A DNA stretch of 64,000 nt from Alphaproteobacteria bacterium (lineage in GTDB: Bacteria > Pseudomonadota > Alphaproteobacteria > Rhizobiales > Devosiaceae). The notes below the pieces were generated by a model, which saw nothing but the letters and a program-made list of their open reading frames with translations, did no database searches and was not told the origin of the DNA. This document shows, one piece after another, positions 1-64,000 of the stretch; the first letter of the stretch is position 1, and each line of letters starts with the position of its first letter. The stretch is taken from positions 1-64,000 of the forward strand of contig JAHJQZ010000057.1 of NCBI GenBank assembly GCA_018818925.1. Direction: 5' to 3'. The translations under genes and the position numbers were made by a program.

Positions 1-900
<900 letters not shown>

Positions 901-903
901 GCG

Positions 904-1027
904 GGTGAATGGTGAAGTGGTGAATTGTGAAATAGGGAGAAGCGAATAGACGATAGGTATTGGTGAACGGACACGACCACGCGACGTGCTGCGTCCCATT
1001 CACCATTCACCTTTCACTATTCACTGG
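904..1027. repeat. Inverted repeat of GTGAATGGTGAA units between atpD and atpC
   Basis: The left arm (about 904-931) is built from GTGAAT/GGTGAA units. The right arm (about 995-1027) carries their complements ATTCACC/TTCACT. The two arms can pair with a few mismatches into a long imperfect hairpin enclosing about 65 bases. The right arm ends about 7 bases before the atpC ATG, so the structure would sit against the atpC ribosome-binding region. The spacer itself carries no gene. Confidence 0.75.
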
Positions 1028-1033
1028 ATCGAC

Positions 1034-1456
1034 ATGGCTGACATCAAGATCGACATCGTCGCCCCCGAGCGGCAGCTTCTTTCGGCCGAGGCGGACTCGG
1101 TGTCCGTGCCCGGTACCGAGGGCTATTTCACCGTCATGGGCGAACACGCCCCGATGATGTCGATGCTCAAGCCCGGCTTCATCACCGTGGTGACCGACGA
1201 CAGGCCCGACATCTACTATGTGCGCGGCGGCTTTGCCGAAGTCAGTCCGGAAGGGCTCGTCATCCTCGCCGAGGAAGCCCAGCCCATTCGCGAATTCGAC
1301 CGCCCACGCATCGAGACCGCCATCCAGGAAGCCCGCGACGCCATGGTCGCCGCCGAGACCGATCGCGACAAGTGGGGCGCCGAACTGGTCGTCATCAGTC
1401 TCGAGAACCTCTTGATCGAGGCGGCAACACTCGAGCCGGGCAGCATCGCCCATTGA
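1034..1456 (+). CDS. atpC: F1Fo ATP synthase subunit epsilon
   Basis: The 140-residue product is the small central-stalk epsilon subunit, which couples rotation and can inhibit ATP hydrolysis. The N-terminal beta-sandwich is recognisable from KIDIVAPERQLLSAEADSVSVPGTEG and the following GEHAPM segment. A longer reading frame begins at 986, but the start at 1034 (MADIKIDIV) is the family start, and the upstream codons only translate the inverted repeat. It is the last gene of the atp operon here. Its translation may be modulated by the hairpin immediately upstream. Confidence 0.96.
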   Translation: MADIKIDIVAPERQLLSAEADSVSVPGTEGYFTVMGEHAPMMSMLKPGFITVVTDDRPDIYYVRGGFAEVSPEGLVILAEEAQPIREFDRPRIETAIQEARDAMVAAETDRDKWGAELVVISLENLLIEAATLEPGSIAH

Positions 1457-1609
1457 GGTTTTGGCGCCAGCCGAGCCGTAGCGACGCGCCGCAACATGCT
1501 GTTCGGCGCGTTGTTCATATGGGGGCACCAAAAGCACAGTTCCGGGCCGGAATATGGTGCGACAATGCCGGCCTACGCAACACTCGCAAGACAACAGGAA
1601 ATCTGTTAT

Positions 1610-1625
1610 ATTCAGATATGCGTAT
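1610..1625 (+). promoter_or_regulatory. Candidate SqrR/BigR-type operator ATTC-N8-GTAT
   Basis: ATTC at 1610-1613 is followed, after 8 bases, by GTAT at 1622-1625. This differs by one base from the ATTC-N8-GAAT pattern I recall for SqrR-type sulfane-sulfur repressors. It lies in an AT-rich stretch 12 bases before the ATG of the regulator at 1637, as expected for an autoregulatory operator. The assignment rests on the pattern and on the adjacent gene only. Confidence 0.45.
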
Positions 1626-1636
1626 GTGAAAAGGGC

Positions 1637-1936
1637 ATGATCATGGAGGTTCTCGACCTTGCCGACCGCGCCGGAGACGCCGCCGAACTGCTGGCAGCCA
1701 TGGCGCATCGCAAGCGGCTGATGATCCTGTGCTACCTTTTGAGCGAGGAGATGAGCGTCAACGCCCTCGCCGAAAAGCTCGATATCGCCCAGCCGACGCT
1801 GTCGCAGCACCTGGCCAAGCTCAGGGACCTCAAGCTCGTATCGCCGCGCCGCGACGGCAACCTCGTTTACTATCGGCTCGCCTCGGGCGAGGTCGAGCAG
1901 GTTCTGCGCGCCTTGCATTCCGCCTATTGCGTCTGA
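1637..1936 (+). CDS. ArsR-family regulator of the BigR/SqrR (persulfide sensor) type
   Basis: The 99-residue winged-helix repressor has the typical recognition-helix region AQPTLSQHLAKLRDLKLV and the wing segment RRDGNLVYYRL. Two cysteines stand at residues 32 (MILCYLL) and 98 (SAYCV), 66 residues apart. This is the spacing of the redox cysteine pair of SqrR (41/107) and BigR (42/108), which form a polysulfide-linked disulfide when sulfane sulfur rises. The frame is open upstream to 1496, but alignment favours the ATG at 1637. No persulfide dioxygenase or sulfide:quinone oxidoreductase is adjacent, so its target genes are unknown; a DUF442 gene lies 13 kb away at 14746. Confidence 0.8.
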   Translation: MIMEVLDLADRAGDAAELLAAMAHRKRLMILCYLLSEEMSVNALAEKLDIAQPTLSQHLAKLRDLKLVSPRRDGNLVYYRLASGEVEQVLRALHSAYCV

Positions 1937-2000
1937 GCCGTTTTTAGCAAAAATCGTTGCCGATCGTCGCGGAGAGGCTGTCGGTCCCGCCACCGGTTTG

Positions 2001-2107
2001 CTAGATCATGTCCGTCAAAGCGGATGATCGATGTCCGTTTTGCACATGCGACCACTCGGGCACTTGTGCCATGCGTTTTGATTGCGTCAGAACGTGCCAG
2101 GGCCTGG
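2001..2107. repeat. Dispersed palindromic repeat, family A, degenerate copy
   Basis: This stretch has the order of blocks found in the copies at 29410 and 34342: an imperfect hairpin around CAAAGCGGAT/ATGTCCGTTTTG, then GCGACCACTC, then a GCGTTTTGATT palindrome (here with GTCAGAACG as the second arm). It is diverged but clearly related. The frame of the following ROK regulator is open through it, which would add a spurious N-terminal extension if the first start were chosen. Confidence 0.65.
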
Positions 2108-2151
2108 TCGGACAAGGACGGCCGTTTCCACCGTCTCGGGGCACAACATCA

Positions 2152-3336
2152 ATGCGGCTGCAAGCAAAATCCCCGCATCGTCCGATCCGCGGCGCCGGCA
2201 GCCAGCACGCCGCCATGCGACGGAGCAACGAAAACACCATCCTCGCCCTGCTGTTGCACACGCCCGACCTTCCCGGTTCGGTGATCGCAAAGCGGACCGG
2301 TCTGGCGCCGCAGACCGTTTCGGTGCTGCTGCGCAAGCTCGAAACCGAAGGGCTGATCCTTCGCCGCGAGGCCCTGCGCGGCAAGCGCGGCCAACCGGCC
2401 GTGCCGTTCCGCCTCAACCCGGATGCCGGCTATGTCATCGGCATCGAGATCGGCTGGCGGCATGCCGATTTCGTCCTGCTCGATTTCGCCGGCGGCGTCA
2501 CGCCGGGCGCGCGCATCACCTATCCCTACCCCCATCCCGACCGGTTGGTCGCCGACACGATCGACGGCATCGAGCACCTGCGCGCCGAGGTGGCGCGACG
2601 CGATGTCCGCATACTCGGCATCGCCCAGACCGGTCCGGCCGGCCTTGCCGAGCGCGCCTTCGTCCTCGGCGCCTCGGACGAGGAAAGCCGGCGCCTTGCC
2701 GAAATCGACCTGACGGCCGAAATCGAGCGGCGTACCGGGCTTCCCGTCACCTTCTCCAATGACGGCGCTTCGGCATTGTGGGCGGAAGCCGTGTTCGGCC
2801 GCGTCCCGCGCGACCGCGACTGCGCCTATGTCTATTTGTCGACCTTCATCGGCAGCGCCCTTTATGTCGACGGGCGGGTGCTCGGCGACAAAGGCATGAA
2901 CGCCGCCCGCATCGGCGCCGCCATGACGCGCGAGACGGACGGCAGTATCGGCGTGTTGCACATGACCGCATCGCTTTGGGCGCTGGCGCGATTCCTGGCT
3001 TCGCGTGGACACGCGGGGCCGCAGCAGGATTTCACCAGGCTCGACTGGCAGGCGGCCGAAAAGGACATTGCCGACTGGCTCGACCAGGCGGCGGGCGATC
3101 TGGCTTTGGCCTGCGCCAACACCTCGGCCATTGTCGGCGTTTCTGTCATCGTTATGGACGGGATTTTGCCTCGACCCCTGCTGGCCCGCGTCGTCAACGC
3201 CATCCAGGCGCGCATCAACGCCCTGCCCATCGAGATCTTCGCCACGCCCATCGTGCATCTGGGACAGGGCGGTCCGTCGGCGCCGGCCATCGGCGCCGCC
3301 TACCAGGTGTTCCACGCCCGCTATTTCGAAACCTGA
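2152..3336 (+). CDS. ROK-family transcriptional regulator
   Basis: The product (394 aa from this start) has an N-terminal winged helix ([21 protein letters not shown], about residues 40-60) followed by a ROK sugar-kinase-like fold ([20 protein letters not shown] onward). This is the NagC/XylR type of repressor that usually senses a sugar or sugar phosphate. The cysteine-rich zinc motif and kinase residues usual in ROK enzymes are not visible, so only effector binding is expected. The frame extends upstream to 2008, but that part translates a repeat; 2152 or the ATG at 2215 is more likely. No sugar operon adjoins it, so its target is unknown. Confidence 0.82.
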
Positions 3337-3395
3337 CGCCCCGCCGCCGACGGCTCGCGCCGGGCGGCCGGGCCCTTGCCGGACATGCTACGCTC

Positions 3396-3761
3396 ATGAA
3401 AAAGACCATCGGCCTTGTCGCCCACGACCAGAAGAAGCCCGATCTCGCCGACTGGGCCGCGCACCACAGGCAGGCGCTCGGCCAGCACATTCTTTGCGCC
3501 ACCGGCACCACCGGCGGCGTCATCGAAAAGGCGACCGGGCTCGAGATCAACCTGCTCAAGAGCGGACCTCTGGGCGGCGACGCGCAACTGGGCGCCATGA
3601 TCGCCGAGCAAAGGCTCGACGTGCTGATCTTTTTCATCGATCCGCTTTCCGCCCTGCCTCACGATGTCGACGTCAAGGCGCTGACCCGGCTTGCCATCCT
3701 TTACAACGTGCCCTTCGCCTGCAATCGCGCCACCGCCACGGCGGTGCTCAAGCACATCTGA
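3396..3761 (+). CDS. mgsA: Methylglyoxal synthase
   Basis: The 121-residue enzyme converts dihydroxyacetone phosphate to methylglyoxal and phosphate, a bypass of lower glycolysis. Family motifs are clear: the N-terminal [10 protein letters not shown], the central [15 protein letters not shown] bearing the catalytic aspartate, the IFFIDPL phosphate/active-site region, and the C-terminal [12 protein letters not shown]. The length fits the bacterial family. It lies 59 bp after the ROK regulator. A glyoxalase II gene (30555-31328) that could take part in methylglyoxal detoxification is elsewhere in the window. Confidence 0.95.
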
Positions 3762-4178
3762 GGGCCGCCCCGTAGCCGCCTCCTCCGGCCGCGACTTATT
3801 CCTGTCCCTTTGGGGCGACAAATTGCCGGTGGCCGCGCCCGTGCACGGCTTCCCAGCGACCGCGCAACCACGGTCATAAGCGCACGGAACCGGCTAAAAC
3901 CCTTGCGAAACGGGCCTATTGCGACTATTGGCGTCGCGGTGAAGTCTTGACCGTCTGGTCGAAATCGCCGCCCGAGCCCCGTCCGCGTCGAAACGCGGCG
4001 ATTGACCCGGAGGCGGGGCTGTTCCAGATTGCCGGGGCTGTCGCCGCGTGAGCATGATCGGTAGGGGCATGGGGCGCCCTTCCGCATTTGATCGTGCGAC
4101 GAACCCTAAAAGCCGGAGCGTGCCGGGCGAGTGATCGTCTGCCGCGACCAGCAAAACAAGACGACCGGGACTGGGCAC
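3762..4178. other. Intergenic region upstream of the liv-type operon
   Basis: These 417 bp hold no convincing gene on either strand. A weak promoter-like pair is TTGACC (4002-4007) with CAGATT 17 bases downstream (4025-4030); the second hexamer is a poor match. No T-rich terminator follows mgsA. The region presumably carries the promoter of the transporter operon. Confidence 0.4.
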
Positions 4179-4961
<783 letters not shown>

Positions 4962-4966
4962 GCCTC

Positions 4967-5677
4967 ATGGCCATGATCGAAATGAAACAGGTGGTCGGCG
5001 GCTATGGCGGCGCCCCGGTTCTCAACGGCGTCGACATTGCCATCGACAACACCGATATCGGCGTCATCGTCGGCCCGAACGGCGCCGGCAAATCGACGGC
5101 GCTCAAGGCCATTTTCGGCCTGGTCAAGGTCGCTTCCGGCGAGGTGCTGTTCGAGGACAGGCCGATCGCCAATTCCCTGCCCGACCGGCTCGTGCCGATG
5201 GGCCTTTCCTTCGTGCCGCAGGAAAAGAACGTCTTCACCTCGCTGACCGTCGAGGAGAACCTCGAAATGGGCGCCTTCATCCGGCGCGACGACATCAGGG
5301 ACACGCTCGATTCGGTCTATGAGATGTTTCCGCCCCTGAAGGAAAAACGCCACCAGGTCGCCGGCGAGCTTTCGGGCGGCCAGCGCCAGATGGTGGCGAT
5401 GGGGCGGGCGCTGATGAGCGAACCCAAGCTCCTGATGCTCGACGAGCCCTCGGCCGGCCTTTCCCCGCGCTATGTCGGCGAGATCTTCGACCAGATTCTC
5501 AAGGTCAACGCCGCCGGCGTCGGCATATTGATGGTCGAACAGAACGCCAGGCGCGCCCTCGGCTTCGCGTCCAGGGGCTTCGTCCTTGCCGGCGGCAAGA
5601 ACCTGTTCACGGGAACGGGAAAGGAATTGCTCGCCGATCCGGACGTGGCCGCAAGCTTTCTCGGAGGGCACGGCTGA
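4967..5677 (+). CDS. livF: Branched-chain amino-acid type ABC transporter, ATP-binding protein (LivF-like)
   Basis: The 236-residue ATPase is the shorter second nucleotide-binding subunit of the HAAT importer. Walker A is GPNGAGKST (residues 36-44), the signature is LSGGQRQMVAMGRALM and Walker B is LLMLDEPSAGLSP. A GGAGG-like ribosome site at 4948-4953 precedes the ATG. The stop overlaps the start of livH by one base (TGATG), which indicates translational coupling. Its partner ATPase is the preceding gene. Confidence 0.93.
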   Translation: MAMIEMKQVVGGYGGAPVLNGVDIAIDNTDIGVIVGPNGAGKSTALKAIFGLVKVASGEVLFEDRPIANSLPDRLVPMGLSFVPQEKNVFTSLTVEENLEMGAFIRRDDIRDTLDSVYEMFPPLKEKRHQVAGELSGGQRQMVAMGRALMSEPKLLMLDEPSAGLSPRYVGEIFDQILKVNAAGVGILMVEQNARRALGFASRGFVLAGGKNLFTGTGKELLADPDVAASFLGGHG

Positions 5678-6684
5678 TGGACGAGATCATCTTTCTTGTC
5701 AACAAGGTGGTGATCTCGGGCGCGGTGCTCGGGTCGATCTATGCGCTCGGCGCCATCGGCGTGACGCTGATCTTCGGCATCCTGAGGTTTGCCCATTTCG
5801 CCCATGGCGACATGATGACCATGGGCGCCTTCGTCGCCTTTCTTTTGGCGGCACTGGTCGGGGCCATGGGCATCACCGCGCCGGTGCCGCTGGCGTTTGT
5901 GGTGCTGCCCCTCGCCGTTGTCATCACCGCCGTCCTTGCCCTGCTCATCGACCGTGGTTTCTACGCGCCGCTCAGGGCGCGCGGCGCCAAGCCGGTGACG
6001 CTGCTGATCGCCTCGATCGGGGTGACGCTGATGATCCAGGGCCTCATCCGGCTGGTCTTCGGTTCGGGCACGCGCAACATGTATCTCGACATCGAAGACA
6101 AAATCATCTTCCGGATGGATTTTGGCTGGCTGGGCGGCACGCGGCCGCTGGTCCTGTCCCAGCCGCAGATCCTCATGTTTTTCGTCACCCTCGCCTGCAT
6201 CACCGGCCTGCATTTCTTTCTGACCCGCACCCGCATGGGCAAGGCGATGCGGGCGACCTCGGACAATCTCGACCTCGCTCAGGTCTCGGGCATCAATACC
6301 CAGCAGGTGGTCACCGTCACCTGGCTCATCGCCGGTTCGCTCGCCTGTCTTGCCGGCACCATGCTGGCGCTCGACGTCAATCTGAGACCGGACCTTGCCT
6401 TCAACATCGTGCTGCCGATCTTCGCGGCCGCCATCGTCGGTGGCCTCGGCAATGCCTATGGCGCCATCGCCGGCGGCCTATTGATCGGCGTCACCGAGGC
6501 GCTGGCGGTCTTCAACTGGACGGCGGTGCTCCGGCCGTTCGCGCCCTATCTGCCGTTTGGCATGGAACTGCCGGCCAATCTCGCCCTGGTGCCCACCGAA
6601 TACAAGCTGACCGTCGCCTTCGTCATTCTCGTCATCACGCTCCTCTGGCGCCCGACGGGCATTTTCCGCGGGCTTTCGACATGA
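5677..6684 (+). CDS. livH: Branched-chain amino-acid type ABC transporter, permease (LivH-like)
   Basis: The 335-residue integral membrane protein has about eight hydrophobic segments and the LivH-family features GSIYALGAIGVTLIFGILRF near the N terminus and AAAIVGGLGNAYGAIAGGLLIG near the C terminus. It forms one half of the transmembrane channel with LivM. The start overlaps the livF stop and the stop overlaps the livM start (ATGA), so the genes are co-translated. It is somewhat longer than the E. coli protein (~308 aa), which is common in alphaproteobacterial paralogs. Confidence 0.94.
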   Translation: MDEIIFLVNKVVISGAVLGSIYALGAIGVTLIFGILRFAHFAHGDMMTMGAFVAFLLAALVGAMGITAPVPLAFVVLPLAVVITAVLALLIDRGFYAPLRARGAKPVTLLIASIGVTLMIQGLIRLVFGSGTRNMYLDIEDKIIFRMDFGWLGGTRPLVLSQPQILMFFVTLACITGLHFFLTRTRMGKAMRATSDNLDLAQVSGINTQQVVTVTWLIAGSLACLAGTMLALDVNLRPDLAFNIVLPIFAAAIVGGLGNAYGAIAGGLLIGVTEALAVFNWTAVLRPFAPYLPFGMELPANLALVPTEYKLTVAFVILVITLLWRPTGIFRGLST

Positions 6685-8000
6685 TCCCCGATCGCCGCAC
6701 GCTTTATGCCTTCGCCGCGCTTATCGTCTTCGTCACCCTTGTCGGGGTCTGGCAGGGGCCGGCCAATGTCTCGCTGCTGATCGCCCACACGCTCGCCTAT
6801 TCTCTGATCGCGCTGGGGCTCAACATCCAGTTCGGCTATGGCGGCCTGTTCAATTTCGCCATCATGGGTTTTTTGATGGTGGGCGGGGCAACGAATGTCT
6901 TCTTCTCGTTCCCGATCAACCCCGACTTCTGGGCCTCTGACGGGCCGATGCTGCTCGGGCGGGCGCTGCTCGCCTTTGTCGCCGGCGCCCTCCTAGTTCT
7001 CGGCGCCCGCCGTCTCGATCGCTTCGGGATAAAGGGCAAGGCGCGCGGCATTGCCATCGGTATTGCCTGGTTCGTCGCCTACCTCGTCTACCGCAGCCAG
7101 ATCGATCCGGCGGCGGCCTATATCGAATCGACGAGCGGCTGGATCGGCGGGCTTGGGCTCTATCCGGTGATCGGCTGGGCCATGGCCGGCGTCGTCGTCG
7201 CCTTCATCGCCCGCATCATCGGCAAAATTACGCTCGGCCTCAGGTCCGACTACCTTGCCATCGCCACCATCGGCATTTCCGAAATCCTCAGATCGTTCGT
7301 CAAGAACATGGACTGGCTGACCCGCGGCACGCTGGCAGTGTCGCCGGTGCCATGGCCGGTACCCCAACCCCAGAACCTGCAGGCGGTCGGCGTTTCGATC
7401 GATGATTCCTTCGTCTATGCCCGGCTCGGTTTCATCCTCTTGCTGGCGGTGGTTTTCGTTGCCGCCTTCGTGCTCGTCAATCGCGCCTATGGCGGTCCGT
7501 GGGGCCGGATGATGCGCGCCATCCGCGACAATCATGTCGCCGCCGAAGCCATGGGCAAGAACGTGCGGGTCCGTCAGCTCGAATTGTTCGTGCTCGGCTC
7601 GATCCTGATGGGCATCGGCGGCGCCATGCTGGTCACCTTCTCCCAGATCCTCGATCCCTCCGGCTACCAGCCGATCAACCACACTTTTCTTGTCTGGGTG
7701 ATGGTGATCGTCGGTGGCGCCGGCAACAACTGGGGCGCGGTGCTCGGCGCCGTCCTCATCTACTTCATCTGGATTCTTTCCGATCCCCTGGCGCAGTTTC
7801 TTTTCCTCAATCTCTCCCGCTGGACCGAAGCGATCGGCTGGGGTGCCATTCCGGAAATCGATTCGCGCTCGCTGCAGATGCGCGTTTTCGTGCTCGGGCT
7901 GGTGATTTCGATCGCCTTGCGCTACGCGCCGCAGGGCCTCATCCCCGAAATCGTCCACAAGCATCATCCCGAGCTGGGGCACAAGAAGGCGGGGGCCTGA
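6681..8000 (+). CDS. livM: Branched-chain amino-acid type ABC transporter, permease (LivM-like)
   Basis: The 439-residue permease is highly hydrophobic, with the LivM hallmark GLNIQFGYGGLFNFAIMGF and the long cytoplasmic region GRMMRAIRDNHVAAEAMGKN that contacts the ATPase. A hydrophilic stretch near residues 107-120 separates the first membrane helices from the rest. The ATG at 6681 overlaps the livH stop by four bases; the frame is open much further upstream, but only inside livF and livH. It completes the membrane part of the importer. Confidence 0.94.
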   Translation: MIPDRRTLYAFAALIVFVTLVGVWQGPANVSLLIAHTLAYSLIALGLNIQFGYGGLFNFAIMGFLMVGGATNVFFSFPINPDFWASDGPMLLGRALLAFVAGALLVLGARRLDRFGIKGKARGIAIGIAWFVAYLVYRSQIDPAAAYIESTSGWIGGLGLYPVIGWAMAGVVVAFIARIIGKITLGLRSDYLAIATIGISEILRSFVKNMDWLTRGTLAVSPVPWPVPQPQNLQAVGVSIDDSFVYARLGFILLLAVVFVAAFVLVNRAYGGPWGRMMRAIRDNHVAAEAMGKNVRVRQLELFVLGSILMGIGGAMLVTFSQILDPSGYQPINHTFLVWVMVIVGGAGNNWGAVLGAVLIYFIWILSDPLAQFLFLNLSRWTEAIGWGAIPEIDSRSLQMRVFVLGLVISIALRYAPQGLIPEIVHKHHPELGHKKAGA

Positions 8001-8169
8001 CCTCGACCGCCGAAGAAGCGACCCGTCGGCCTGGCCGCCCCTTGTCGAGCGTGAACCGAAAAGTCAGCTTCCGTTCAGCTTGAATGTGCTTTTCTTCATG
8101 GCGACGAGGGGCCCGACGGACGCCCCGCCCTGTCCGGAATGGACAGCAAGCCAGTGAGGAATCGTTCAA

Positions 8170-8727
8170 ATGAAATTCGCCAAGCTTGCCAGGATCGGGC
8201 TCATGTCGACCCTTGCGATCGCCATGACCACCGAGGCTTTCGCCGTCGAGGCGACGCCGATAACCGAACTCAACATCCGGACGGGCCCGGGAAAGCAGTT
8301 CGCCGTTCTCGACACGCTTTATCGGGGCGAAGTGGTCGATGTCGCCGAGTGCCAGGCGAACGGCTGGTGCATGGTCTATCGCAACGGTCCAGACGGCTGG
8401 GTCTCGGCCAGATACCTGACGCAGGTGTCGGCCGGCGACTTGCCGCCCGTGGTTGACGACTACCCGCCCGAGCCGGTCTATCCGAACTATCCGCCCCGGC
8501 GCAATTATCCGCCCCAGCAAAACTACCCGCCACCCCAGCCGGACACTTCCGCAAGCGACGCCGACGCCGCAGCCGGTCTTGCCTTCCTCGCTATTCTCGG
8601 CCTCAGCGCCGCCGTCATCGCCGGCGGAATCGCCCAGGACAACAACCCGCCCCACCAGCCCAACGGGCAGGTCTGCCAGCCGGGTTTCCGCTGGTCCATG
8701 CGCGCCCACCACTGCGTCGCCAACTGA
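8170..8727 (+). CDS. Secreted/membrane-anchored protein with bacterial SH3 domain
   Basis: The 185-residue protein starts with a signal peptide (to about residue 25, ...TEAFA). A bacterial SH3 domain follows (TELNIRTGPGKQFAVLDTL, then GWCMVYRNGPDGWVSARYL). Next come a proline/tyrosine-rich segment with repeated NYPP units (about residues 100-125), a hydrophobic helix (about 133-157) and a short tail with two cysteines (CQPGFRW...HHC). Such SH3 modules often bind cell-wall peptides; its exact role is unknown. It sits between the transporter permease genes and their convergent binding protein, and is not obviously part of transport. Confidence 0.8.
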   Translation: MKFAKLARIGLMSTLAIAMTTEAFAVEATPITELNIRTGPGKQFAVLDTLYRGEVVDVAECQANGWCMVYRNGPDGWVSARYLTQVSAGDLPPVVDDYPPEPVYPNYPPRRNYPPQQNYPPPQPDTSASDADAAAGLAFLAILGLSAAVIAGGIAQDNNPPHQPNGQVCQPGFRWSMRAHHCVAN

Positions 8728-8748
8728 TCGAACGTTCCTCCCGATGAA

Positions 8749-8776
8749 AAAAGGCCCGGATCGCTCCGGGCCTTTT
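8749..8776. terminator. Bidirectional rho-independent terminator
   Basis: A perfect 12-bp stem (AAAAGGCCCGGA, loop TCGC, TCCGGGCCTTTT) has an A-tract on one side and a T-tract on the other, so it can act on both strands. It separates the SH3 gene from the convergently transcribed binding-protein gene, 22 bp from the stop of each. Confidence 0.9.
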
Positions 8777-8798
8777 GCCATTCGCATGAGGTCGGAAC

Positions 8799-10001
8799 CT
8801 ACTCGATCAGCCCCTGGCTGACCTGCGCGCCGCCCTGGATCTCGAACCACTCGATGGCGCCGGGCACATCGCCGAGATCGTCGAATTCGATGACGCCCGA
8901 GGCGCCCTGGTAGTTGATGTCGGTGCCGGCCTTGATCAGCTCGACAGCCTTGGCCCATTCGCCGGGGAGAATGGTCTCGCCGGGTTCGTTCGCCACTTCA
9001 CGCAGCGCCGCGGAAACGCCGGTGCGCTCGGCCGAGCCGGCCTTCTCGATGGCCAGCGCCAAAAGGAAAACGGCATCGAACGAGGTCGAGGCATAGGTCG
9101 CGTCCGGGGCGAGCCCGGCGGCGTTGACGATCGCCGAATAGGCGTCGAAAGCCGGACCGGCGGCCGGAGCGGCCTTGGTCAGGATCATGCCGTCGATGTC
9201 CTTGTGGTTCTTGACGAGGGCGTCGCCGGCCATGCCGTCGCCGCCGACATAGGTGGTGAAGAAGCCCGATTCCATGGCCTGGTCGAGGATGACGCCGCCG
9301 CCGGCGTTCTCGTAGCCATAGATGACCAGGGCATCGGCGCCCGCGGACTCGAGCTGACCGATCTCCGGACGATAGTCGGACTTGCCGTCTTCATGGGCAA
9401 CATAGGAAGAGACCGTGCCGCCCTTGGCCTCATAGGCCTCCTTGAACGCATCGGCCAGGCCCTTGCCGTAGTCACCATTGATATAGGTGACGGCAACGGT
9501 GTCGATGCCCTTGGACAGCAGCAGATCGGCGCCCTTGGTGCCCTGCATCGAGTCCGGGACGACGGTACGGAAAACGAGGTCGCTGTCGGCGAGCTCGCTG
9601 ACGGCCGGCGCGGTGGCCGACGGAGAGATCATCACCACATTGCCGGCGATGGCGGCGCCGTTGGCGGCGGCAATGGTCGGGCCGGAGCAATAGGCGCCAA
9701 AAATGGCCGTGACCTTCTCGGTGTTGACGAGACGGTCGGCGCCGGGGCCGCCGAGATCGCCCGAGCAGCCGGTATCGGCCATCACCGAAACGAGCGTCTG
9801 GCCGCCGAGGATGCCGCCCTGGGCATTGATGGCGTCGACCGCGATATTGCCGGCCTGCACCATGCCGGGGGCAAAGCCGGCGATCGGGCCGGTCACGTCG
9901 GCGAGAAAGCCGAGCTTGACGTCCGCGGCGAGTGCCGGCGCAGCGGCGAGAAGAACCGCGACGGCCGCGGTGGAAGCGAGAGACTTTGTCATTCTGTGCA
10001 T
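8799..10001 (-). CDS. Branched-chain amino-acid type ABC transporter, periplasmic substrate-binding protein
   Basis: The 400-residue protein begins with a signal peptide (MHRMTKSLAS...APALAADVKLGFL) and has the Peripla_BP_6 (LivJ-like) fold, seen in GFLADVTGPIAGF, DTGCSGDLGG, FGAYCSGPT and YINGDYGKGLADAF. It captures the ligand and delivers it to the LivHM channel. The ATG at 10001 is chosen because AAGGGG lies 5 bases upstream; the frame reaches back to 10022. It is convergent with the livGFHM genes across the terminator rather than in their operon, so partnership is inferred from proximity and family. Confidence 0.9.
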   Translation of the reverse strand: MHRMTKSLASTAAVAVLLAAAPALAADVKLGFLADVTGPIAGFAPGMVQAGNIAVDAINAQGGILGGQTLVSVMADTGCSGDLGGPGADRLVNTEKVTAIFGAYCSGPTIAAANGAAIAGNVVMISPSATAPAVSELADSDLVFRTVVPDSMQGTKGADLLLSKGIDTVAVTYINGDYGKGLADAFKEAYEAKGGTVSSYVAHEDGKSDYRPEIGQLESAGADALVIYGYENAGGGVILDQAMESGFFTTYVGGDGMAGDALVKNHKDIDGMILTKAAPAAGPAFDAYSAIVNAAGLAPDATYASTSFDAVFLLALAIEKAGSAERTGVSAALREVANEPGETILPGEWAKAVELIKAGTDINYQGASGVIEFDDLGDVPGAIEWFEIQGGAQVSQGLIE

Positions 10002-10235
10002 GGTTTCCCCTTGAATCGTCATACGTCGGCCCGCGGACGGGTTCGAATGCGCCGCCCCGCCGTGCCCGATCTTTTCGCGCCGCCATCATGGCGGGACGCC
10101 AACACGTAGTTTTGCACATTTTGTTCACCGGAGTCACCGGGATTGCATCAGCGCGACAAGCGGCCTCGCCTTTGCGCCGGCACGCCGATCGGGTAAGCCT
10201 TGCGGGCAGCCGAATGAGTCCTGGGGAAACCGACA

Positions 10236-11258
10236 ATGACGCCGTTATGGCCCGCAGCCCTGCTCCTTGCCGGTCTTTCCGCCGCCGCCGCGGCGCAGGA
10301 CTCGATCATCGTGCTCGACAGCCCATCCTCGCCTGGCGACGACCAGACCGCGCTGAGCGCGGAGCCGCCGGTCTGCGGCACCGAGCCGATCACCATCGCC
10401 CGCATGCAATGGCCGTCCGCCGCCATCCTCGCCTATGTCCATGCCGATATTCTTCGCGCCGAGTTCAGCTGCGCCGTCGAGGTCGTCGCCGGCGATCTCA
10501 ACGCCACCACCTCGTCGATGGCCACCACCGGCCGGCCGCTGGTCGCGCCCGAAATCTGGCTCGGCCGCGTCGCCCCGATCTGGAACTCGGCGCTCGAAAC
10601 CGGACGCATCCGCCAGGCGGCGCCGAGCTTTTCCGGTGGCGCCTTCGAATCCTGGTTTGTGCCGGACTACGTCGCTGCCGACAATCCCGGCCTCGCCTCG
10701 GTCCTCGATCTCATGGACCATTGGCGGGTCTTCGCAAATGGTGGCAGCCGCGCCACCTTCCTGTCCTGCCCGCCAGACTGGGCCTGCGCCGTCATCAACC
10801 GCAACCTCGTGCGCGCCCATGGTCTTGCCGCCCGCTTCCAGATCGAGGAGCCGAGCAACCGCCTGGAGCTCGACCGGCGCCTCGCCGAAGCCGTGTCGCG
10901 CCACGAGCCGATCCTGTTCTATTACTGGCAGCCCAATGGCGTTCTGGCCCAGCTCGACCTGGCCGAACTCGACATGGGCGCTTATGACGAACAGGCCCTC
11001 TCCTGCCTCGCCGAAACGGACTGCGCCGACCCGCGACCCTCCGCCTTTTCGGCCGAGCCGGTGATCATCGCCATATCCGACGAGCTGTTCACCCTGTCGC
11101 CGGCGCTGGTGTCCTATTTCCAGCGCGCCACCATGCCGCTCGCGGAAATGAACGAGCTGCTGGCATGGATGAGCCAAACGGCCGCCACGCCGGAAGACGC
11201 CGCCCGCCGTTTTGTCGACACCCGCGCCGAGATCTGGAACGCCTGGATCGACCGGTAG
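10236..11258 (+). CDS. Choline/glycine-betaine type ABC substrate-binding protein, first paralog
   Basis: The 340-residue secreted protein has a signal peptide (to about residue 20) and an OpuAC/ProX-like domain. It resembles the protein encoded at 11578, with matching segments such as MQWPSAAILAYVHADIL versus MTWASAAALAHIHARIL, and EPILFYYWQPNG versus EPILFYYWGPTA. This family captures quaternary amines such as choline or betaine. It lies 319 bp upstream of the second paralog and has no permease of its own, so it may feed the same transporter with another ligand or act as a sensor. It is divergent from the gene ending at 8799. Confidence 0.8.
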   Translation: MTPLWPAALLLAGLSAAAAAQDSIIVLDSPSSPGDDQTALSAEPPVCGTEPITIARMQWPSAAILAYVHADILRAEFSCAVEVVAGDLNATTSSMATTGRPLVAPEIWLGRVAPIWNSALETGRIRQAAPSFSGGAFESWFVPDYVAADNPGLASVLDLMDHWRVFANGGSRATFLSCPPDWACAVINRNLVRAHGLAARFQIEEPSNRLELDRRLAEAVSRHEPILFYYWQPNGVLAQLDLAELDMGAYDEQALSCLAETDCADPRPSAFSAEPVIIAISDELFTLSPALVSYFQRATMPLAEMNELLAWMSQTAATPEDAARRFVDTRAEIWNAWIDR

Positions 11259-11577
11259 CCATTCCGTCCGCAGTGATTCGACCTTTTGGCCACCTGGGCG
11301 GGTCACGCCGAACTGGCACTATTTGGCATTCGAGTTTTCAGCAAGTAAAAGTCCTAGTAGCGGTGCTCGGTCGTTGCCAAAATCTTATCAAGACATGAAA
11401 TCAGAATATCCAGTCGGATCGCTAAGTCACCTGGTCCGGCGAAAATTTGTTATACTTATTTTTCACTTTGAATCTGCGCAAATACATCGATGACAATAGC
11501 ATGAACGTCGCAGATTTGACTCGTGAGTACTGTCCGCCTAAAGTCCCATCATTCACCACAAAAACGGAGACATGCTC
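11259..11577. other. AT-richer intergenic region upstream of the choline/betaine transporter
   Basis: These 319 bp contain no supportable gene. Base composition is clearly more AT-rich than the surroundings, especially from 11390 to 11520. A good -10 hexamer, TATACT (11451-11456), has no strong -35 partner, which suggests an activator-dependent promoter about 120 bases before the next gene. Confidence 0.45.
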
Positions 11578-12597
11578 ATGTTCGGAAAACGCACACCTCG
11601 TGCGGTTGCGACCGGCGCTGCGCTGGGTATCGTTCTTGGCCTGGCCGGCGCGGCCGGTGCCACTGAATGCGGAACCGACAAGACAATCGACATCGCTGAA
11701 ATGACCTGGGCCTCGGCGGCTGCCCTGGCCCATATTCACGCCCGCATTCTTGAGGACGGCTATGGCTGCACCGTCGAGATCGTCACCGGCGACACGGTGC
11801 CGACCTCGGCTTCGATGCTCTCCAAGGGCACGCCAGCCATTGCGCCCGAGCTTTGGACCAGCGCCATTCAGGAACAGTGGAAGAAAGGCGAGGCCGATGG
11901 CGTCGTCGGCGCCCTCGGCAATGCCTTCAAGGGTGGCGCCGTCGAGGCCTGGTTCATCCCGCAATACACCAAGGATGAATATCCCGAGCTCGAAAGCCCC
12001 GAGGACGTGATCGCGCGTCCCGACCTGTTCCCCGATCCGGAGAACCCCGATGAGGGTCGGCTTTATGCCTGCCCACCGGGCTGGGCCTGCGAGATCGCCA
12101 ATGCCGCGCTGTTCGAGGCCTATGGCATGGAGGACAAGGGCTGGAACCTGTTCTCGCCGGGTTCGGGCGGCAATCTCGACGCCTCAATCGCCCGCGCCTT
12201 CACGCGTGAGGAGCCGATCCTGTTCTATTACTGGGGTCCCACCGCCATTCTCGGCAAGTACCCGACCTACATGCTCGACATGCCCGAGGTCGATGTCGCC
12301 GCCTACCAGTGCAACACCAATCGCGATTGCGCCGAGCCGCCGGTCGTGACCGGCTGGCCCTCGTCCGAGGTGATTGTCGGTGCGGCCTCCTGGGTCGCGC
12401 AAGACGCGCCGGTCGTCGCCGACTACTTCTCCAAGGTGGCCATGGATGTCGGCCAGATCAACGCCATCCTGGCCTGGGGCGACGACAACAAGGCCGATGC
12501 CGAGGACACCGCCATCAACTTCCTGAAGACCGAAGAGGCCACCTGGACCGAATGGGTGCCCGCCGACGTCGCCGAGAAGGTGAAGGTAGCGCTCTAG
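11578..12597 (+). CDS. Choline/glycine-betaine type ABC substrate-binding protein, second paralog
   Basis: The 339-residue periplasmic protein has a signal peptide ending near ...GLAGAAGA and the OpuAC/ProX-like fold. It has several aromatic residues (MTWASAA, ELWTSAIQEQW, CPPGWACEI, FYYWGP) of the kind that form the aromatic cage for quaternary ammonium ligands. GGAG at 11566-11569 favours the ATG at 11578 over the one at 11572. A strong hairpin and then the permease and ATPase genes follow, the ChoX-ChoW-ChoV order known from rhizobia. The precise ligand (choline, betaine or another) is not proven. Confidence 0.87.
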   Translation: MFGKRTPRAVATGAALGIVLGLAGAAGATECGTDKTIDIAEMTWASAAALAHIHARILEDGYGCTVEIVTGDTVPTSASMLSKGTPAIAPELWTSAIQEQWKKGEADGVVGALGNAFKGGAVEAWFIPQYTKDEYPELESPEDVIARPDLFPDPENPDEGRLYACPPGWACEIANAALFEAYGMEDKGWNLFSPGSGGNLDASIARAFTREEPILFYYWGPTAILGKYPTYMLDMPEVDVAAYQCNTNRDCAEPPVVTGWPSSEVIVGAASWVAQDAPVVADYFSKVAMDVGQINAILAWGDDNKADAEDTAINFLKTEEATWTEWVPADVAEKVKVAL

Positions 12598-12625
12598 GGC
12601 CTGAACAAGACGATGTGAATTTGCG

Positions 12626-12650
12626 GCGGTCGGGCCTGAGGCCCGACCGC
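12626..12650 (+). terminator. Intercistronic hairpin between binding protein and permease genes
   Basis: An 11-bp perfect GC-rich stem (GCGGTCGGGCC, loop TGA, GGCCCGACCGC) is not followed by a real T-run. It is therefore more likely to act as an mRNA-stabilising or attenuating element that raises binding-protein output over permease output than as a full terminator. Confidence 0.65.
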
Positions 12651-12705
12651 TTGTCATGGGTGGAAGGCTGGTTGGAGCGAACCGGCCGCGCGGATTTGAG
12701 GACAA

Positions 12706-13578
12706 ATGTTTCCGGATGTCATAGACACCAAAATACTCCGGTTCTGGGTCGATGACGGCCTGACCTGGGTCGTCAGATACTGGGGCGACGGCTTCGAGGC
12801 TGCCGCCTACCCGCTTCTGCAACTGCTCATTTCCATCGAGCGTTTCCTGCTCTGGTTGCCCTGGTGGTTCATCATCGTCCTGCTGGTGGGCCTGGCCTGG
12901 CTGTCCACCCGCAACTGGAAACTGCCGGCGGTCGTTTTCGTCGGCCTGCTGTTCCTCGGCGTCATGGACTTGTGGGAAGACAGCATCAAGACCATGGCCC
13001 TGATGATCACCGCAACGCTGACGGCCATCGCCATCTCGTTGCCGGTTGGCATCGTCATGTCGCGGTCGCAGCCGTTCCGGCGCATCATGATGCCGGTGCT
13101 CGACCTCATGCAGACCCTGCCGAGCTTCGTCTATCTCATACCGGTGGTGATGATCTTCGGGCCGGGCAAGATTCCCGCGCTCATCGCGACGATCATCTAT
13201 GCCAGCCCGCCCCTCGTGCGTCTGACCGATCTCGGCATCCGCATGGTCGATCCGGCGGTGATGGAGGCTTCGCGCGCCTTCGGCACCACGCCGCGCCAAC
13301 GCCTTCTCGGCGTCCAGATTCCGCTCGCCCTGCCGACCATCCTGGCCGGGGTCAACCAAACGACGATGATGGCGCTCGCCATGGTGGTCATCGCCTCGAT
13401 GATCGGCGCCGGGGGCCTCGGCTACCAGGTGCTGCAGGGCATCGGTCGGCTCGAGGTCAGCCGCGGCCTGTTCGCCGGTCTCGGCATCGTCGTTCTGGCG
13501 ATCATCTTCGATCGCATTTCCCAGTCCTTCGGCAAGCAGCTGCAGGCGCGAATCGGCATGGCGGAGAAGCGGACATGA
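12706..13578 (+). CDS. Choline/glycine-betaine ABC transporter, permease (ProW/ChoW-like)
   Basis: The 290-residue inner-membrane protein has about six transmembrane helices. The BPD permease region that docks the ATPase is visible: EASRAFGTTPRQRLLGVQIP, followed by LAGVNQTTMMALAMVVIASMIGAGGLG. This combination is typical of the ProW/OpuAB family. Its stop overlaps the ATG of the ATPase gene (ATGA), so the two are translationally coupled. The binding protein is the upstream gene. Confidence 0.93.
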   Translation: MFPDVIDTKILRFWVDDGLTWVVRYWGDGFEAAAYPLLQLLISIERFLLWLPWWFIIVLLVGLAWLSTRNWKLPAVVFVGLLFLGVMDLWEDSIKTMALMITATLTAIAISLPVGIVMSRSQPFRRIMMPVLDLMQTLPSFVYLIPVVMIFGPGKIPALIATIIYASPPLVRLTDLGIRMVDPAVMEASRAFGTTPRQRLLGVQIPLALPTILAGVNQTTMMALAMVVIASMIGAGGLGYQVLQGIGRLEVSRGLFAGLGIVVLAIIFDRISQSFGKQLQARIGMAEKRT

Positions 13579-14621
13579 GCCAACGCGAAAAATACGCCAT
13601 CGAGATAAAAAACGTCACCAAGATCTTCGGTCCCGATCCGCAATCCGCCCTCGACCTGCTCAAAAAAGGCAAGTCCAAGGCCAAGGTCCAGGCCGAGACC
13701 GGCCACGTCGTCGGCATCAACGACGTGTCGATCCATGTCGAACCGGGTCAGGTCTACGTGGTCATGGGGCTGTCCGGTTCGGGCAAGTCGACGCTCATCC
13801 GCCACGTCATCCGCCTGATCGATCCGACATCGGGCGAGATCTACGTGCATGGCACCGACGTTCTCGGCATGAGCCTGCCCGAATTGCGGGAATTCCGGCG
13901 CACCAGGATCGCCATGGTGTTCCAGAAGTTCGGCCTGTTGCCGCACCGGTCCGTGATCGACAACGTCGCTTACGGGCTCGAGGTGAGGGGCATTGGCAAG
14001 CAGGAACGCCGCATGGCGGCGCAGCGCTGGATCGATACGGTCGGCCTTTCCGGCTACGAGGAAAGCCAGCCGCACCATCTCTCGGGCGGCCAGCAGCAGC
14101 GCGTCGGGCTCGCCCGTGCCCTGAGCATGGACACCGACATCATTCTGATGGACGAGGCGTTCTCGGCTCTCGATCCGCTGATCCGTTCGGGCATGCAGGA
14201 CGAATTGCTCAAGCTCCAGGCCGAGCTCAACAAGACGATTCTGTTCATCACCCACGATTTCGACGAGGCGCTGAAGATCGGCAACCGCATCGCCATTCTC
14301 AATGACGGCGCCGTGGTCCAGGAAGGCCGGCCCGAGGACATCGTCCTCAACCCGACCGATCCGCATGTCGAGCAGTTCGTAGCCGACGTCAACAAGGCCC
14401 GCGCCATCCATGTCCATACCATCATGGACGTGGACGTGAGCGAATCTTGCGAATTCAGCGTGCCCGACACCGCCCGCTGCGAGGACGTTCTGCCGCTGTT
14501 CGCCGATCACGAATGGGTCGGCGTGGTCGATAGCGAGGGCAACCGCGTCGGCCGCATCAGCGCCCGCCGCGTCATCAAGGCCCTGGCCCGCTACCATAAG
14601 GCCGTGACGACCGGTCCGTAA
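13575..14621 (+). CDS. Choline/glycine-betaine ABC transporter, ATP-binding protein (ProV/ChoV-like)
   Basis: The 348-residue ATPase carries Walker A GLSGSGKST (residues 65-73), the signature HLSGGQQQRVGLARAL and Walker B IILMDEAFSALDP. The long N-terminal extension before Walker A and the C-terminal CBS-like region (about 270-348, VVDSEGNRVGRISARRVI) are features of ProV/OpuAA, in which the CBS part senses ionic strength. Only one CBS-like unit is obvious, so osmosensing may be reduced. Confidence 0.92.
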   Translation: MSQREKYAIEIKNVTKIFGPDPQSALDLLKKGKSKAKVQAETGHVVGINDVSIHVEPGQVYVVMGLSGSGKSTLIRHVIRLIDPTSGEIYVHGTDVLGMSLPELREFRRTRIAMVFQKFGLLPHRSVIDNVAYGLEVRGIGKQERRMAAQRWIDTVGLSGYEESQPHHLSGGQQQRVGLARALSMDTDIILMDEAFSALDPLIRSGMQDELLKLQAELNKTILFITHDFDEALKIGNRIAILNDGAVVQEGRPEDIVLNPTDPHVEQFVADVNKARAIHVHTIMDVDVSESCEFSVPDTARCEDVLPLFADHEWVGVVDSEGNRVGRISARRVIKALARYHKAVTTGP

Positions 14622-14745
14622 CACCGCGCCGCAGGTGCGCCTAAGCGTTTCCGCTGGCGGCAGTTGCGCGCCAGAGCCCGCTTTGCCTATAAAGTAGGGC
14701 GCAAAGCGTTGCGGCATCGGGCCGGGGCGCGGCAAGGAGACGGCC

Positions 14746-15159
14746 TTGGAACTCAAGAAGATCAACGAGTCTGTCAGCGTGTCGCCGCAGATCGCACCCG
14801 AGGACATCGCGGCGATAAAGGCCGCCGGCTTCGTCGCCGTCGTCAACAACCGCCCCGATGGTGAAACGCCCGACCAGCCGACGGATGCCGAGATCCGGCA
14901 CGCGGCCGAAGCCGCCGGCCTTGGCTATGCCTATATCCCGATGGGTCGGGAGGGCGTCTCGCCCGAAATGATCGCAAAGACGCGCGCCGTGCTCGAGGGG
15001 AGCAACGGCCCGGTTCTGTGCTTTTGCCGCTCCGGAACCCGCTCGACGACCCTGTGGTCGCTGAGCCAAGCCGGCCGGATGAGCGCCGCCGAGATCATCG
15101 CGGCGGCGGCCGGTGCCGGCTACGACATGTCGCATCTCATCGGTCATCTCGATCGGTGA
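14746..15159 (+). CDS. DUF442 / TIGR01244 family sulfurtransferase-like protein (BLH domain)
   Basis: The 137-residue protein has a phosphatase/rhodanese-like fold with the active-site loop CRSGTRS (Cys94 to Arg99) and the N-terminal family motif VSPQIAPEDIAAIKAAGF. In other bacteria this domain is fused to or encoded with persulfide dioxygenases under BigR/SqrR control and is thought to handle sulfane sulfur. Here it stands alone, before pyruvate carboxylase. The start is TTG at 14746, supported by AAGGAGA five bases upstream. The frame and motif are clear; the substrate is not. Confidence 0.82.
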   Translation: MELKKINESVSVSPQIAPEDIAAIKAAGFVAVVNNRPDGETPDQPTDAEIRHAAEAAGLGYAYIPMGREGVSPEMIAKTRAVLEGSNGPVLCFCRSGTRSTTLWSLSQAGRMSAAEIIAAAAGAGYDMSHLIGHLDR

Positions 15160-15248
15160 GAGGCAAGGACGTCCGGGACCGGCCTGTTTTCGGCCCCGCG
15201 ATACCGCTTCACCCGGACTATCCCCTCACTCTCGACTGCGGGTCACAC

Positions 15249-18200
15249 ATGGCTATCAAGAAGATTCTCGTCGCCAATCGCAGCGAAATCGCCATTCGCG
15301 TGTTTCGCGCCGCCAACGAGCTCGGCATCAGGACCGTCGCGGTCTATGCCGAGGAAGACAAGCTGGCGCTGCATCGCTTCAAGGCCGACGAAGCCTATCC
15401 GATCGGCAGGGGGCTCGGCCCGGTCGAGGCCTATCTGCAGATCCCCGAATACATCCGCATCGCCAGGCATGCCGGCGCCGACGCCATCCATCCCGGCTAT
15501 GGCCTCTTGTCGGAAAGCCCCGAATTCGTCGACGCCTGCGTCGCGGCGGGCTTGACCTTCATCGGCCCGCGCTCCGACACCATGCGCGACCTCGGCAACA
15601 AGGTTTCGGCCCGCAACATGGCCGTCGCCGCCGGCGTGCCGGTCGTGCCGGCGACCCTGCCGCTGCCCGACGACCTCGACGAGGTCGCCCGCATGGCCGC
15701 CGAGATCGGCTACCCGCTTATGCTCAAGGCGAGCTGGGGCGGCGGCGGCCGCGGCATGCGCGCCTTAAGGAGCGAACAGGACCTCCGCCACGTCGTGCCC
15801 GAGGCCAAGCGCGAGGCCAAGGCCGCCTTCGGCAAGGACGAGATGTATCTTGAAAAGCTCGTCGAGCGCGCCCGCCATGTCGAGGTGCAGATCCTCGGCG
15901 ACGACCACGGCAATCTCGTCCACCTCTACGAACGCGACTGCTCGGTGCAGCGCCGCAACCAGAAGGTCGTCGAGCGCGCGCCGGCGCCCTATCTCGATGA
16001 CGCCCAGCGCGCCGAACTGACCGAGGCGGCCCTGAGGATCGGGCGCGCCGCCAATTACCGCTGCGCCGGCACCGTCGAATTCCTCATGGATGTCGATACC
16101 GGCCGATTCTATTTCATCGAGGTCAATCCGCGCGTCCAGGTCGAACACACCGTCACCGAGGAGGTGACCGGCATCGACATCGTCAAGGCCCAGATCCACG
16201 TCATGGACGGCGCCGTCATCGGCACGCCGGAATCGGGCGTGCCGCGCCAAGAGGACATCCGCCTCAACGGCCACGCCCTGCAGTGCCGGGTGACGACCGA
16301 GGACCCGGAAGAGAACTTCATCCCCGACTACGGCCGCATCACCGCCTATCGCGGCGCCACCGGCTTCGGCATCCGCCTCGACGGCGGCACGGCCTATTCC
16401 GGCGCCGTCATCACCCGCTATTACGATCCGCTATTGGAAAAGGTCACGGCCTGGGCGCCCTCCCCCGAGGAAGCGATCCGCCGGATGGACCGCGCCTTGC
16501 GCGAGTTCCGCATCCGCGGCGTCCAGACCAATCTGGCCTTTCTCGAAAACATCATCGCCCACGAAAAATTCCGCAACAACACCTATACGACGCGCTTCAT
16601 CGACACCACGCCCGAGCTGTTCGCCATCGAGCGGCGCAAGGATCGCGCCAGCAAGCTCTTGACCTATATCGGCGATGTCACCATCAACGGCCACCCCGAA
16701 GTGCGCGACCGCCCGCGTCCGCCGGCCGAAGCCGCGCCGCCCGTCGTGCCCGATTTCGGCGACGCCCCGATCCGGGACGGCACCCGCCAGATTCTCGAGC
16801 AGCGGGGCGCCAAGGGCCTCGCCGACTGGCTGAGCGCCGAGCAAAAGGTACTGTTCACCGACACCACCATGCGCGACGCCCACCAGTCGCTTCTAGCGAC
16901 GCGCATGCGCACCTACGACATCGCCAGGATCGCAAGCGCCTACGCACGCGGCATGCCCGACCTGTTCTCGCTCGAGTGCTGGGGCGGCGCCACCTTCGAT
17001 GTCGCCATGCGCTTCCTCAACGAGGACCCGTGGGAACGGCTCACCAAGATCCGCGCGGCCGCGCCAAACCTTTTAACCCAGATGCTCTTGAGGGGCTCGA
17101 ACGGGGTCGGCTACACCAATTATCCCGATAATGTCGTCGAATACTTCGTCGCCCGGGCCGCCAAGGGCGGCGTCGACGTCTTCCGCGTCTTCGACTGCCT
17201 AAACTGGGTCGAGAACATGCGTGTCTCGATGGACGCGGTCATCGCCAGCGGCAAGGTCTGCGAGGGCGTCGTCTGCTATACCGGCGACATGCTCGACCCC
17301 CAAAGGTCGAAATACGATCTCTCCTATTATGTGCGCCTGGCCAAGGAGCTCGAAGCCGCCGGCTCGCACATTTTGGGCATCAAGGACATGGCCGGGCTGA
17401 TGAAGCCCGCCGCCGCCAAGAAGCTGATCACCACGCTCAAAGAGGAAATCGGCATCCCGATCCATTTCCACACCCACGACACCTCGGGCGCGGCGGCGGC
17501 GACGGTTCTCGCCGCGGTCGAGGCCGGTGTCGACGCCGTCGACGCGGCCATGGACGCCCTTTCCGGCACCACCTCGCAGCCCTGTCTCGGCTCGCTCAAC
17601 GAAGCGCTGAAGGGCACCGGCCGCGACCCCGGCTTCGATGCGGAAGTCATTCGCCGCATTTCCTTTTATTGGGAGGCGGTGAGATTCCAGTACCGCGCCT
17701 TCGAATCCGATTTGCGGTCTGGTGCCTCCGAGGTCTATTTGCACGAAATGCCCGGCGGCCAGTTCACCAACTTGAAGGAACAGGCCCGCTCTCTCGGCCT
17801 TGAAAGCCGGTGGCACCAGGTGGCCCAGACCTATGCCGACGTCAACCAGATGTTCGGCGACATCGTCAAGGTCACCCCGTCTTCGAAAGTCGTCGGCGAC
17901 ATGGCGCTTTCCATGGTCTCTTCCGGCATCACCCGGACCGAGGTCGAGGACCCCGGCCGCGAGGTCTCCTTTCCCGATTCGGTCGTCGATTTCTTCATGG
18001 GCGGGCTCGGCCAGCCGCCCGGCGGCTTCCCAAAGGACCTGCAGAAGAAGGTGTTGAAGGGCAAGACGCCCCATACCGAGCGGCCGGGCAAGCATCTCGA
18101 ACCGCTCGACATCGAGGCCGAGCGCGAAAAGATTTCGACCGAACTCGGCCACGAGGTCGACGACTACCGGCTCGCGTCATACCTCATGTACCCGAAGGTG

Positions 18201-18689
18201 TTCATGGACTTCATGAAGACCCAGGACATGTACGGCCCGACCGAGATCCTGCCGACGCCGGTCTTCTTCTACGGGCTCGAAACCGGCACGGAACTGGCCG
18301 TCGACCTCGCCCCAGGCGTCACCTTCGTCGCCCAGTACGAGGCCCGCTCCGAGCCCAACGACAAGGGCATGGTCAGGATGTTCTATGAATTGAACGGCCA
18401 GCCACGCGCCGTCTCGGTGCCGGACCGCTCGCGCGCCGCGACCATCGCCCAGCGCGCCAAGGCCGACCCGAGCGATCCCAAACAGGTCGGCGCCCCCATG
18501 CCCGGCGTCGTCTCGACACTTGCGGTCAAGACCGGCCAGAAGGTCGTCGCCGGCGATGTGCTGCTGTCGATCGAGGCCATGAAGATGGAAACCGCGCTCC
18601 ACGCCGAGGCGGATGGCACCATCGCCGAGGTCACGGTCAGGATCGGCGACGGCATCGACGCCAAGGACCTGCTGGTCAGGTTCGAGTAG
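15249..18689 (+). CDS. pyc: Pyruvate carboxylase
   Basis: This 1146-residue anaplerotic enzyme makes oxaloacetate from pyruvate, bicarbonate and ATP. Domains in order are biotin carboxylase (residues 1-460, ending after the FIEVNPRVQVEHTVTE segment), carboxyltransferase (starting at about 535 with FTDTTMRDAHQSLLATRMRT), and a C-terminal biotinyl domain with the biotin attachment motif EAMKMETAL (Lys near 1112). The length fits the single-chain Pyc family. It starts at 15249 within a longer open frame and lies 90 bp after the DUF442 gene. The TAG stop is followed by AGC, as with several repeat-borne stops in this window. Confidence 0.97.
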   Translation: MAIKKILVANRSEIAIRVFRAANELGIRTVAVYAEEDKLALHRFKADEAYPIGRGLGPVEAYLQIPEYIRIARHAGADAIHPGYGLLSESPEFVDACVAAGLTFIGPRSDTMRDLGNKVSARNMAVAAGVPVVPATLPLPDDLDEVARMAAEIGYPLMLKASWGGGGRGMRALRSEQDLRHVVPEAKREAKAAFGKDEMYLEKLVERARHVEVQILGDDHGNLVHLYERDCSVQRRNQKVVERAPAPYLDDAQRAELTEAALRIGRAANYRCAGTVEFLMDVDTGRFYFIEVNPRVQVEHTVTEEVTGIDIVKAQIHVMDGAVIGTPESGVPRQEDIRLNGHALQCRVTTEDPEENFIPDYGRITAYRGATGFGIRLDGGTAYSGAVITRYYDPLLEKVTAWAPSPEEAIRRMDRALREFRIRGVQTNLAFLENIIAHEKFRNNTYTTRFIDTTPELFAIERRKDRASKLLTYIGDVTINGHPEVRDRPRPPAEAAPPVVPDFGDAPIRDGTRQILEQRGAKGLADWLSAEQKVLFTDTTMRDAHQSLLATRMRTYDIARIASAYARGMPDLFSLECWGGATFDVAMRFLNEDPWERLTKIRAAAPNLLTQMLLRGSNGVGYTNYPDNVVEYFVARAAKGGVDVFRVFDCLNWVENMRVSMDAVIASGKVCEGVVCYTGDMLDPQRSKYDLSYYVRLAKELEAAGSHILGIKDMAGLMKPAAAKKLITTLKEEIGIPIHFHTHDTSGAAAATVLAAVEAGVDAVDAAMDALSGTTSQPCLGSLNEALKGTGRDPGFDAEVIRRISFYWEAVRFQYRAFESDLRSGASEVYLHEMPGGQFTNLKEQARSLGLESRWHQVAQTYADVNQMFGDIVKVTPSSKVVGDMALSMVSSGITRTEVEDPGREVSFPDSVVDFFMGGLGQPPGGFPKDLQKKVLKGKTPHTERPGKHLEPLDIEAEREKISTELGHEVDDYRLASYLMYPKVFMDFMKTQDMYGPTEILPTPVFFYGLETGTELAVDLAPGVTFVAQYEARSEPNDKGMVRMFYELNGQPRAVSVPDRSRAATIAQRAKADPSDPKQVGAPMPGVVSTLAVKTGQKVVAGDVLLSIEAMKMETALHAEADGTIAEVTVRIGDGIDAKDLLVRFE

Positions 18690-18706
18690 AGCCTCGCGCC
18701 AGGCGC

Positions 18707-19009
18707 TCACGGGCGGCTGATATGCACGTCTGCTTCGATGTGTGTCAGCCGTCTTTTTGCGTCGAGCATCCAGTAAACGAAATAGGTATCCTGACCGGTC
18801 GCCGCTTCGATCCTCAAGCGGGCATATTGCCCGACATCGTCCTCATCGAGCTGGAATCCCCACTCCGTCAGGCGCGACTTGAGCGCCCTCTCATCCGTTC
18901 CGGCTGGAAATTGGGCATCCAAACGGTCGGCGAACGCCAAGACCATCTTCGAGGTTTCATGCGGCAAATCCCTGAGGATTGCCGGCCTTTCGCTTTCCAG
19001 GATCGTCAT
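18707..19009 (-). CDS. Hypothetical protein (100 aa)
   Basis: The small soluble protein (MTILESERPAILRDL...) is not one I recognise. It has an acidic helical middle (FAADRLDAQF-like helix, then LTEWGFQLDEDDVGQYARLRIEAA) and a beta-like C terminus (TYFVYWMLDAKRRLTHIEADV). The ATG at 19009 lies 16 bp after the stop of the DUF3422 gene and on the same strand, so the two are probably co-transcribed. The frame is open further upstream, but that would overlap the neighbour. Codon use matches the surroundings. Confidence 0.65.
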   Translation of the reverse strand: MTILESERPAILRDLPHETSKMVLAFADRLDAQFPAGTDERALKSRLTEWGFQLDEDDVGQYARLRIEAATGQDTYFVYWMLDAKRRLTHIEADVHISRP

Positions 19010-19025
19010 TCCCGGCGGCCCACCG

Positions 19026-20279
19026 TCATTCCTTGTGTCCGCGCCACAGGAAGCGCGACGCGACAAAGACCGCCACCAGCGCCAGGGGCGTCACTGCCGC
19101 CATGACCCATTCCTTGTCCCAGCCAAGGGCATGGATCGGTCCGGACAGCGCGTAGCCGAGAATGCCGACAAGATAATAGGTGATGGCGATTACCGAGAGC
19201 CCCTCGACGGTGCGCTGCAGCCGGTACTGGGAGCGCGCCGTGCGCGAGATGGTCTTGAGGATGGTCGAATTCTGCATTTCGAGCTCGAGCCCGTTGCGGG
19301 CATTGAGCATCATGGCCGCCCGCTCGATGCGCCGGCCGGCGTTGAGCAGGCGCTTTTCGGTCGCCGCCAGGGTGCGCAGGGCCGGCCCGACGCGGTTGTC
19401 GACATAGGCCGAAATGTTCGAGCCATTGCCGGTCGCCTCGTCGTGCAGCACCCTCAACCGATCCGAGACGATCTGCCCATAGGCCTGGCTCGCCGCCACG
19501 CGATAGTTGAGGCGGTCGTTCACGACGGCGACGCGCTGCGCCAGCCCGTTAAGCCCCTTGATGGCGTCCTGCGCCTCGCCGACTTCGTCGATCTCGGGCA
19601 AGCGCGCCAGAATCTGCGAAATCTCGGCTTCAAGGGCGGTGAGTTCGCCGCCTGCCGCCCTGACCGGCGGCAGGCCGAGAAGGGTGAGCTTGGAATAGGT
19701 TTCGACCTCCAGGAGCCGCCGCGCGATGATCGAGCGCCGGAGCGGCGTGAGATTGCGGCCGGCGAGGAAGAAGCGCACGAAGCCGTCGCCGTCCTCGACG
19801 AGGTCGGTGGCGATCTGCGCCGCGCCGCCCTCGATGCCGACATGGCAAAGACTGGCCGGATTGAAATGCGACAGGGCCGCCGCCGGCAGCGCCGCCTCGG
19901 CCAGAAGATCGATGACCACCGCCGCGACCAGCGGCAGGTCCGCGACGAGTTCGAGGCCGATATCTTTCGGAAAGGCTTCGGCCTCGCCCGGCGACGACGA
20001 CCAGGTCAGGGTGACGAATTCATTGTGGAACTCGAAGGTGACGCTGCACCCCTCGGTTCCCCGGCGCGCGAAGGAATGCTGGCGGACATGCGGCTCGGGC
20101 ACATCGAGGCCCATTCGCCCGCACCAGGAAGCGAGCATGGCCTGGATGGCGCCGACGCCGGGGTCGCCCGGACCAGGCAAAAAGACCAGCCGCCTGAGCC
20201 GCGCCGGTTCGGGTACCATGACAACCGGCCGCGCATGGACTTCCTCGCGTATGGCGCCGCGATGTTCGTGGTCGCGCAT
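19026..20279 (-). CDS. DUF3422 family membrane-anchored protein
   Basis: The 417-residue protein matches the DUF3422 family of proteobacteria: an N-terminal HxEVHARP-like segment (REEVHARPVVMV), a large cytoplasmic region with coiled-coil character (about 190-340), and two C-terminal membrane helices (about 358-380 and 390-412). The function is unknown. The family is common next to transport or metal-related genes, but nothing here points to a role. It is followed by the small gene at 18707. Confidence 0.85.
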   Translation of the reverse strand: MRDHEHRGAIREEVHARPVVMVPEPARLRRLVFLPGPGDPGVGAIQAMLASWCGRMGLDVPEPHVRQHSFARRGTEGCSVTFEFHNEFVTLTWSSSPGEAEAFPKDIGLELVADLPLVAAVVIDLLAEAALPAAALSHFNPASLCHVGIEGGAAQIATDLVEDGDGFVRFFLAGRNLTPLRRSIIARRLLEVETYSKLTLLGLPPVRAAGGELTALEAEISQILARLPEIDEVGEAQDAIKGLNGLAQRVAVVNDRLNYRVAASQAYGQIVSDRLRVLHDEATGNGSNISAYVDNRVGPALRTLAATEKRLLNAGRRIERAAMMLNARNGLELEMQNSTILKTISRTARSQYRLQRTVEGLSVIAITYYLVGILGYALSGPIHALGWDKEWVMAAVTPLALVAVFVASRFLWRGHKE

Positions 20280-20382
20280 GAGCCGCCCCTTCCCCCGCCG
20301 GACCAGACCGGCTCTTCCGGTTTACGTCCGGGGGGCAGGGCGTGGCAAGTCGTCCTCCCGGCGACCTGCCGGACCGCTTGCC

Positions 20383-21606
20383 CTATTCGGCCGGCGCTTC
20401 TTCCGATCGCGCCGCGGCCGTCGTGGCCCGGCGGCCGCGCACCGTGACGAGCGCCAGGATGAAGGTGCCGGCGCTGCAAGTCGCGATCACCGCCAGCATG
20501 GGCAGCGGCGTGCCGTCGAACGCCAGGCCGCCGATCGCCATGGCAAGACTGGCCAGAAGCATCTGCAGCGTGCCCCCGAGCGAAGCGGCCGCTCCGGCAA
20601 TCGGGCCATGCTCCTCGAGCGCCAGAACCATCGAGGCGGGCATGACGAAGCCGAAAAAGGTATTGGCGAGAATGAGGAGCACCACCATGAGCGGGAAGCT
20701 GCCGAAGCCGAAGGCGAAGCTCAGGAACAGGATCCCGGAAAACAGCGCATAAAAGAACGTCGCGGTGCGCATCAGCCTGACCGGCCCGAGCCGCGCCATC
20801 AGGTTGGCGGCGAACTGGCTGGCAAGGAAGAACCCGGCGGCATTGGCGGCAAAGGCCAGGGCGAACTCATTCGCCGTCAGGCCGAAATGGTCCACATAGA
20901 CGAACGAGGCGCTGCCCAGAAAGGTAAAGAAAGCCGACATGCCCAGCCCGCCGATGAAGGTCAGGCCCATGAAGGCCGGATCGCGCGCCAGCTTGCCGAA
21001 GCTCGCCAGCATCGAGGGCAACGAGAATGGCTTGCGCCGCTCCGGCGCCAGTGTCTCGGGCAGGGCGAGGGCATGCAGCAGCATCGCGATTGCCGCCGCC
21101 AGCGCCACGGCGACGAAAACGGCCCGCCAGCCGAACGGCCCGATGATCAGCGACCCCACCAGAGGGGCCAGCATCGGCGAAATCGAGATGACCAGCATGA
21201 TCGACGACATCAGCCGCGTCGCCTTGGCGCCGGTATAGCGGTCGCGGATGATGGCGCGCGGTACCGACATGACGCCGGCCGCCCCGAGGCCCTGGATGAA
21301 GCGCAGCACCGACAGGGTTTCGAGCGTCGGCGCCAAAGCACAGCCGAGCGAGGCCAGGGCGAACAGGATGATGCCGAACGTGATCGGCGGCTTGCGCCCG
21401 AACATGTCGCTCGCCGGTCCGTAAAAGAGTTGGGCAACGCCGAAAGCGACGAAATAGGCGGTCAGGGTCAGCTGCGCGGCGGCGGCCTCGACGCCGAGAT
21501 CGCCGGCAATCCGCGGCAGCGCCGGCAGATACATGTCGATTGCGAAAGGGCCGATGGTCGACATCAGCCCGAGAATGAGTGCCATTTTGAAAAGATCGCG
21601 GTCCAT
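20383..21606 (-). CDS. Bcr/CflA family multidrug efflux MFS transporter
   Basis: The 407-residue protein has twelve predicted membrane helices, with the DHA1 Bcr/CflA hallmarks TIGPFAIDMYLPALP in helix 1, the loop motif FYGPASDMFGRKPP between helices 2 and 3, and the antiporter segment LAPLVGSLI. It exports small toxic compounds in exchange for protons; members recognise bicyclomycin, chloramphenicol or sulfonamides, and the substrate cannot be told from sequence. No good ribosome site precedes the ATG, so the start is somewhat uncertain. Confidence 0.9.
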   Translation of the reverse strand: MDRDLFKMALILGLMSTIGPFAIDMYLPALPRIAGDLGVEAAAAQLTLTAYFVAFGVAQLFYGPASDMFGRKPPITFGIILFALASLGCALAPTLETLSVLRFIQGLGAAGVMSVPRAIIRDRYTGAKATRLMSSIMLVISISPMLAPLVGSLIIGPFGWRAVFVAVALAAAIAMLLHALALPETLAPERRKPFSLPSMLASFGKLARDPAFMGLTFIGGLGMSAFFTFLGSASFVYVDHFGLTANEFALAFAANAAGFFLASQFAANLMARLGPVRLMRTATFFYALFSGILFLSFAFGFGSFPLMVVLLILANTFFGFVMPASMVLALEEHGPIAGAAASLGGTLQMLLASLAMAIGGLAFDGTPLPMLAVIATCSAGTFILALVTVRGRRATTAAARSEEAPAE

Positions 21607-21699
21607 GAATCATGTTCTCGAAAAAGGGCCCGGCATATCGCATGCGGGGTTGACAGGAAATGGCAAGAGCCGACACGGCGCGCTGGCGGTCCAGGCGCT

Positions 21700-22227
21700 T
21701 CAGGCCGACAGGTTTTCGAGGTGGCGATCGAGCTTGACAAAGCTCTCGCGCCAACCTTGCTCCGCCCCCATTTTCATGTTGGCGTCGCGTTCGGATTGGG
21801 CCGGGAAAGACTGGCGGACGGTAACGCGCGTGCCGCCACCTTCAGTGTCCTCGAACAGAACACTCATGACAAGCCGCATTTTTCCGTCGGAATCGCCACC
21901 GGCATAGGCGGCGAAAAGCTCATGAAATTCCATGGGATGGTCTTCGACCGTCAGCGTCCCGACGAGTTTTCGGCCCACCTCGACCTCAAGGAACACCGAG
22001 CGGATCGGATAGCGCGTCCCGTCCGCAGCGATCATGGTGATCACCTGAACGCCGCCGGGGCGGACATCCAGTTCGACCTCGTTGCTCATGCCGTCCGGCC
22101 CCCACCAGGCGGCCAGGTGTTCGGGTTCGCTCCAGCATTTCCACACGAGCGGGCGCGGGGCGTCGAACTCGCGGACGAGGACCATGTCCCTGGGCTCGGA
22201 CAGATCGACCTGCATCCGACGGGTCAT
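21700..22227 (-). CDS. AHSA1/SRPBCC domain protein
   Basis: The 175-residue protein has the AHSA1-like START/SRPBCC signature: REFDAPRPLVWKCWSEPEHLAAWWGPDGM at the N terminus and QGWRESFVKLDRHL at the C terminus. This fold encloses a hydrophobic ligand cavity; the ligand is unknown. The start at 22227 overlaps the end of the alpha/beta hydrolase gene by four bases. It is the last gene of an operon headed by an ArsR repressor, the usual genetic setting for this family. Confidence 0.87.
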   Translation of the reverse strand: MTRRMQVDLSEPRDMVLVREFDAPRPLVWKCWSEPEHLAAWWGPDGMSNEVELDVRPGGVQVITMIAADGTRYPIRSVFLEVEVGRKLVGTLTVEDHPMEFHELFAAYAGGDSDGKMRLVMSVLFEDTEGGGTRVTVRQSFPAQSERDANMKMGAEQGWRESFVKLDRHLENLSA

Positions 22228-23048
22228 CGCGCTTGTCCCAAACGTTCCGAAAAGAACGTCGCCAGGACCGGCGCAATAGCTTCGGTCTTCACGTTGTGGG
22301 TCTGGCCGGGCAGCGTGTCGTAGCGGGCGTTCGGCAGCGTGTTTGCCCAATGCCTTTGCGCGTTGCGCATATAGGCGGGGCTCTTGCCGCCATCGAGGAC
22401 GAGCGTTTCCATGGTGACGCCGGCCCACGCCCCATGGTCGAGGCGTTTGCCCTTTTGCAGCGGCTCGACCAGGCTCAGGTCGTAGGGGAGCGTGTGCGCG
22501 TTGACCGTCACCTTCTTCCAGAACGGCAGCAGCGACATGATGAACACGGCAATGCCGGGCATGCCGACATAGGCCATGAACAGCTTGGCCGCCGCGCCGG
22601 CCCGGCCGCGTTCGACCTCCGAGCGCACACGCGCCACGAAATCGGCAGGCATGGGCGCATGCGTGTCGTCGACGATCATCGGCGCCTCATAAAGCGCGAG
22701 CCTTCTGATTCGCGTGTTGGCGGCCGCGGCCCTCGCCGCGAGAATGGCACCGGAGGAGATGCCAAAGACCATCGGCGGCTCGCCGGTCTTTTCCACGATC
22801 TCGGCGACGAGCGCCGAGATGTCCTCGATTTCCCTGTCCATGCTCCAGGGCAGGGTGTTGCCGCTTTCGCCGCGCCCACGCCGGTCGAACAGATAGATGC
22901 CAAAGCGATCGGACAAAGCTTCGGCGATGGCCGGCATCGGCCCCATGTCGCGCGAGCACATGGCGCCGTCGACAAGCAAAAGCGGCGACCCGGAGCCTCG
23001 GGTTTCATAGCCGATGCGCGTGCCGTCGGCGGAGGTGACGAAGGGCAT
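22224..23048 (-). CDS. Alpha/beta hydrolase
   Basis: The 274-residue protein has the alpha/beta-hydrolase outline: GSGSPLLLVDGAM around the oxyanion strand, FDRRGRGESG, the nucleophile elbow FGISSGAILAARAA (Ser in GISSG), and a late histidine in PGQTHNV. The substrate is unknown. The ATG at 23048 is preceded by AAGGATAGG. It lies 101 bp after the DUF1801 gene and overlaps the following AHSA1 gene, so it is probably part of the ArsR-AHSA1 operon. Confidence 0.87.
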   Translation of the reverse strand: MPFVTSADGTRIGYETRGSGSPLLLVDGAMCSRDMGPMPAIAEALSDRFGIYLFDRRGRGESGNTLPWSMDREIEDISALVAEIVEKTGEPPMVFGISSGAILAARAAAANTRIRRLALYEAPMIVDDTHAPMPADFVARVRSEVERGRAGAAAKLFMAYVGMPGIAVFIMSLLPFWKKVTVNAHTLPYDLSLVEPLQKGKRLDHGAWAGVTMETLVLDGGKSPAYMRNAQRHWANTLPNARYDTLPGQTHNVKTEAIAPVLATFFSERLGQAR

Positions 23049-23149
23049 GGTACCTATCCTTGCTAGGATGCCGGCGCAAGGCCGGCGCGTTGACACGAGG
23101 TCGTGCCGGCCTCGCGGCCCGGCGGGAAAGCTCGGATCGTTGCTGTCGG

Positions 23150-23548
23150 TCAGGCGGTCGTTACCCGTCGGGCGGCGTGCCGCACCGCGACCGCCGTCGC
23201 GTTTTCCTCGATGCGACGCCTGACGATCGCGGCGATGAGCGCGTCGGGGATCGGCTTTTCGGGTGTGAACCTGATCGTCCCCTTGGCCGTCTCGAACCCG
23301 GCGAGCTCGGCCTTCATCGCGTCCAGAACGATCGGGCTCATCGGATAGAAGCCGCAATGCGCCTTGAAGGCGGCGTAGCAGACCAGCCCTCCATCCTGCT
23401 TGAACCCCGGCACGCCATAGACCAGCGCCTCCTCGGCCTGCGGCGCGACCTGTTTGACCAGGGCCCGGACGTGTTCGAGCGCGGTCCGCTGTTCGTCGGG
23501 GAGCTTTTCCAGATAGGCGTTGATTTTTTCGATGTCGGCTTTGCTCAT
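23150..23548 (-). CDS. DUF1801 (YdhG-like) family protein
   Basis: The 132-residue protein fits DUF1801: an N-terminal helix pair (IEKINAYLEKLPDEQRTALEHVRALV), the conserved EALVYGVPGFKQDGGLVCYAAFKAHCGFYP block and the IRFTPEKPIPDALI motif. The family is often found beside AHSA1 genes, and its function is not established. The start overlaps the stop of the upstream AHSA1 gene by four bases (ATGA), indicating coupled translation. Confidence 0.88.
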   Translation of the reverse strand: MSKADIEKINAYLEKLPDEQRTALEHVRALVKQVAPQAEEALVYGVPGFKQDGGLVCYAAFKAHCGFYPMSPIVLDAMKAELAGFETAKGTIRFTPEKPIPDALIAAIVRRRIEENATAVAVRHAARRVTTA

Positions 23549-24027
23549 TCCAGCAATCCCTTGTGTTTGATATAGGCCTCGGCCTTGGCGAGGGTCTGCA
23601 ATCCGAGCGTGTCGGCATGAAAGTCGAGCACCCTCTGGCGGGCGGCCATGTCGCTAAAGGTCATCCGCATGGTGACTTCGGTCCCGCCGTCGCGATCGGC
23701 AAAGCAAATGATCTCGTCCGGGGCGTCGGGGTCGTCGGGCCTGCTGCCGTGGCGATGGGTGAACGAGTCCATGGGGTCGATGTCGGTATACTGGTGGTAG
23801 TTTTGCCAGCGCGTGCCGTCCGGCCCGATCATGACGAATTTCCAGTGGCCACCGACACGAAAATCGCTCTCCTCATGCTCGATAGCGAACCCGGCCGGCC
23901 CCCACCAGTGGACGAGATGCTCCGGCTTTGTGAACACCTCCCAGACCAGCGCCCGCGGCGCGTCGTATACATGGGTGAGGGCGATCACCGGTTCGTTGTC
24001 GGGCACGAGGGCTGACTGCTTCTGCAT
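23545..24027 (-). CDS. AHSA1/SRPBCC domain protein
   Basis: The 160-residue single-domain AHSA1 protein contains HVYDAPRALVWEVFTKPEHLVHWWGPAGF near the N terminus and a C-terminal helix (DTLGLQTLAKAEAYI). The ATG at 24027 is preceded by GGAGACGATA, a proper ribosome site; the TTG at 24039 is an alternative only on paper. It is the third AHSA1 unit in the operon and is coupled to the DUF1801 gene. The ligand is unknown. Confidence 0.88.
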   Translation of the reverse strand: MQKQSALVPDNEPVIALTHVYDAPRALVWEVFTKPEHLVHWWGPAGFAIEHEESDFRVGGHWKFVMIGPDGTRWQNYHQYTDIDPMDSFTHRHGSRPDDPDAPDEIICFADRDGGTEVTMRMTFSDMAARQRVLDFHADTLGLQTLAKAEAYIKHKGLLE

Positions 24028-24050
24028 TATCGTCTCCAAAACGGTTCGGC

Positions 24051-25049
24051 TCAGCCCTTGGCGAGCCCGGCGAGATAGGTGTCAAGGCGGTCGAGGAACA
24101 TGGCCCAGCCGGCCTCGACACCCATGGCCTTGATGCGTTCGAGATGATCGTGGTTCTTGAACAGCGACCGGCTGGTCATGCGCGTGCGCCCGCCGCCGAT
24201 GTCCTCGAACAGGATGGTGCCGATGATCTCTTCGTTGTCGGGCCGGTCGTCGTCCCAAGTGTCGGCATAGACCAGTCGGTCTGGCGGGCTCACCTCGTGA
24301 TAGACCGCCTTGTTGGGATAGACATTGCCCTTCTTGTCCCGCCAGTGGATGCGGTAGAAACCGCCCTCGCGCACGTCCATCTCGCACAAAACCGTCTCGA
24401 ACCCGACTGGGCAAAACCAGTTGGGGAAGTGCCTGGGGTCCGTCCAGGCGGCGAAGACCAGTTCCCGTGGAGCGTCGAACTCGCGGATTGCGACGAGTTC
24501 GGGCAGCGTTTCGGAGTGTTCGATGCCATGTGACATTGCTGCTTTTCCTTTATCTGTCCGCTGGGAGCGGCCGGCTTTTTGTTCGCGTTTCAGGTAAGTA
24601 GCGAGATGTTCTAGGCTTTCGCCCGGATAGCGGATCGCGCCCATGGGAATGAGTTTTGCCCGCCAGGCCGGCGACGAGAATTCGATCCTGAGCGTCACCA
24701 GCGTCGCCATGCCGTGAGCCGCAAGGGTTATCGTCACGATGACGGCGTTGTCGTCCCCCGGCCGTTCGCCCTGGCGGTAGATGATACGTTCCGGACGCGT
24801 CAGGTCTTCGTATTTGTGCCGGTACTCGAAGCTCTCGCCCTCGGGCGTCGTCAGCGTGAAGGCCCAGACCCCGCCCGGCCTGATGTCGGCCTCGTGCGTC
24901 GTGATCGAACACCCGTCCGGCGGCCACCAGGCGCTGAGCGCCTCGGCGTCGGTCAGGGCCGCCCAGACCTCCTCCCGCTCGGCATCGTAGAGCCGCGACA
25001 AAAGGATGTCGGCGCCGGCTTCGGGCGCGAGCGTTGTGAGCTCAAGCAT
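24051..25049 (-). CDS. Tandem AHSA1/SRPBCC two-domain fusion protein
   Basis: This 332-residue frame holds two complete AHSA1 domains. The first spans about residues 14-155 (LYDAEREEVWAALTDAEALSAWWPPDG) and the second about 186-330 (IREFDAPRELVFAAWTDPRHFPNWFCP). The linker (about 157-175) encodes, at DNA level, AAAGGAAAAGCAGC directly before ATG 24536, a good ribosome site followed by MSHGIEHSETLPELV, which looks like the start of an ordinary stand-alone gene. The fusion probably arose from two adjacent genes by loss of a stop. The start overlaps the ArsR stop by 8 bases. Confidence 0.85.
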   Translation of the reverse strand: MLELTTLAPEAGADILLSRLYDAEREEVWAALTDAEALSAWWPPDGCSITTHEADIRPGGVWAFTLTTPEGESFEYRHKYEDLTRPERIIYRQGERPGDDNAVIVTITLAAHGMATLVTLRIEFSSPAWRAKLIPMGAIRYPGESLEHLATYLKREQKAGRSQRTDKGKAAMSHGIEHSETLPELVAIREFDAPRELVFAAWTDPRHFPNWFCPVGFETVLCEMDVREGGFYRIHWRDKKGNVYPNKAVYHEVSPPDRLVYADTWDDDRPDNEEIIGTILFEDIGGGRTRMTSRSLFKNHDHLERIKAMGVEAGWAMFLDRLDTYLAGLAKG

Positions 25050-25377
25050 CGGACTTGCCCTGCAAATGCCTCAGGTAATGGTCGAGCCGGTCGAAGCGCG
25101 CCTCCCAGAGCTTTCGGTACTCGGCGAGCCAGACATCGACCTCTCTGAGCGGTTCGGGGTTGAGTTTGCGCGGACGGTACTGGGCATGATGGCTCTGTTC
25201 GACCAGGCCCGCCTTTTCCAGAACCTTCAGGTGCTTGGAAATGGCAGCCATCGACATGTCGTAGGGCTTTGCCAGTTCCGAGACGGTCGCCTCCCCGGCG
25301 GCAAGGCGGGCGAGCAATCCCCTTCGTGTCGGGTCGGCAAGCGCTGAAAGGACGGTGGAAAGGGAATCCGCGCTCAT
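25042..25377 (-). CDS. ArsR-family transcriptional repressor of the AHSA1 operon
   Basis: The 111-residue winged-helix protein begins with the family motif [17 protein letters not shown] and has the recognition helix [19 protein letters not shown]. It lacks an obvious metal-binding cysteine pair, as is usual for the ArsR subgroup encoded with AHSA1 genes. A TTG start at 25413 is possible, but that segment is a repeat-rich operator region, so ATG 25377 is chosen. The operon runs on through the two-domain AHSA1, AHSA1, DUF1801, hydrolase and AHSA1 genes. It is divergent from ispG. Confidence 0.88.
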
Positions 25378-25380
25378 GAA

Positions 25381-25410
25381 TTCAACCCAGTGGTTTTCAA
25401 CTATATGGTT
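25381..25410 (-). promoter_or_regulatory. Candidate operator: two 15-bp direct repeats upstream of arsR
   Basis: TTCAACCCAGTGGTT (25381-25395) and TTCAACTATATGGTT (25396-25410) are adjacent and match at 11 of 15 positions. They lie directly before the ArsR start codon, in the intergenic space shared with ispG. The position and symmetry suggest the ArsR binding site. ACTATATGGT resembles the ATATGGTT-type boxes often seen ahead of arsR-AHSA1 operons. Confidence 0.55.
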
Positions 25411-25518
25411 CAATACAGCAGGCGAAGCGGATCGTCAACCCGCCGACACGATTTGCCGCCATGTTGCCTCGCGCCGAGGGAAAGCGTATTTCCCAAACGT
25501 TCAATCCGGAGCGGCGTG

Positions 25519-26799
25519 ATGGCGGGACTGGCAGGGCGGAAGAAAACCATCGGGGTCGATGTCGGCGGCGTCCTTGTCGGCGGCGGCGCCCCGGTCGTTG
25601 TCCAGTCGATGACCAATACCGACACCGCCGACATCGACGGCACCGCCGCCCAGATCGCCGCGCTTCATCGCGCCGGCTCCGAGCTCGTGCGCGTCACCGT
25701 CGACCGCGACGAGGCAGCCGCCGCCGTGCCGCATATCCGCGAGCGCCTCGAAAGGCGCGGCGTCTTCGTGCCGATCATCGGCGATTTCCACTATATCGGC
25801 CAAAAGCTCCTCAGCGACCACCCGGCCTGCGCCGAGGCGCTGGCCAAATACCGCATCAATCCGGGCAATGTCGGTTTCAAACTGAAGCGCGACACCCAGT
25901 TCGCCACCCTGATCGAGCTCGCTATCCGCTACGGCAAGCCGGTCCGCATCGGCGTCAACTGGGGCTCGCTCGACCAGGAGCTCCTAACGCGGTTGATGGA
26001 CGAGAACCAGACGCGCGAACAGCCGTGGTCGGCCAATCACGTCATGCGCGAAGCCATCGTGCAATCGGCGCTGCTGAGCGCCGCGCGGGCCGAAGAGCTT
26101 GGCCTCCCTCGCGACCGCATCGTCCTCTCGACCAAGGTTTCGGACGTGCAGAATCTCATTTCCGTCTATGAGGACCTCGCCGCCCGTTCCGACTATGCCC
26201 TCCATCTCGGGCTGACCGAGGCCGGCATGGGGTCAAAGGGCATCGTCGCCTCGTCCGCCGCCATGGGCATCCTTTTGCAGCAGGGGATCGGCGATACCAT
26301 TCGCGTCTCTTTGACCCCCGAGCCGGACGGCGACAGGACGCTCGAAGTCAAGGTCGCGCGGGAATTGCTGCAGACCATGGGCTTTCGCCAGTTCGTGCCG
26401 GTCGTCGTCGCCTGTCCGGGCTGCGGACGCACCACCTCGACAGTCTTCCAGTCCCTCGCCAAGGACATCGAGACCCATCTTAGCTCCTCCATGCCCGAAT
26501 GGCGCGAGCGCTATCCCGGCGTCGAGACCCTCTCGGTTGCCGTCATGGGTTGCATCGTCAACGGGCCGGGCGAGAGCAAACACGCCGATATCGGCATTTC
26601 GCTCCCCGGCACCGGCGAATCTCCCGCCGCCCCGGTCTTCATCGACGGCGAAAAGGTCGCGACCCTGAGGGGCCATGACGTCGCCGACCAGTTCAAGCAG
26701 ATGGTCGCCGACTATATCGAGAAGCGGTTTGGAGCGGGGCGGAATGAGCGACCGGTTGACGCGAAGCGGCAAGTCCTTGATCCGGTGGATCAAGGATAG
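25519..26799 (+). CDS. ispG: 4-hydroxy-3-methylbut-2-en-1-yl diphosphate synthase (IspG/GcpE)
   Basis: The 426-residue iron-sulfur enzyme catalyses the penultimate step of the MEP isoprenoid pathway. The TIM-barrel part shows [17 protein letters not shown] and GDFHYIG. The C-terminal part carries the [4Fe-4S] ligands in ACPGCGRT and [12 protein letters not shown]. It ends with a short non-conserved tail. The ATG at 25519 is the family start; the frame is open upstream into the arsR operator. A second isoprenoid gene, ispA, lies nearby on the other strand. Confidence 0.97.
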
Positions 26800-26855
26800 G
26801 AAGCGAACGCCCGAAGCCTATGGCTGAGGGCATGGAAGCGGCAGAGTGAACGGTT

Positions 26856-27329
26856 TCACCTACCCTCCAGCACTGTGCAGGCATCGACCCAGTCATTGCC
26901 GCACAGTTCCGCCAGCCGCGCCAGCGGCAGGCGCACCGAGGCGTTGATGCTGCCGCCGGCCGGGATCAGCTCTTCATAGACCCTGAGCGAAATATCGAGA
27001 TAGATTTTCATCGGCGTCGGCAGTCCGAACGGGCAGACGCCGCCGACCTCGTGGCTGGTCAGTCTCAGCACGTCCTCAGCCCCGAGCATTTTCGGCCGCC
27101 CGCCGAAGGCGGCCTTGGATTTCTGGTTATCGAGCCGCGCGTCGCCTTTGGTCACGAGCAGAAACTCCTCGTCCTTGACGCGGATGCACAGGGTCTTGGC
27201 GATCTGGCCCGGCTCGCAGCCATGGACGCCGGCGGCGATGACAACGGTTTCGGTGGTCTTTTCGGTGACCATCACTTCGAGATCGGGCGCGCGACGGGCG
27301 AGATCGGCGCGGACGGATGCAAGGCTCAT
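26856..27329 (-). CDS. YbaK/EbsC family aminoacyl-tRNA deacylase-like protein
   Basis: The 157-residue protein has the YbaK fold, with the catalytic lysine region EPGQIAKTLCIR (Lys45) and SHEVGGVCPFGLPTP near the active site. Relatives hydrolyse misacylated Cys-tRNA(Pro) or Ala-tRNA(Pro), a quality-control step in translation. ATG 27329 has GGGG upstream; TTG 27335 is less likely. It lies 18 bp after a small coupled ORF, which in turn follows ispA, so the three probably form one transcript. Confidence 0.88.
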   Translation of the reverse strand: MSLASVRADLARRAPDLEVMVTEKTTETVVIAAGVHGCEPGQIAKTLCIRVKDEEFLLVTKGDARLDNQKSKAAFGGRPKMLGAEDVLRLTSHEVGGVCPFGLPTPMKIYLDISLRVYEELIPAGGSINASVRLPLARLAELCGNDWVDACTVLEGR

Positions 27330-27347
27330 TTCCAACCCCGTTATTGG

Positions 27348-27503
27348 CTATTGCTGTTGCTGCTTTTGTGCGTCGGCGTTGGAGCCGGCGGGTTCATCGC
27401 GTTTCTGCTGAAGCCGCGGCGGCACCGGTTTGCCCGGCGCGGGAGCCGGCCTGGTTTCGGCTTCGGGTCCGTTCGCATTGTCCTGGCGGTTCGTTGTCAT
27501 CAT
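27348..27503 (-). CDS. Small proline/glutamine-rich ORF coupled to ispA (51 aa)
   Basis: The ATG at 27503 overlaps the ispA stop as ATGA, and a second ATG follows at once. The 51-residue product is hydrophilic, with a PAPAPGKPVPPR stretch and a glutamine-rich end (AQKQQQQ). Codon third positions are mostly G or C, as in real genes here. I recognise no family. It is short, probably disordered, and could also be a translated spacer, but the coupled start and the fit between two genes favour a real reading frame. Confidence 0.45.
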   Translation of the reverse strand: MMTTNRQDNANGPEAETRPAPAPGKPVPPRLQQKRDEPAGSNADAQKQQQQ

Positions 27504-28399
27504 TTGTCCCTGACGGCGAAATAGCGGGCGATAGCCCTCAGCCCGTCGGCCTCGTGGCCGAAGACCGACAGGGCCGAAATGGCGCGGTGGATATGGTCGC
27601 CGAGATGGCGCTGCGCCGCATCGAGCCCGATGCGCGCCAGAAGCGTCGGCTTGTTGCGGGCATCGTCCTTGTGCGTCGCCTTGCCCATCTGCTCGGGCGT
27701 CGCCGTCAGGTCGAGAATGTCGTCGGCCAGCTGGAAGGCGCGGCCTGCCGCCTCACCGTAAAGGGTCAGGGCGGCCATGGCGTCGGGCGCGGCCCCGCCG
27801 ATCAGGGCGCCCATGCGCACCGCGGCGCGAATGAGCGCCCCGGTCTTCATCATCTGCATCTGGGCGATGTCGGCATTGGAAAACCCGCCGCGCTCGCCTT
27901 CGAGGTCGCGCTGCTGGCCGCCGGCCATGCCACCGGCCCCGGCCGCCATCGCCAGTTCGGTGACGAGCGCCATGCGGACCGACGGATCGGGATGCGCCCT
28001 GTCGCCGGCGAGAATGGCGAAGGCGCGCGAATGCAGCGCGTCGCCGGCCAGGATCGCCGTCGCTTCGTCGAAAGCCTTGTGCACCGTCGGCTTGCCGCGC
28101 CTCAGATCGTCGTCGTCCATCGCCGGCAGATCGTCATGAACCAGAGAGAAGCAATGCACCAGCTCGACCGCGACCGCCGCCGGCATGGCGTCGGCTTCGG
28201 GCATGTCGAAGACGCCGGCGGTTTCCACCACCAGAAGCGGCCGCAAGCGCTTGCCGCCGTTGAGCGCGCCATGCCGCATCGCCGCCGCCAGCGCCTCGGG
28301 CGCGGCATAGGGTTCGCTGAGCTTTTGCGTCAAAAGGCAGGCCTCGAGCTGGGGCAGGAAGCGCGCGGCAAAGTCTGCGATGTCGAGTTCGGCGGGCAT
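27500..28399 (-). CDS. ispA: Polyprenyl synthetase / farnesyl diphosphate synthase (IspA)
   Basis: The 299-residue prenyltransferase condenses isopentenyl diphosphate with allylic diphosphates. The first aspartate-rich motif is HDDLPAMDDDDLRRG, the second is LADDILD, and GGKRLRP is the conserved N-terminal block. The two-residue insertion in the first motif (DDLPAMD) is typical of bacterial short-chain FPP/GGPP synthases. The chain length of the product cannot be settled from motifs alone. It is divergent from rpmF and followed by the small ORF and ybaK. Confidence 0.93.
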   Translation of the reverse strand: MPAELDIADFAARFLPQLEACLLTQKLSEPYAAPEALAAAMRHGALNGGKRLRPLLVVETAGVFDMPEADAMPAAVAVELVHCFSLVHDDLPAMDDDDLRRGKPTVHKAFDEATAILAGDALHSRAFAILAGDRAHPDPSVRMALVTELAMAAGAGGMAGGQQRDLEGERGGFSNADIAQMQMMKTGALIRAAVRMGALIGGAAPDAMAALTLYGEAAGRAFQLADDILDLTATPEQMGKATHKDDARNKPTLLARIGLDAAQRHLGDHIHRAISALSVFGHEADGLRAIARYFAVRDK

Positions 28400-28621
28400 G
28401 GCCTCTTGCTAGACGGGTCTTTTTGCCTCCGCAAGACATCTCGCATGCGGCACGGCCGGCAAATCTTCGCAGACCCTAGCCAAGCGGATCGATTTCCACT
28501 ATAGAACCCGCCGATCCGAGACAGTTTTGCCTTTGTACTGCCTCGCTGGCGTCACTGCGGCCAATGCGCCGCGGAACCGGGACGCCGGAGCGGGGCGGGA
28601 AGCATTGAGGAGTATTGACCC

Positions 28622-28801
28622 ATGGCTGTGCCGAAAAGAAAGACCTCCCCTTCCAAGCGCGGCATGCGCCGCTCGGCCGACGGCCTCAAGGCCAAGCCCT
28701 ATGTAGAAGACAAGGATTCGGGCGAGCTTCGCCGCCCGCACCATATCGACCTGAAGACCGGCATGTATCGCGGCCGTCAGGTTCTCGAGCCGAAGACCTA
28801 G
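28622..28801 (+). CDS. rpmF: 50S ribosomal protein L32
   Basis: The 59-residue basic protein begins [17 protein letters not shown] and ends in [17 protein letters not shown] plus a short tail, the alphaproteobacterial L32 pattern. It has no cysteines, as in the zinc-free form of the protein. A GAGGAG ribosome site lies upstream (about 28608-28613). It is too short for many gene finders but unmistakable by sequence. Confidence 0.97.
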
Positions 28802-28965
28802 GCATCCGGCGCGACGCGCCGCCGCCTAAGCGGGTTTATCAACATGAATTCGCGGCCGGCCCGGCAACGGGCTGGCCGTTTTCTGTCGTTTTTGGCACAC
28901 TTGTCTGGCTGCGGCACACGCGCTTGTGCGGCATCGACAGTTCATAACGGTTCGGAGCCGATCCG

Positions 28966-29412
28966 ATGGCCATTCCGATTTCCGAACGCGAGACCCAGGA
29001 AAGAGCCCCCCGCATGTGGATTCCGCCGCTCCTCATCCTGCCGCTGATCGTTTACAACATTCTGGTCTTCTTCTTCTTCGGCAGCATCGAGGGCGGCTGG
29101 GCAACGCCCATTCTCGAGGTGCCGATGGTATCCGGCACCGCCTGGACGCTGTCCCTGTCCGACACGTTCCTCGTCGTCACCCTGTTTTTGTTGTTCGTCG
29201 AGGTGCTCAAATCGACGCGTACCGACGCCGGCTCGATGTTCGAGCACATGGCCTCGACCCTGGTCTTTGTCGCCTTCCTCGTCGAATTCCTCGTGGTGGC
29301 CAAGGCCTCGACCTCGCTGTTCTTCCTGTGCACGGTCATGAGCTTCATCGACGTGGTCGCCGGCTTCTCGGTGTCGATGCGCGCCGCCCGCCGCGATTTC
29401 GGCGCCGGCTAG
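28966..29412 (+). CDS. Four-helix integral membrane protein of unknown function
   Basis: The 148-residue protein has four hydrophobic segments (about residues 20-40, 63-82, 95-113 and 115-134) and short charged loops, with the N terminus probably in the cytoplasm. I do not recognise a family. It lies 164 bp after rpmF. Its last codons and TAG stop (29410-29412) are the left end of a dispersed palindromic repeat, so the C terminus ...RRDFGAG may be repeat-shaped. Confidence 0.75.
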   Translation: MAIPISERETQERAPRMWIPPLLILPLIVYNILVFFFFGSIEGGWATPILEVPMVSGTAWTLSLSDTFLVVTLFLLFVEVLKSTRTDAGSMFEHMASTLVFVAFLVEFLVVAKASTSLFFLCTVMSFIDVVAGFSVSMRAARRDFGAG

Positions 29413-29514
29413 AGCTTTTTCAGGAAAAGTGGCTACCACTTTTCCGGTTCGAACACGCGACCACTCAAAAACTTGGGTTGGCGTTTTGATTCAATCAAAA
29501 CGTGCCATGATTTA
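29410..29514. repeat. Dispersed palindromic repeat, family A, complete copy
   Basis: The element begins TAGAGC, with TAG serving as the stop of the preceding gene. It contains a hairpin GGAAAAGTGG/CCACTTTTCC, the block GCGACCACTCAAA, and a second hairpin GCGTTTTGATT/AATCAAAACG. The copy at 34342-34447 has the same blocks in the same order and is nearly identical over most of its length. Confidence 0.88.
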
Positions 29515-29555
29515 GCGCCGGAAGGCTTTGTCCCGGCGCGGTCCCTGAATGCATT

Positions 29556-29593
29556 GCGCCGCCCTGGATCGGGTCCGGGGCGGCGCTCTTTTT
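29556..29593 (+). terminator. Rho-independent terminator
   Basis: A GC-rich stem (GCGCCGCCC at 29556-29564 with GGGGCGGCGC at 29577-29586) is followed by TCTTTTT. It would end transcription of the membrane-protein gene, downstream of the repeat. Confidence 0.8.
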
Positions 29594-29614
29594 CGTGAAA
29601 TCCTGAAGTTTCCG

Positions 29615-29881
29615 CTAGGCGGAAACCGACAGCCGGTAGCCGATTGGCAGGCACCGTTCGTCGAGATGGTCCGAGCCGGCATAGGCACCAAGGGCCGTGC
29701 CCTCTTCGGCCCGCCGCCGCGCCCGCTGTACCGGCAAGCGATCGCGTGCCGCGATCAGCTGCGAGGCGAAATCGGACCGGACGCGCTGGCCGCCGATCGG
29801 CCGCCGCTCGGACGCCGCACCGACGCAGACGGGAAGGTTTCGTCCCGAATTGACATCATACGCTTTACGCAACTCGACCAT
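29615..29881 (-). CDS. Hypothetical protein (88 aa)
   Basis: The frame encodes MVELRKAYDVNSGRNLPVC... and has strongly G/C-biased third codon positions, consistent with coding. The product is basic in the middle (LPVQRARRRAEEG) with no signal or membrane segment. No family is recognised. It stands alone on the minus strand, ahead of the GNAT gene in map order but separated from it by about 120 bp. Confidence 0.55.
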   Translation of the reverse strand: MVELRKAYDVNSGRNLPVCVGAASERRPIGGQRVRSDFASQLIAARDRLPVQRARRRAEEGTALGAYAGSDHLDERCLPIGYRLSVSA

Positions 29882-30002
29882 GACGCGAACCCTGTACCGC
29901 TCTGGGCCGGATGTGCCGTTTTGAAACAGGCGATCCGGCTTTCACGGACAACGTCGCAATCGGCGTGCCAGTCGTTAGCAAAGCGTTAGGAATTCGGAGG
30001 CG

Positions 30003-30554
30003 TCAGCAAAGCCCTAGACGCATGACATGCCGGCGGGTGCCGGCCATGCCGATGAAGCGGAAACCAGCCTTTTCGAAGCTTGAAACCCGCCCCATGAACC
30101 GGAAGCTCGGCGAATCGGGCCGCACCGGATAGGCCTCGACGCTCGTCGCGCCCTCCGCCCGTGCATGGTCGACGGCGGCGGCGATCAGCACGGAAGCCAG
30201 GCCCTTCGTCCTGAGGTCGCGCGGCACGAACATGCAGGTCAGCGACCAGGCGCGCTCGTCCGCCCTCGCTTCCGGGCCGCCGAGTTTGATGTGCGTGTCG
30301 CGCGGCGCGATCGACACCCAGACGCGCGGCCTTTCGCCTTCGTAGCCGAGCAGACCGACCGGTATGCCGGCCTCGATGCGCCCGAGCATCTGCGCTTTCT
30401 TGAGCGATCCGCCCTGTTCGTGCTTTTCGGCCGGTGAGCCGCGCCAGACCATGCACCAGCAATGTCCAGGCCCGCCACGCGCCGCGAACAGGGCGACGAA
30501 ATCCTCGACATTTTCCGAGGTCACCGGCCGGAAGGTGTAAGCGGGAAGCGTCAT
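30003..30554 (-). CDS. GNAT-family N-acetyltransferase
   Basis: The 183-residue protein has a GNAT-like layout: an N-terminal FRPVTSENVEDF strand-helix, a central beta region (PVGLLGYEGERPRVWVSI) and a probable acetyl-CoA-binding segment PRDLRTKGLASVLIAAAVDHA. The substrate is unknown. Its ATG directly follows the stop of the glyoxalase II gene with no intervening base, so the two are co-translated. Confidence 0.82.
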   Translation of the reverse strand: MTLPAYTFRPVTSENVEDFVALFAARGGPGHCWCMVWRGSPAEKHEQGGSLKKAQMLGRIEAGIPVGLLGYEGERPRVWVSIAPRDTHIKLGGPEARADERAWSLTCMFVPRDLRTKGLASVLIAAAVDHARAEGATSVEAYPVRPDSPSFRFMGRVSSFEKAGFRFIGMAGTRRHVMRLGLC

Positions 30555-31328
30555 TCAGCCCTTGAAACTGTCCTTGGCCCTGCGGAGCGCCGCAAAGACC
30601 TCGTGAGGCGCCGCGCCGGCAAGCCCCATCCGCGCCATCAGTCCGGGATCGTCGGCGCGAAGGAAGGGGTTGGCAGCCTTTTCGAGGCCGAGCACGGCGG
30701 GAATTGTCTGCCCTCCGGTCGCCAACAGCACGCCCGCCTCGGCGGCGCGGGCCTGCAGCGCCGCGTTGTCCGGATCGATGGAAAGGGCGAACCGGGCATT
30801 GGCGAGCGTATATTCGTGCCCGCAATAGATTTTGGTGTCATCCGGCAGCGCCCGCAGTCTTTCGAGCCCTGCCCACATGGATTTCGGCTCGCCCTCGAAC
30901 ATGCGGCCGCAGCCGAGCGAGAACAGCGCGTCGCCACAAAACAGATGCAGGCCCTTTTCGTCGAAATAGGCGATATGCCCGAGCGTGTGGCCGGGCACGC
31001 CGATGATGTCGAGCCGGCTGTCGCCGACCATCACATGGTCGCCGTTCGAGACCTTGTTGTCGACGCCGCCGATCTTGTCGGCCTCCGCCGTCGGTCCGGT
31101 GATTCTCGCCCCGAATTCGGACTTGAGCGCGGCGGCGCCGGCGGTGTGGTCTGAGTGATGGTGGGTGATGAGGATGTCGGTCAGCCGCCAACCCTTCTGC
31201 CTCGCGCGTTCGGCGATCGGCTCGGCCTCGCCGGCATCCACCGTCGCGGTCGCGCCCGAGGCTTGGTCATGGAGCAAAAAGCCATAATTGTCCGAGAATG
31301 GCTGGAAAACATCGAGGATGAGCGCCAT
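30555..31328 (-). CDS. gloB: Hydroxyacylglutathione hydrolase (glyoxalase II)
   Basis: The 257-residue metallo-beta-lactamase-fold enzyme hydrolyses S-lactoylglutathione, the second step of methylglyoxal detoxification. The metal motif THHHSDH is at residues 55-61, with further ligands in GVPGHTLGHIAYF and GDALFSLGCGRMFEG, and the glutathione-binding end YCGHEYT. GGAGG lies six bases before ATG 31328. It is divergent from the methyltransferase gene, a common arrangement in Rhizobiales. Confidence 0.95.
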   Translation of the reverse strand: MALILDVFQPFSDNYGFLLHDQASGATATVDAGEAEPIAERARQKGWRLTDILITHHHSDHTAGAAALKSEFGARITGPTAEADKIGGVDNKVSNGDHVMVGDSRLDIIGVPGHTLGHIAYFDEKGLHLFCGDALFSLGCGRMFEGEPKSMWAGLERLRALPDDTKIYCGHEYTLANARFALSIDPDNAALQARAAEAGVLLATGGQTIPAVLGLEKAANPFLRADDPGLMARMGLAGAAPHEVFAALRRAKDSFKG

Positions 31329-31449
31329 CTTGTACCTCCACACAGGCTGGGGGGGTGGCTCGCGGGATCGGGTCCTCAGCCGCTATAGCGTGCCGGCGCC
31401 CGGGATTCGAACCGTTTTCCCGTTTGTGCCGGCTAAAAGGGGCGTCCTG

Positions 31450-32199
31450 ATGACACCTGAGGTCACGCGGCTGATCGACTTCTATCGCACCCCGCTCGGG
31501 CGCATTGCCCGCGGCTTGGTGCGCGAGCCGGTTCTGTCGCTCACCGGCGATGTCACCGGCAAGCGCGTGCTCGGCCTCGGCTTCGCTTCGCCCTATCTCA
31601 GGGCCCTGCTCGAACCGAGCGAACGCATGGTCGTTCTGATGCCGGCGCGGCAAGGTGCGTCGGCCTGGCCGCGCGAGGGGCCGAACTGCACCCTGATGGC
31701 CGACCCGCTCGAAATGCCGTTCACCGATTCAAGCTTCGATGTGATCATCGCCGTGCATGCGCTCGAACACGCCGCCGATGCCGAAGAGCAGATGCGCGAG
31801 CTCTGGCGCATCGCCGCGCCCAATGCCCGTCTCGTCGTCGTTGTTCCGCGCCGCCGCGGACCCTGGGCCAATCGCGACAACACCCCGTTCGGCAGCGGCA
31901 ATCCCTTTTCGCGCCGCCAGCTCGACCAGTTGCTGCGCGCCCATTCCTTCGTGCCGGAAGTCTGGCGCCATGCACTCTATGTGCCGCCTTTCGACTGGTC
32001 GCCCATAGTCCGGTCGGCCCGCCTGTTCGAAAAGGGCGGGCGCCTGTTCGGGGGGGCCATCGCCGGGGTCATCGTCACCGTCGCCCGCAAGCAGCAATTC
32101 CCGGCCATCGCCCGCCGCAAGCGCGCCGAACGGCTGGTGCGCGTGCCGGCGCTGGCGCCGCAGACGGCGATGCACCTGCCCCGGACCGACGGGCGCTAG
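31450..32199 (+). CDS. Class I SAM-dependent methyltransferase
   Basis: The 249-residue protein has a methyltransferase fold: a glycine-rich motif I (VLGLGFASPYL) and the post-motif region MADPLEMPFTDSSFDVIIAVHALEH. The C-terminal end is basic. ATG 31450 has AAAGGGG upstream. The substrate is unknown; the gene is conserved next to gloB in related genomes as I recall it. Confidence 0.85.
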   Translation: MTPEVTRLIDFYRTPLGRIARGLVREPVLSLTGDVTGKRVLGLGFASPYLRALLEPSERMVVLMPARQGASAWPREGPNCTLMADPLEMPFTDSSFDVIIAVHALEHAADAEEQMRELWRIAAPNARLVVVVPRRRGPWANRDNTPFGSGNPFSRRQLDQLLRAHSFVPEVWRHALYVPPFDWSPIVRSARLFEKGGRLFGGAIAGVIVTVARKQQFPAIARRKRAERLVRVPALAPQTAMHLPRTDGR

Positions 32200-32323
32200 C
32201 GGAACCTGCCGCCACCCAGATCGCCGAGCCGGTTTTCTTTGCGTTCGCAAAGGGGTTTGCGTATGGTCCGCCGCGACATCCGACCCCGCACAGCCCGGCG
32301 CCGCGCCGGCATCCGGTAATTTC

Positions 32324-33421
32324 ATGACCAAGCGTCCCCAGCCGAAGCCCGGCATTCTGAACATCGCCCCCTATGTTCCCGGCAAGTCCGGCACCCGGCC
32401 GGGCCAGCAGGCGATCAAGCTCAGCTCCAACGAATCCCCGCTCGGCGCCAGCCCGCTGGCCAGTGCCGCCTATGCCGAAGCCGTATCGCGGCTGGCCGAA
32501 TACCCCGAAGGCTCGTCGGCGAAGCTGCGCGAAACCCTCGCCGAAGCGCACGGGCTCGAAGCCGAACGTATCGTCATCGGCGCCGGCTCCGACGAAATCC
32601 TGCACCTGCTGGCCGAGACCTATCTCGGCGACGGCGACGAGGCGGTCCAGTCCGAATACGGCTTCCTCATGTATCCGATCGCGACCATGGGCGCCGGGGC
32701 GGCACCCGTCGTCGCCAGGGACCGCAACTATACCGTCGATGTCGACGCCATGCTCGCCGCGGTCACCGACAGGACGCGCATCGTCTGGCTCGCCAATCCC
32801 AACAATCCGACCGGCACATGGCTCGACGATGCCGAGGTCCGCCGCCTGCATGCCGGCCTGCGGCCCGACATTGTGTTCGTGATCGACAACGCCTATGCCG
32901 AATACGTCACCGCGCCCGGCTTTACGACCGGCGCCGAACTGGTGCGCGAAGCCGACAATGTCGTCATGGTCCGCACCTTCTCCAAGATGGGCCTTGCCGC
33001 CCTGCGTGTCGGCTGGCTCTACGGGCCGGATCACATCGTCGACGCAATCAACCGCATCCGCGGACCCTTCAACGTCTCGGTGCCAGCCCAGGAAGCCGCC
33101 GCTGCCGCGACGCGGGACAGCGAATTCACCGCCAGTCTTGCGGCCCACAATGCCCGCTGGCGCGACTATTTGACCGCCGAACTGCGCTCCAACCACGTCA
33201 CGGTGCCCGACAGCCAGGGCAATTTTATTCTCGCCATTTTCGACGAGGCCGCCGGCCCCTCGGCCGCCGATGTTTTTGCCGCTCTCGCCGATGCAGGCCT
33301 GATCACCCGCGAAATGGGGGGCTACGGCCTTGCCAATGCCGTGCGCATCTCCATCGGCAGCGAGGACGCCATGCGCCGCACCGTGGCGGTGATCAAAAGG
33401 CTGCAGGGGGAAGGGAACTGA
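32324..33421 (+). CDS. hisC: Histidinol-phosphate aminotransferase
   Basis: The 365-residue PLP enzyme of aminotransferase class II transfers an amino group to imidazole-acetol phosphate in histidine synthesis, and in this genomic setting probably also acts on phenylpyruvate-type substrates. Visible motifs are KLSSNESPLGASP, VWLANPNNPTGT, and the PLP lysine in TFSKMGLAALRVGW. The stop overlaps the start of the next gene (TGATG), and the pair hisC-prephenate dehydrogenase points to a link with tyrosine synthesis. Confidence 0.94.
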   Translation: MTKRPQPKPGILNIAPYVPGKSGTRPGQQAIKLSSNESPLGASPLASAAYAEAVSRLAEYPEGSSAKLRETLAEAHGLEAERIVIGAGSDEILHLLAETYLGDGDEAVQSEYGFLMYPIATMGAGAAPVVARDRNYTVDVDAMLAAVTDRTRIVWLANPNNPTGTWLDDAEVRRLHAGLRPDIVFVIDNAYAEYVTAPGFTTGAELVREADNVVMVRTFSKMGLAALRVGWLYGPDHIVDAINRIRGPFNVSVPAQEAAAAATRDSEFTASLAAHNARWRDYLTAELRSNHVTVPDSQGNFILAIFDEAAGPSAADVFAALADAGLITREMGGYGLANAVRISIGSEDAMRRTVAVIKRLQGEGN

Positions 33422-34344
33422 TGTTTGCCCGTCTCGCCCTGATCGGCATCGGGCTGATCGGCTCGTCCATCGTTCACGCCGCCCGCCGCGCCGGCATCGT
33501 CGATCATTTCGCCATCTCGACCCGCCGCGCCGAAACGCTTGCCGAGGCCGAGGCCTTGGGACTTGGCGACAGCTACCACCTCGACGCCGCCGCGGCGGTC
33601 GAAAACGCCGATCTCGTCATCATCTGCGCGCCCGTTCTCGCCTACCAGGCGATCATCGAACGGATCGCCCCGGCGCTGATGCCCGGCGCCATCCTGTCCG
33701 ACGCCGGTTCGGTCAAGGCCCATGTCGTCGAGGTCATCAGGCCGCACCTGCCCGAAGGCGTGCATTTCGTCCCCGGCCATCCCATTGCCGGCACCGAGCA
33801 TTCCGGCCCGTCGGCCGGTTTCGCCACCCTGTTCGACAGGCGCTGGTGCATCCTGACCCCGGAACCGAACGCCGATCCGGCGGCCGTCAAAAAGCTTTCC
33901 GCCTTCTGGCGGGCGCTCGGCTCGCATGTCGAGATCATGGAGCCCGATCATCACGACCTGGTGCTGGCCATCACGAGCCATGTTCCGCACCTCATTGCCT
34001 ATAATATCGTCGGCACCGTTGCCGATCTCGAACACGACACCAAATCCGAGGTCATCAAGTTCTCGGCTTCCGGCTTCCGCGACTTCACCCGCATCGCCGC
34101 CTCCGACCCGGTCATGTGGCGCGACGTGTTCTTGACCAACCGCGACGCCGTGCTCGAAATGCTCGGGCGCTTCACCGAGGATCTGAGCGTGCTGCAGCGG
34201 GCAGTACGCTCCGGCGACGGCAAAAAGCTCGAGGAAATGTTCACCCGCACCCGCACCATCCGCCGCTCGATCATCGACGCCGGCCAGGAAACCGCCGCCG
34301 CCGATTTCGGCCGCCCGCATGGCAAACCCGACGGCGCCGGCTAG
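33421..34344 (+). CDS. tyrC: Prephenate/cyclohexadienyl dehydrogenase
   Basis: The 307-residue NAD-binding protein has the dinucleotide motif GIGLIGSS at the N terminus, HPIAGTEHSGP and HDLVLAITSHVPHLIAY, as in TyrA-type dehydrogenases without a chorismate mutase domain. It converts prephenate or arogenate on the way to tyrosine. The start overlaps hisC. Its last residues and TAG stop (34342-34344) are provided by the left end of a palindromic repeat. Confidence 0.94.
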   Translation: MFARLALIGIGLIGSSIVHAARRAGIVDHFAISTRRAETLAEAEALGLGDSYHLDAAAAVENADLVIICAPVLAYQAIIERIAPALMPGAILSDAGSVKAHVVEVIRPHLPEGVHFVPGHPIAGTEHSGPSAGFATLFDRRWCILTPEPNADPAAVKKLSAFWRALGSHVEIMEPDHHDLVLAITSHVPHLIAYNIVGTVADLEHDTKSEVIKFSASGFRDFTRIAASDPVMWRDVFLTNRDAVLEMLGRFTEDLSVLQRAVRSGDGKKLEEMFTRTRTIRRSIIDAGQETAAADFGRPHGKPDGAG

Positions 34345-34447
34345 AGCCTGTTCAGGAAAAGTGGACACCACTTTTCCGGTTCGAACTGGCGACCACTCAA
34401 AGACCTAGGTCATGCGTTTTGATTCGATCAAAACGTAACATGACCTA
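34342..34447. repeat. Dispersed palindromic repeat, family A, complete copy between convergent genes
   Basis: Blocks are the same as at 29410: TAGAGC, GGAAAAGTGG/CCACTTTTCC, GCGACCACTCAAA and a GCGTTTTGATT/GATCAAAACG palindrome. The left TAG is the stop of the prephenate dehydrogenase gene. At the right end CTA (34445-34447), read on the other strand, is the TAG stop of the DUF2125 gene. The element thus fills the whole space between two convergent genes. Confidence 0.9.
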
Positions 34448-35392
34448 AAACAGCGGCGGCAATTCGATCAGCGGCACGATGCCGGCGCGCAGGACCGAAT
34501 GCGAGAACACGAGCGTCTGCCGCGCCGTGCCGGTTTCGTCCTCCGGGCCAAGCAGTGCCCCGGCCAGGGGCGCGGCGAGGAAATCGCGCAGCAGGGGACC
34601 GACGCCGCGCGAGGTGAGAACGAGTTTGCCGTTGACGAGCCCGCCCCCGTCCGGCGCCAGCGTGCCGCTGAGTCCGGCCGAAAGCTTCCCGGTTGCCAGC
34701 GCAGCCTCTTCGATCTCGAGGCTGCCGCCGTCGACCGCCCAGGCCTGCAGACTGCCCGGCCCGGTCCATTGCCTTATATCGGCCGGCCATTCGTTGACCA
34801 GCGCCGAGGCCTTGACCTCGACCGGATCGTCGAACAGGCCGAGTTCGGCGTTTTCGATTCTGGCGAAGACCCTCAAATTCCTTTTGTCCATGCCCAATGC
34901 TCCCGCGGCGCCGAGCGCGTGCAGTTCCAGATGGCGCGCCCGCGCCATCTCGGTCACGTCGAGCACACTATCCGACAGCACCAGCCCGTCCGCCACCAGC
35001 GACGCCCGCTCGAGCGCCGTCCAGTCGAGCCGGACGCTGGCCTTAAGGCTCTCCCAGTCGAGCCGGTAGGACGCGCCGGAAAAGGCATCGGAGAGGACCG
35101 CCGGCCCCTTGGCGAAGATTTCGGTGAAGGTCGGGTTGTAGACCAGCACCGAGGCGCGCAGTTCGGCAATGTCCATCGTCACGTCGCCGCCACCGAGCCG
35201 CGTCCCGGTGCAGGTGATGTCGAAGCGGAACGGAAGGCCGGCGATGGCGAGTTCGGCGCAGCCAATCGCCGGTGCCCCGAAGGCCTGGCGCCCGATCTGG
35301 TCGCGAATCCACCACGCGCCGAAAAACCAGCCGCCGCACCACAGGGCGACGACGGTGAAAACCACGGCGAGCAGCACGGCGAATCTGTTCAT
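34445..35392 (-). CDS. DUF2125 family protein
   Basis: The 315-residue protein has an N-terminal membrane anchor or uncleaved signal (about residues 5-28) and a long beta-rich periplasmic region (ELAIAGLPFRFDITCTGTRL), matching DUF2125. Function is unknown; the fold resembles lipid-transport-like repetitive beta proteins only in general terms. The TAG stop comes from the palindromic repeat. It is divergent from the cyclotransferase gene. Confidence 0.85.
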   Translation of the reverse strand: MNRFAVLLAVVFTVVALWCGGWFFGAWWIRDQIGRQAFGAPAIGCAELAIAGLPFRFDITCTGTRLGGGDVTMDIAELRASVLVYNPTFTEIFAKGPAVLSDAFSGASYRLDWESLKASVRLDWTALERASLVADGLVLSDSVLDVTEMARARHLELHALGAAGALGMDKRNLRVFARIENAELGLFDDPVEVKASALVNEWPADIRQWTGPGSLQAWAVDGGSLEIEEAALATGKLSAGLSGTLAPDGGGLVNGKLVLTSRGVGPLLRDFLAAPLAGALLGPEDETGTARQTLVFSHSVLRAGIVPLIELPPLF

Positions 35393-35525
35393 GCCCGTTT
35401 CATACCAGCGCGCTCCGGGCTTTGCAGCACGGTATTGTCCGACGCCTCCGGCGCGGCGCGGACATATCGGGTCTTGCCTCGCGCCGCCGATTTGGCATCA
35501 TTTCGCAACCTGTGACCGGAAATGC

Positions 35526-36077
35526 ATGCCCATGCTCCTTCCCACCGACGGCGATACGCCACCCGTTTCATTCGTTTTCGGCTACGGATCGCTGATCTGG
35601 CGGCCGGGCTTTGTGCATGGGGGCGCCGAACCGGCGCTGCTGCGCGGCGCCCATCGCTGCCTTTGCGTCTTCTCCCACCGCTATCGCGGCACCTCGGAAC
35701 GGCCAGGACTGGTCTTCGGCCTCGCCCATGGCGGCTCGTGCCGCGGCATGGCGTTCAGGATCCCGTCCTCGGACTGGGAAGAGGTGCGGGCCTATCTTTG
35801 GGACCGCGAAATGGTCACCGGCGTCTACCGTCCGTCCGTCCGCCTCGTCGAACTGTCCGGCGGCCGCTCGGTCGAGGCTCTGGTCTTTCTGGCCGATCCG
35901 GCCCATGCGCAATATGCCGGCCAGCTCGACCTCGATGCGCAAGTGCGCTTCATCCGCCAGGGTCACGGCCAGATGGGAACCAATGCCGACTACGTGCTCA
36001 ACACCGCCCGGCATCTCGAGGATCTGGGCATTCCCGACCACAAGCTGCAAAGGGTGTGCAGGGCGCTCGGAGGCTGA
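35526..36077 (+). CDS. ChaC-like gamma-glutamylcyclotransferase
   Basis: The 183-residue protein has the ChaC substrate-binding motif FGYGSLIWRPGF near the N terminus and a C-terminal block YVLNTARHLEDLGI. ChaC enzymes release 5-oxoproline from glutathione. The ATG at 35526 has GGA six bases upstream; 35532 is an alternative. It starts 133 bp from the divergent DUF2125 gene. Confidence 0.9.
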   Translation: MPMLLPTDGDTPPVSFVFGYGSLIWRPGFVHGGAEPALLRGAHRCLCVFSHRYRGTSERPGLVFGLAHGGSCRGMAFRIPSSDWEEVRAYLWDREMVTGVYRPSVRLVELSGGRSVEALVFLADPAHAQYAGQLDLDAQVRFIRQGHGQMGTNADYVLNTARHLEDLGIPDHKLQRVCRALGG

Positions 36078-36113
36078 GGCAGGCCAAGGCGCCAGGCGCC
36101 CCGATGATGAGGC

Positions 36114-36458
36114 TCAGCTCGCCCGCAGCAGCGATTCCGCTGGATGACCTCTCATGATGTCCCAGCCGACCATCGCCCGCCGGTCCTCGTCGGGCGGCGG
36201 CTCGATGCGGTAGACCGCGACCTCGCCGGTCATGGCGGCGCGGAAACGCGCCCGGCTCTGCGGGTCGGCGACGATGTCGGCGGCCGAGCCGCACCACAGC
36301 GCTTCCGACCCGGCAATCAGCACATGGACCGCGCGCTCGGACAACTGGAACCCGGTGCGGGATTCCGGCAGGAGGCGATAATGCCGACCGGTATGGCCAA
36401 TCCACGAGAGCGCATCCGTTTGAAGTTCGGCCGTGTTGACCCGACGGTCAATATGCAT
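36114..36458 (-). CDS. Hypothetical protein (114 aa)
   Basis: The frame starts MHIDRRVNTAELQTDALSW and has a ribosome site (AAAGG, nine bases upstream). The product is soluble, about 114 residues, with DEDRRAMVGWDIMRGHP near the C terminus; no family is recognised. A candidate -35 (TTGACA at 36585-36580 on this strand) lies in the AT-rich stretch upstream. It is convergent with the cyclotransferase gene. Confidence 0.6.
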   Translation of the reverse strand: MHIDRRVNTAELQTDALSWIGHTGRHYRLLPESRTGFQLSERAVHVLIAGSEALWCGSAADIVADPQSRARFRAAMTGEVAVYRIEPPPDEDRRAMVGWDIMRGHPAESLLRAS

Positions 36459-36660
36459 GCTGAAAACCTTTCGGCTTGGGGGGCCAGCGACGCAAAGCAG
36501 AACAAATATGGAACAAACTGGAGCGGCTCGTCAAGAGAAGCCTTTCGCATACTAGATATGCCATAAAAATGGTTAACAATGTCAAAATATGGTAACAACC
36601 CAGGATACTCACAATCCGGGCACCCGGCTTGCGCCGGTCCGTGCCCTGCCCGGACCGCCC
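36459..36660. other. AT-rich intergenic region
   Basis: No gene is supported in this ~200-bp stretch. From about 36480 to 36600 the sequence is much more AT-rich than the window average. It contains TTGACA on the minus strand (36585-36580), likely part of the promoter of the gene at 36458. Confidence 0.4.
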
Positions 36661-36702
36661 GAGAGCATGTGTTTTGAGTCCATCAAAACGTGACATGACC
36701 TA
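36661..36702. repeat. Dispersed palindromic repeat, family A, half copy at the end of plsC
   Basis: Only the GTTTTGAGTCCATCAAAAC palindrome and the flanking TGACATGACCTA are present. Read on the minus strand it begins TAGGTCATG, as does the right end of the copy at 34447, and its TAG (36702-36700) is the stop codon of plsC. The GGAAAAGTGG hairpin is missing. Confidence 0.75.
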
Positions 36703-37503
36703 GGCGTCGGCCTGTTCCCGCAACAGGCGCAGCCGGTCCTGCATGGCGTCGCTGAGCGGTCGGGCAATGCCCTCTTTCGCCGCCATGACGGCCAGCCGGT
36801 CGGATTCCGCTTCGAGAACCGCCACCAGCCGGCGCTGCATCTCCTCGGCTCCGAGGCCCGGCGGAATCGGCTCGAGGAAACGCGCCCGCGCCGTGCCCGG
36901 CCACAGAACCAGCGCGCGCCGTCCCCAGAACAGGCCGGAATTGAGCGCCACCGGCACCACGGGCACATTGAGCGCCTCGTAAAGCCGGGACACGCCGACC
37001 TTGTAGTGCGGCGGGCTGAGCGGCGGTCGCCGCGTGCCCTCGGGAAAGATGATGATCCGGCAGCCGCGCCCGGTGGCGGCGCGCGCCGCCTCGATCATTT
37101 GCGGAACGGCCTTGCCACCGAGACTCCTGTCGATTCGAATGGTATCGAGCGCCTGCGCCGCCCAGCCGAAGAACGGAATGTCCATCAATTCGCGCTTGGC
37201 GATGAAGGCCGGCCGCCCGCTATGCGGCAACAGAGCGTAGATATCCCAGTCCGACTGATGCTTGGCAGCGATGATGCAGCCGCCCGCGGGCAGGTTTTCC
37301 TGTCCCGTGACCTCGGATCTGATGCCGACGATCCAGCGGAGCATGAAAGTGTTGGCGCGGGCCCAGTACATGGCCAGCGTCAGCCCGAGATCGAACGGCC
37401 GCCGGATCGTGATGGCCAGCAGCCCCACGAAGACGGCCAGAACCACGGTCTGGACATAGAACAGCGCGAAAAACACCAGGGACCGGACGGCTTGGATGAC
37501 CAT
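36700..37503 (-). CDS. plsC: 1-acyl-sn-glycerol-3-phosphate acyltransferase
   Basis: The 267-residue membrane-associated enzyme makes phosphatidic acid from lysophosphatidic acid. It has the HX4D motif HQSDWD (residues 82-87), the IIIFPEGTRR motif, and an N-terminal hydrophobic helix. GGGAG upstream favours ATG 37503 over GTG 37512. It follows ftsX by 32 bp on the same strand. The stop codon lies in a repeat element. Confidence 0.95.
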   Translation of the reverse strand: MVIQAVRSLVFFALFYVQTVVLAVFVGLLAITIRRPFDLGLTLAMYWARANTFMLRWIVGIRSEVTGQENLPAGGCIIAAKHQSDWDIYALLPHSGRPAFIAKRELMDIPFFGWAAQALDTIRIDRSLGGKAVPQMIEAARAATGRGCRIIIFPEGTRRPPLSPPHYKVGVSRLYEALNVPVVPVALNSGLFWGRRALVLWPGTARARFLEPIPPGLGAEEMQRRLVAVLEAESDRLAVMAAKEGIARPLSDAMQDRLRLLREQADA

Positions 37504-37535
37504 GAAACGCACTCCCGTTCGGCGCCCGGCCTGGA

Positions 37536-38474
37536 TCAGGAACTGATCTGCTCGAGGAAGCGCCTGACCGTCAGTCGCGACGTCAGCGCCGTAAGCCCGC
37601 CGACGACCGGCACGATGATGAGGATCGCGGCGATGCCGTCAAGCCCGAGCGCGAACCGTCCGAACAGCGCCCCGAGCTGGGCCGAGGATTCGCTCGGCAA
37701 AACCGTCGAGACCACGAGGCTGGCGGCGAGGAAAAACATGAGCGCGGCAACTCCGCCGATGGCGCCGCCGGTCACGCCGATGGTCAGAAACCGCTTCTGG
37801 AATTCGCTGGCGATGAACTGGTTCGACGCGCCGATGAAGTGCAGCACGTCGACAATCTCGCGACTGGAAGCCATGGTGCCGCGCGTGGCGAACACCACGG
37901 CGAGAATGGTGGCCAAAAGGATCAGCGCCAAAACCAGAAGACCCGAGACGACAACCGTCCCGGTCATCACGTTGAGCTGCTGGCGCCAGGCGGCGTGCGT
38001 TTCGAGACTGGCGCCGGGCACGGTGGCGATGGTTCTCGACAACAGGCCGACATCGAGCGCCTGCGGTTCGGCGATCTCGACCACGACCAATTGCGGCAGC
38101 TTGAGATTGGTCAGATCGAGCCCCCTGCCGAGCCAGGGTGCGAGAAGCCCCTCAACCTCGTCCTGGCTCAGGACCCGCGCCCGCCCGATGCCTGGCACGC
38201 TTTCGGCCAGCGAGATGGCGGTCCTGACATTCGATTCGATCACCTCCCCGGCCATGGGCCGGATCTCGATCGTCACCTCCCGCCCGACATCGGCCGACCA
38301 GCCGATGGCCGATTTCTGGATAAGCACCACCGAACCGACGGTGACGCAGCTCAGGAACGTCATGATGGTGACCAGAAGCATCAGCGTCCGGCTGGCAACC
38401 GAGGTCACCGGCACGATCGGGGCCGTCCCCTGCCGGCGCTCTTTTTGTGGCGGCGCCTGAACCGTCTCAGTCAT
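37536..38474 (-). CDS. ftsX: Cell-division protein FtsX
   Basis: The 312-residue permease-like protein has one N-terminal membrane helix (about 35-55), a large periplasmic domain, then three helices, the FtsX topology. With FtsE it forms an ABC-like complex that activates cell-wall hydrolases at the septum. ATG 38474 overlaps the ftsE stop by eight bases. The C-terminal LGALFGRFALGLDG region is less conserved than the membrane helices. Confidence 0.9.
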   Translation of the reverse strand: MTETVQAPPQKERRQGTAPIVPVTSVASRTLMLLVTIMTFLSCVTVGSVVLIQKSAIGWSADVGREVTIEIRPMAGEVIESNVRTAISLAESVPGIGRARVLSQDEVEGLLAPWLGRGLDLTNLKLPQLVVVEIAEPQALDVGLLSRTIATVPGASLETHAAWRQQLNVMTGTVVVSGLLVLALILLATILAVVFATRGTMASSREIVDVLHFIGASNQFIASEFQKRFLTIGVTGGAIGGVAALMFFLAASLVVSTVLPSESSAQLGALFGRFALGLDGIAAILIIVPVVGGLTALTSRLTVRRFLEQISS

Positions 38475-39126
38475 GGAACCTGACCTCGCCATCTTTCAAT
38501 ACCATGCGCGGCACGGCGAACTTCTTGAGAAGCGAGGTTTCGTGCGTGGCCACGACCACCGTCGTGCCCATCTTGTTGAGCTCGGCAAAAAGATGCATCA
38601 GCCGCTCGGAAAGCTCGGGATCGACATTGCCCGTCGGTTCGTCAGCGAGCAGCAGCTCGGATTTGGAGATCACCGCCCGGGCGATGGCGGCGCGCTGCTT
38701 TTCGCCGCCCGACAGCACGTCCGGCAGCGCCTCCATGCGCTGTCCGAGCCCCACCCATTCGAGCAGTTCGGTGACGTTTTCGCGATAGGCCGAATCGGGC
38801 AGGCCCTGCACACGCAGCGGCAGAGCGACGTTTTCGAACGTGGTTAGATGGTCGAGCAGGCGGAATTCCTGGAAGACGATGCCGATTCGCCGCCGGATCG
38901 CCAGGAGCCGGTCGCCGGAGAGGCCGGTGGTGTCGTCGCCGAACATGACGATGCGCCCGGCGCTCGGACGCCGCGACAGCAGCAAAAGGCGCAGCAGCGA
39001 GGTCTTGCCCGAGCCGGACGGACCGGTCAGGAAATGAAAAGAGCCCGGCGCAATACGGAAGCTGAGATTTTTCAGGACTGGCGGGCCATCGCCGTAGGAA
39101 AGGCCCACGCCCTCGAACTGGATCAC
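38467..39126 (-). CDS. ftsE: Cell-division ATP-binding protein FtsE
   Basis: The 219-residue ATPase has Walker A GPSGSGKTS, the signature LSGGEKQRAAIARA and Walker B LLLADEPTGNVD. The frame is open upstream to 39480, but GTG 39126 (VIQFEGVGLSYG) gives the normal FtsE length. It is the first gene of ftsE-ftsX-plsC and is divergent from the zinc-ribbon gene, a conserved order in Rhizobiales. Confidence 0.94.
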   Translation of the reverse strand: MIQFEGVGLSYGDGPPVLKNLSFRIAPGSFHFLTGPSGSGKTSLLRLLLLSRRPSAGRIVMFGDDTTGLSGDRLLAIRRRIGIVFQEFRLLDHLTTFENVALPLRVQGLPDSAYRENVTELLEWVGLGQRMEALPDVLSGGEKQRAAIARAVISKSELLLADEPTGNVDPELSERLMHLFAELNKMGTTVVVATHETSLLKKFAVPRMVLKDGEVRFHD

Positions 39127-39354
39127 ACCGCTTTTCCCCGAATCACTTGCGAGCCGCAAGCTATCATATCGACCCAAGCGTTTTGAGGCGAACCGGATAC
39201 CGGCTCTCTGGTTCGGAACCCTCAGGCGCAAGGACGTGCGGCTTGTCGTTCGAGAGCTGAAAATGCGCGCCGCGGGCGCCGAACCGAGCCGGTGTTTCAG
39301 GAGTGTTAAGGTTCGCGCGCAATGATCGGCGGACGACTCAGCACCTGTTGCGCG

Positions 39355-40347
39355 ATGATCATCACCTGTCCCAACTGCCAGACCAGATATCAGGTGGCCG
39401 ATCAGGCCATCGGCGCGACCGGCCGCAAGGTGATGTGTGCCAATTGCCACCGGGCCTGGAAGGCCGTGGGGCAGCCACACCAGGAGCAGGAGCCTTCGAC
39501 CCCCAAGCCACGCATCGTCGCCGGCACCGACGCCCGACCGACCCCGGGAGCCGAAGCGCCCAGGAATCCCGACAAGCTCTTCGCCTCGGACAGCGAAGCT
39601 GCGCTCGACCAGGCCTTTGTCGAGGAAGCGGAGCGCCTGTCCGGCCGCGGCAATGCCGGAAAAGCCGAAATGGACTGGCCGCCATCGGACGACACGGACG
39701 AACCGGACCGGCCCGATGGATGGGACGGTGGCGGTCTCGATGCCGCGCCCCCGGTGGATAGCGACCTGTCAGGGGACGAGGAAGACGCGCTCGATCATTC
39801 GCTGTTGAGCCGGCGCGCCCGCGACCTCGCCCGGCGCCAGAAAAAGCACGCCTCGCGCCTGCCGCTCGCCCGCATCCGCCGTACGCTGCGCATGACGGCG
39901 CTCGTCTCGCTCATGGTGCTTGTCGGCATAACCTACTGGTTCCGCGTCGACATCGTTCGCGCCTATCCTGATCTCGATGCCATCTACAGCGCGGTCGGGC
40001 TGCCGGTGAACATTTTCGGGCTGGCCTTTTCCGAAGTCGAAACCTTGCGGACGCTCAAGGATGGCGACGACGTAACGATCATTTCCGCCAACATCCGGTC
40101 CGTCATCGACCATACCGTGCGCGTGCCCCCGGTGCTGGTCTCGATTCTCAACGCCGCCGGCGATCCGATCTATGAATGGACGGCGCAGGCGCCGGTCGAC
40201 AACATCTCGCCCGGCGACGTCGTCGCCTTCCAGACCCAGTTGACATCGGCGCCGGACGACGCGGCGCATGTGCGCCTTGTGTTCGGCGGCGGTTCAAGCG
40301 CGCAAAGCGCCAGCGCCAAGCAGAATTTGAACTCGGGAGGTCGTTGA
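39355..40347 (+). CDS. MJ0042-type zinc-ribbon and DUF3426-like membrane protein
   Basis: The 330-residue protein starts with a zinc ribbon (MIITCPNCQTRYQV ... VMCANCHRAW, four cysteines in two CxxC pairs). An acidic, disordered stretch, one membrane helix (about residues 185-203) and a C-terminal beta domain follow. The family is found beside ftsE in many alphaproteobacteria; its role is unknown. ATG 39322 is an alternative start with a weak ribosome site. The stop overlaps cpdR by one base. Confidence 0.82.
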   Translation: MIITCPNCQTRYQVADQAIGATGRKVMCANCHRAWKAVGQPHQEQEPSTPKPRIVAGTDARPTPGAEAPRNPDKLFASDSEAALDQAFVEEAERLSGRGNAGKAEMDWPPSDDTDEPDRPDGWDGGGLDAAPPVDSDLSGDEEDALDHSLLSRRARDLARRQKKHASRLPLARIRRTLRMTALVSLMVLVGITYWFRVDIVRAYPDLDAIYSAVGLPVNIFGLAFSEVETLRTLKDGDDVTIISANIRSVIDHTVRVPPVLVSILNAAGDPIYEWTAQAPVDNISPGDVVAFQTQLTSAPDDAAHVRLVFGGGSSAQSASAKQNLNSGGR

Positions 40348-40754
40348 TGGCGCGTATTCTGGTAGCCGAGGACGAGGACAACATCCGTGCTTTCGTAGCG
40401 CGGGCGCTGGCGCTCAGGGGCCATCACGTCACCGAAGCTGCCGACGGAGGTCTGGCCGCCGAGGTCCTGGCCGACAATGGCGGCGAGTTTGATCTTTTGC
40501 TGTCCGACATCCGCATGCCGGTCATGGACGGCATCGCCCTGGCTCTCGACACCGCCGTGCAATATCCCGGCCTCAAGATCCTGTTGATGACCGGTTTTGC
40601 CGACCAGCAGGAACGCGCCCATGGCCTCGAAGCCCTGATCCACGACGTCATCCCGAAGCCCTTCACCCTCGATACGCTGCTCGACAAGGTTGACGAGGCG
40701 CTCAGCGGCCGGCCGGCCGAGATCGTGCCGCTGGCTGTCAGCGGGCTGAACTAG
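40347..40754 (+). CDS. cpdR: Single-domain response regulator CpdR
   Basis: The 135-residue receiver domain has the acidic pocket AEDEDN, the phospho-acceptor aspartate at about residue 54 (LLSDIRMPVMDG), a conserved Thr/Thr-like TGFA segment and Lys in IPKPF. CpdR, when dephosphorylated, primes ClpXP for cell-cycle proteolysis. There is no output domain. The gene is directly coupled to the zinc-ribbon gene, as in related genomes. The name is by family and context, and the C terminus is somewhat long. Confidence 0.85.
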   Translation: MARILVAEDEDNIRAFVARALALRGHHVTEAADGGLAAEVLADNGGEFDLLLSDIRMPVMDGIALALDTAVQYPGLKILLMTGFADQQERAHGLEALIHDVIPKPFTLDTLLDKVDEALSGRPAEIVPLAVSGLN

Positions 40755-40779
40755 GTCCAATCGGGCTTTGCGACACCGT

Positions 40780-40884
40780 CGTCATTGCGAGCGTCCGCAG
40801 GACGCGCGGCAATCCAGGAGGCGGTAGGCCCCGGCGCTTGCAGCCCTCTGGATTGCTTCGTCGCAATCACTCCTCGCAATGACG
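40780..40884. repeat. Dispersed inverted repeat with CGTCATTGCGAG ends
   Basis: The element runs from CGTCATTGCGAG (40780-40791) to its exact complement CTCGCAATGACG (40873-40884). A second inner pair is GCAATCCAGGAGG / CCCTCTGGATTGC. It forms a large imperfect hairpin between convergent cpdR and argH. Short CGTCATTGCGAG palindromes are a widespread repeat type in alphaproteobacteria. Confidence 0.85.
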
Positions 40885-40914
40885 AGGATCACCTTTGTCC
40901 TGCGGCGATGGGCT

Positions 40915-42294
40915 TCAACCTAGAAGCCCTTTCCAGCGCGCGACCTGCGTTCTGACATTGTCCGGCGCCGTGCCGCCATAGCTCCTGCGGCTCTTCACCG
41001 AGGCCTCGACGCTTAGCACCTTGTGGACGCGCGAATCGATCCGGGCATCGACGGTCTTGAAATCCTCGATGGTCAGCCCGTCGAGCCCGCAGCCCCTGGC
41101 CTCGGCCAGCGCCACCGCGCGGCCGGTGATGTGATGCGCCTCGCGGAAGGGGATGCCGGCCTCGCGCACCAGCCAGTCGGCGAGATCGGTCGCCGTCGAA
41201 AAGCCGGCATCGGCAGAGGCCCGCATTCTGGCGCGATCGAAAACGAGATCGCCGACCATGCCCGTCATTGCGGCAAGCGACAGTTCGAGCGCGTCGAAGG
41301 CATCGAAGGTGACCTCCTTGTCCTCCTGGGTATCCTTGGCATAGGCGAGCGGCAGACCCTTCATGACCAGGATGAGGGCGTTGAGCGCCCCGACGATGCG
41401 GCCGATCTTGGCGCGCACCAGTTCGGCCGCGTCCGGATTGCGCTTTTGCGGCATGATCGAGGAGCCGGTCGAGAACCTGTCCGAAAGCCTGACGAAGCCG
41501 AACTGGGAAGACGACCAGATCACCAGCTCCTCGGCCATGCGCGACAGGTGCATGGCGCATATGCTCGCGGCGGCAAGGGTTTCGAGCACGAAATCGCGGT
41601 CCGACACGGCATCGAGCGAATTGGCCGAAGGCCGGTCGAAGCCGAGCGCCCTGGCCGTCATGTCGCGGTCGATGGGCCATGGCGTGCCGGCCAGCGCCGC
41701 CGCTCCGAGCGGGCTCTCGTTCAGGCGCCTGCGGGCGTCGGCGAAGCGCCCGGCGTCGCGCCCGAGCATTTCGACATAGGCCAGAAGATGATGGCCGAGA
41801 CTGACCGGCTGGGCATTCTGCAAATGGGTGAAGCCGGGCAGGATGGTGTCCGCCTCGTCCTCGGCGCGCACAACCAGCGCCATTTGCAGCGCCGCGATGC
41901 CGGCAATGAACCGGTCGATGCCATCGCGCACGAACAGGCGGAAATCGGTCGCCACCTGGTCGTTGCGCGAGCGCGCCGTATGCAGGCGCCCGGCCGGCTC
42001 GCCGATGATCTCCTTGAGGCGCGCCTCGACATTCATGTGAATGTCCTCGAGCGCCCGCGAAAACGTGAACGTGCCCGCCTCGATTTCGCCCTTGATGGTC
42101 TCAAGACCTTTGACGATGGCGTCCTTGTCGGGAATGGTCAGGATGCCCTGTTCGGCGAGCATGGTTGCGTGGGCGATCGAGCCGGCGATATCCTGGGCAT
42201 AAAGGCGCCGGTCGAAATCGATCGAGGCGTTGATCGCCTCCATGATGGCGTCGGGTCCCGAGGCGAAACGCCCGCCCCACATGCGATTGCTCAT
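40915..42294 (-). CDS. argH: Argininosuccinate lyase
   Basis: The 459-residue enzyme splits argininosuccinate to arginine and fumarate. Fumarase/aspartase superfamily motifs are visible: [20 protein letters not shown] at the N terminus, [13 protein letters not shown], and the signature [15 protein letters not shown]. The length is typical. The frame is open upstream to 42474, but [10 protein letters not shown] at 42294 is the family start. It is divergent from the thioredoxin-like gene. Confidence 0.97.
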
Positions 42295-42326
42295 TGGTCT
42301 ACTCTTTTTCAGATAGGAAGCCCGCC

Positions 42327-43013
42327 GTGTCCGACCAGCAAGAGCGCCCGATCCGTCCCTTGAAATGGTTCCGCCCGATGGCGCTCGGTCTCGGCGCCGC
42401 GGCGGCGCTAGGTATAGCGGCGGTCCTGTTTTTCGGCAATGCCGGCCCCAGCGGCCCCGCCACCTGCCCGGCACGACACGAGGCGGCGGCGGCCATCGAC
42501 GCGGTGGCGACGGGCGAACTGGCCGCCCTGACGCCGACCGGAACGGGCCGTTCCTATGCCGATCTCGGCTTCATCGACGATACCGGAAGACCGATGACGC
42601 TCGCCGATTTTGCCGGCAGGCCGCTGCTCGTCAATTTCTGGGCGACCTGGTGCGTGCCGTGCCGCGAGGAAATGCCGGCGCTCAATGCCCTCGCCGCCGC
42701 CTATGGCGAGGACGTGTTCTCGATTGTACCGATCAATCTCGATACCGGTGGCGACGGCGTGAGCAAGGCCCAGGCGTTTTTGAGCGAGGAGGGGCTCGGC
42801 AATCTGCCGCTTTTGGCCGATCCGAGCTTTGCCGCCTTCGAGACGCTCAAGAAGAACGGCGTGGCGCTCGGTCTGCCGGCGACGCTGCTGCTCGATGCCA
42901 GCGGCTGCGAGATCGCGGTGCTGCAAGGCCCGGCCGAGTGGAATTCTGACGACGCTCACCAAGTGATCGACACTCTGAACGCCGTCGGCGGAAACAGCGG
43001 TGACGATATCTGA
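42327..43013 (+). CDS. tlpA: TlpA-like membrane-anchored thioredoxin
   Basis: The 228-residue protein has an N-terminal membrane anchor (about residues 17-37) and a periplasmic redoxin domain with the active site WCVPC (Cys109, Cys112) in [19 protein letters not shown] cis-proline follows in GLPATLLLD. TlpA-type proteins reduce copper centres of cytochrome oxidase or cytochrome c apoproteins. The GTG at 42327 is chosen because AGGAAG lies six bases upstream. It is divergent from argH, a common rhizobial pairing. Confidence 0.9.
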
Positions 43014-43031
43014 GTCCTGGAAAATTACGGC

Positions 43032-43214
43032 TCAGGCGGTCTTGTCGACCTGCGTGCCCTGGCCGGGTCGCGGCGCGCTCCTGACGGCTTCGGCCAGCAT
43101 ATTGGCGATGCCCAGCTCCATCTCGTGCTGCTGCTTGACCACCGACAGCGCCATGGCGTCGCGAGTCGCGCCCTGGCGGGCGGCGAGCAGCGATGTGACG
43201 ATGGACAGGTCCAT
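43032..43214 (-). CDS. YjfB-like putative motility protein (60 aa)
   Basis: The 60-residue protein starts MDLSIVTSLLAARQG and continues with VVKQQHEMELGIANMLAEAV, the pattern of the YjfB family (PF14070), small proteins linked to motility. GGAG lies six bases before the ATG. It is convergent with tlpA and divergent from the diguanylate cyclase. The family name is by recognition of the N-terminal pattern, and the function is not proven. Confidence 0.75.
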   Translation of the reverse strand: MDLSIVTSLLAARQGATRDAMALSVVKQQHEMELGIANMLAEAVRSAPRPGQGTQVDKTA

Positions 43215-43257
43215 GCCGGGCTCCAAACCGATTCAGCATGAGCTAACCAGCAAGATG

Positions 43258-43272
43258 TTAACGCCCGGTTAG
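43258..43272. promoter_or_regulatory. Candidate CtrA-type box TTAA-N7-TTAG
   Basis: TTAA (43258-43261), seven bases, then TTAG (43269-43272), one base off the TTAA-N7-TTAA consensus of the cell-cycle regulator CtrA. It lies 44 bases before the YjfB-like start and about 87 bases before the diguanylate cyclase, both of which could be regulated with motility. Confidence 0.4.
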
Positions 43273-43358
43273 GAATCGACCGCCAATGCCGCAAGGGATG
43301 GCAAGCACCTTTTCATGCCTGATCGCTACAACCCCTCGATCATTGCCCGGGAACCACC

Positions 43359-44120
43359 ATGTCCGTGCTCCTCAATCATTCCAGCCAGTGGCGTCGCGTC
43401 ACCACGGTCGGCTGGGCGACGCTTGCCACGCTGGTCTGCATGGCCGGGTCGGCCATCTACGCCATCCTCTACTATCTCAACGATGCCGAGGTCACGGCCG
43501 GCCAAGCGGTGATCGCCTCGCTGATCCTGCCGGTCTTCATCGGCACGCCGATCTATTACGTCATGTTCCGCCGCATCCGCATGCTCGCCTTTCGCAACCT
43601 CAGGCTCGAAGCCAAGAACCGCCGCGACGGACTGACCAAATGCCTCAACAAGATGGCGTTTCACCGCGAGGTCCTGCGATTTCTGAGCGGCGAGCGCCGC
43701 AGCGCCGCCCTGCTGATCATCGATGCCGATCATTTCAAGCAGATCAACGACACCTATGGCCACGACATCGGCGACGAGGCGATCAAGATGATCGCCCAGA
43801 AACTGCGGGCCGCCGTCCGCCGCCGCGATCCGATCGGCCGCATCGGCGGCGAGGAATTCGCCATCCTTTTGTGCGATGCCGATCTGAAGATCGCCCAAAG
43901 CGTCGCCGAGCGCATCCGCGAGGCGGTCAACCTGTCCGATGTGCCCGGTGTGCCGACCGACGCCCGACTGTCGGTCAGCGTCGGCGGCACGGTGTTCGGG
44001 GACGGGGGCAGCTTTGCCGAGATCTTCAGGTCCGCCGACAAACGGCTCTATTCGGCCAAGGCCGACGGCCGCAATTGTGTCGTCATCGACGATTTCGTCG
44101 AAATGCGCCGCGCCGCCTGA
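43359..44120 (+). CDS. Diguanylate cyclase (GGDEF domain) with two membrane helices
   Basis: The 253-residue protein makes cyclic di-GMP. Two N-terminal membrane helices (about 16-40 and 48-69) are followed by a GGDEF domain with the active site GGEEF (163-167) and the product-inhibition site RRRD (154-157) at the usual five-residue distance. DADHFKQINDTYGHD carries the metal-binding aspartate. There is no separate sensor domain. It is divergent from the YjfB-like gene. Confidence 0.92.
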   Translation: MSVLLNHSSQWRRVTTVGWATLATLVCMAGSAIYAILYYLNDAEVTAGQAVIASLILPVFIGTPIYYVMFRRIRMLAFRNLRLEAKNRRDGLTKCLNKMAFHREVLRFLSGERRSAALLIIDADHFKQINDTYGHDIGDEAIKMIAQKLRAAVRRRDPIGRIGGEEFAILLCDADLKIAQSVAERIREAVNLSDVPGVPTDARLSVSVGGTVFGDGGSFAEIFRSADKRLYSAKADGRNCVVIDDFVEMRRAA

Positions 44121-44123
44121 GCG

Positions 44124-44807
44124 TCAGCTCCGCGCCACGCGGTGGGGGAGCATCCGCCTGACGAGGAGCCCGACCGCGACCCCGACGGCCATGCCGCCGA
44201 TATGGGCCCACCAGGCAATCATCTCATCGCTGCCGGCAAGGGCGTAGAACAGCTGGATGGCGAGCCAGAGGCCGAGCATGACGATGGCCGGCACCGGGAT
44301 CGGCAGGAACAGCACCACCCGCGCCAGGACAAAGACCCGCGCCCAGGGGAAAAGCACCGCATAGGCACCCATCACCCCGGCCACCGCGCCGGAGGCGCCG
44401 ATCAGCGGCGCGTTCGAATCGAAATTGAACATGAGATAGGCAAGAGCCGCCAAGGCCGCACAGCCGAGATAGAACAGCGCATAGGCCCAGTGTCCGAGCG
44501 CGTCCTCGATATTGTCCCCGAAGATCCACAAGAACAGCATGTTGCTCAGAAGGTGCATCCAGTCGGCATGCAGGAAGGCATAGGTGACGAGCGTGACCTC
44601 GTCGGGCACGAAGGCGATCGGTTCGGGGAAGAGATCGCGCACCACGATCGGGATCATGCCGAAGCCGAGCACCACATGGTCGAAGGCCTGCGGCGCCAGC
44701 GACTGCTGGTACAAAAACACCAGCACCGTGACGGCGATCAATCCGTAATTCACATAGGGCGCGCGGATGTTGACGATCGGATTGCGGTCGTGCAGCGGCA
44801 AAAACAT
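44124..44807 (-). CDS. Rhomboid family intramembrane serine protease
   Basis: The 227-residue membrane protein has six hydrophobic segments. The catalytic serine is in GASGAVAG (Ser139), and the partner histidine in WWAHIGG (His202). HADWMHLLSNMLFLWIFG is the conserved helix-2 region. Substrates are unknown. ATG 44807 has AAAGGA upstream. It lies 37 bp after the adenosyltransferase gene. Confidence 0.92.
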   Translation of the reverse strand: MFLPLHDRNPIVNIRAPYVNYGLIAVTVLVFLYQQSLAPQAFDHVVLGFGMIPIVVRDLFPEPIAFVPDEVTLVTYAFLHADWMHLLSNMLFLWIFGDNIEDALGHWAYALFYLGCAALAALAYLMFNFDSNAPLIGASGAVAGVMGAYAVLFPWARVFVLARVVLFLPIPVPAIVMLGLWLAIQLFYALAGSDEMIAWWAHIGGMAVGVAVGLLVRRMLPHRVARS

Positions 44808-44844
44808 CCGGGCATCCTTTCCCACCGCGCCGGCGGCATGCTGG

Positions 44845-45435
44845 TCAAGCCGGCGGCGTCTCTCCGGTATGGGCGCCCGGCTTCCACAGGACATCCGCCG
44901 TACCGTTGCGGTTGGCGACGCGCGCCAGAACGAACAGCAGGTCGGAGAGGCGATTGAGATAGGTCAGAGCCGGCTTGCCGGTCTCGGGTTCGGCCCGCAT
45001 CAGCCCGACCACGAGGCGCTCGGCCCGCCTGACCGCCACGCGCGCCACATGCAGGTCGGCCGACAGCACGGAACCGCCGGGCAGGATGAAGCTCGTCAAA
45101 GGCTCGAGATGCTCGTTGAAATGGTCGATCTGCGTTTCGAGCCACTTGACCTGCGTCTCGGTGATCCGTAAATGCCGGCCCTCGCCCGCCGTCGACGGCG
45201 GATTGGCGAGATCGGCGCCGAGATCGAACAGATCGTTCTGGATGCGCGACAGGGCCCAGTCGACGCGCGGCATGCCGGAGGAATGGACACGCGCCACGCC
45301 GACAAAGGCATTGATCTCGTCGACGCTGCCAAAGGCCTCGACCCGCAAATCGTCCTTGTAGCGGCGCGGCCCCGACACCAGCCCGGTGGTGCCGTCGTCG
45401 CCGGTGCGCGTGTAGATCTTGTTGAGCTTGACCAT
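44845..45435 (-). CDS. Cob(I)alamin adenosyltransferase (PduO type)
   Basis: The 196-residue enzyme adds the adenosyl group to cobalamin. PduO-type motifs are visible: IYTRTGDDGTTGL, VDEINAFVG, and VAVRRAERLVVGLM near the ATP/cobalamin site. It follows the twin-transmembrane gene on the same strand and precedes the rhomboid gene. No other cobalamin gene is in the window. Confidence 0.94.
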   Translation of the reverse strand: MVKLNKIYTRTGDDGTTGLVSGPRRYKDDLRVEAFGSVDEINAFVGVARVHSSGMPRVDWALSRIQNDLFDLGADLANPPSTAGEGRHLRITETQVKWLETQIDHFNEHLEPLTSFILPGGSVLSADLHVARVAVRRAERLVVGLMRAEPETGKPALTYLNRLSDLLFVLARVANRNGTADVLWKPGAHTGETPPA

Positions 45436-45471
45436 TTGTCCCCCGGTCCGGTCGTCGATACTTTCGCGGAC

Positions 45472-45669
45472 CTAGCCTTTCGGCGCGAAAAAAGCCACCG
45501 CGATCATCAACAGGACCACGGCGATGAACTGGACGATGACGCGGGCGCGCATCAGCTTCTGGCTGACATTGCCCGGCCCGCCCCGGAACATGTTCCACAA
45601 GCCGAGGCCGAGGATGACGACCACCGCCACAAGGGCGATGACGATCAGGATGCTCAAACCTGTCTGCAT
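45472..45669 (-). CDS. Twin-transmembrane (HIG1-like) small protein
   Basis: The 65-residue protein has two hydrophobic helices separated by a short basic loop (KLMRARVIVQF), the HIG1-type twin-TM pattern found upstream of the adenosyltransferase gene in many Rhizobiales. ATG 45669 has AAAGGA upstream. A role in respiratory-complex assembly is known for some relatives but is only a guess here. Confidence 0.78.
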   Translation of the reverse strand: MQTGLSILIVIALVAVVVILGLGLWNMFRGGPGNVSQKLMRARVIVQFIAVVLLMIAVAFFAPKG

Positions 45670-45673
45670 GTGA

Positions 45674-46600
45674 CTATCCTTTCCCCGACGCCGCCGGTTC
45701 CGCCCGAAACGCCGCGCCGAGCGCCTCGGAGAGGGCGTCATAAATGGCACGGATTCTGCGGCTCGTGAACAGCTCACGATGCGCCGTCAGCCAGACTTCC
45801 AGCACCGGGATCGCCAGTTGCGGCAGGAGCGCCTCCATGCCGGGCGTCTTGTCAACCATGTTCTTCTGGGCAAAACCGATGCCGAGCCCGGCCGCGACCA
45901 AGGCCCAGCCGAGGGTCTGGCTGTCGGTCCTCAGAACGAAATCGGCGCGGGATATGTCGATACCGTTGGCGCGGGCACCGGCGATGATCAGGTCCGACCG
46001 GTCGAGACCGATGAGGTCGTGCTTTTTGAGATCGTTCGGCGCCTGCGGCCGGCCACGCCGGTCGAGATAGGATTTGTGGGCGCAGCACACCAGCGGGATG
46101 TCGCAGATGCGGCGGGTGACCAGGTCGAGCTGGGTCGGGCGGAACATGCGGATGGCGATGTCGGCCTCGCGCAAAAGCAGGTTCTCGACCGAATCGGAGG
46201 GCACGATTTCAAGCGCCACGTCGGGATAGGCCGCCCTGACCGGCCTGAGCAAGCCAGGCAGGACGTGGTGCGAGAAGATGGCGCTGGCAGTGATGCGGAC
46301 GCTGCCGGCCAGATCGACCGATTGTCCTTCGGCGATGGCTCGCGCCTCACCGAGCGCGCGGCGCGCCGCCCTGACCGGTTCATAGAGCTTGAGCCCGGCC
46401 TCGGTCGGCTTCAGCCCCTTGAGGGTGCGGTCGAACAGGGCGAGCCCGAGCTGTTTTTCCAGCGCCTCGACATGGCGCCCGAGCGTCGGCTGCGATAGGC
46501 CGAGCCGGCGCGCCGCGCTGGAAAGCGATCCCTCCGCGACCACCGCCTCGAAACTTCGCCACAGGGTCCAGTCCGGATCGGGCGATACCAACTCATTCAT
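45674..46600 (-). CDS. LysR-family transcriptional regulator
   Basis: The 308-residue regulator has an N-terminal helix-turn-helix (GSLSSAARRLGLSQPTLGRHVEALE) and a periplasmic-binding-protein-like effector domain. ATG 46600 is taken as the start; the frame extends slightly upstream. It ends 5 bp before the twin-TM gene and is divergent from the epimerase gene, which is the likely target. Confidence 0.88.
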   Translation of the reverse strand: MNELVSPDPDWTLWRSFEAVVAEGSLSSAARRLGLSQPTLGRHVEALEKQLGLALFDRTLKGLKPTEAGLKLYEPVRAARRALGEARAIAEGQSVDLAGSVRITASAIFSHHVLPGLLRPVRAAYPDVALEIVPSDSVENLLLREADIAIRMFRPTQLDLVTRRICDIPLVCCAHKSYLDRRGRPQAPNDLKKHDLIGLDRSDLIIAGARANGIDISRADFVLRTDSQTLGWALVAAGLGIGFAQKNMVDKTPGMEALLPQLAIPVLEVWLTAHRELFTSRRIRAIYDALSEALGAAFRAEPAASGKG

Positions 46601-46649
46601 TGCTGAATATCCACTCTGCAATTGGCGGCAATACACCTTCAGTCATGAA
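46596..46649. promoter_or_regulatory. Candidate LysR operator pair
   Basis: Two similar 12-bp palindromes, TTCATTGCTGAA (46596-46607) and TTCAGTCATGAA (46638-46649), have centres 42 bp apart, four helical turns. They lie between the divergent LysR and epimerase genes; the first covers the LysR start codon. Spacing and symmetry suggest a regulator-bound pair. Confidence 0.45.
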
Positions 46650-46695
46650 TGCACTACATCCGTCCTGTCAACTCCCGCAAGCAAGTGAGATCGCT

Positions 46696-47661
46696 ATGGA
46701 AAAGACCGTCACCATTCTTGGCATCAACGGCCGCATCGGCCATCAGGCCGCCCGCGCCTTCCTCGCCGCCGGCTGGCAGGTCACCGGCCTCGGCCGCGCC
46801 GACCGCACCGGCCTTGCTGGCATCACCTTCATCGCCGGCGATGCCGACAGCAGCGCCGATGTCGCCCGCGCCGCCGCGCCGTCCGAGGTCGTGCTCGACG
46901 CCGTCAACCTGCCTTACGACAAATGGGACAGGGGCCGCTTCGAAATGAGCCTTTCCGCCCGACTTGCCGGTCTCGAAGGCAGTGGCAAGACGCTGCTTTA
47001 TCCCGGCAACATCTACAATTACGCCGCCCAAACGCATGTGCTGACGCCCGGGACGGCGCAGCATCCGGCGCGCGACAAGGGCGAAATCCGCGTGCGGCTC
47101 GAAGGGATGATGCAAAAGGCCAGCCATCACGGCCTTAAGGTCGTCATCCTGCGCGCGCCCGATTTCTTCGGCCCCGGCGCCAAGGGCACCATGTTCGACC
47201 TCGTCATGCTGAAAAACATCGAGAAAGGCGTGCTCGCCTATCCCGGCGACCCCGGAATCGGCCATTCCTGGGCCTATCTGCCCGACCTCGCCCGCGCCTT
47301 CGTCCGTCTCGCCGAAGAGCGCCAGGGCCTCGAAAGCTTCGAGCGCTTCCACTTTGCCGGCCATTTCAAGACCGGGCACGAACTCCGCGCTTCGGCCGAA
47401 CGCGGTCTCGGCCGCAAGCTCGAGCTCAGGCAGGAGAACTGGCTAGTCTACAGACTGATCGGTCTGTTCGTCCCCATCGTCCGCGAGATCGTCAAGATGA
47501 GCTATCTCTGGCAAAATCCGCACCGGCTCGAAGACCCCCGCCTCGATGCCCTGCTCGGCCCGGATTTCCTGACGCCGTTCGACGAGGCCTTGGCGAAAAC
47601 GCTCAAATCCTATCTGCCGGACCAGGCGGTGGCGCGCCAACTCGTCGGCAAGGCGGCATGA
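46696..47661 (+). CDS. NAD-dependent epimerase/dehydratase-like protein
   Basis: The 321-residue atypical SDR protein has a dinucleotide-binding N terminus (VTILGINGRIGHQAARAF) and GLKVVILRAPDFFGPGAKG in the substrate region; a canonical YxxxK catalytic pair is not obvious. The ATG at 46696 is in frame with an earlier one at 46600. It is divergent from the LysR gene, which may control it. The substrate is unknown. Confidence 0.82.
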   Translation: MEKTVTILGINGRIGHQAARAFLAAGWQVTGLGRADRTGLAGITFIAGDADSSADVARAAAPSEVVLDAVNLPYDKWDRGRFEMSLSARLAGLEGSGKTLLYPGNIYNYAAQTHVLTPGTAQHPARDKGEIRVRLEGMMQKASHHGLKVVILRAPDFFGPGAKGTMFDLVMLKNIEKGVLAYPGDPGIGHSWAYLPDLARAFVRLAEERQGLESFERFHFAGHFKTGHELRASAERGLGRKLELRQENWLVYRLIGLFVPIVREIVKMSYLWQNPHRLEDPRLDALLGPDFLTPFDEALAKTLKSYLPDQAVARQLVGKAA

Positions 47662-47752
47662 TGATCTACCTCATCGCCCCGCGCTAGCGGCCGCTCATCC
47701 GCTTTCCGATCGGCAAACACCTGCCGCGGACACAAAGAGCGAAAACCGCGTT

Positions 47753-47810
47753 TCCCTCCCCTTGATGGGGAGGGTGGCCCGGCGCAGCCGGGTCGGGTGG
47801 GGTGGGGCGA
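47753..47810. repeat. Palindromic repeat, family C, single copy
   Basis: Two small hairpins, CCCTCCCC/GGGGAGGG and GCCCGGC/GCCGGGT, are followed by GGGTGGGGTGG. The same blocks occur at 61759-61814 and, inverted, at 61952-62009. It lies between convergent epimerase and gluQ genes. Confidence 0.85.
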
Positions 47811-47843
47811 CGGCAAGCAGGCGACACCACGCGAGTAATTGCC

Positions 47844-48695
47844 CTAGAAACCCAACTCCGCCCGTACTTCTTGCGCCGACATCCCCTCGGCGCGCCGGGC
47901 CCGCAGCGCCCGCGCCCCGTCCGATTTCGACAGCTTTCGCCCATCGGCGCCAAGGATCAGCCTGTGAAAGGTGTAGATCGGCGTCGGCAGGCCGAGCAGC
48001 ATCTGCAAGAGGACGTGGATGTCGGTCGCCGCTTCCATGTCGGTGCCGCGCGTGACATGGGTTACGCCCTGAAAGGCGTCGTCGACGGTGACGGCGAGAT
48101 GGTAGCTCGCCGGCGCGTCCTTGCGTTTCAAAACGATGTCGCCCCAGCGCTCGGGACGGGCATGGCGGAGCTGCGGGCGGTCGTTTGGGTTCGGCGCCGC
48201 CAGCGAATAGGTCAGCATGCCGGCGCGCCGCGCCGCCGCTTCGGTGTCGAGCCGGAACTGCATCGGCACGCCCGCCTCGTTGCGCGCCGCGATCTCGCGC
48301 GGCGTCAGGTGCCGACAGGTGCCCGGATAGAGTGGCGCGCCGTCCGGGTCGCGCTCCCTTGCGGCGCCGGCGATCTCGGCGCGCGTGCAAAAGCAAGTAT
48401 AGACCAGCCCGAGCTGGTCGAGATGCCGGATCGCCGCGTCATAAGCGGGGTTCCGGGTGCTCTGGGTCAGTACCGCGCCGTCCCAGTCGAAGCCGAGCCA
48501 GGCCAGGTCGGCAATGATCGCCTCGGCGAATTCCGGTTTGCTTCGCCCCGGATCGACGTCTTCCATCCTCAGGAGCAGCCTGCCGCCGAGCCGACGCGCC
48601 CAATGCCGGGTGTAGAGCGCCGAATAGGCGTGCCCCATGTGCAAATACCCATTGGGGCTTGGCGCGAATCTGAAAACAGGCTGGGATGGCGACAT
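47844..48695 (-). CDS. gluQ: Glutamyl-Q tRNA(Asp) synthetase
   Basis: The 283-residue enzyme resembles the catalytic half of glutamyl-tRNA synthetase and attaches glutamate to queuosine of tRNA(Asp). It shows FAPSPNGYLHMGHAYSA (HIGH-type), a zinc-binding pair CFC...YPGTC and KLSKSDGA (KMSKS-type). ATG 48695 is the family start. Its first codon overlaps, on the other strand, the start of the glycosylase gene. Confidence 0.93.
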   Translation of the reverse strand: MSPSQPVFRFAPSPNGYLHMGHAYSALYTRHWARRLGGRLLLRMEDVDPGRSKPEFAEAIIADLAWLGFDWDGAVLTQSTRNPAYDAAIRHLDQLGLVYTCFCTRAEIAGAARERDPDGAPLYPGTCRHLTPREIAARNEAGVPMQFRLDTEAAARRAGMLTYSLAAPNPNDRPQLRHARPERWGDIVLKRKDAPASYHLAVTVDDAFQGVTHVTRGTDMEAATDIHVLLQMLLGLPTPIYTFHRLILGADGRKLSKSDGARALRARRAEGMSAQEVRAELGF

Positions 48696-49386
48696 GACGA
48701 ACGCTGCGAATGAACGGAGGCTGACTAGCACGAAGCCGGTGCTTGCGGAAACCATCGACTCGGCCGCCATCCTCGAACGGCATCTTGCCGGCCTCGTCGC
48801 GGCCGATCCACGCCTCGCCCCGGTGCTTGCCGGAGCCGGCACCCTCAGGCCGCGACGCGAGCCGGGCGGGTTTGCCGGCATGGCCCGTATCGTCAACGCC
48901 CAGATGCTGTCGGTGCAAAGCGCCGCCGCCATCCATGCCCGCTTCCTTGCGCTGTTCGATCATCCGGACGCCGCTGCCCTTGCCGCCATCGCGGACGAGC
49001 GCCTGCGCGCCGCCGGCCTTTCCGGCGCCAAGATCGCGGCCTTGCGGCATCTTGCCGCCGCCGAAGGCGACGGCCGTCTCGACTATGCCGCCTTGCCGTC
49101 CCTGCCGGCCGAAAAGGCCATCGCGATGCTCACCGCCATTGGCGGCATCGGGCGGTGGACCGCCGAAATCTACCTCTTGTTCTGCACCGGTCATCCCGAC
49201 ATTCTGCCGGCAGGCGATCTCGCCCTGCGCAAGGCGGCGCAATGGGCCCTCGGACTTGCCGAGGCGCCGGGCGAGAGACAATTGCGCGCAATCGCCGAAG
49301 CCTGGTCGCCCTGGCGCGGCGCGGCGGCGCATCTGCTCTGGCGCCATTACGCGCTTTTGCGCAAACGCGAGGGAATTATCGGATGA
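48694..49386 (+). CDS. DNA-3-methyladenine glycosylase (AlkA-like, HhH-GPD)
   Basis: The 230-residue base-excision enzyme removes alkylated bases. The helix-hairpin-helix is GIGRWTAE and the catalytic aspartate (D175) is in ILPAGDLALRKA. ATG 48694 is chosen by length; an earlier start at 48637 would overlap gluQ by 59 bp. The stop overlaps the next gene by four bases. Confidence 0.88.
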   Translation: MTNAANERRLTSTKPVLAETIDSAAILERHLAGLVAADPRLAPVLAGAGTLRPRREPGGFAGMARIVNAQMLSVQSAAAIHARFLALFDHPDAAALAAIADERLRAAGLSGAKIAALRHLAAAEGDGRLDYAALPSLPAEKAIAMLTAIGGIGRWTAEIYLLFCTGHPDILPAGDLALRKAAQWALGLAEAPGERQLRAIAEAWSPWRGAAAHLLWRHYALLRKREGIIG

Positions 49387-50051
49387 TGCTCAACCTCTCC
49401 GGCCCGATCATCCAGCCCAGGGACGGCAGGCCGGCAAGCCTGCTCGTCCTCTTGCACGGCTATGGTTCGGACGGCCAGGATCTCATCGGCCTTTCGCCGC
49501 TGTTCGCCGACCTGTTGAACAACCCGGTCATCTTCGCCCCCGACGCGCCGGAGGCCTGTCCGCTCAATCCCATGAGCTACCAGTGGTTTCCCCTCGCCGC
49601 CGCGTCCGATTTCGAAAGCCTTCACGGCATCGACGAAGCGGCCCTGACGATCCAGGTGCTTTTGGAAAGCCTTTGGGCCGAAACCGGCCTTGGCCCGGCC
49701 GAGACGCTGCTCGCCGGTTTTTCCCAGGGCGGCATGCTGTCGCTCTATTCCGGCCTCATGCGCGACGCGCCGCTTGCCGGCATCCTGTCGTTTTCCGGTG
49801 GCCTGCCGCTCGATGCCGAATTCTGGCCCGAGATCCGGTCCAGGCCGCCAATGCTGCTCGTTCATGGCGACATGGACGATGTCGTGCCGATGATGATGTC
49901 GATCGCCACCGCCGATGCGCTTGTGGCGCGCGGCCTTGCCGTCACCCGCCACATTTCGCCCGGCTGTCCGCATGCCATTGCTCCCGACAGCATCGAGGCG
50001 GCGCGGCGATTCGTTGCAGCCTGCCTGCCGCTGGCGGGCGCCGCGACGTGA
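49383..50051 (+). CDS. Carboxylesterase/phospholipase (alpha/beta hydrolase)
   Basis: The 222-residue esterase belongs to the carboxylesterase-2 group. LLHGYGSDGQDLIGL contains the oxyanion region, GFSQGGM the nucleophile Ser114, HGDMDDVVP the acid and GCPHAI the histidine. The start overlaps the glycosylase stop (ATGA), so both are co-translated. The substrate is unknown. Confidence 0.9.
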   Translation: MMLNLSGPIIQPRDGRPASLLVLLHGYGSDGQDLIGLSPLFADLLNNPVIFAPDAPEACPLNPMSYQWFPLAAASDFESLHGIDEAALTIQVLLESLWAETGLGPAETLLAGFSQGGMLSLYSGLMRDAPLAGILSFSGGLPLDAEFWPEIRSRPPMLLVHGDMDDVVPMMMSIATADALVARGLAVTRHISPGCPHAIAPDSIEAARRFVAACLPLAGAAT

Positions 50052-50139
50052 CAAAACCTTGCCAGCCGCTTCACAGCCCTGTCACACACACGCTAGAGTA
50101 TCGCCCGCGATTTCGAGTGATTCCTCCAAGGAGAGCGTG

Positions 50140-50697
50140 GTGACGGTCCATGTCCCACCGGAATCCTGTCCGGCTCTGGTGCTGAACGCGGACTTTCGTC
50201 CCCTCAGCTATTATCCGTTGTCGCTCTGGTCCTGGCAGGATGCCATCAAGGCGGTGTTCCTGGATCGGGTGAACATCGTTTCCGAATACGAGACGCGGGT
50301 CCGAAGTCCGAGCTTCGAAATGAAGCTTCCCTCCGTCGTTTCGCTTCGCGAATATGTCCAGCCCGCCCGCTACCCCGCCTTCACCCGCTTCAACGTCTTC
50401 CTGCGCGACCGCTTCCAGTGCCAGTATTGCGGCGCGCACGACGATCTGACCTTTGATCACGTCCTGCCGCGCTCGCGCGGCGGCCGCACCACCTGGGAAA
50501 ACGTCGTCGCCGCCTGCGCCCCGTGCAATCTGCGCAAGGGCAACCGCATGCCGCGCGACATCGGCATGATCCCGAGGCAGAGCCCATACCGCCCTTCCGT
50601 CCACGACCTGCACAATAACGGGCGGGCCTTCCCGCCCAATTATCTGCACGAGAGCTGGATGGACTACCTCTACTGGGATACCGAACTCGAGCCATAG
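50140..50697 (+). CDS. HNH endonuclease
   Basis: The 185-residue protein has a zinc-binding HNH core: FQCQYCG, LTFDHVLPRSRGGRTTWENVVAACAPCN. It is a stand-alone family widespread in alphaproteobacteria, not tied to a restriction or mobile system here. GTG 50140 has AAGGAGA upstream. Its TAG stop is part of a short repeat (TAGAGCATCGT...). Confidence 0.88.
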   Translation: MTVHVPPESCPALVLNADFRPLSYYPLSLWSWQDAIKAVFLDRVNIVSEYETRVRSPSFEMKLPSVVSLREYVQPARYPAFTRFNVFLRDRFQCQYCGAHDDLTFDHVLPRSRGGRTTWENVVAACAPCNLRKGNRMPRDIGMIPRQSPYRPSVHDLHNNGRAFPPNYLHESWMDYLYWDTELEP

Positions 50698-50743
50698 AGC
50701 ATCGTGCGCCAGGCGGGCGCCGGTTCTACGCACAAAACGATGC
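50695..50743. repeat. Short palindromic repeat beginning TAGAGCATCGT
   Basis: The outer arms GCATCGT (50699-50705) and ACGATGC (50737-50743) enclose a GC-rich centre. The leading TAG is the stop of the HNH gene. TAGAGCATCG-type elements are a common dispersed repeat class in Rhizobiales; this looks like a member. Confidence 0.75.
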
Positions 50744-50813
50744 GGCCATAAACAGATCGTGCGGCGTGGCGATTCAATCTGAACGCATGCCGCTCCCGGT
50801 CACGGTCTGGCCG

Positions 50814-51632
50814 TCATGCCACGGGCGGCAAAACGCGCCAGCGCGCCACCGCCGCATCAACGAGATCGCGCGCCCCGATCACGATCGAGTCCGCCGAGCC
50901 GACCCGGATCCGTCGGGCCTGCCCCGTTTGCATGAGCGCCTGTCCCAGATCGCTGAAATGCTCCATTTCGCCCGTCGGCGGCGCCCGGTAGGTGACCCAG
51001 CGCCGCGCACCGTCGACCAGGACCGGCGCGGCTTCCTCCGCCGCCTTCCGGTCCGGCCAGGCCCGCATCTCCGCCAGATGCAGCATGGTGCAGCTGTCGA
51101 AGCCGACGCCGATGAGCAGGATGGTTGCGTTGCGTTCATAAAGCCTGGCGAGAGGCGAGTGCTCGCCGAGCGGGCTGTCCAGCCGGTGATCGCCGAGCAG
51201 GTCCGCCGCCTCAGGGCCGTTTGCCGTGAACGAGCAATTGGGATGTGCGCTGCGCTCGGTTCCCGGCCAGGTCCGAAACAGCTCGGCAATGGCGCCCATG
51301 CCGCGCGTCGGCGTCGTCGCCGGATCGTAGGCGGGCGTTTTGGACCGGATGACCTCGATCCACGCGGTCGGCACCGGCGGCGCCCGCCATCTGGCCGGAT
51401 CGGACAGGTGTCCCGACTGTGCCGGCATGACCAGCGTCCCGGTCGCACCCACGGCATCGAAAAGCGCCTCGATGACGGCGACCGGACCGCCCGCCACCCA
51501 GCCGATGGCGCTGAGCGAGGCATGCACCAGCACCGTCATGCCGGCGGCGAGCCCGGCCGCCCCGAGATCGGCGCCAAGGCTTTGTCGTGTCCGCGGCGCG
51601 GGCGTTGCGGCGATGACTTCGGCTTCGCTCAT
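50814..51632 (-). CDS. Aminoglycoside 3-N-acetyltransferase family protein (AAC(3)-like)
   Basis: The 272-residue protein resembles the AAC(3) family: LVHASLSAIGWVAGG at the N terminus, VMPAQSG, TRGMGAIAELFRTWPGTERSAHPNCSF and LLIGVGFDSCTMLHLAE. Chromosomal relatives often have unknown native substrates, so resistance cannot be assumed. It lies 30 bp after dsbB on the same strand. Confidence 0.88.
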   Translation of the reverse strand: MSEAEVIAATPAPRTRQSLGADLGAAGLAAGMTVLVHASLSAIGWVAGGPVAVIEALFDAVGATGTLVMPAQSGHLSDPARWRAPPVPTAWIEVIRSKTPAYDPATTPTRGMGAIAELFRTWPGTERSAHPNCSFTANGPEAADLLGDHRLDSPLGEHSPLARLYERNATILLIGVGFDSCTMLHLAEMRAWPDRKAAEEAAPVLVDGARRWVTYRAPPTGEMEHFSDLGQALMQTGQARRIRVGSADSIVIGARDLVDAAVARWRVLPPVA

Positions 51633-51662
51633 GGTCTCCCGCCGCGGCGCCTCACAAAAGGA

Positions 51663-52214
51663 TCAGACGGCAGGGCCCTTCCAGCGCCGCCACTGCCCGA
51701 AGGCCGACCAGAACAAGAGACCGGCGATGAAGGCCGAGCCGAGGGCGTTGAAGCCGGCCATCGAGATGCCGAAGATGGCGAAGGGCACCACGTCGCAGGG
51801 CACCACCTGTTCGGCGGCGCTGATATTGTCCAGATCGGAGAAGCTGAACTGGGTGTCGAGGTCGGTGCAGGACGACGGGCCGGGCCACAGATCGTATTCG
51901 ATGCCGGCGTGATAGGACGCGAGCCCCACCGACACCACAAAGACCAGCGCCACGACCAGCGTCAGCCAGATGCGCGGCATGGGCGGCATCCGTTTCCACA
52001 AAACCAGAACCAGAGCCAGGATCGGCAGGCCGACATAATAGGGCCAGCGCTGCCAGTAGCACAGTTCGCAGGCCGGGATGCCGAGCAGGTATTGCGAGCC
52101 GAGCGCGCCGAGAATGCTGGCGAGCGCCACGGCGAAAGCGATGCGGGCGCGGTTGGGCGAAGCGGTGAAAAGCCACGGGAAATATTGACGCAGCAATGCG
52201 AACAGGCGGTCCAT
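51663..52214 (-). CDS. dsbB: Disulfide bond formation protein DsbB
   Basis: The 183-residue four-helix membrane protein reoxidises DsbA by passing electrons to quinone. Cys pairs are CELC (Cys49, Cys52) in the first periplasmic loop and Cys116/Cys140 (SSCTD ... VPCD) in the second. It is in the same operon as the DedA-like gene, 10 bp downstream. Confidence 0.93.
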   Translation of the reverse strand: MDRLFALLRQYFPWLFTASPNRARIAFAVALASILGALGSQYLLGIPACELCYWQRWPYYVGLPILALVLVLWKRMPPMPRIWLTLVVALVFVVSVGLASYHAGIEYDLWPGPSSCTDLDTQFSFSDLDNISAAEQVVPCDVVPFAIFGISMAGFNALGSAFIAGLLFWSAFGQWRRWKGPAV

Positions 52215-52224
52215 AATCCTTTTC

Positions 52225-52806
52225 CTACTTGATCATGCTGATGACGACAAAGCCACCGATCAGCAGCACCATGAATGCGACAAAAACAAGAGTAAGCCGC
52301 CTTTCGATGAAGGCCTTGATCGGTTCGCCGAACCAGTAGAGCAGGCCGGCGACCAGAAAAAATCTCAACCCGCGCCCGAGGATCGACACAGCAACGAATA
52401 CCGGCAGCGAAAACGCCACCGTTCCCGAAAAGATTGTCAGCACCTTGTAGGGCAGCGGCGTGATCGCCCCGGCAAGAATGCCGATCCAGCCCCATTGGTC
52501 GTACCAGCCGACCAGACGCTCGAACGTGCCGTGGGCGTGGTAGACATCGAGCAGCCAACTGCCGAGTGTTTCAAAAAGGAAGGCGCCGATCGCATAGCCG
52601 AGCAGCGCCCCGAGCACCGAGGCGATCGTGCAAACGAGCGCGATCCGCCACCACGCCTGACGCTTGGCCACGACCATCGGGATCAGCATCACGTCCGGCG
52701 GAATGGGAAAGAACGAGCTTTCGACAAAGCTGATAACGGCGAGCGCCGGCAGCGCATAGCGCCCCGAGGCCAGGGACATCACCCAGTCGTAAAGTCCACG
52801 CAGCAT
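52225..52806 (-). CDS. DedA/YqaA-family membrane protein
   Basis: The 193-residue protein has about five hydrophobic segments and the family motifs ESSFFPIPPDVMLIPMV and GAITPLPYKVLTIFSG. DedA proteins act in membrane homeostasis, and some relatives flip lipid carriers. It heads a short operon with dsbB and the AAC(3)-like gene. The ATG at 52806 is in frame with a longer ORF that would run over the tRNA gene. Confidence 0.88.
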   Translation of the reverse strand: MLRGLYDWVMSLASGRYALPALAVISFVESSFFPIPPDVMLIPMVVAKRQAWWRIALVCTIASVLGALLGYAIGAFLFETLGSWLLDVYHAHGTFERLVGWYDQWGWIGILAGAITPLPYKVLTIFSGTVAFSLPVFVAVSILGRGLRFFLVAGLLYWFGEPIKAFIERRLTLVFVAFMVLLIGGFVVISMIK

Positions 52807-52933
52807 CCTTAATCGTCCTTTTAAAATCGCCCGGCGCCCGGCCGGTTCTGTCTGGCTATCGCTTTTTTGGAAATGAAGAACCCGCAAATGTCGTGACGGC
52901 AACAAGTGGCACGGCAGGACGCGGCCGGCCGGC

Positions 52934-53018
52934 TGGTGCCCCCCGCCGGAGTCGAACCGGCATGCCCGAAGGCGCGGGATTTTGAGTCCCGTGCGTCTAC
53001 CAATTCCGCCAGGGGGGC
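52934..53018 (-). tRNA. tRNA-Leu (anticodon CAA)
   Basis: The minus strand folds into a class II tRNA. The acceptor stem pairs GCCCCCC (53018-53012) with GGGGGGC (52944-52938), the anticodon loop CTCAAAA presents CAA, and a long variable arm (GCCTTCGGGC) and GGTTCGA in the T loop are visible. The CCA end is encoded (52936-52934). It reads UUG leucine codons. Confidence 0.97.
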
Positions 53019-53225
53019 AGCGGCTGGAAACTGCTCGACTGAATATCGGCGCCGCGCGGGGATTGCAAATACATTGCACGGGATGGTGTTTTTTTCGCCG
53101 TCGCACATGTCGCACTGTCCGGTCGGCGCCCGGGCCTTGCGATTTTCTCCCAATCATGGACAATATCGGAAAAGGCCGTTCGACTGCCCCGGCCGATTTC
53201 CGTTTTTCCCTGTCAGGAGGATTGT

Positions 53226-55694
53226 ATGCGCGATCTTGAGGCGCTGGTCGACGACATGACGCTCGAGGAGCAGGTCTCGCTGTTGTCCGGGCGCGATTCG
53301 TGGTCGGTGCCAGGCATCGCCCGCTTCGGTTTCGGCCCGATCAAGGTCACTGACGGCCCGAACGGCGCCCGCGGCGGCGGCTCGCTGATCGGCGGCATCA
53401 CGGCGGCGGCGTTTCCCATCGGCATCGCCCTCGGCGCCACCTGGAACACGGACATCGTCGGCGAGATCGGCGCGGCGCTGGCCGACGAAGTCAGGTCCAA
53501 GGATGCGCGGGTCCTGCTCGCCCCGACCGTCAACATCCAGCGCTCGGTGACCAACGGGCGCAATTTCGAATGCTATTCGGAAGACCCGATCCTGACGGCA
53601 CGGCTCGCCTCCGCGTATATTGCCGGTCTCCAGGGCAAGGGCGTCGCGGCCACGATCAAGCACTTCGCCGGCAACGAGAGCGAGATCGAGCGCACCACGG
53701 CAAGTTCCGAGATCGAGGAACGGAGCCTGCGCGAGGTCTATCTCGTCCCCTTCGAGGCGGCGGTGAAGAGCGCCGGCACCTTTGCCGTCATGTCGGCCTA
53801 CAACAAGGTCAACGGCACCTATGCCGCCGAGAACCGCTGGCTTCTGACCAAGGTTCTTCGCGAGGATTGGGGCTATGACGGCATTGTCATGTCCGACTGG
53901 TTCGGCTCGCGCACCACCGCCCCAACCATCAATGCCGGCCTCGATCTCGAAATGCCCGGCCCGACGCGCGACCGTGGCCAGAAGCTGATCGACGCCGTTG
54001 CTCGTGGCGAGGTCGCACCCGAAACCGTCCGAGCGAGTGCCCTCAGAATGCTGCGCCTGTTCGCGCGAACCGGCGCCCTCGACGCCACGGCTGAACAGCC
54101 CGAACGCGCCGACGACCGGCAAGAGCATCGGGCGCTGATCCGTCGCGCCGGCGCCGACGCCATGGTGCTTTTAAAGAATAGCGGCGTGCTGCCGCTCGAC
54201 CCGGCCGCCGCCGGCAAGATCGCCGTCATCGGTCCCAATGCCAGGACGGCGCGGATCATGGGCGGCGGATCCGCCCAGATCAACCCGCATTACAGCGTCA
54301 GTCCCTGGGACGGGCTCGTTGCGGTGCTCGGCGACGACCGACTGAGCTACGCGAGAGGCTGCACCAATCACCGTTTCGAGGACGTGATCAAGGCGGGCTT
54401 CAAGGCCGAGTACTTCGCCAACGAGACATTCGCCGGCGACCCGGTCCATGTCGGCGAATTTCCCGCCGCGCATGCCTTCTTCAACGACACCGTCGCCGAG
54501 GGCAAGGTCGACTGGCGGCATTTTTCGGCGCGCTTCACCGGCCGCTACCTGGCGGTGGAAACCCGCACCCACCGCGTCGGCGGCTATGCGGCCGGCTATA
54601 TGAAGGTCTTCGTCGACGGCAGGCTTGCCATAGACGCCTCGGCCGGCAAATGGATCAAGGGTCGCACCTTCTTCGAGGAGGGCTGCGACGAGGTCGTCGC
54701 CGAACTCGCCCTCGAAGCAGGCCGGAGCTACGAGATCGTCATCGAGCTGACCCCCAAGCCCTATGACAATCTCATTTTCACCGCCTTTGCCGTCGGCATC
54801 GGTGCGGTGCTCGGCGACGAGGCCATTGCCGAGGCGGCGCGGATCGCCGCCGAGGCCGAGATCGCGCTGGTCTTTGTCGGACGCAGCGGCGAATGGGACA
54901 CCGAAGGCAGCGACTTGAACGGCATTGCCCTTCCCGGACGGCAGGACGAACTCGTCGCCGCCGTTGCTGCGGCCAATCCGAAGACCATTGTCGTGCTGCA
55001 GACCGGCGGCCCGGTCGAAATGCCCTGGCTCGGCGCCGTCACCGGCCTTGTCGAGGCCTGGTATCCCGGCCAGGAGCTCGGCAATGCCGTCGCCGATGTC
55101 TTGACCGGCGCGGCGGAGCCCGGCGGCCGGCTGCCGCAGAGCTTCCCGGTCAAGTGGGCGGACAACCCGACCCAATCGCAGGACAGGCAAGTCTATCCCG
55201 GCCTCGACGGCAAGGTGCGCTACGAGGAAGGCGTCTTTGTCGGCTACCGCCACTACGATCGCGCCGGCATCGACCCGCTCTTCCCCTTCGGCTTCGGCCT
55301 CAGCTACACGCGCTTCGAGATGACCGGCATCGAAGTCGAAAACCTCATGGAGAGCGAAGGCGTCGTGCGCGTCCATGCCGGGTTGAGAAACACCGGCGCC
55401 CGGTCCGGCTCGACCGTCATCCAGATTTATGTCGGCGACGAGCAGGCTTCGGTGCCGCGTCCGGTCAAGGAGCTGAAGGCTTTCGTCAAGATCGTCCTCG
55501 ACGCCAATGACGGATGCACCGTGAGCCTTGATCTCAGGCCACGCGATTTCGCCTTTTTCGACGTCGTGGCCCAATGCTGGCGCATCGAGGCGGGGACCTT
55601 CGAAATCCTGTGCGGCTTCTCGGCGGCCGACATCCAGGCGAGCTGGAAGATCGCGCTCGAGGCCGCGACCATCGCCGTTGGCGATCCGCTTTAG
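53226..55694 (+). CDS. Glycoside hydrolase family 3 beta-glucosidase with PA14 insert
   Basis: The 822-residue enzyme has the GH3 N-terminal barrel with the nucleophile Asp224 in GIVMSDWFG, a second GH3 domain, a PA14-like insert (about residues 395-535, WRHFSARFTGRYLAVE) and a C-terminal fibronectin-type domain (VHAGLRNTGARSGSTVIQIYV). There is no signal peptide, so it is probably cytoplasmic. AGGAGG precedes the ATG by five bases. No sugar transporter adjoins it. The linkage specificity cannot be told from motifs. Confidence 0.93.
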   Translation: MRDLEALVDDMTLEEQVSLLSGRDSWSVPGIARFGFGPIKVTDGPNGARGGGSLIGGITAAAFPIGIALGATWNTDIVGEIGAALADEVRSKDARVLLAPTVNIQRSVTNGRNFECYSEDPILTARLASAYIAGLQGKGVAATIKHFAGNESEIERTTASSEIEERSLREVYLVPFEAAVKSAGTFAVMSAYNKVNGTYAAENRWLLTKVLREDWGYDGIVMSDWFGSRTTAPTINAGLDLEMPGPTRDRGQKLIDAVARGEVAPETVRASALRMLRLFARTGALDATAEQPERADDRQEHRALIRRAGADAMVLLKNSGVLPLDPAAAGKIAVIGPNARTARIMGGGSAQINPHYSVSPWDGLVAVLGDDRLSYARGCTNHRFEDVIKAGFKAEYFANETFAGDPVHVGEFPAAHAFFNDTVAEGKVDWRHFSARFTGRYLAVETRTHRVGGYAAGYMKVFVDGRLAIDASAGKWIKGRTFFEEGCDEVVAELALEAGRSYEIVIELTPKPYDNLIFTAFAVGIGAVLGDEAIAEAARIAAEAEIALVFVGRSGEWDTEGSDLNGIALPGRQDELVAAVAAANPKTIVVLQTGGPVEMPWLGAVTGLVEAWYPGQELGNAVADVLTGAAEPGGRLPQSFPVKWADNPTQSQDRQVYPGLDGKVRYEEGVFVGYRHYDRAGIDPLFPFGFGLSYTRFEMTGIEVENLMESEGVVRVHAGLRNTGARSGSTVIQIYVGDEQASVPRPVKELKAFVKIVLDANDGCTVSLDLRPRDFAFFDVVAQCWRIEAGTFEILCGFSAADIQASWKIALEAATIAVGDPL

Positions 55695-55709
55695 GCGCCA
55701 GACGGTCCT

Positions 55710-55736
55710 TCACCTCGCCCTTTTGGGAAGAGGTGA
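55710..55736. terminator. Possible hairpin between convergent GH3 and HxlR genes
   Basis: TCACCTC (55710-55716) pairs with GAGGTGA (55730-55736), with CCC/GGG inside. There is no clear T-run, so termination is uncertain. Confidence 0.35.
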
Positions 55737-55746
55737 CTCGGCGGCC

Positions 55747-56136
55747 CTATTCCGCCGCCATCCACACCTTGCCGTCGCGGGCATCGTAGTCGGTGCGCGC
55801 CTCGAGCATGTCGGCGTAATGGGCTACCGACCAGTCCCACAGGCCGTTGATCGCCGGCAGGAGCGTCTGGCCCAGTGGGGTCAGCGCATATTCGACCCGT
55901 GGCGGGATTTCCGGATACATGGTCCTGACCACCAGCCCGTCGCGTTCGAGATTCCGGAGGGTCAGCGTCAGCATGCGCTGGGAGATGCCGCCGATCTGGC
56001 GCTTGAGGCTGTTGAAGCGCACCGGCCCGTCGTTCAATTTCCCGACGACCATGACGCTCCATTTGTCGCCGATCCGGCTCAGGACGTCGCTCATGGCGGA
56101 ACAATTGTTGCTGATCTGGCTGTCGTGCTCGGTCAT
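55747..56136 (-). CDS. HxlR-family transcriptional regulator
   Basis: The 129-residue winged-helix protein shows the HxlR pattern: a lone cysteine near the start (NNCSAMSDVLSRIGDKWS), RFNSLKRQIGGISQRMLTLTLRNLERDGLV and VEYALTPLG. Some members sense electrophiles or quinones through that cysteine. The ATG at 56136 is chosen by family length. It lies 127 bp downstream of the DJ-1-like gene, on the same strand. Confidence 0.9.
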   Translation of the reverse strand: MTEHDSQISNNCSAMSDVLSRIGDKWSVMVVGKLNDGPVRFNSLKRQIGGISQRMLTLTLRNLERDGLVVRTMYPEIPPRVEYALTPLGQTLLPAINGLWDWSVAHYADMLEARTDYDARDGKVWMAAE

Positions 56137-56263
56137 TCGTCTCACGCGGCGCACTGGATACGGTATCGCTTCTAGCACCAGTTCCGCTTTGTGACCAGAG
56201 CACGACCGCATACATGGTATGCGCCGGTAGCTGCCCTGCAGTGCCGCCGGCGCGGGCGCTCCG

Positions 56264-56836
56264 TCAAGCTGCGCGATGCTCGGCGCCGAGCACGCCGACA
56301 TAAAAGTCGAGCTGCGGCCCGCCGAAGCCGAGCGCCTCGCACACTGCCTTCATGAAACTGACAGGCGCCGTGCCCGCCGCCGTGATGATGCCGTCATACG
56401 ACAGGGCCGGGGGCTGCGCGACGAAGCGGGCGCCGCCGCGATAGCCCTCGACCGAAGCAAGTTCCTCGGCCGAATTTCCGGTATGCGGCACGCCGTCGAT
56501 GAGGCCGGTTTGGGCGAGCGCCTTGACCGCGCCGCAGATCGCCGCGACCGGCTTGCCCCTTGCCCGCATGCCGCGCATCAGCGCGACAAGATCGGCGCCG
56601 GCCGGGAGATCCCATTGCGTGCCGCCATTGACGATGAGCATGTCGATTTCGTCGGCTGACAGCGCGGCGAGCGCTGCCGCGGGGGTCACGGCAAAGCCGC
56701 CGGACGAGGTGACCGGTTTGCCGTCAGGGCTCGCGGTCACCACGTTGACGCCGTAAAAGCCGCGCAGCACCGCCGCGAGCATGGCGCTTTCCCAGTCGGT
56801 GTAGTTCTCGGTCAGGACGATCGCGATTTTGGTCAT
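56264..56836 (-). CDS. DJ-1/PfpI family protein
   Basis: The 190-residue protein has the DJ-1 fold with the nucleophile Cys101 in AAICGAV and Glu16 (DWESAML) beside it. Members include glyoxalase III-like, chaperone-like and protease-like proteins; which applies is unclear. GGAGA lies seven bases before ATG 56836. It may be a target of the HxlR gene. Confidence 0.88.
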   Translation of the reverse strand: MTKIAIVLTENYTDWESAMLAAVLRGFYGVNVVTASPDGKPVTSSGGFAVTPAAALAALSADEIDMLIVNGGTQWDLPAGADLVALMRGMRARGKPVAAICGAVKALAQTGLIDGVPHTGNSAEELASVEGYRGGARFVAQPPALSYDGIITAAGTAPVSFMKAVCEALGFGGPQLDFYVGVLGAEHRAA

Positions 56837-57003
56837 GGTTCGGTCTCCGTGTGGCTGATGGCGCGTCGATATCAGCACCTACTGTCAAATTATGGCAGCG
56901 GGTTGCATGCGCCCTGGGGAACTGGCGCCGCGTCACATTGCCCGCCGCGATGACGGCTGCTAGGAGTAGCCCGCCTGTTCGCCGTTTCCGGAGCCTTTCG
57001 CCC

Positions 57004-58116
57004 ATGCCAGCATGGCGCCGTGCCCTTTTCGCCTTCGTTTTTGCCCTCGCTGCGCTGGCGGCCGGGGCGTCCTCTGCCATGCCGCGCCTTTTGCTCGACA
57101 TGCGCTCCGGCGAGGTGCTGTTCGCCGACGAGGCGGGCCAGCCCTGGCATCCGGCTTCCCTCACCAAGCTGATGACCGCCTATGTCACCTTCGAGGCCAT
57201 CGCCGCCGGACGGCTGACCCTCGACACCCCGGTGATCATCTCGGAGCGCGCCCTTGCGGAACCGCCGGCCAAGATCGGCCTGCCGGTCGATACTGCGCTG
57301 ACGCTCGAGAACGCGCTTTACCTGCTCATCGTCAAGTCGGCCAACGACATCGCCGTCGCCATCGCCGAAACGGTTTCAGGCAGCGTCGAGGATTTCGTCT
57401 TCGAAATGAACGTCACGGCCAGCGCCCTGGGCATGAGCGCCAGCCATTTCACCAATCCGAATGGGCTGCACGATCCCGACCAGGTCACAACGGCGCGCGA
57501 TCTCGCGGTTCTGGCGCTCAGTATCCGCATTCGCCATCCGCAATACGACGCGCTGTTCGCCACCGAATCGGTGCAGCTCGGCAAGGCCCGGCTCGACAGC
57601 AACAACAATCTTTTGACCGGCTTTGCCGGCGCCGATGGCATGAAGACCGGCTATGTCTGCTCCTCGGGGCTCAACATCGTCGCCACCGCCACCCGCCAAG
57701 GCCGCGACCTGATGGCCGTCGTGCTCGGTTCCGCCTCGGCCCGCGAGCGCGGCGAGGTCGCCGCCCAGCTTCTCCTTTCGGGGTTTTCCGGCCAGATTTC
57801 CGGCTCGGGCAGAAGTGTCGCCGCCATTGCCAATGACGGTGGCGCGCCGACCGACATGCGCCCGCTGATCTGCGGCAAGGAGGCCGGCGATTATGTCGCC
57901 TCGCGCGCCGAGGCCTATCCCTACGGTCTTGAGGGCGAGCCGAGCTTTCTGAGCGACAAAGTCGCGTCGCATGTCCATGCCGTCTCCCTGCTCGGCAGGC
58001 TGCGCAGCGTGCCCCTGCCCCGTTCCCGCCCGCTCTGGGCCCCCGAGCCGCCGCCGTCCCCGACACTCGACTTCCCCCTGCCGCGTCCCCGGCCGTTCCT
58101 CAGGGGAACCCTCTAG
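57004..58116 (+). CDS. D-alanyl-D-alanine carboxypeptidase (low-molecular-weight PBP)
   Basis: The 370-residue enzyme trims pentapeptides in peptidoglycan. It has a signal sequence (to about residue 25) and all three penicillin-binding motifs: SLTK (Ser52-Lys55), SAN (112-114) and KTG (214-216). The C terminus is basic and proline-rich. A longer frame starts at 56851, but the ATG at 57004 gives the signal peptide at the N terminus. Confidence 0.93.
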   Translation: MPAWRRALFAFVFALAALAAGASSAMPRLLLDMRSGEVLFADEAGQPWHPASLTKLMTAYVTFEAIAAGRLTLDTPVIISERALAEPPAKIGLPVDTALTLENALYLLIVKSANDIAVAIAETVSGSVEDFVFEMNVTASALGMSASHFTNPNGLHDPDQVTTARDLAVLALSIRIRHPQYDALFATESVQLGKARLDSNNNLLTGFAGADGMKTGYVCSSGLNIVATATRQGRDLMAVVLGSASARERGEVAAQLLLSGFSGQISGSGRSVAAIANDGGAPTDMRPLICGKEAGDYVASRAEAYPYGLEGEPSFLSDKVASHVHAVSLLGRLRSVPLPRSRPLWAPEPPPSPTLDFPLPRPRPFLRGTL

Positions 58117-58136
58117 GGGGGCGTCTTGCTCCGGCG

Positions 58137-58400
58137 CCTCCTCCCCGCCGGGGAAAGGGCAATCGCATTTGGCGACGGCATGCCGTGTGGCCCCACCCTC
58201 ACCCGCCCTTCGGGCCTTGGGCGCTGACCTTGCTCCGCTGGAGCAAGGTCAGCGCCCAAGTCTCCCGTCAAGGGAGAGGGGGAAGGAGCCCTAGTTTCCG
58301 CGGTTGTCTTCCTTCTCCCCTTGCGGGAGAAGGTGGCGCGAAGCGCCGGATGAGGGGAGCTGCGCAACCAAATGCGATTGCCTTGCCATCACGGGGAGGG
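58137..58400. repeat. Composite palindromic element, family C, with nested hairpins
   Basis: A 15-bp perfect inverted repeat (GGCAATCGCATTTGG at 58158-58172 and its complement at 58368-58382), extended imperfectly outward, bounds this ~260-bp element. At its centre lies a perfect 21-bp hairpin (58216-58236 with 58240-58260, loop GCT). It also holds CTCCCCTTGCGGGAGAAGG-type blocks. It lies between convergent genes and contains no gene. Confidence 0.85.
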
Positions 58401-58412
58401 TGAGCGAAGCCG

Positions 58413-61400
58413 TCAGTGGAAATTCCGGCCGCTCGGCAGCGCCGCTTCCGCTGCACGCCGCGCCCGCTCCTCGCGGGCCGCGTCCATGGCGATCCACGGA
58501 TTCTGGCGCGGGCCGCGGCCCTCGTCGGCCCGGGCCTGGCCCTCGCTCCCCACCTCGGCGTCATCGCCGAGCGCCGTTATCGCCGATGTCAGGTCGGTCA
58601 TCTGCCGCGCCACCAGATGCACCACCTCGCCCTCGCGCTGCACCTGGCCCCTGATGGCGACGAAACGCGCCCCGAGCACCACCCGCCGCCACACTTCGAA
58701 GGTTTTTGGCCAGACGATGATGTTGGCGATGCCGGTCTCGTCCTCGAGCGTCATGAACACGACCCCGCTCGCCGTACCCGGCCGCTGGCGCACCAGAACC
58801 AGCCCCGCCACCTCGACCACGTGACCGTGCCCCCTTTGAGCGAGCTCGGCGCAGGAAAGCGTCCCGCGCGCCCGCAATCCCGACCGCACGAAACTGACCG
58901 GATGCGCCCTCAATGACAGCCCGAGATGCCTATAGTCGTGGATCACCTCCTCGCCCGGCGGCATGGGCGGCAGGTCGGCATCCGGTTCCTTGCGGGGATC
59001 GCGTTCCGACGCGGCGGCAAAAAGCGGCAGCGTCTCGGCCCCGTCCGTGCCCTTCAATCCCTTGACGGCCCAGAGCGCGTCGCGCCGGCCGAGCCCCAGC
59101 GAGGTGAACATGTCGGCCTCGGCCAGGCGTTCGAGCACCGGGGCGCCGAGCCCGGTCCTCAGCCACAGATCCCTGACTGAATCATAGCCCCTGCCGCGCC
59201 GGGCGACGATCAGCGCCGCGTCGGTCTGCTTCAGCCCCTTGACGCGCGAGAAGCCGAGCCGCACCGCGTGATCGGCCCATATGTCGTCCGCCATTGCCTT
59301 GTACCGGTCCCACAGGTGCCCGGCCGCCCGCCGTCCCCTTTCCAGCCCGTTTTCCAGTTGCGAAAAATTGATTTCCGGTTCGCGAAATTCGACGCCGTGC
59401 TCGCCGGCGTCGCGGACGATCTGGGCCGGTGCGTAAAAGCCCATGGGCTGGGAACTGAGAAGCGCCGCCGCGAACACGTCCGGATAATGGCATTTGAGCC
59501 AGCACGAGACATAGACCAGAAGCGCAAAGCTTGCCGCGTGGCTTTCCGGAAAACCGTAATCGGCGAAGCCCTCGATCTGGCGGAAGCAGCGCTCGGCGAA
59601 ATCCTGGGTGTAGCCCCGTTCGAGCATGCCCGAGACCAGCTTGTCGCGGAATGTGCCGATGGTGCCGGTGCGCCGGAAGGTCGCCATGGCCCGCCGCAAC
59701 TGATCGGCCTCGCCCGGCGTGAAGCCGCCGGCGACGATGGCGATCTGCATCGCCTGTTCCTGGAAGAGGGGAATGCCGAGCGTGCGCTTCAAAACCGCAT
59801 GCAGCGCCGGCCCGACCTCCTCGGGCATCTCCTTGCCCTGCCTTCGCTTCAAATAGGGATGGACCATGCCGCCCTGGATCGGCCCGGGCCGGACGATCGC
59901 CACCTCGATGACGAGGTCATAGAACTCTTTCGGCCTCAAGCGCGGCAGCATCGACATCTGCGCCCGGCTCTCGATCTGGAACACCCCGAGAGTATCGGCA
60001 TGCTGGATCATCTCGTAGACGCGCGGATCCTGGTCCCTGAGGATATCGCTGAGCGTCGGCTCGAGGCCGTAATGGAGCTTCATGAACTCGAAGGCGCGGC
60101 GGATGCAGGTAAGCATGCCGAGCGCCAAGACGTCGACCTTCAATATGCCGAGCGCGTCGAGATCGTCCTTGTCCCATTCGACCGTCGTCCGGCCCTCCAT
60201 CGCCGCATTGTGGATCGGGATCGAGGCATCGAGCCGGTCGCCGGTCAGAACGAAGCCCCCCACATGCTGGCTGAGATGGCGGGGAAACCCGATCAGCTCG
60301 GACACGAGCTTGAGCACCAGCTTGAGCGTCGGATCGGACCCGTCGAGCCCGAGTTCTTTAAGCCGTTCCTCTTTGATCCCCCTGGAATGCCAGCCCCAGT
60401 TGAGCCCGTTGAGCGCTCCGATCAGGTCGTCGGAAAGGCCGAACACCTTGCCGATCTCGCGGACGGCGCCGCGCGTCCGGTAGGTGACGACAGTCGCGGT
60501 CAGTGCCGCCCGGTGCCGGCCGTATTTCTCGTAAAGGTACTGGATCACCTCCTCGCGCCGCTCATGCTCGAAATCGACATCGATATCGGGCGGCTCGTCG
60601 CGCTCGGTCGAGATGAACCGCCCGAAGACGAGATTGCCGACCATGGGGTCGACCTCGGTGACCCCGAGGCAATAGCAGACCGTCGAATTGGCCGCCGAGC
60701 CGCGCCCCTGGCACAGGATCCCGCGCTCCTCGCGGGCATAGCGCACCAGGTCGTGGACGGTGAGGAAATAGGCGGCATAGCGCTTTTCGGTGATGAGGCG
60801 CAGTTCCTTGAGGGCCATGCGCCTGACCTTGAAGGGAATGCCGGAAGGATAGCGCTTTTTCGCCCCAGCCCAGGTCAGGCGTTCGAGTGTTTGCTGCGCC
60901 GTCTCGCCATTGCCCACCGTTTCCTCGGGGTAATTGTACCTCAGATCGTCGAGCGAGAAGCTTAACCTGTTGCTGAAGCATTGCGTTTCGGCGAGCGCCT
61001 GCTTGTGGTCGCGGAAAAGCCGCGCCATTTCGTCCGGTGATTTGAGATGCCGCTCGGCATTCTGTTCGAGCAGCCGCCCGGCCTCGGCAATGGTCACATG
61101 CGCGCGGATCGCGGTCAGGACATCCTGCAGGGGCCGGCGCGCCTTGTCGTGATAGAGCACGTCATTGGTTGCGAGCATCGGCACGCCGGCCATCTCCGCC
61201 AGCGCCGCCAGGGCGTTGAGTCGTGCCCGGTCGTCGCCCATGAGCCGGCAGGACGCCCCGACCCAGACCCGGCCCGGTGCCCAGGCAGCGAGCGTTTCGA
61301 TCGTCGGCCGCGCCGCGAAAACCGCGTCATCGCCCGGCAGCACGATGAACAATTGCCCCTCGGCGAAATCGACCACATCATCAAGACCAAGGATGCAGTC

Positions 61401-61727
61401 GCCCTTTTCCGCCCGCCGGTTGCCGCGCGTCAGCAACTGGGTGAGGCGCCCATAGGCCGACCGGTCGGTCGGGTAGGCGACAATGTCCGGCGTACCGTCT
61501 GCAAAGCAGAGCCGCACCCCGACGAAATAGCCGAAATCGGGCGCCGTCTTGCCGATCTCGCGCATCATCACATGGGCACGCACCGCCCCGGCGAAGGAAT
61601 TGCGGTCGCACAAGCCGAGCCCGGCAAGCCCGAGGCTCGCCGCCCGGACCACCAGCTCGTCCGGATGCGAGCCGCCGCGCAGAAAGGAGAAGTTCGAGAC
61701 CGCGATGAGTTCGGTGTAGGCGGTCAT
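58413..61727 (-). CDS. dnaE2: Error-prone DNA polymerase DnaE2
   Basis: The 1104-residue C-family polymerase starts with a PHP domain (YTELIAVSNFSFLRGGSHPDEL) and has the polymerase core with RGSAANSTVCYCLGVTEVDP and EPPDIDVDFEHERREEVIQYLYEKYG, which carries catalytic aspartates. DnaE2 performs mutagenic translesion synthesis with ImuB. ATG 61727 has GGAGA eight bases upstream. It follows imuB on the same strand after a 386-bp gap filled by a repeat. Confidence 0.95.
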   Translation of the reverse strand: MTAYTELIAVSNFSFLRGGSHPDELVVRAASLGLAGLGLCDRNSFAGAVRAHVMMREIGKTAPDFGYFVGVRLCFADGTPDIVAYPTDRSAYGRLTQLLTRGNRRAEKGDCILGLDDVVDFAEGQLFIVLPGDDAVFAARPTIETLAAWAPGRVWVGASCRLMGDDRARLNALAALAEMAGVPMLATNDVLYHDKARRPLQDVLTAIRAHVTIAEAGRLLEQNAERHLKSPDEMARLFRDHKQALAETQCFSNRLSFSLDDLRYNYPEETVGNGETAQQTLERLTWAGAKKRYPSGIPFKVRRMALKELRLITEKRYAAYFLTVHDLVRYAREERGILCQGRGSAANSTVCYCLGVTEVDPMVGNLVFGRFISTERDEPPDIDVDFEHERREEVIQYLYEKYGRHRAALTATVVTYRTRGAVREIGKVFGLSDDLIGALNGLNWGWHSRGIKEERLKELGLDGSDPTLKLVLKLVSELIGFPRHLSQHVGGFVLTGDRLDASIPIHNAAMEGRTTVEWDKDDLDALGILKVDVLALGMLTCIRRAFEFMKLHYGLEPTLSDILRDQDPRVYEMIQHADTLGVFQIESRAQMSMLPRLRPKEFYDLVIEVAIVRPGPIQGGMVHPYLKRRQGKEMPEEVGPALHAVLKRTLGIPLFQEQAMQIAIVAGGFTPGEADQLRRAMATFRRTGTIGTFRDKLVSGMLERGYTQDFAERCFRQIEGFADYGFPESHAASFALLVYVSCWLKCHYPDVFAAALLSSQPMGFYAPAQIVRDAGEHGVEFREPEINFSQLENGLERGRRAAGHLWDRYKAMADDIWADHAVRLGFSRVKGLKQTDAALIVARRGRGYDSVRDLWLRTGLGAPVLERLAEADMFTSLGLGRRDALWAVKGLKGTDGAETLPLFAAASERDPRKEPDADLPPMPPGEEVIHDYRHLGLSLRAHPVSFVRSGLRARGTLSCAELAQRGHGHVVEVAGLVLVRQRPGTASGVVFMTLEDETGIANIIVWPKTFEVWRRVVLGARFVAIRGQVQREGEVVHLVARQMTDLTSAITALGDDAEVGSEGQARADEGRGPRQNPWIAMDAAREERARRAAEAALPSGRNFH

Positions 61728-62113
61728 TTCCATTTCTCCAACGGACCATCCGGCATCCCTTCTCCCTCCCCTTGACGGGGAGGTAGCCCGGCAAAGCCGG
61801 GCCGGGTGGGGTGGAGCCACAAGCGCCGGCGTCCGAACCCTCCACCCTCGATCCCTTCCCCTTGCGGACAGGGTTGGCGAACAGGACTTGGCCCCTTCGC
61901 CAAATCCGTCGTGAGCCTGGGTGGAGGCTTGCAACGTCAGCATGTTACGCCCCACCCCACCCGACCTGCCTTCGGCAGGCCACCCTCCCCGTCAAGGGGA
62001 GGGAGAAGACGGGCCCCCGGCACAAACCGCCTGCCATTCGGGCATGGCCCTCATGGCCTTCTTCCCTCCAATCGTGCCGGTGGCACGATTGGCCCATTCG
62101 GGACGGGTCGAAG
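61728..62113. other. Intergenic region between imuB and dnaE2
   Basis: This 386-bp stretch contains no gene. Most of it is the inverted-repeat element at 61759-62009. I see no GAAC-N7-GAAC (the alphaproteobacterial LexA box) in it, so dnaE2 probably depends on the promoter upstream of imuA/imuB outside the window. Confidence 0.5.
61759..62009. repeat. 251-bp inverted-repeat element, family C, between imuB and dnaE2
   Basis: The ends are a perfect 25-bp inverted repeat (61759-61783 and 61985-62009, containing CCCTCCCCTTGACGGGGAGG). A second pair, CGGGTGGGGTGG (61803-61814) and its complement (61952-61963), lies inside. Each half matches the single copy at 47753. It is MITE-like in form, but no target duplication was identified. 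Confidence 0.88.
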
Positions 62114-64000
62114 TCACCCGAACAGCCCGTGCAAAAACCAGCGCGGCGCCTCTTTTTCCTCGTAAAGCCCTTCGCGGAACAGCCAGAAACGCCGGCCCTC
62201 GTCGTCCTCGCAGGCATAATAGTCGCGGGTCAGCCCTCCCGCGCCAGGTTGCCACCATTCGACCCCGATGCGCTCCGGGCCCGACGCCTTTTCGAAGCGA
62301 TAGCCGATGCGCCGCCAGACCATGCGCGCCGGCGGCCCGTCCGGCACCTCGGCGATCACCTTGACCGGCTCGGGTGTGGGCAGGAGCCTCAAGGGTCGCG
62401 GCGCCCCGACCGAGGCCGCGGCTTCCTTCTTGTCCGGCGTGCGCGCCATGAGCGGCTCGAATCGCGCCGCCCGCTCGGGGATATGGCTGTCGAGCGGCTT
62501 CAGGCGCAGCACCGCGCCGGCGCCGAGCCGGCTCGCCATGCGGTCGTAGAGCCGGTCGAGTTCGTCCGCCTCGCCGCCGCCCAAAAAACTCGTCAGATGC
62601 GCTTCGCAAAGATCGGACACCGAACTCGCCATCAGCCGGATCATCTCGATGCCGAAGCCGGCGTCGAAATCGGCGGTGAGCCGCTCGATGCGGTTGGCGA
62701 AGAGCCGCGCGATGTGACTGGCGTCGCGCGTCGCCCGCGCCGCGTTGACGCAAAGGTGCATGACCTGGTGGTCGACGCGGAAAACCATGAGGTGAAAGGT
62801 CTGCGCCCCCGTTCCCTCGGCCTGCAGCTGTCCCGAAAGCCGATGGCTGAGATCGGTGACCGACAAGAGCACGTCCTCGATCAACCCGATCGGTTCGCCG
62901 AACTTGCGGTCGACATAGCGCTCGGGCACCGGCAGGCGGGGAACAAGCTTTTCGTCCTCGAACCCCAGCGCCTGGTCGAGGCGCTTGAGCAGCGTCCCGC
63001 CGAACCGGGCCAATAGGCCGGCCCGCTCGCGTCCATAGAGCTGGCCGATGCGTTTCAAACCCATCTGCCGCAGCGCCACGACCTGCTCGGCATCGAGCCG
63101 CAGCGCCGCGACCGGCAGCGGCGCCAGGAGGTCCGCAACATTCCCGCCTTCGGCCGCGCCAGCCGGCGCCGCATCCGCCGCAAATGCCGCGATGGCGTCG
63201 AACACACGCCCGCTGCCCTGATCGCGCGGATGGCCGAGCGGCGGCGCGGGCAGGGAGACAACGTTGGAAGCGTGGGACCCACCCCCACCCTGCCTGCCGG
63301 TATCCCTCCCCGCAAGGGGGAGGGACGGAAAGCGGCGCTCCCCTCGCCTGTAACTGGCCCGAGCGGTCGCGGCAATCGCTTCCCCTCCCCCCGGTGGGGA
63401 GGGGGTAGGGGTTGCCCCATCCTCTCGCTTGCCCGCGATCGTCCCCGGCGCGAAATGGCTAAGCGCCCAGGCGGCACCGAGGCTCGGGGCGATGGCGCCC
63501 GAGGCCGCGTAGCCGAAGCCCGTGAGCCGGCCGACCGCCAGCTCGAGCAGCGCCCCCTCGCCGCCGAACAGATGGCTGACGCCGGTGATGTCGAGCATCA
63601 GGTCGCCATAGGGGCGCTCGTCGCCGACGATCGCGACCACGGGCGAAAGATTGGCGTGCCAGTCGGCGAGCCGGGCGAACATCATGGCGAGAAAATCGTG
63701 ATCGGCCTCGCGCGCCACCACATGCGGGCAGATGGCACGGGCGTCCGAAAGGCTCTGGCCCTCGTGAAGCCCGGCGGCGCGCGCCGCCCTGTCGAGGGCG
63801 CAGAGCCTGAGGGCGTTGTCGCGCTTTTCGTAGAGTATCAGCGGCCGGGCTTTTTGACCGTCGCGTTCCCGAACCGGCGAACCGGCGGCCACTTCGCCTG
63901 GGAACGCTCCAAGGCCCCTCAGATCGGGGTCATGCCGTTTGAGACAATCGGTCGGCCAGTCCGGCAGCATCAGCGCCAGATAGCGCCTTTGCGCCGCCCG
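62114..64000 (-). CDS. imuB: Y-family DNA polymerase-like protein ImuB (5' end outside window)
   Basis: The frame is open to the window edge on the minus strand (RYLALMLPDWPTD near the edge is the family start region), so about 628 residues are seen. It is a Y-family-like protein (LSPVVAIVGDERPYGDLMLDITGVSHLFGGE) that, with ImuA and DnaE2, forms the mutasome of alphaproteobacteria. Residues about 195-241 of this fragment are a low-complexity insert (TPTPSPPGGGE ... RFPSLPLAGRDTG) encoded by an in-frame palindromic repeat. ImuA would lie upstream, outside the window. Confidence 0.9.
   Translation of the reverse strand, partial: RAAQRRYLALMLPDWPTDCLKRHDPDLRGLGAFPGEVAAGSPVRERDGQKARPLILYEKRDNALRLCALDRAARAAGLHEGQSLSDARAICPHVVAREADHDFLAMMFARLADWHANLSPVVAIVGDERPYGDLMLDITGVSHLFGGEGALLELAVGRLTGFGYAASGAIAPSLGAAWALSHFAPGTIAGKREDGATPTPSPPGGGEAIAATARASYRRGERRFPSLPLAGRDTGRQGGGGSHASNVVSLPAPPLGHPRDQGSGRVFDAIAAFAADAAPAGAAEGGNVADLLAPLPVAALRLDAEQVVALRQMGLKRIGQLYGRERAGLLARFGGTLLKRLDQALGFEDEKLVPRLPVPERYVDRKFGEPIGLIEDVLLSVTDLSHRLSGQLQAEGTGAQTFHLMVFRVDHQVMHLCVNAARATRDASHIARLFANRIERLTADFDAGFGIEMIRLMASSVSDLCEAHLTSFLGGGEADELDRLYDRMASRLGAGAVLRLKPLDSHIPERAARFEPLMARTPDKKEAAASVGAPRPLRLLPTPEPVKVIAEVPDGPPARMVWRRIGYRFEKASGPERIGVEWWQPGAGGLTRDYYACEDDEGRRFWLFREGLYEEKEAPRWFLHGLFG
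63278..63416. repeat. Palindromic repeat, family C, inside the imuB reading frame
   Basis: CCCTCCCC/GGGGGAGGG (around 63304-63325) and CCCCTCCCC/GGGGAGGGG (around 63382-63404) hairpins are flanked by CCCACCCCCACCC and GGGGGTAGGGG. The element is read in frame as a Pro/Gly-rich insert of ImuB. The composition differs sharply from the flanking coding sequence. Confidence 0.82.

Follow-up and report, generated by a model that had tools for sequence, protein, structure and literature searches.

Short palindromic repeats of a Devosiaceae genome often lie at stop codons, which their insertion very probably rebuilds as TAG

In Caulobacter, Brucella and other alphaproteobacteria, the CcrM-associated intergenic repeats (CIR) are found between and not within genes, are about 110 bp long and are built of two hairpin arms and a linker, with TA at their termini and GANTC at the loop of one arm; the review that describes them marks their target duplication as unknown and their mobility as unclear (PMC2229807). 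Bru-RS1 and Bru-RS2 of Brucella are palindromic intergenic repeats of 103-105 bp and hot spots for an insertion sequence (IS) that duplicates TA in YTAR (PMC2266754, PMC3163539 and PMC2267715); they are preferred by IS711, whose target and duplication are of this kind (PMC2266754 and PMC3163539). Another group, the Rhizobium-specific intergenic mosaic elements (RIME), is named in PMC2573895. ERIC/RU-1, Correia/NEMIS and RUP are non-autonomous MITEs of about 100-170 bp with TA ends and a TA duplication (PMC2229807, PMC2759123), and RU-1 and the 107-bp form of Correia fuse with reading frames, so that the normal stop may be lost and the protein lengthened (PMC2759123, PMC2229807).

The repeats analyzed here belong to two families, A and B, of a 3.18-Mb metagenome-assembled genome, and were noticed in a window of 64,000 nucleotides, the whole stretch of DNA under analysis. 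They resemble CIR in size, in having two hairpin arms with a linker, in their TA termini and in their intergenic placement, a likeness drawn from anatomy alone and not from the sequences of CIR1-4. GANTC, conserved at a loop in CIR, stands at one fixed loop position in about half of the family-A copies (24/49) and in few family-B copies (6/35). TA duplication, YTAR preference and stop-codon placement can be shown for the repeats analyzed here. With Bru-RS they share the size and the presence of YTAR-targeting ISs at the terminal TA (here at loci L446, L450, L453 and L457), by description rather than by sequence, whereas stop-codon placement goes unreported in the available portions of the Bru-RS accounts (PMC2266754, PMC3163539, PMC2267715). 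RIME are likewise rhizobial intergenic repeats with palindromes, and here too the likeness is one of description, not of sequence or insertion rule. As for ERIC/RU-1 and Correia, the outcome seems to be the opposite one, since the repeats of the window rebuild the stop and leave the protein unchanged. A search of the open-licence literature brought up no previous account of repeats that come to lie precisely at stops through a stop-regenerating insertion. The elements of the window and the genes that adjoin them are as follows.

2001..2105 (+): divergent family-A copy, away from any stop codon; 51 bits.
28966..29412 (+): gene of 148 aa, C-terminus ...RRDFGAG*, codons GGC GCC GGC TAG; the stop TAG at 29410-29412 is the left TAG of the next element.
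29410..29514 (+): family-A element; left target TA 29410-29411, right target TA 29513-29514, core 29412-29512, inner right base mutated from C to T; covariance model R1, 98 bits.
33421..34344 (+): prephenate dehydrogenase gene (tyrC-type); the stop TAG at 34342-34344 consists of the target TA and the G of the next element.
34342..34447 (+): family-A element; left TA 34342-34343, right TA 34446-34447; 124 bits.
34445..35392 (-): DUF2125 gene, C-terminus ...PPLF*; its stop is CTA 34445-34447 on the + strand, at the right end of the 34342 copy.
36661..36702 (+): shortened family-A copy with a single hairpin; right TA 36701-36702, left terminus degenerate (GAGAGC); 24 bits.
36700..37503 (-): acyltransferase gene; stop CTA 36700-36702, coinciding with the right end of the shortened copy.
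50179..50697 (+): HNH endonuclease gene, C-terminus ...DTELEP*; its stop, TAG 50695-50697, coincides with the left end of the next element.
50695..50797 (+): family-B element, 99 bits; left TA 50695-50696, core approximately 50697-50795, TA of the right terminus mutated to CC.

A sequence-only reading of this DNA had reported that five gene ends in the window coincide with a terminal TAG of the repeats, and all five are present as it described them; the copy at 34342..34447 lies between convergent genes and has a stop codon at each of its ends. The same reading had taken the Gly-Ala-Gly (GAG) ending common to two of the genes as part of the pattern, but this is a coincidence, found in 2 of 68 element-ended genes. 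The window also contains a weak partial reverse match at 34407-34505.

Families A and B are both ~105 bp long, with two hairpins and a linker, and their models (R1 and R2) have 106 positions, two hairpins and 30-31 pairs. The element proper measures ~101-104 bp, starts with 5'-GAGC... and ends with GCTC-3' in family B and GACC-3' in family A. The terminal inverted repeats are CTAGAGC.../...GCTCTAG in family B and imperfect in family A, where GAGCATG faces GGTCATG (right end, reverse complement). Covariance models of the two families together found about 125 distinct copies in the genome. The repeats are short, non-coding and multicopy, they have terminal inverted repeats, and filled and empty sites with a TA duplication can be compared; we regard it as very probable, for the explanation as a whole, TA duplication and stop regeneration included, that they are non-autonomous mobile elements, MITE-like and of the CIR type. 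Identity with a known RNA family was considered and rejected, as Rfam gave no match even at E<=1.

For the genome-wide placement, stretches surrounding all copies, 0.83 Mb in total, were annotated with a simple home-made gene caller based on codon usage, which yielded 848 genes with 399 TGA, 325 TAG and 68 TAA stops, and the 83 copies scoring at least 60 bits were analyzed. One or both ends lie exactly at a gene stop in 52 of these 83 copies (63%), the stop coinciding with the left terminal TAG in 36, with the right one in 21 and with both in 5. Genes running into the left end stop at offset 0 in 36 cases, while nine are scattered over -58..-1 and none ends inside the element; at the right end, 21 stop at offset 0, 15 are scattered upstream and 3 end inside. 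Gene ends located 1-60 nt upstream of an element thus number 24 (9 left, 15 right) against 57 at exactly 0, and 57 of the 60 genes that end at or inside an element do so exactly at the terminus, where the reading frame would lead one to expect 1/3 (p = 7e-24). If the elements had landed randomly on non-coding TA sites, 13% would be at stops (p = 1.5e-25 for 52/83); when the non-coding TA sites are weighted by the outer-base preference of the copies away from stops, the expectation rises to 29% (p = 2.8e-10), and even the raw fraction of non-coding CTAG found at stops (42%) is exceeded (p = 1e-4). That the elements insert or persist preferentially at stops had been suggested from the window, with a comparison of genome-wide copies and random placement as the check; this check, 63% at stops against 13% or 29% expected, bears the suggestion out. 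The ends serving as stops read TAG in 54 cases and TGA in 3, whereas TAG is kept at only 33 of 109 ends elsewhere, so that it appears to be maintained where it is needed. Apart from the elements, TAG is unusually frequent as a stop in this genome (325 of 792 closed genes in the 0.83-Mb sample), far beyond what the elements contribute.

Family B also occurs in Sphingobium plasmids, close relatives of which are without individual copies, and the insertion rule can be read from such pairs. For insertion at a stop codon, the clean empty site comes from Sphingobium family B and not from the window's own genome: plasmid pTomTYG46a reads GGTCG[CTAG]AGC...GCT[CTAG]GCC, and the empty allele in MM15 reads GGTCG[CTAG]GCC, in which the CTAG ends a gene with a TAG stop. 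Five other plasmids, also empty at this locus, have CTGA instead, which makes the codon in question a TGA stop. At an intergenic locus the empty CTAA became CTAG...CTAA when filled, and at a second one TTAG...CTAA corresponds to an empty TTAG, which differs by a single base from the TTAA predicted; these two pairs show that only the TA is duplicated and that the left G and the right C are borne by the element. The junction of a further pair, L323/MM7A, is messy in the alignment, and for the copy in L329 no orthologous locus was found among the relatives searched for an empty site. In the window's own genome, wherever the TA is intact, the inner base is G at 46/46 left ends and C at 41/43 right ends, while the outer bases differ between copies, C being favoured on the left and G on the right. 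The sequence-only reading had spoken of a TAG carried by the repeat, which holds for one of the three bases: the empty sites and the base signature assign the TA to the duplicated target and the following G to the element. Since only this G is element-borne, TAA stops serve as well as TAG stops. Equality of the left and right tetramers was also tried as a test of the duplication and discarded (16 observed, 13.9 expected); it is uninformative, the inner bases being part of the element. Stops containing TA are occupied in 30% of cases when preceded by C, 16% by T, 10% by A and 3% by G, absolute values that are inflated because the stretches were chosen around copies. The base at -2 differs as well, being G-rich, and a target described as TA or YTAR is thus described in part. 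The recognized site is YTAR/CTAG rather than the stop codon as such, and, within the same explanation taken as a whole, there is every likelihood that the element inserts into TA, prefers (G)CTAG/YTAR and duplicates the TA only.

Under this rule, each copy of the duplicated TA would form TAG together with the element's terminal G, one on either side, and when the TA lies within a TAA or TAG stop, the stop would be rebuilt as TAG at the same position with the protein unchanged. Convergent genes that overlap at their stops (CTAG, CTAA) would each retain a stop, one per element end. The copy at 34342 illustrates such a separation: in L246 and L250, tyrC and the DUF2125 gene have a single CTAG common to both stops, and L246 reads GACGACGC-CTAG-AACAGCGG where the window reads CTAG-element-CTAA-AACAGCGG. 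For the tyrC-type gene at 33421..34344, TAA is predicted as the ancestral stop. As to why copies gather at stops, CTAG is rare inside genes here and common at stops, and insertions into coding interiors and promoters would be purged, leaving the survivors concentrated at stops; afterwards, selection would keep TAG at the ends used as stops, where only TAG or TGA is seen, and the other ends would decay. The tetramer is depleted (417 occurrences, where a Markov model predicts 900), and its occurrences outside the elements in the sampled stretches are 104 at stops, 144 in spacers and 69 inside genes. Compared with this free CTAG, elements are scarce in divergent (5'-5', promoter) spacers, 4 against about 18 expected.

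Three other readings of these data have to be weighed. The duplication might be the 4-bp CTAG, as in an IS5 subgroup, so that the full TAG would lie within the target. CTAG is found on both sides in 13 of the 83 copies and the stop-codon site of Sphingobium fits such a duplication equally well, but the intergenic sites filled as TTAG...CTAA and CTAG...CTAA contradict it, their empty alleles being TTAG and CTAA, as does the invariance of the inner G and C beside variable outer bases, and we give this reading hardly any probability. It is also very improbable that the element brings its own stop, lands in the 3' part of genes and truncates or reshapes their C termini, the in-frame TAG cases being the survivors. 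Such an origin is conceivable insofar as the TA+G rule makes TAG at any in-frame TAN codon, Tyr included, and insertions in the other frames would lengthen the protein by at least 20 residues, so that selection could remove them. The C termini themselves, however, look unaltered: in a comparison with 0.97 Mb of the element-free relative G002, 10 of 13 element-ended genes have a C-terminal length within 3 residues of that of the orthologue, against 59% of 145 controls. One gene with the same C-terminal length as its G002 orthologue is 28966..29412, whose 148-aa product has no Pfam match. The ...ELEP* terminus of the HNH protein is conserved throughout the order in the absence of the element, TAG or TAA following it in most element-free orthologues, and the PLF* of the DUF2125 protein is conserved in relatives. 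Moreover, the opposite outer base of the copies at stops is a purine in the sense of the stop in 26 of 27 cases, as required if the target was TAA or TAG, and one empty allele in Sphingobium has a stop at the insertion codon. Four of these observations, namely the empty CTAG allele, the outer base, the C-terminal lengths in G002 and the ...ELEP* terminus, support the view that the stop preceded the element, and the proposal from the window that the elements shape C termini does not agree with the unchanged lengths or with the conserved end of the HNH protein.

The third reading, in which positive selection keeps the elements at 3' ends for their usefulness, as bidirectional 3'-UTR hairpins, terminators or CcrM methylation sites, is one that we consider unlikely. 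Placement at stops is about two-fold over the target-weighted expectation, convergent spacers hold 27 elements where free CTAG would predict about 11, two stable hairpins are conserved, and GANTC stands at a fixed loop position in the 24 of 49 family-A copies mentioned above. On the other hand, a terminator or a 3'-UTR hairpin needs no exact coincidence with the stop codon, and yet the gene ends within 1-60 nt upstream are only 24 against the 57 at exactly 0; in addition, copies are polymorphic between related plasmids, and ends and loops decay. The excess beyond target preference (63% against 29%) needs either selection or an unrecognized insertion preference, and we infer that purifying selection, sparing the insertions that rebuild a stop, accounts for it.

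The mobilizing enzyme is presumably a transposase of the IS5 family, IS427/IS711-like. IS711 and related IS5-family ISs have the same target and duplication, TA in YTAR, and ISs of similar size (835-855 bp, with DUF4096) are present in related genomes, but those found have terminal repeats (GGTTACATACCC, GGGTCAGGAC) unlike the GAGC... of the repeats. A search for pairs of terminal inverted repeats around transposase ORFs in the stretches examined revealed no autonomous element whose ends match GAGC; it yielded only chance pairs within genes and pairs made of two separate elements. At the four loci named above, the insertion point of IS5-type ISs carrying DUF4096 is precisely the terminal TA of an element, with a size of 841 bp in L450 and L453 and about 835 bp in L457, the right end being unseen in L446. 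These ISs begin with G and would likewise recreate TAG. Two more ISs, L456:942-1786 (845 bp) and L437:1402-2256 (855 bp), are flanked by CTAG, a target of the same type, and have the ends GGGTC.../...GACCC; they lie away from the repeats.

We think it probable that, for this CIR/Bru-RS-type class, widespread in alphaproteobacteria, stops are a safe landing site at which the stop is rebuilt on both sides, TAA is turned into TAG and overlapping convergent stops are separated, by a rule not previously described. It would offer a mechanical reason for the harmless spread of a high-copy repeat in dense, GC-rich genomes, as the end sequence of the repeat recreates the codon that it interrupts, and it supplies evidence of target duplication and mobility, which the 2007 review listed as unknown for CIR. 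YTAR-targeting ISs such as IS711 of Brucella may collect at Bru-RS because every repeat offers a rare target twice, once at either end. For annotators and comparative studies there is a warning, in that TAG stops and the spacers between convergent genes can be transposon-made.

Beyond the window's genome, 11 of 33 matches in relatives, both Devosiaceae and other families, coincide exactly with a stop as judged by a gene caller trained on another genome, and in Sphingobium the copies in L303, L304 (at both ends) and L329 are also at stops. Elements sometimes adjoin each other. In the window's genome, tandem pairs at C86:4017-4224 and C64:7621-7790 (G000) have a common CTAG/CTGG junction, which suggests insertion at the end of an existing element, and one Sphingobium spacer (L305:1500-1900) holds a stack of three different small palindromic elements with the ends GAGCAT/ATGCTC, as if elements inserted at each other's terminal CTAG. 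A second type of interspersed repeat, CTCCCTCCCCTTGA-GGGGAGGGTGGCC..., is present in the window at 47753-47809, 61948-62004 and 61759-61792, including inverted copies, and a similar repeat, CCCTCCCC, lies downstream of tyrC in some Devosia relatives.
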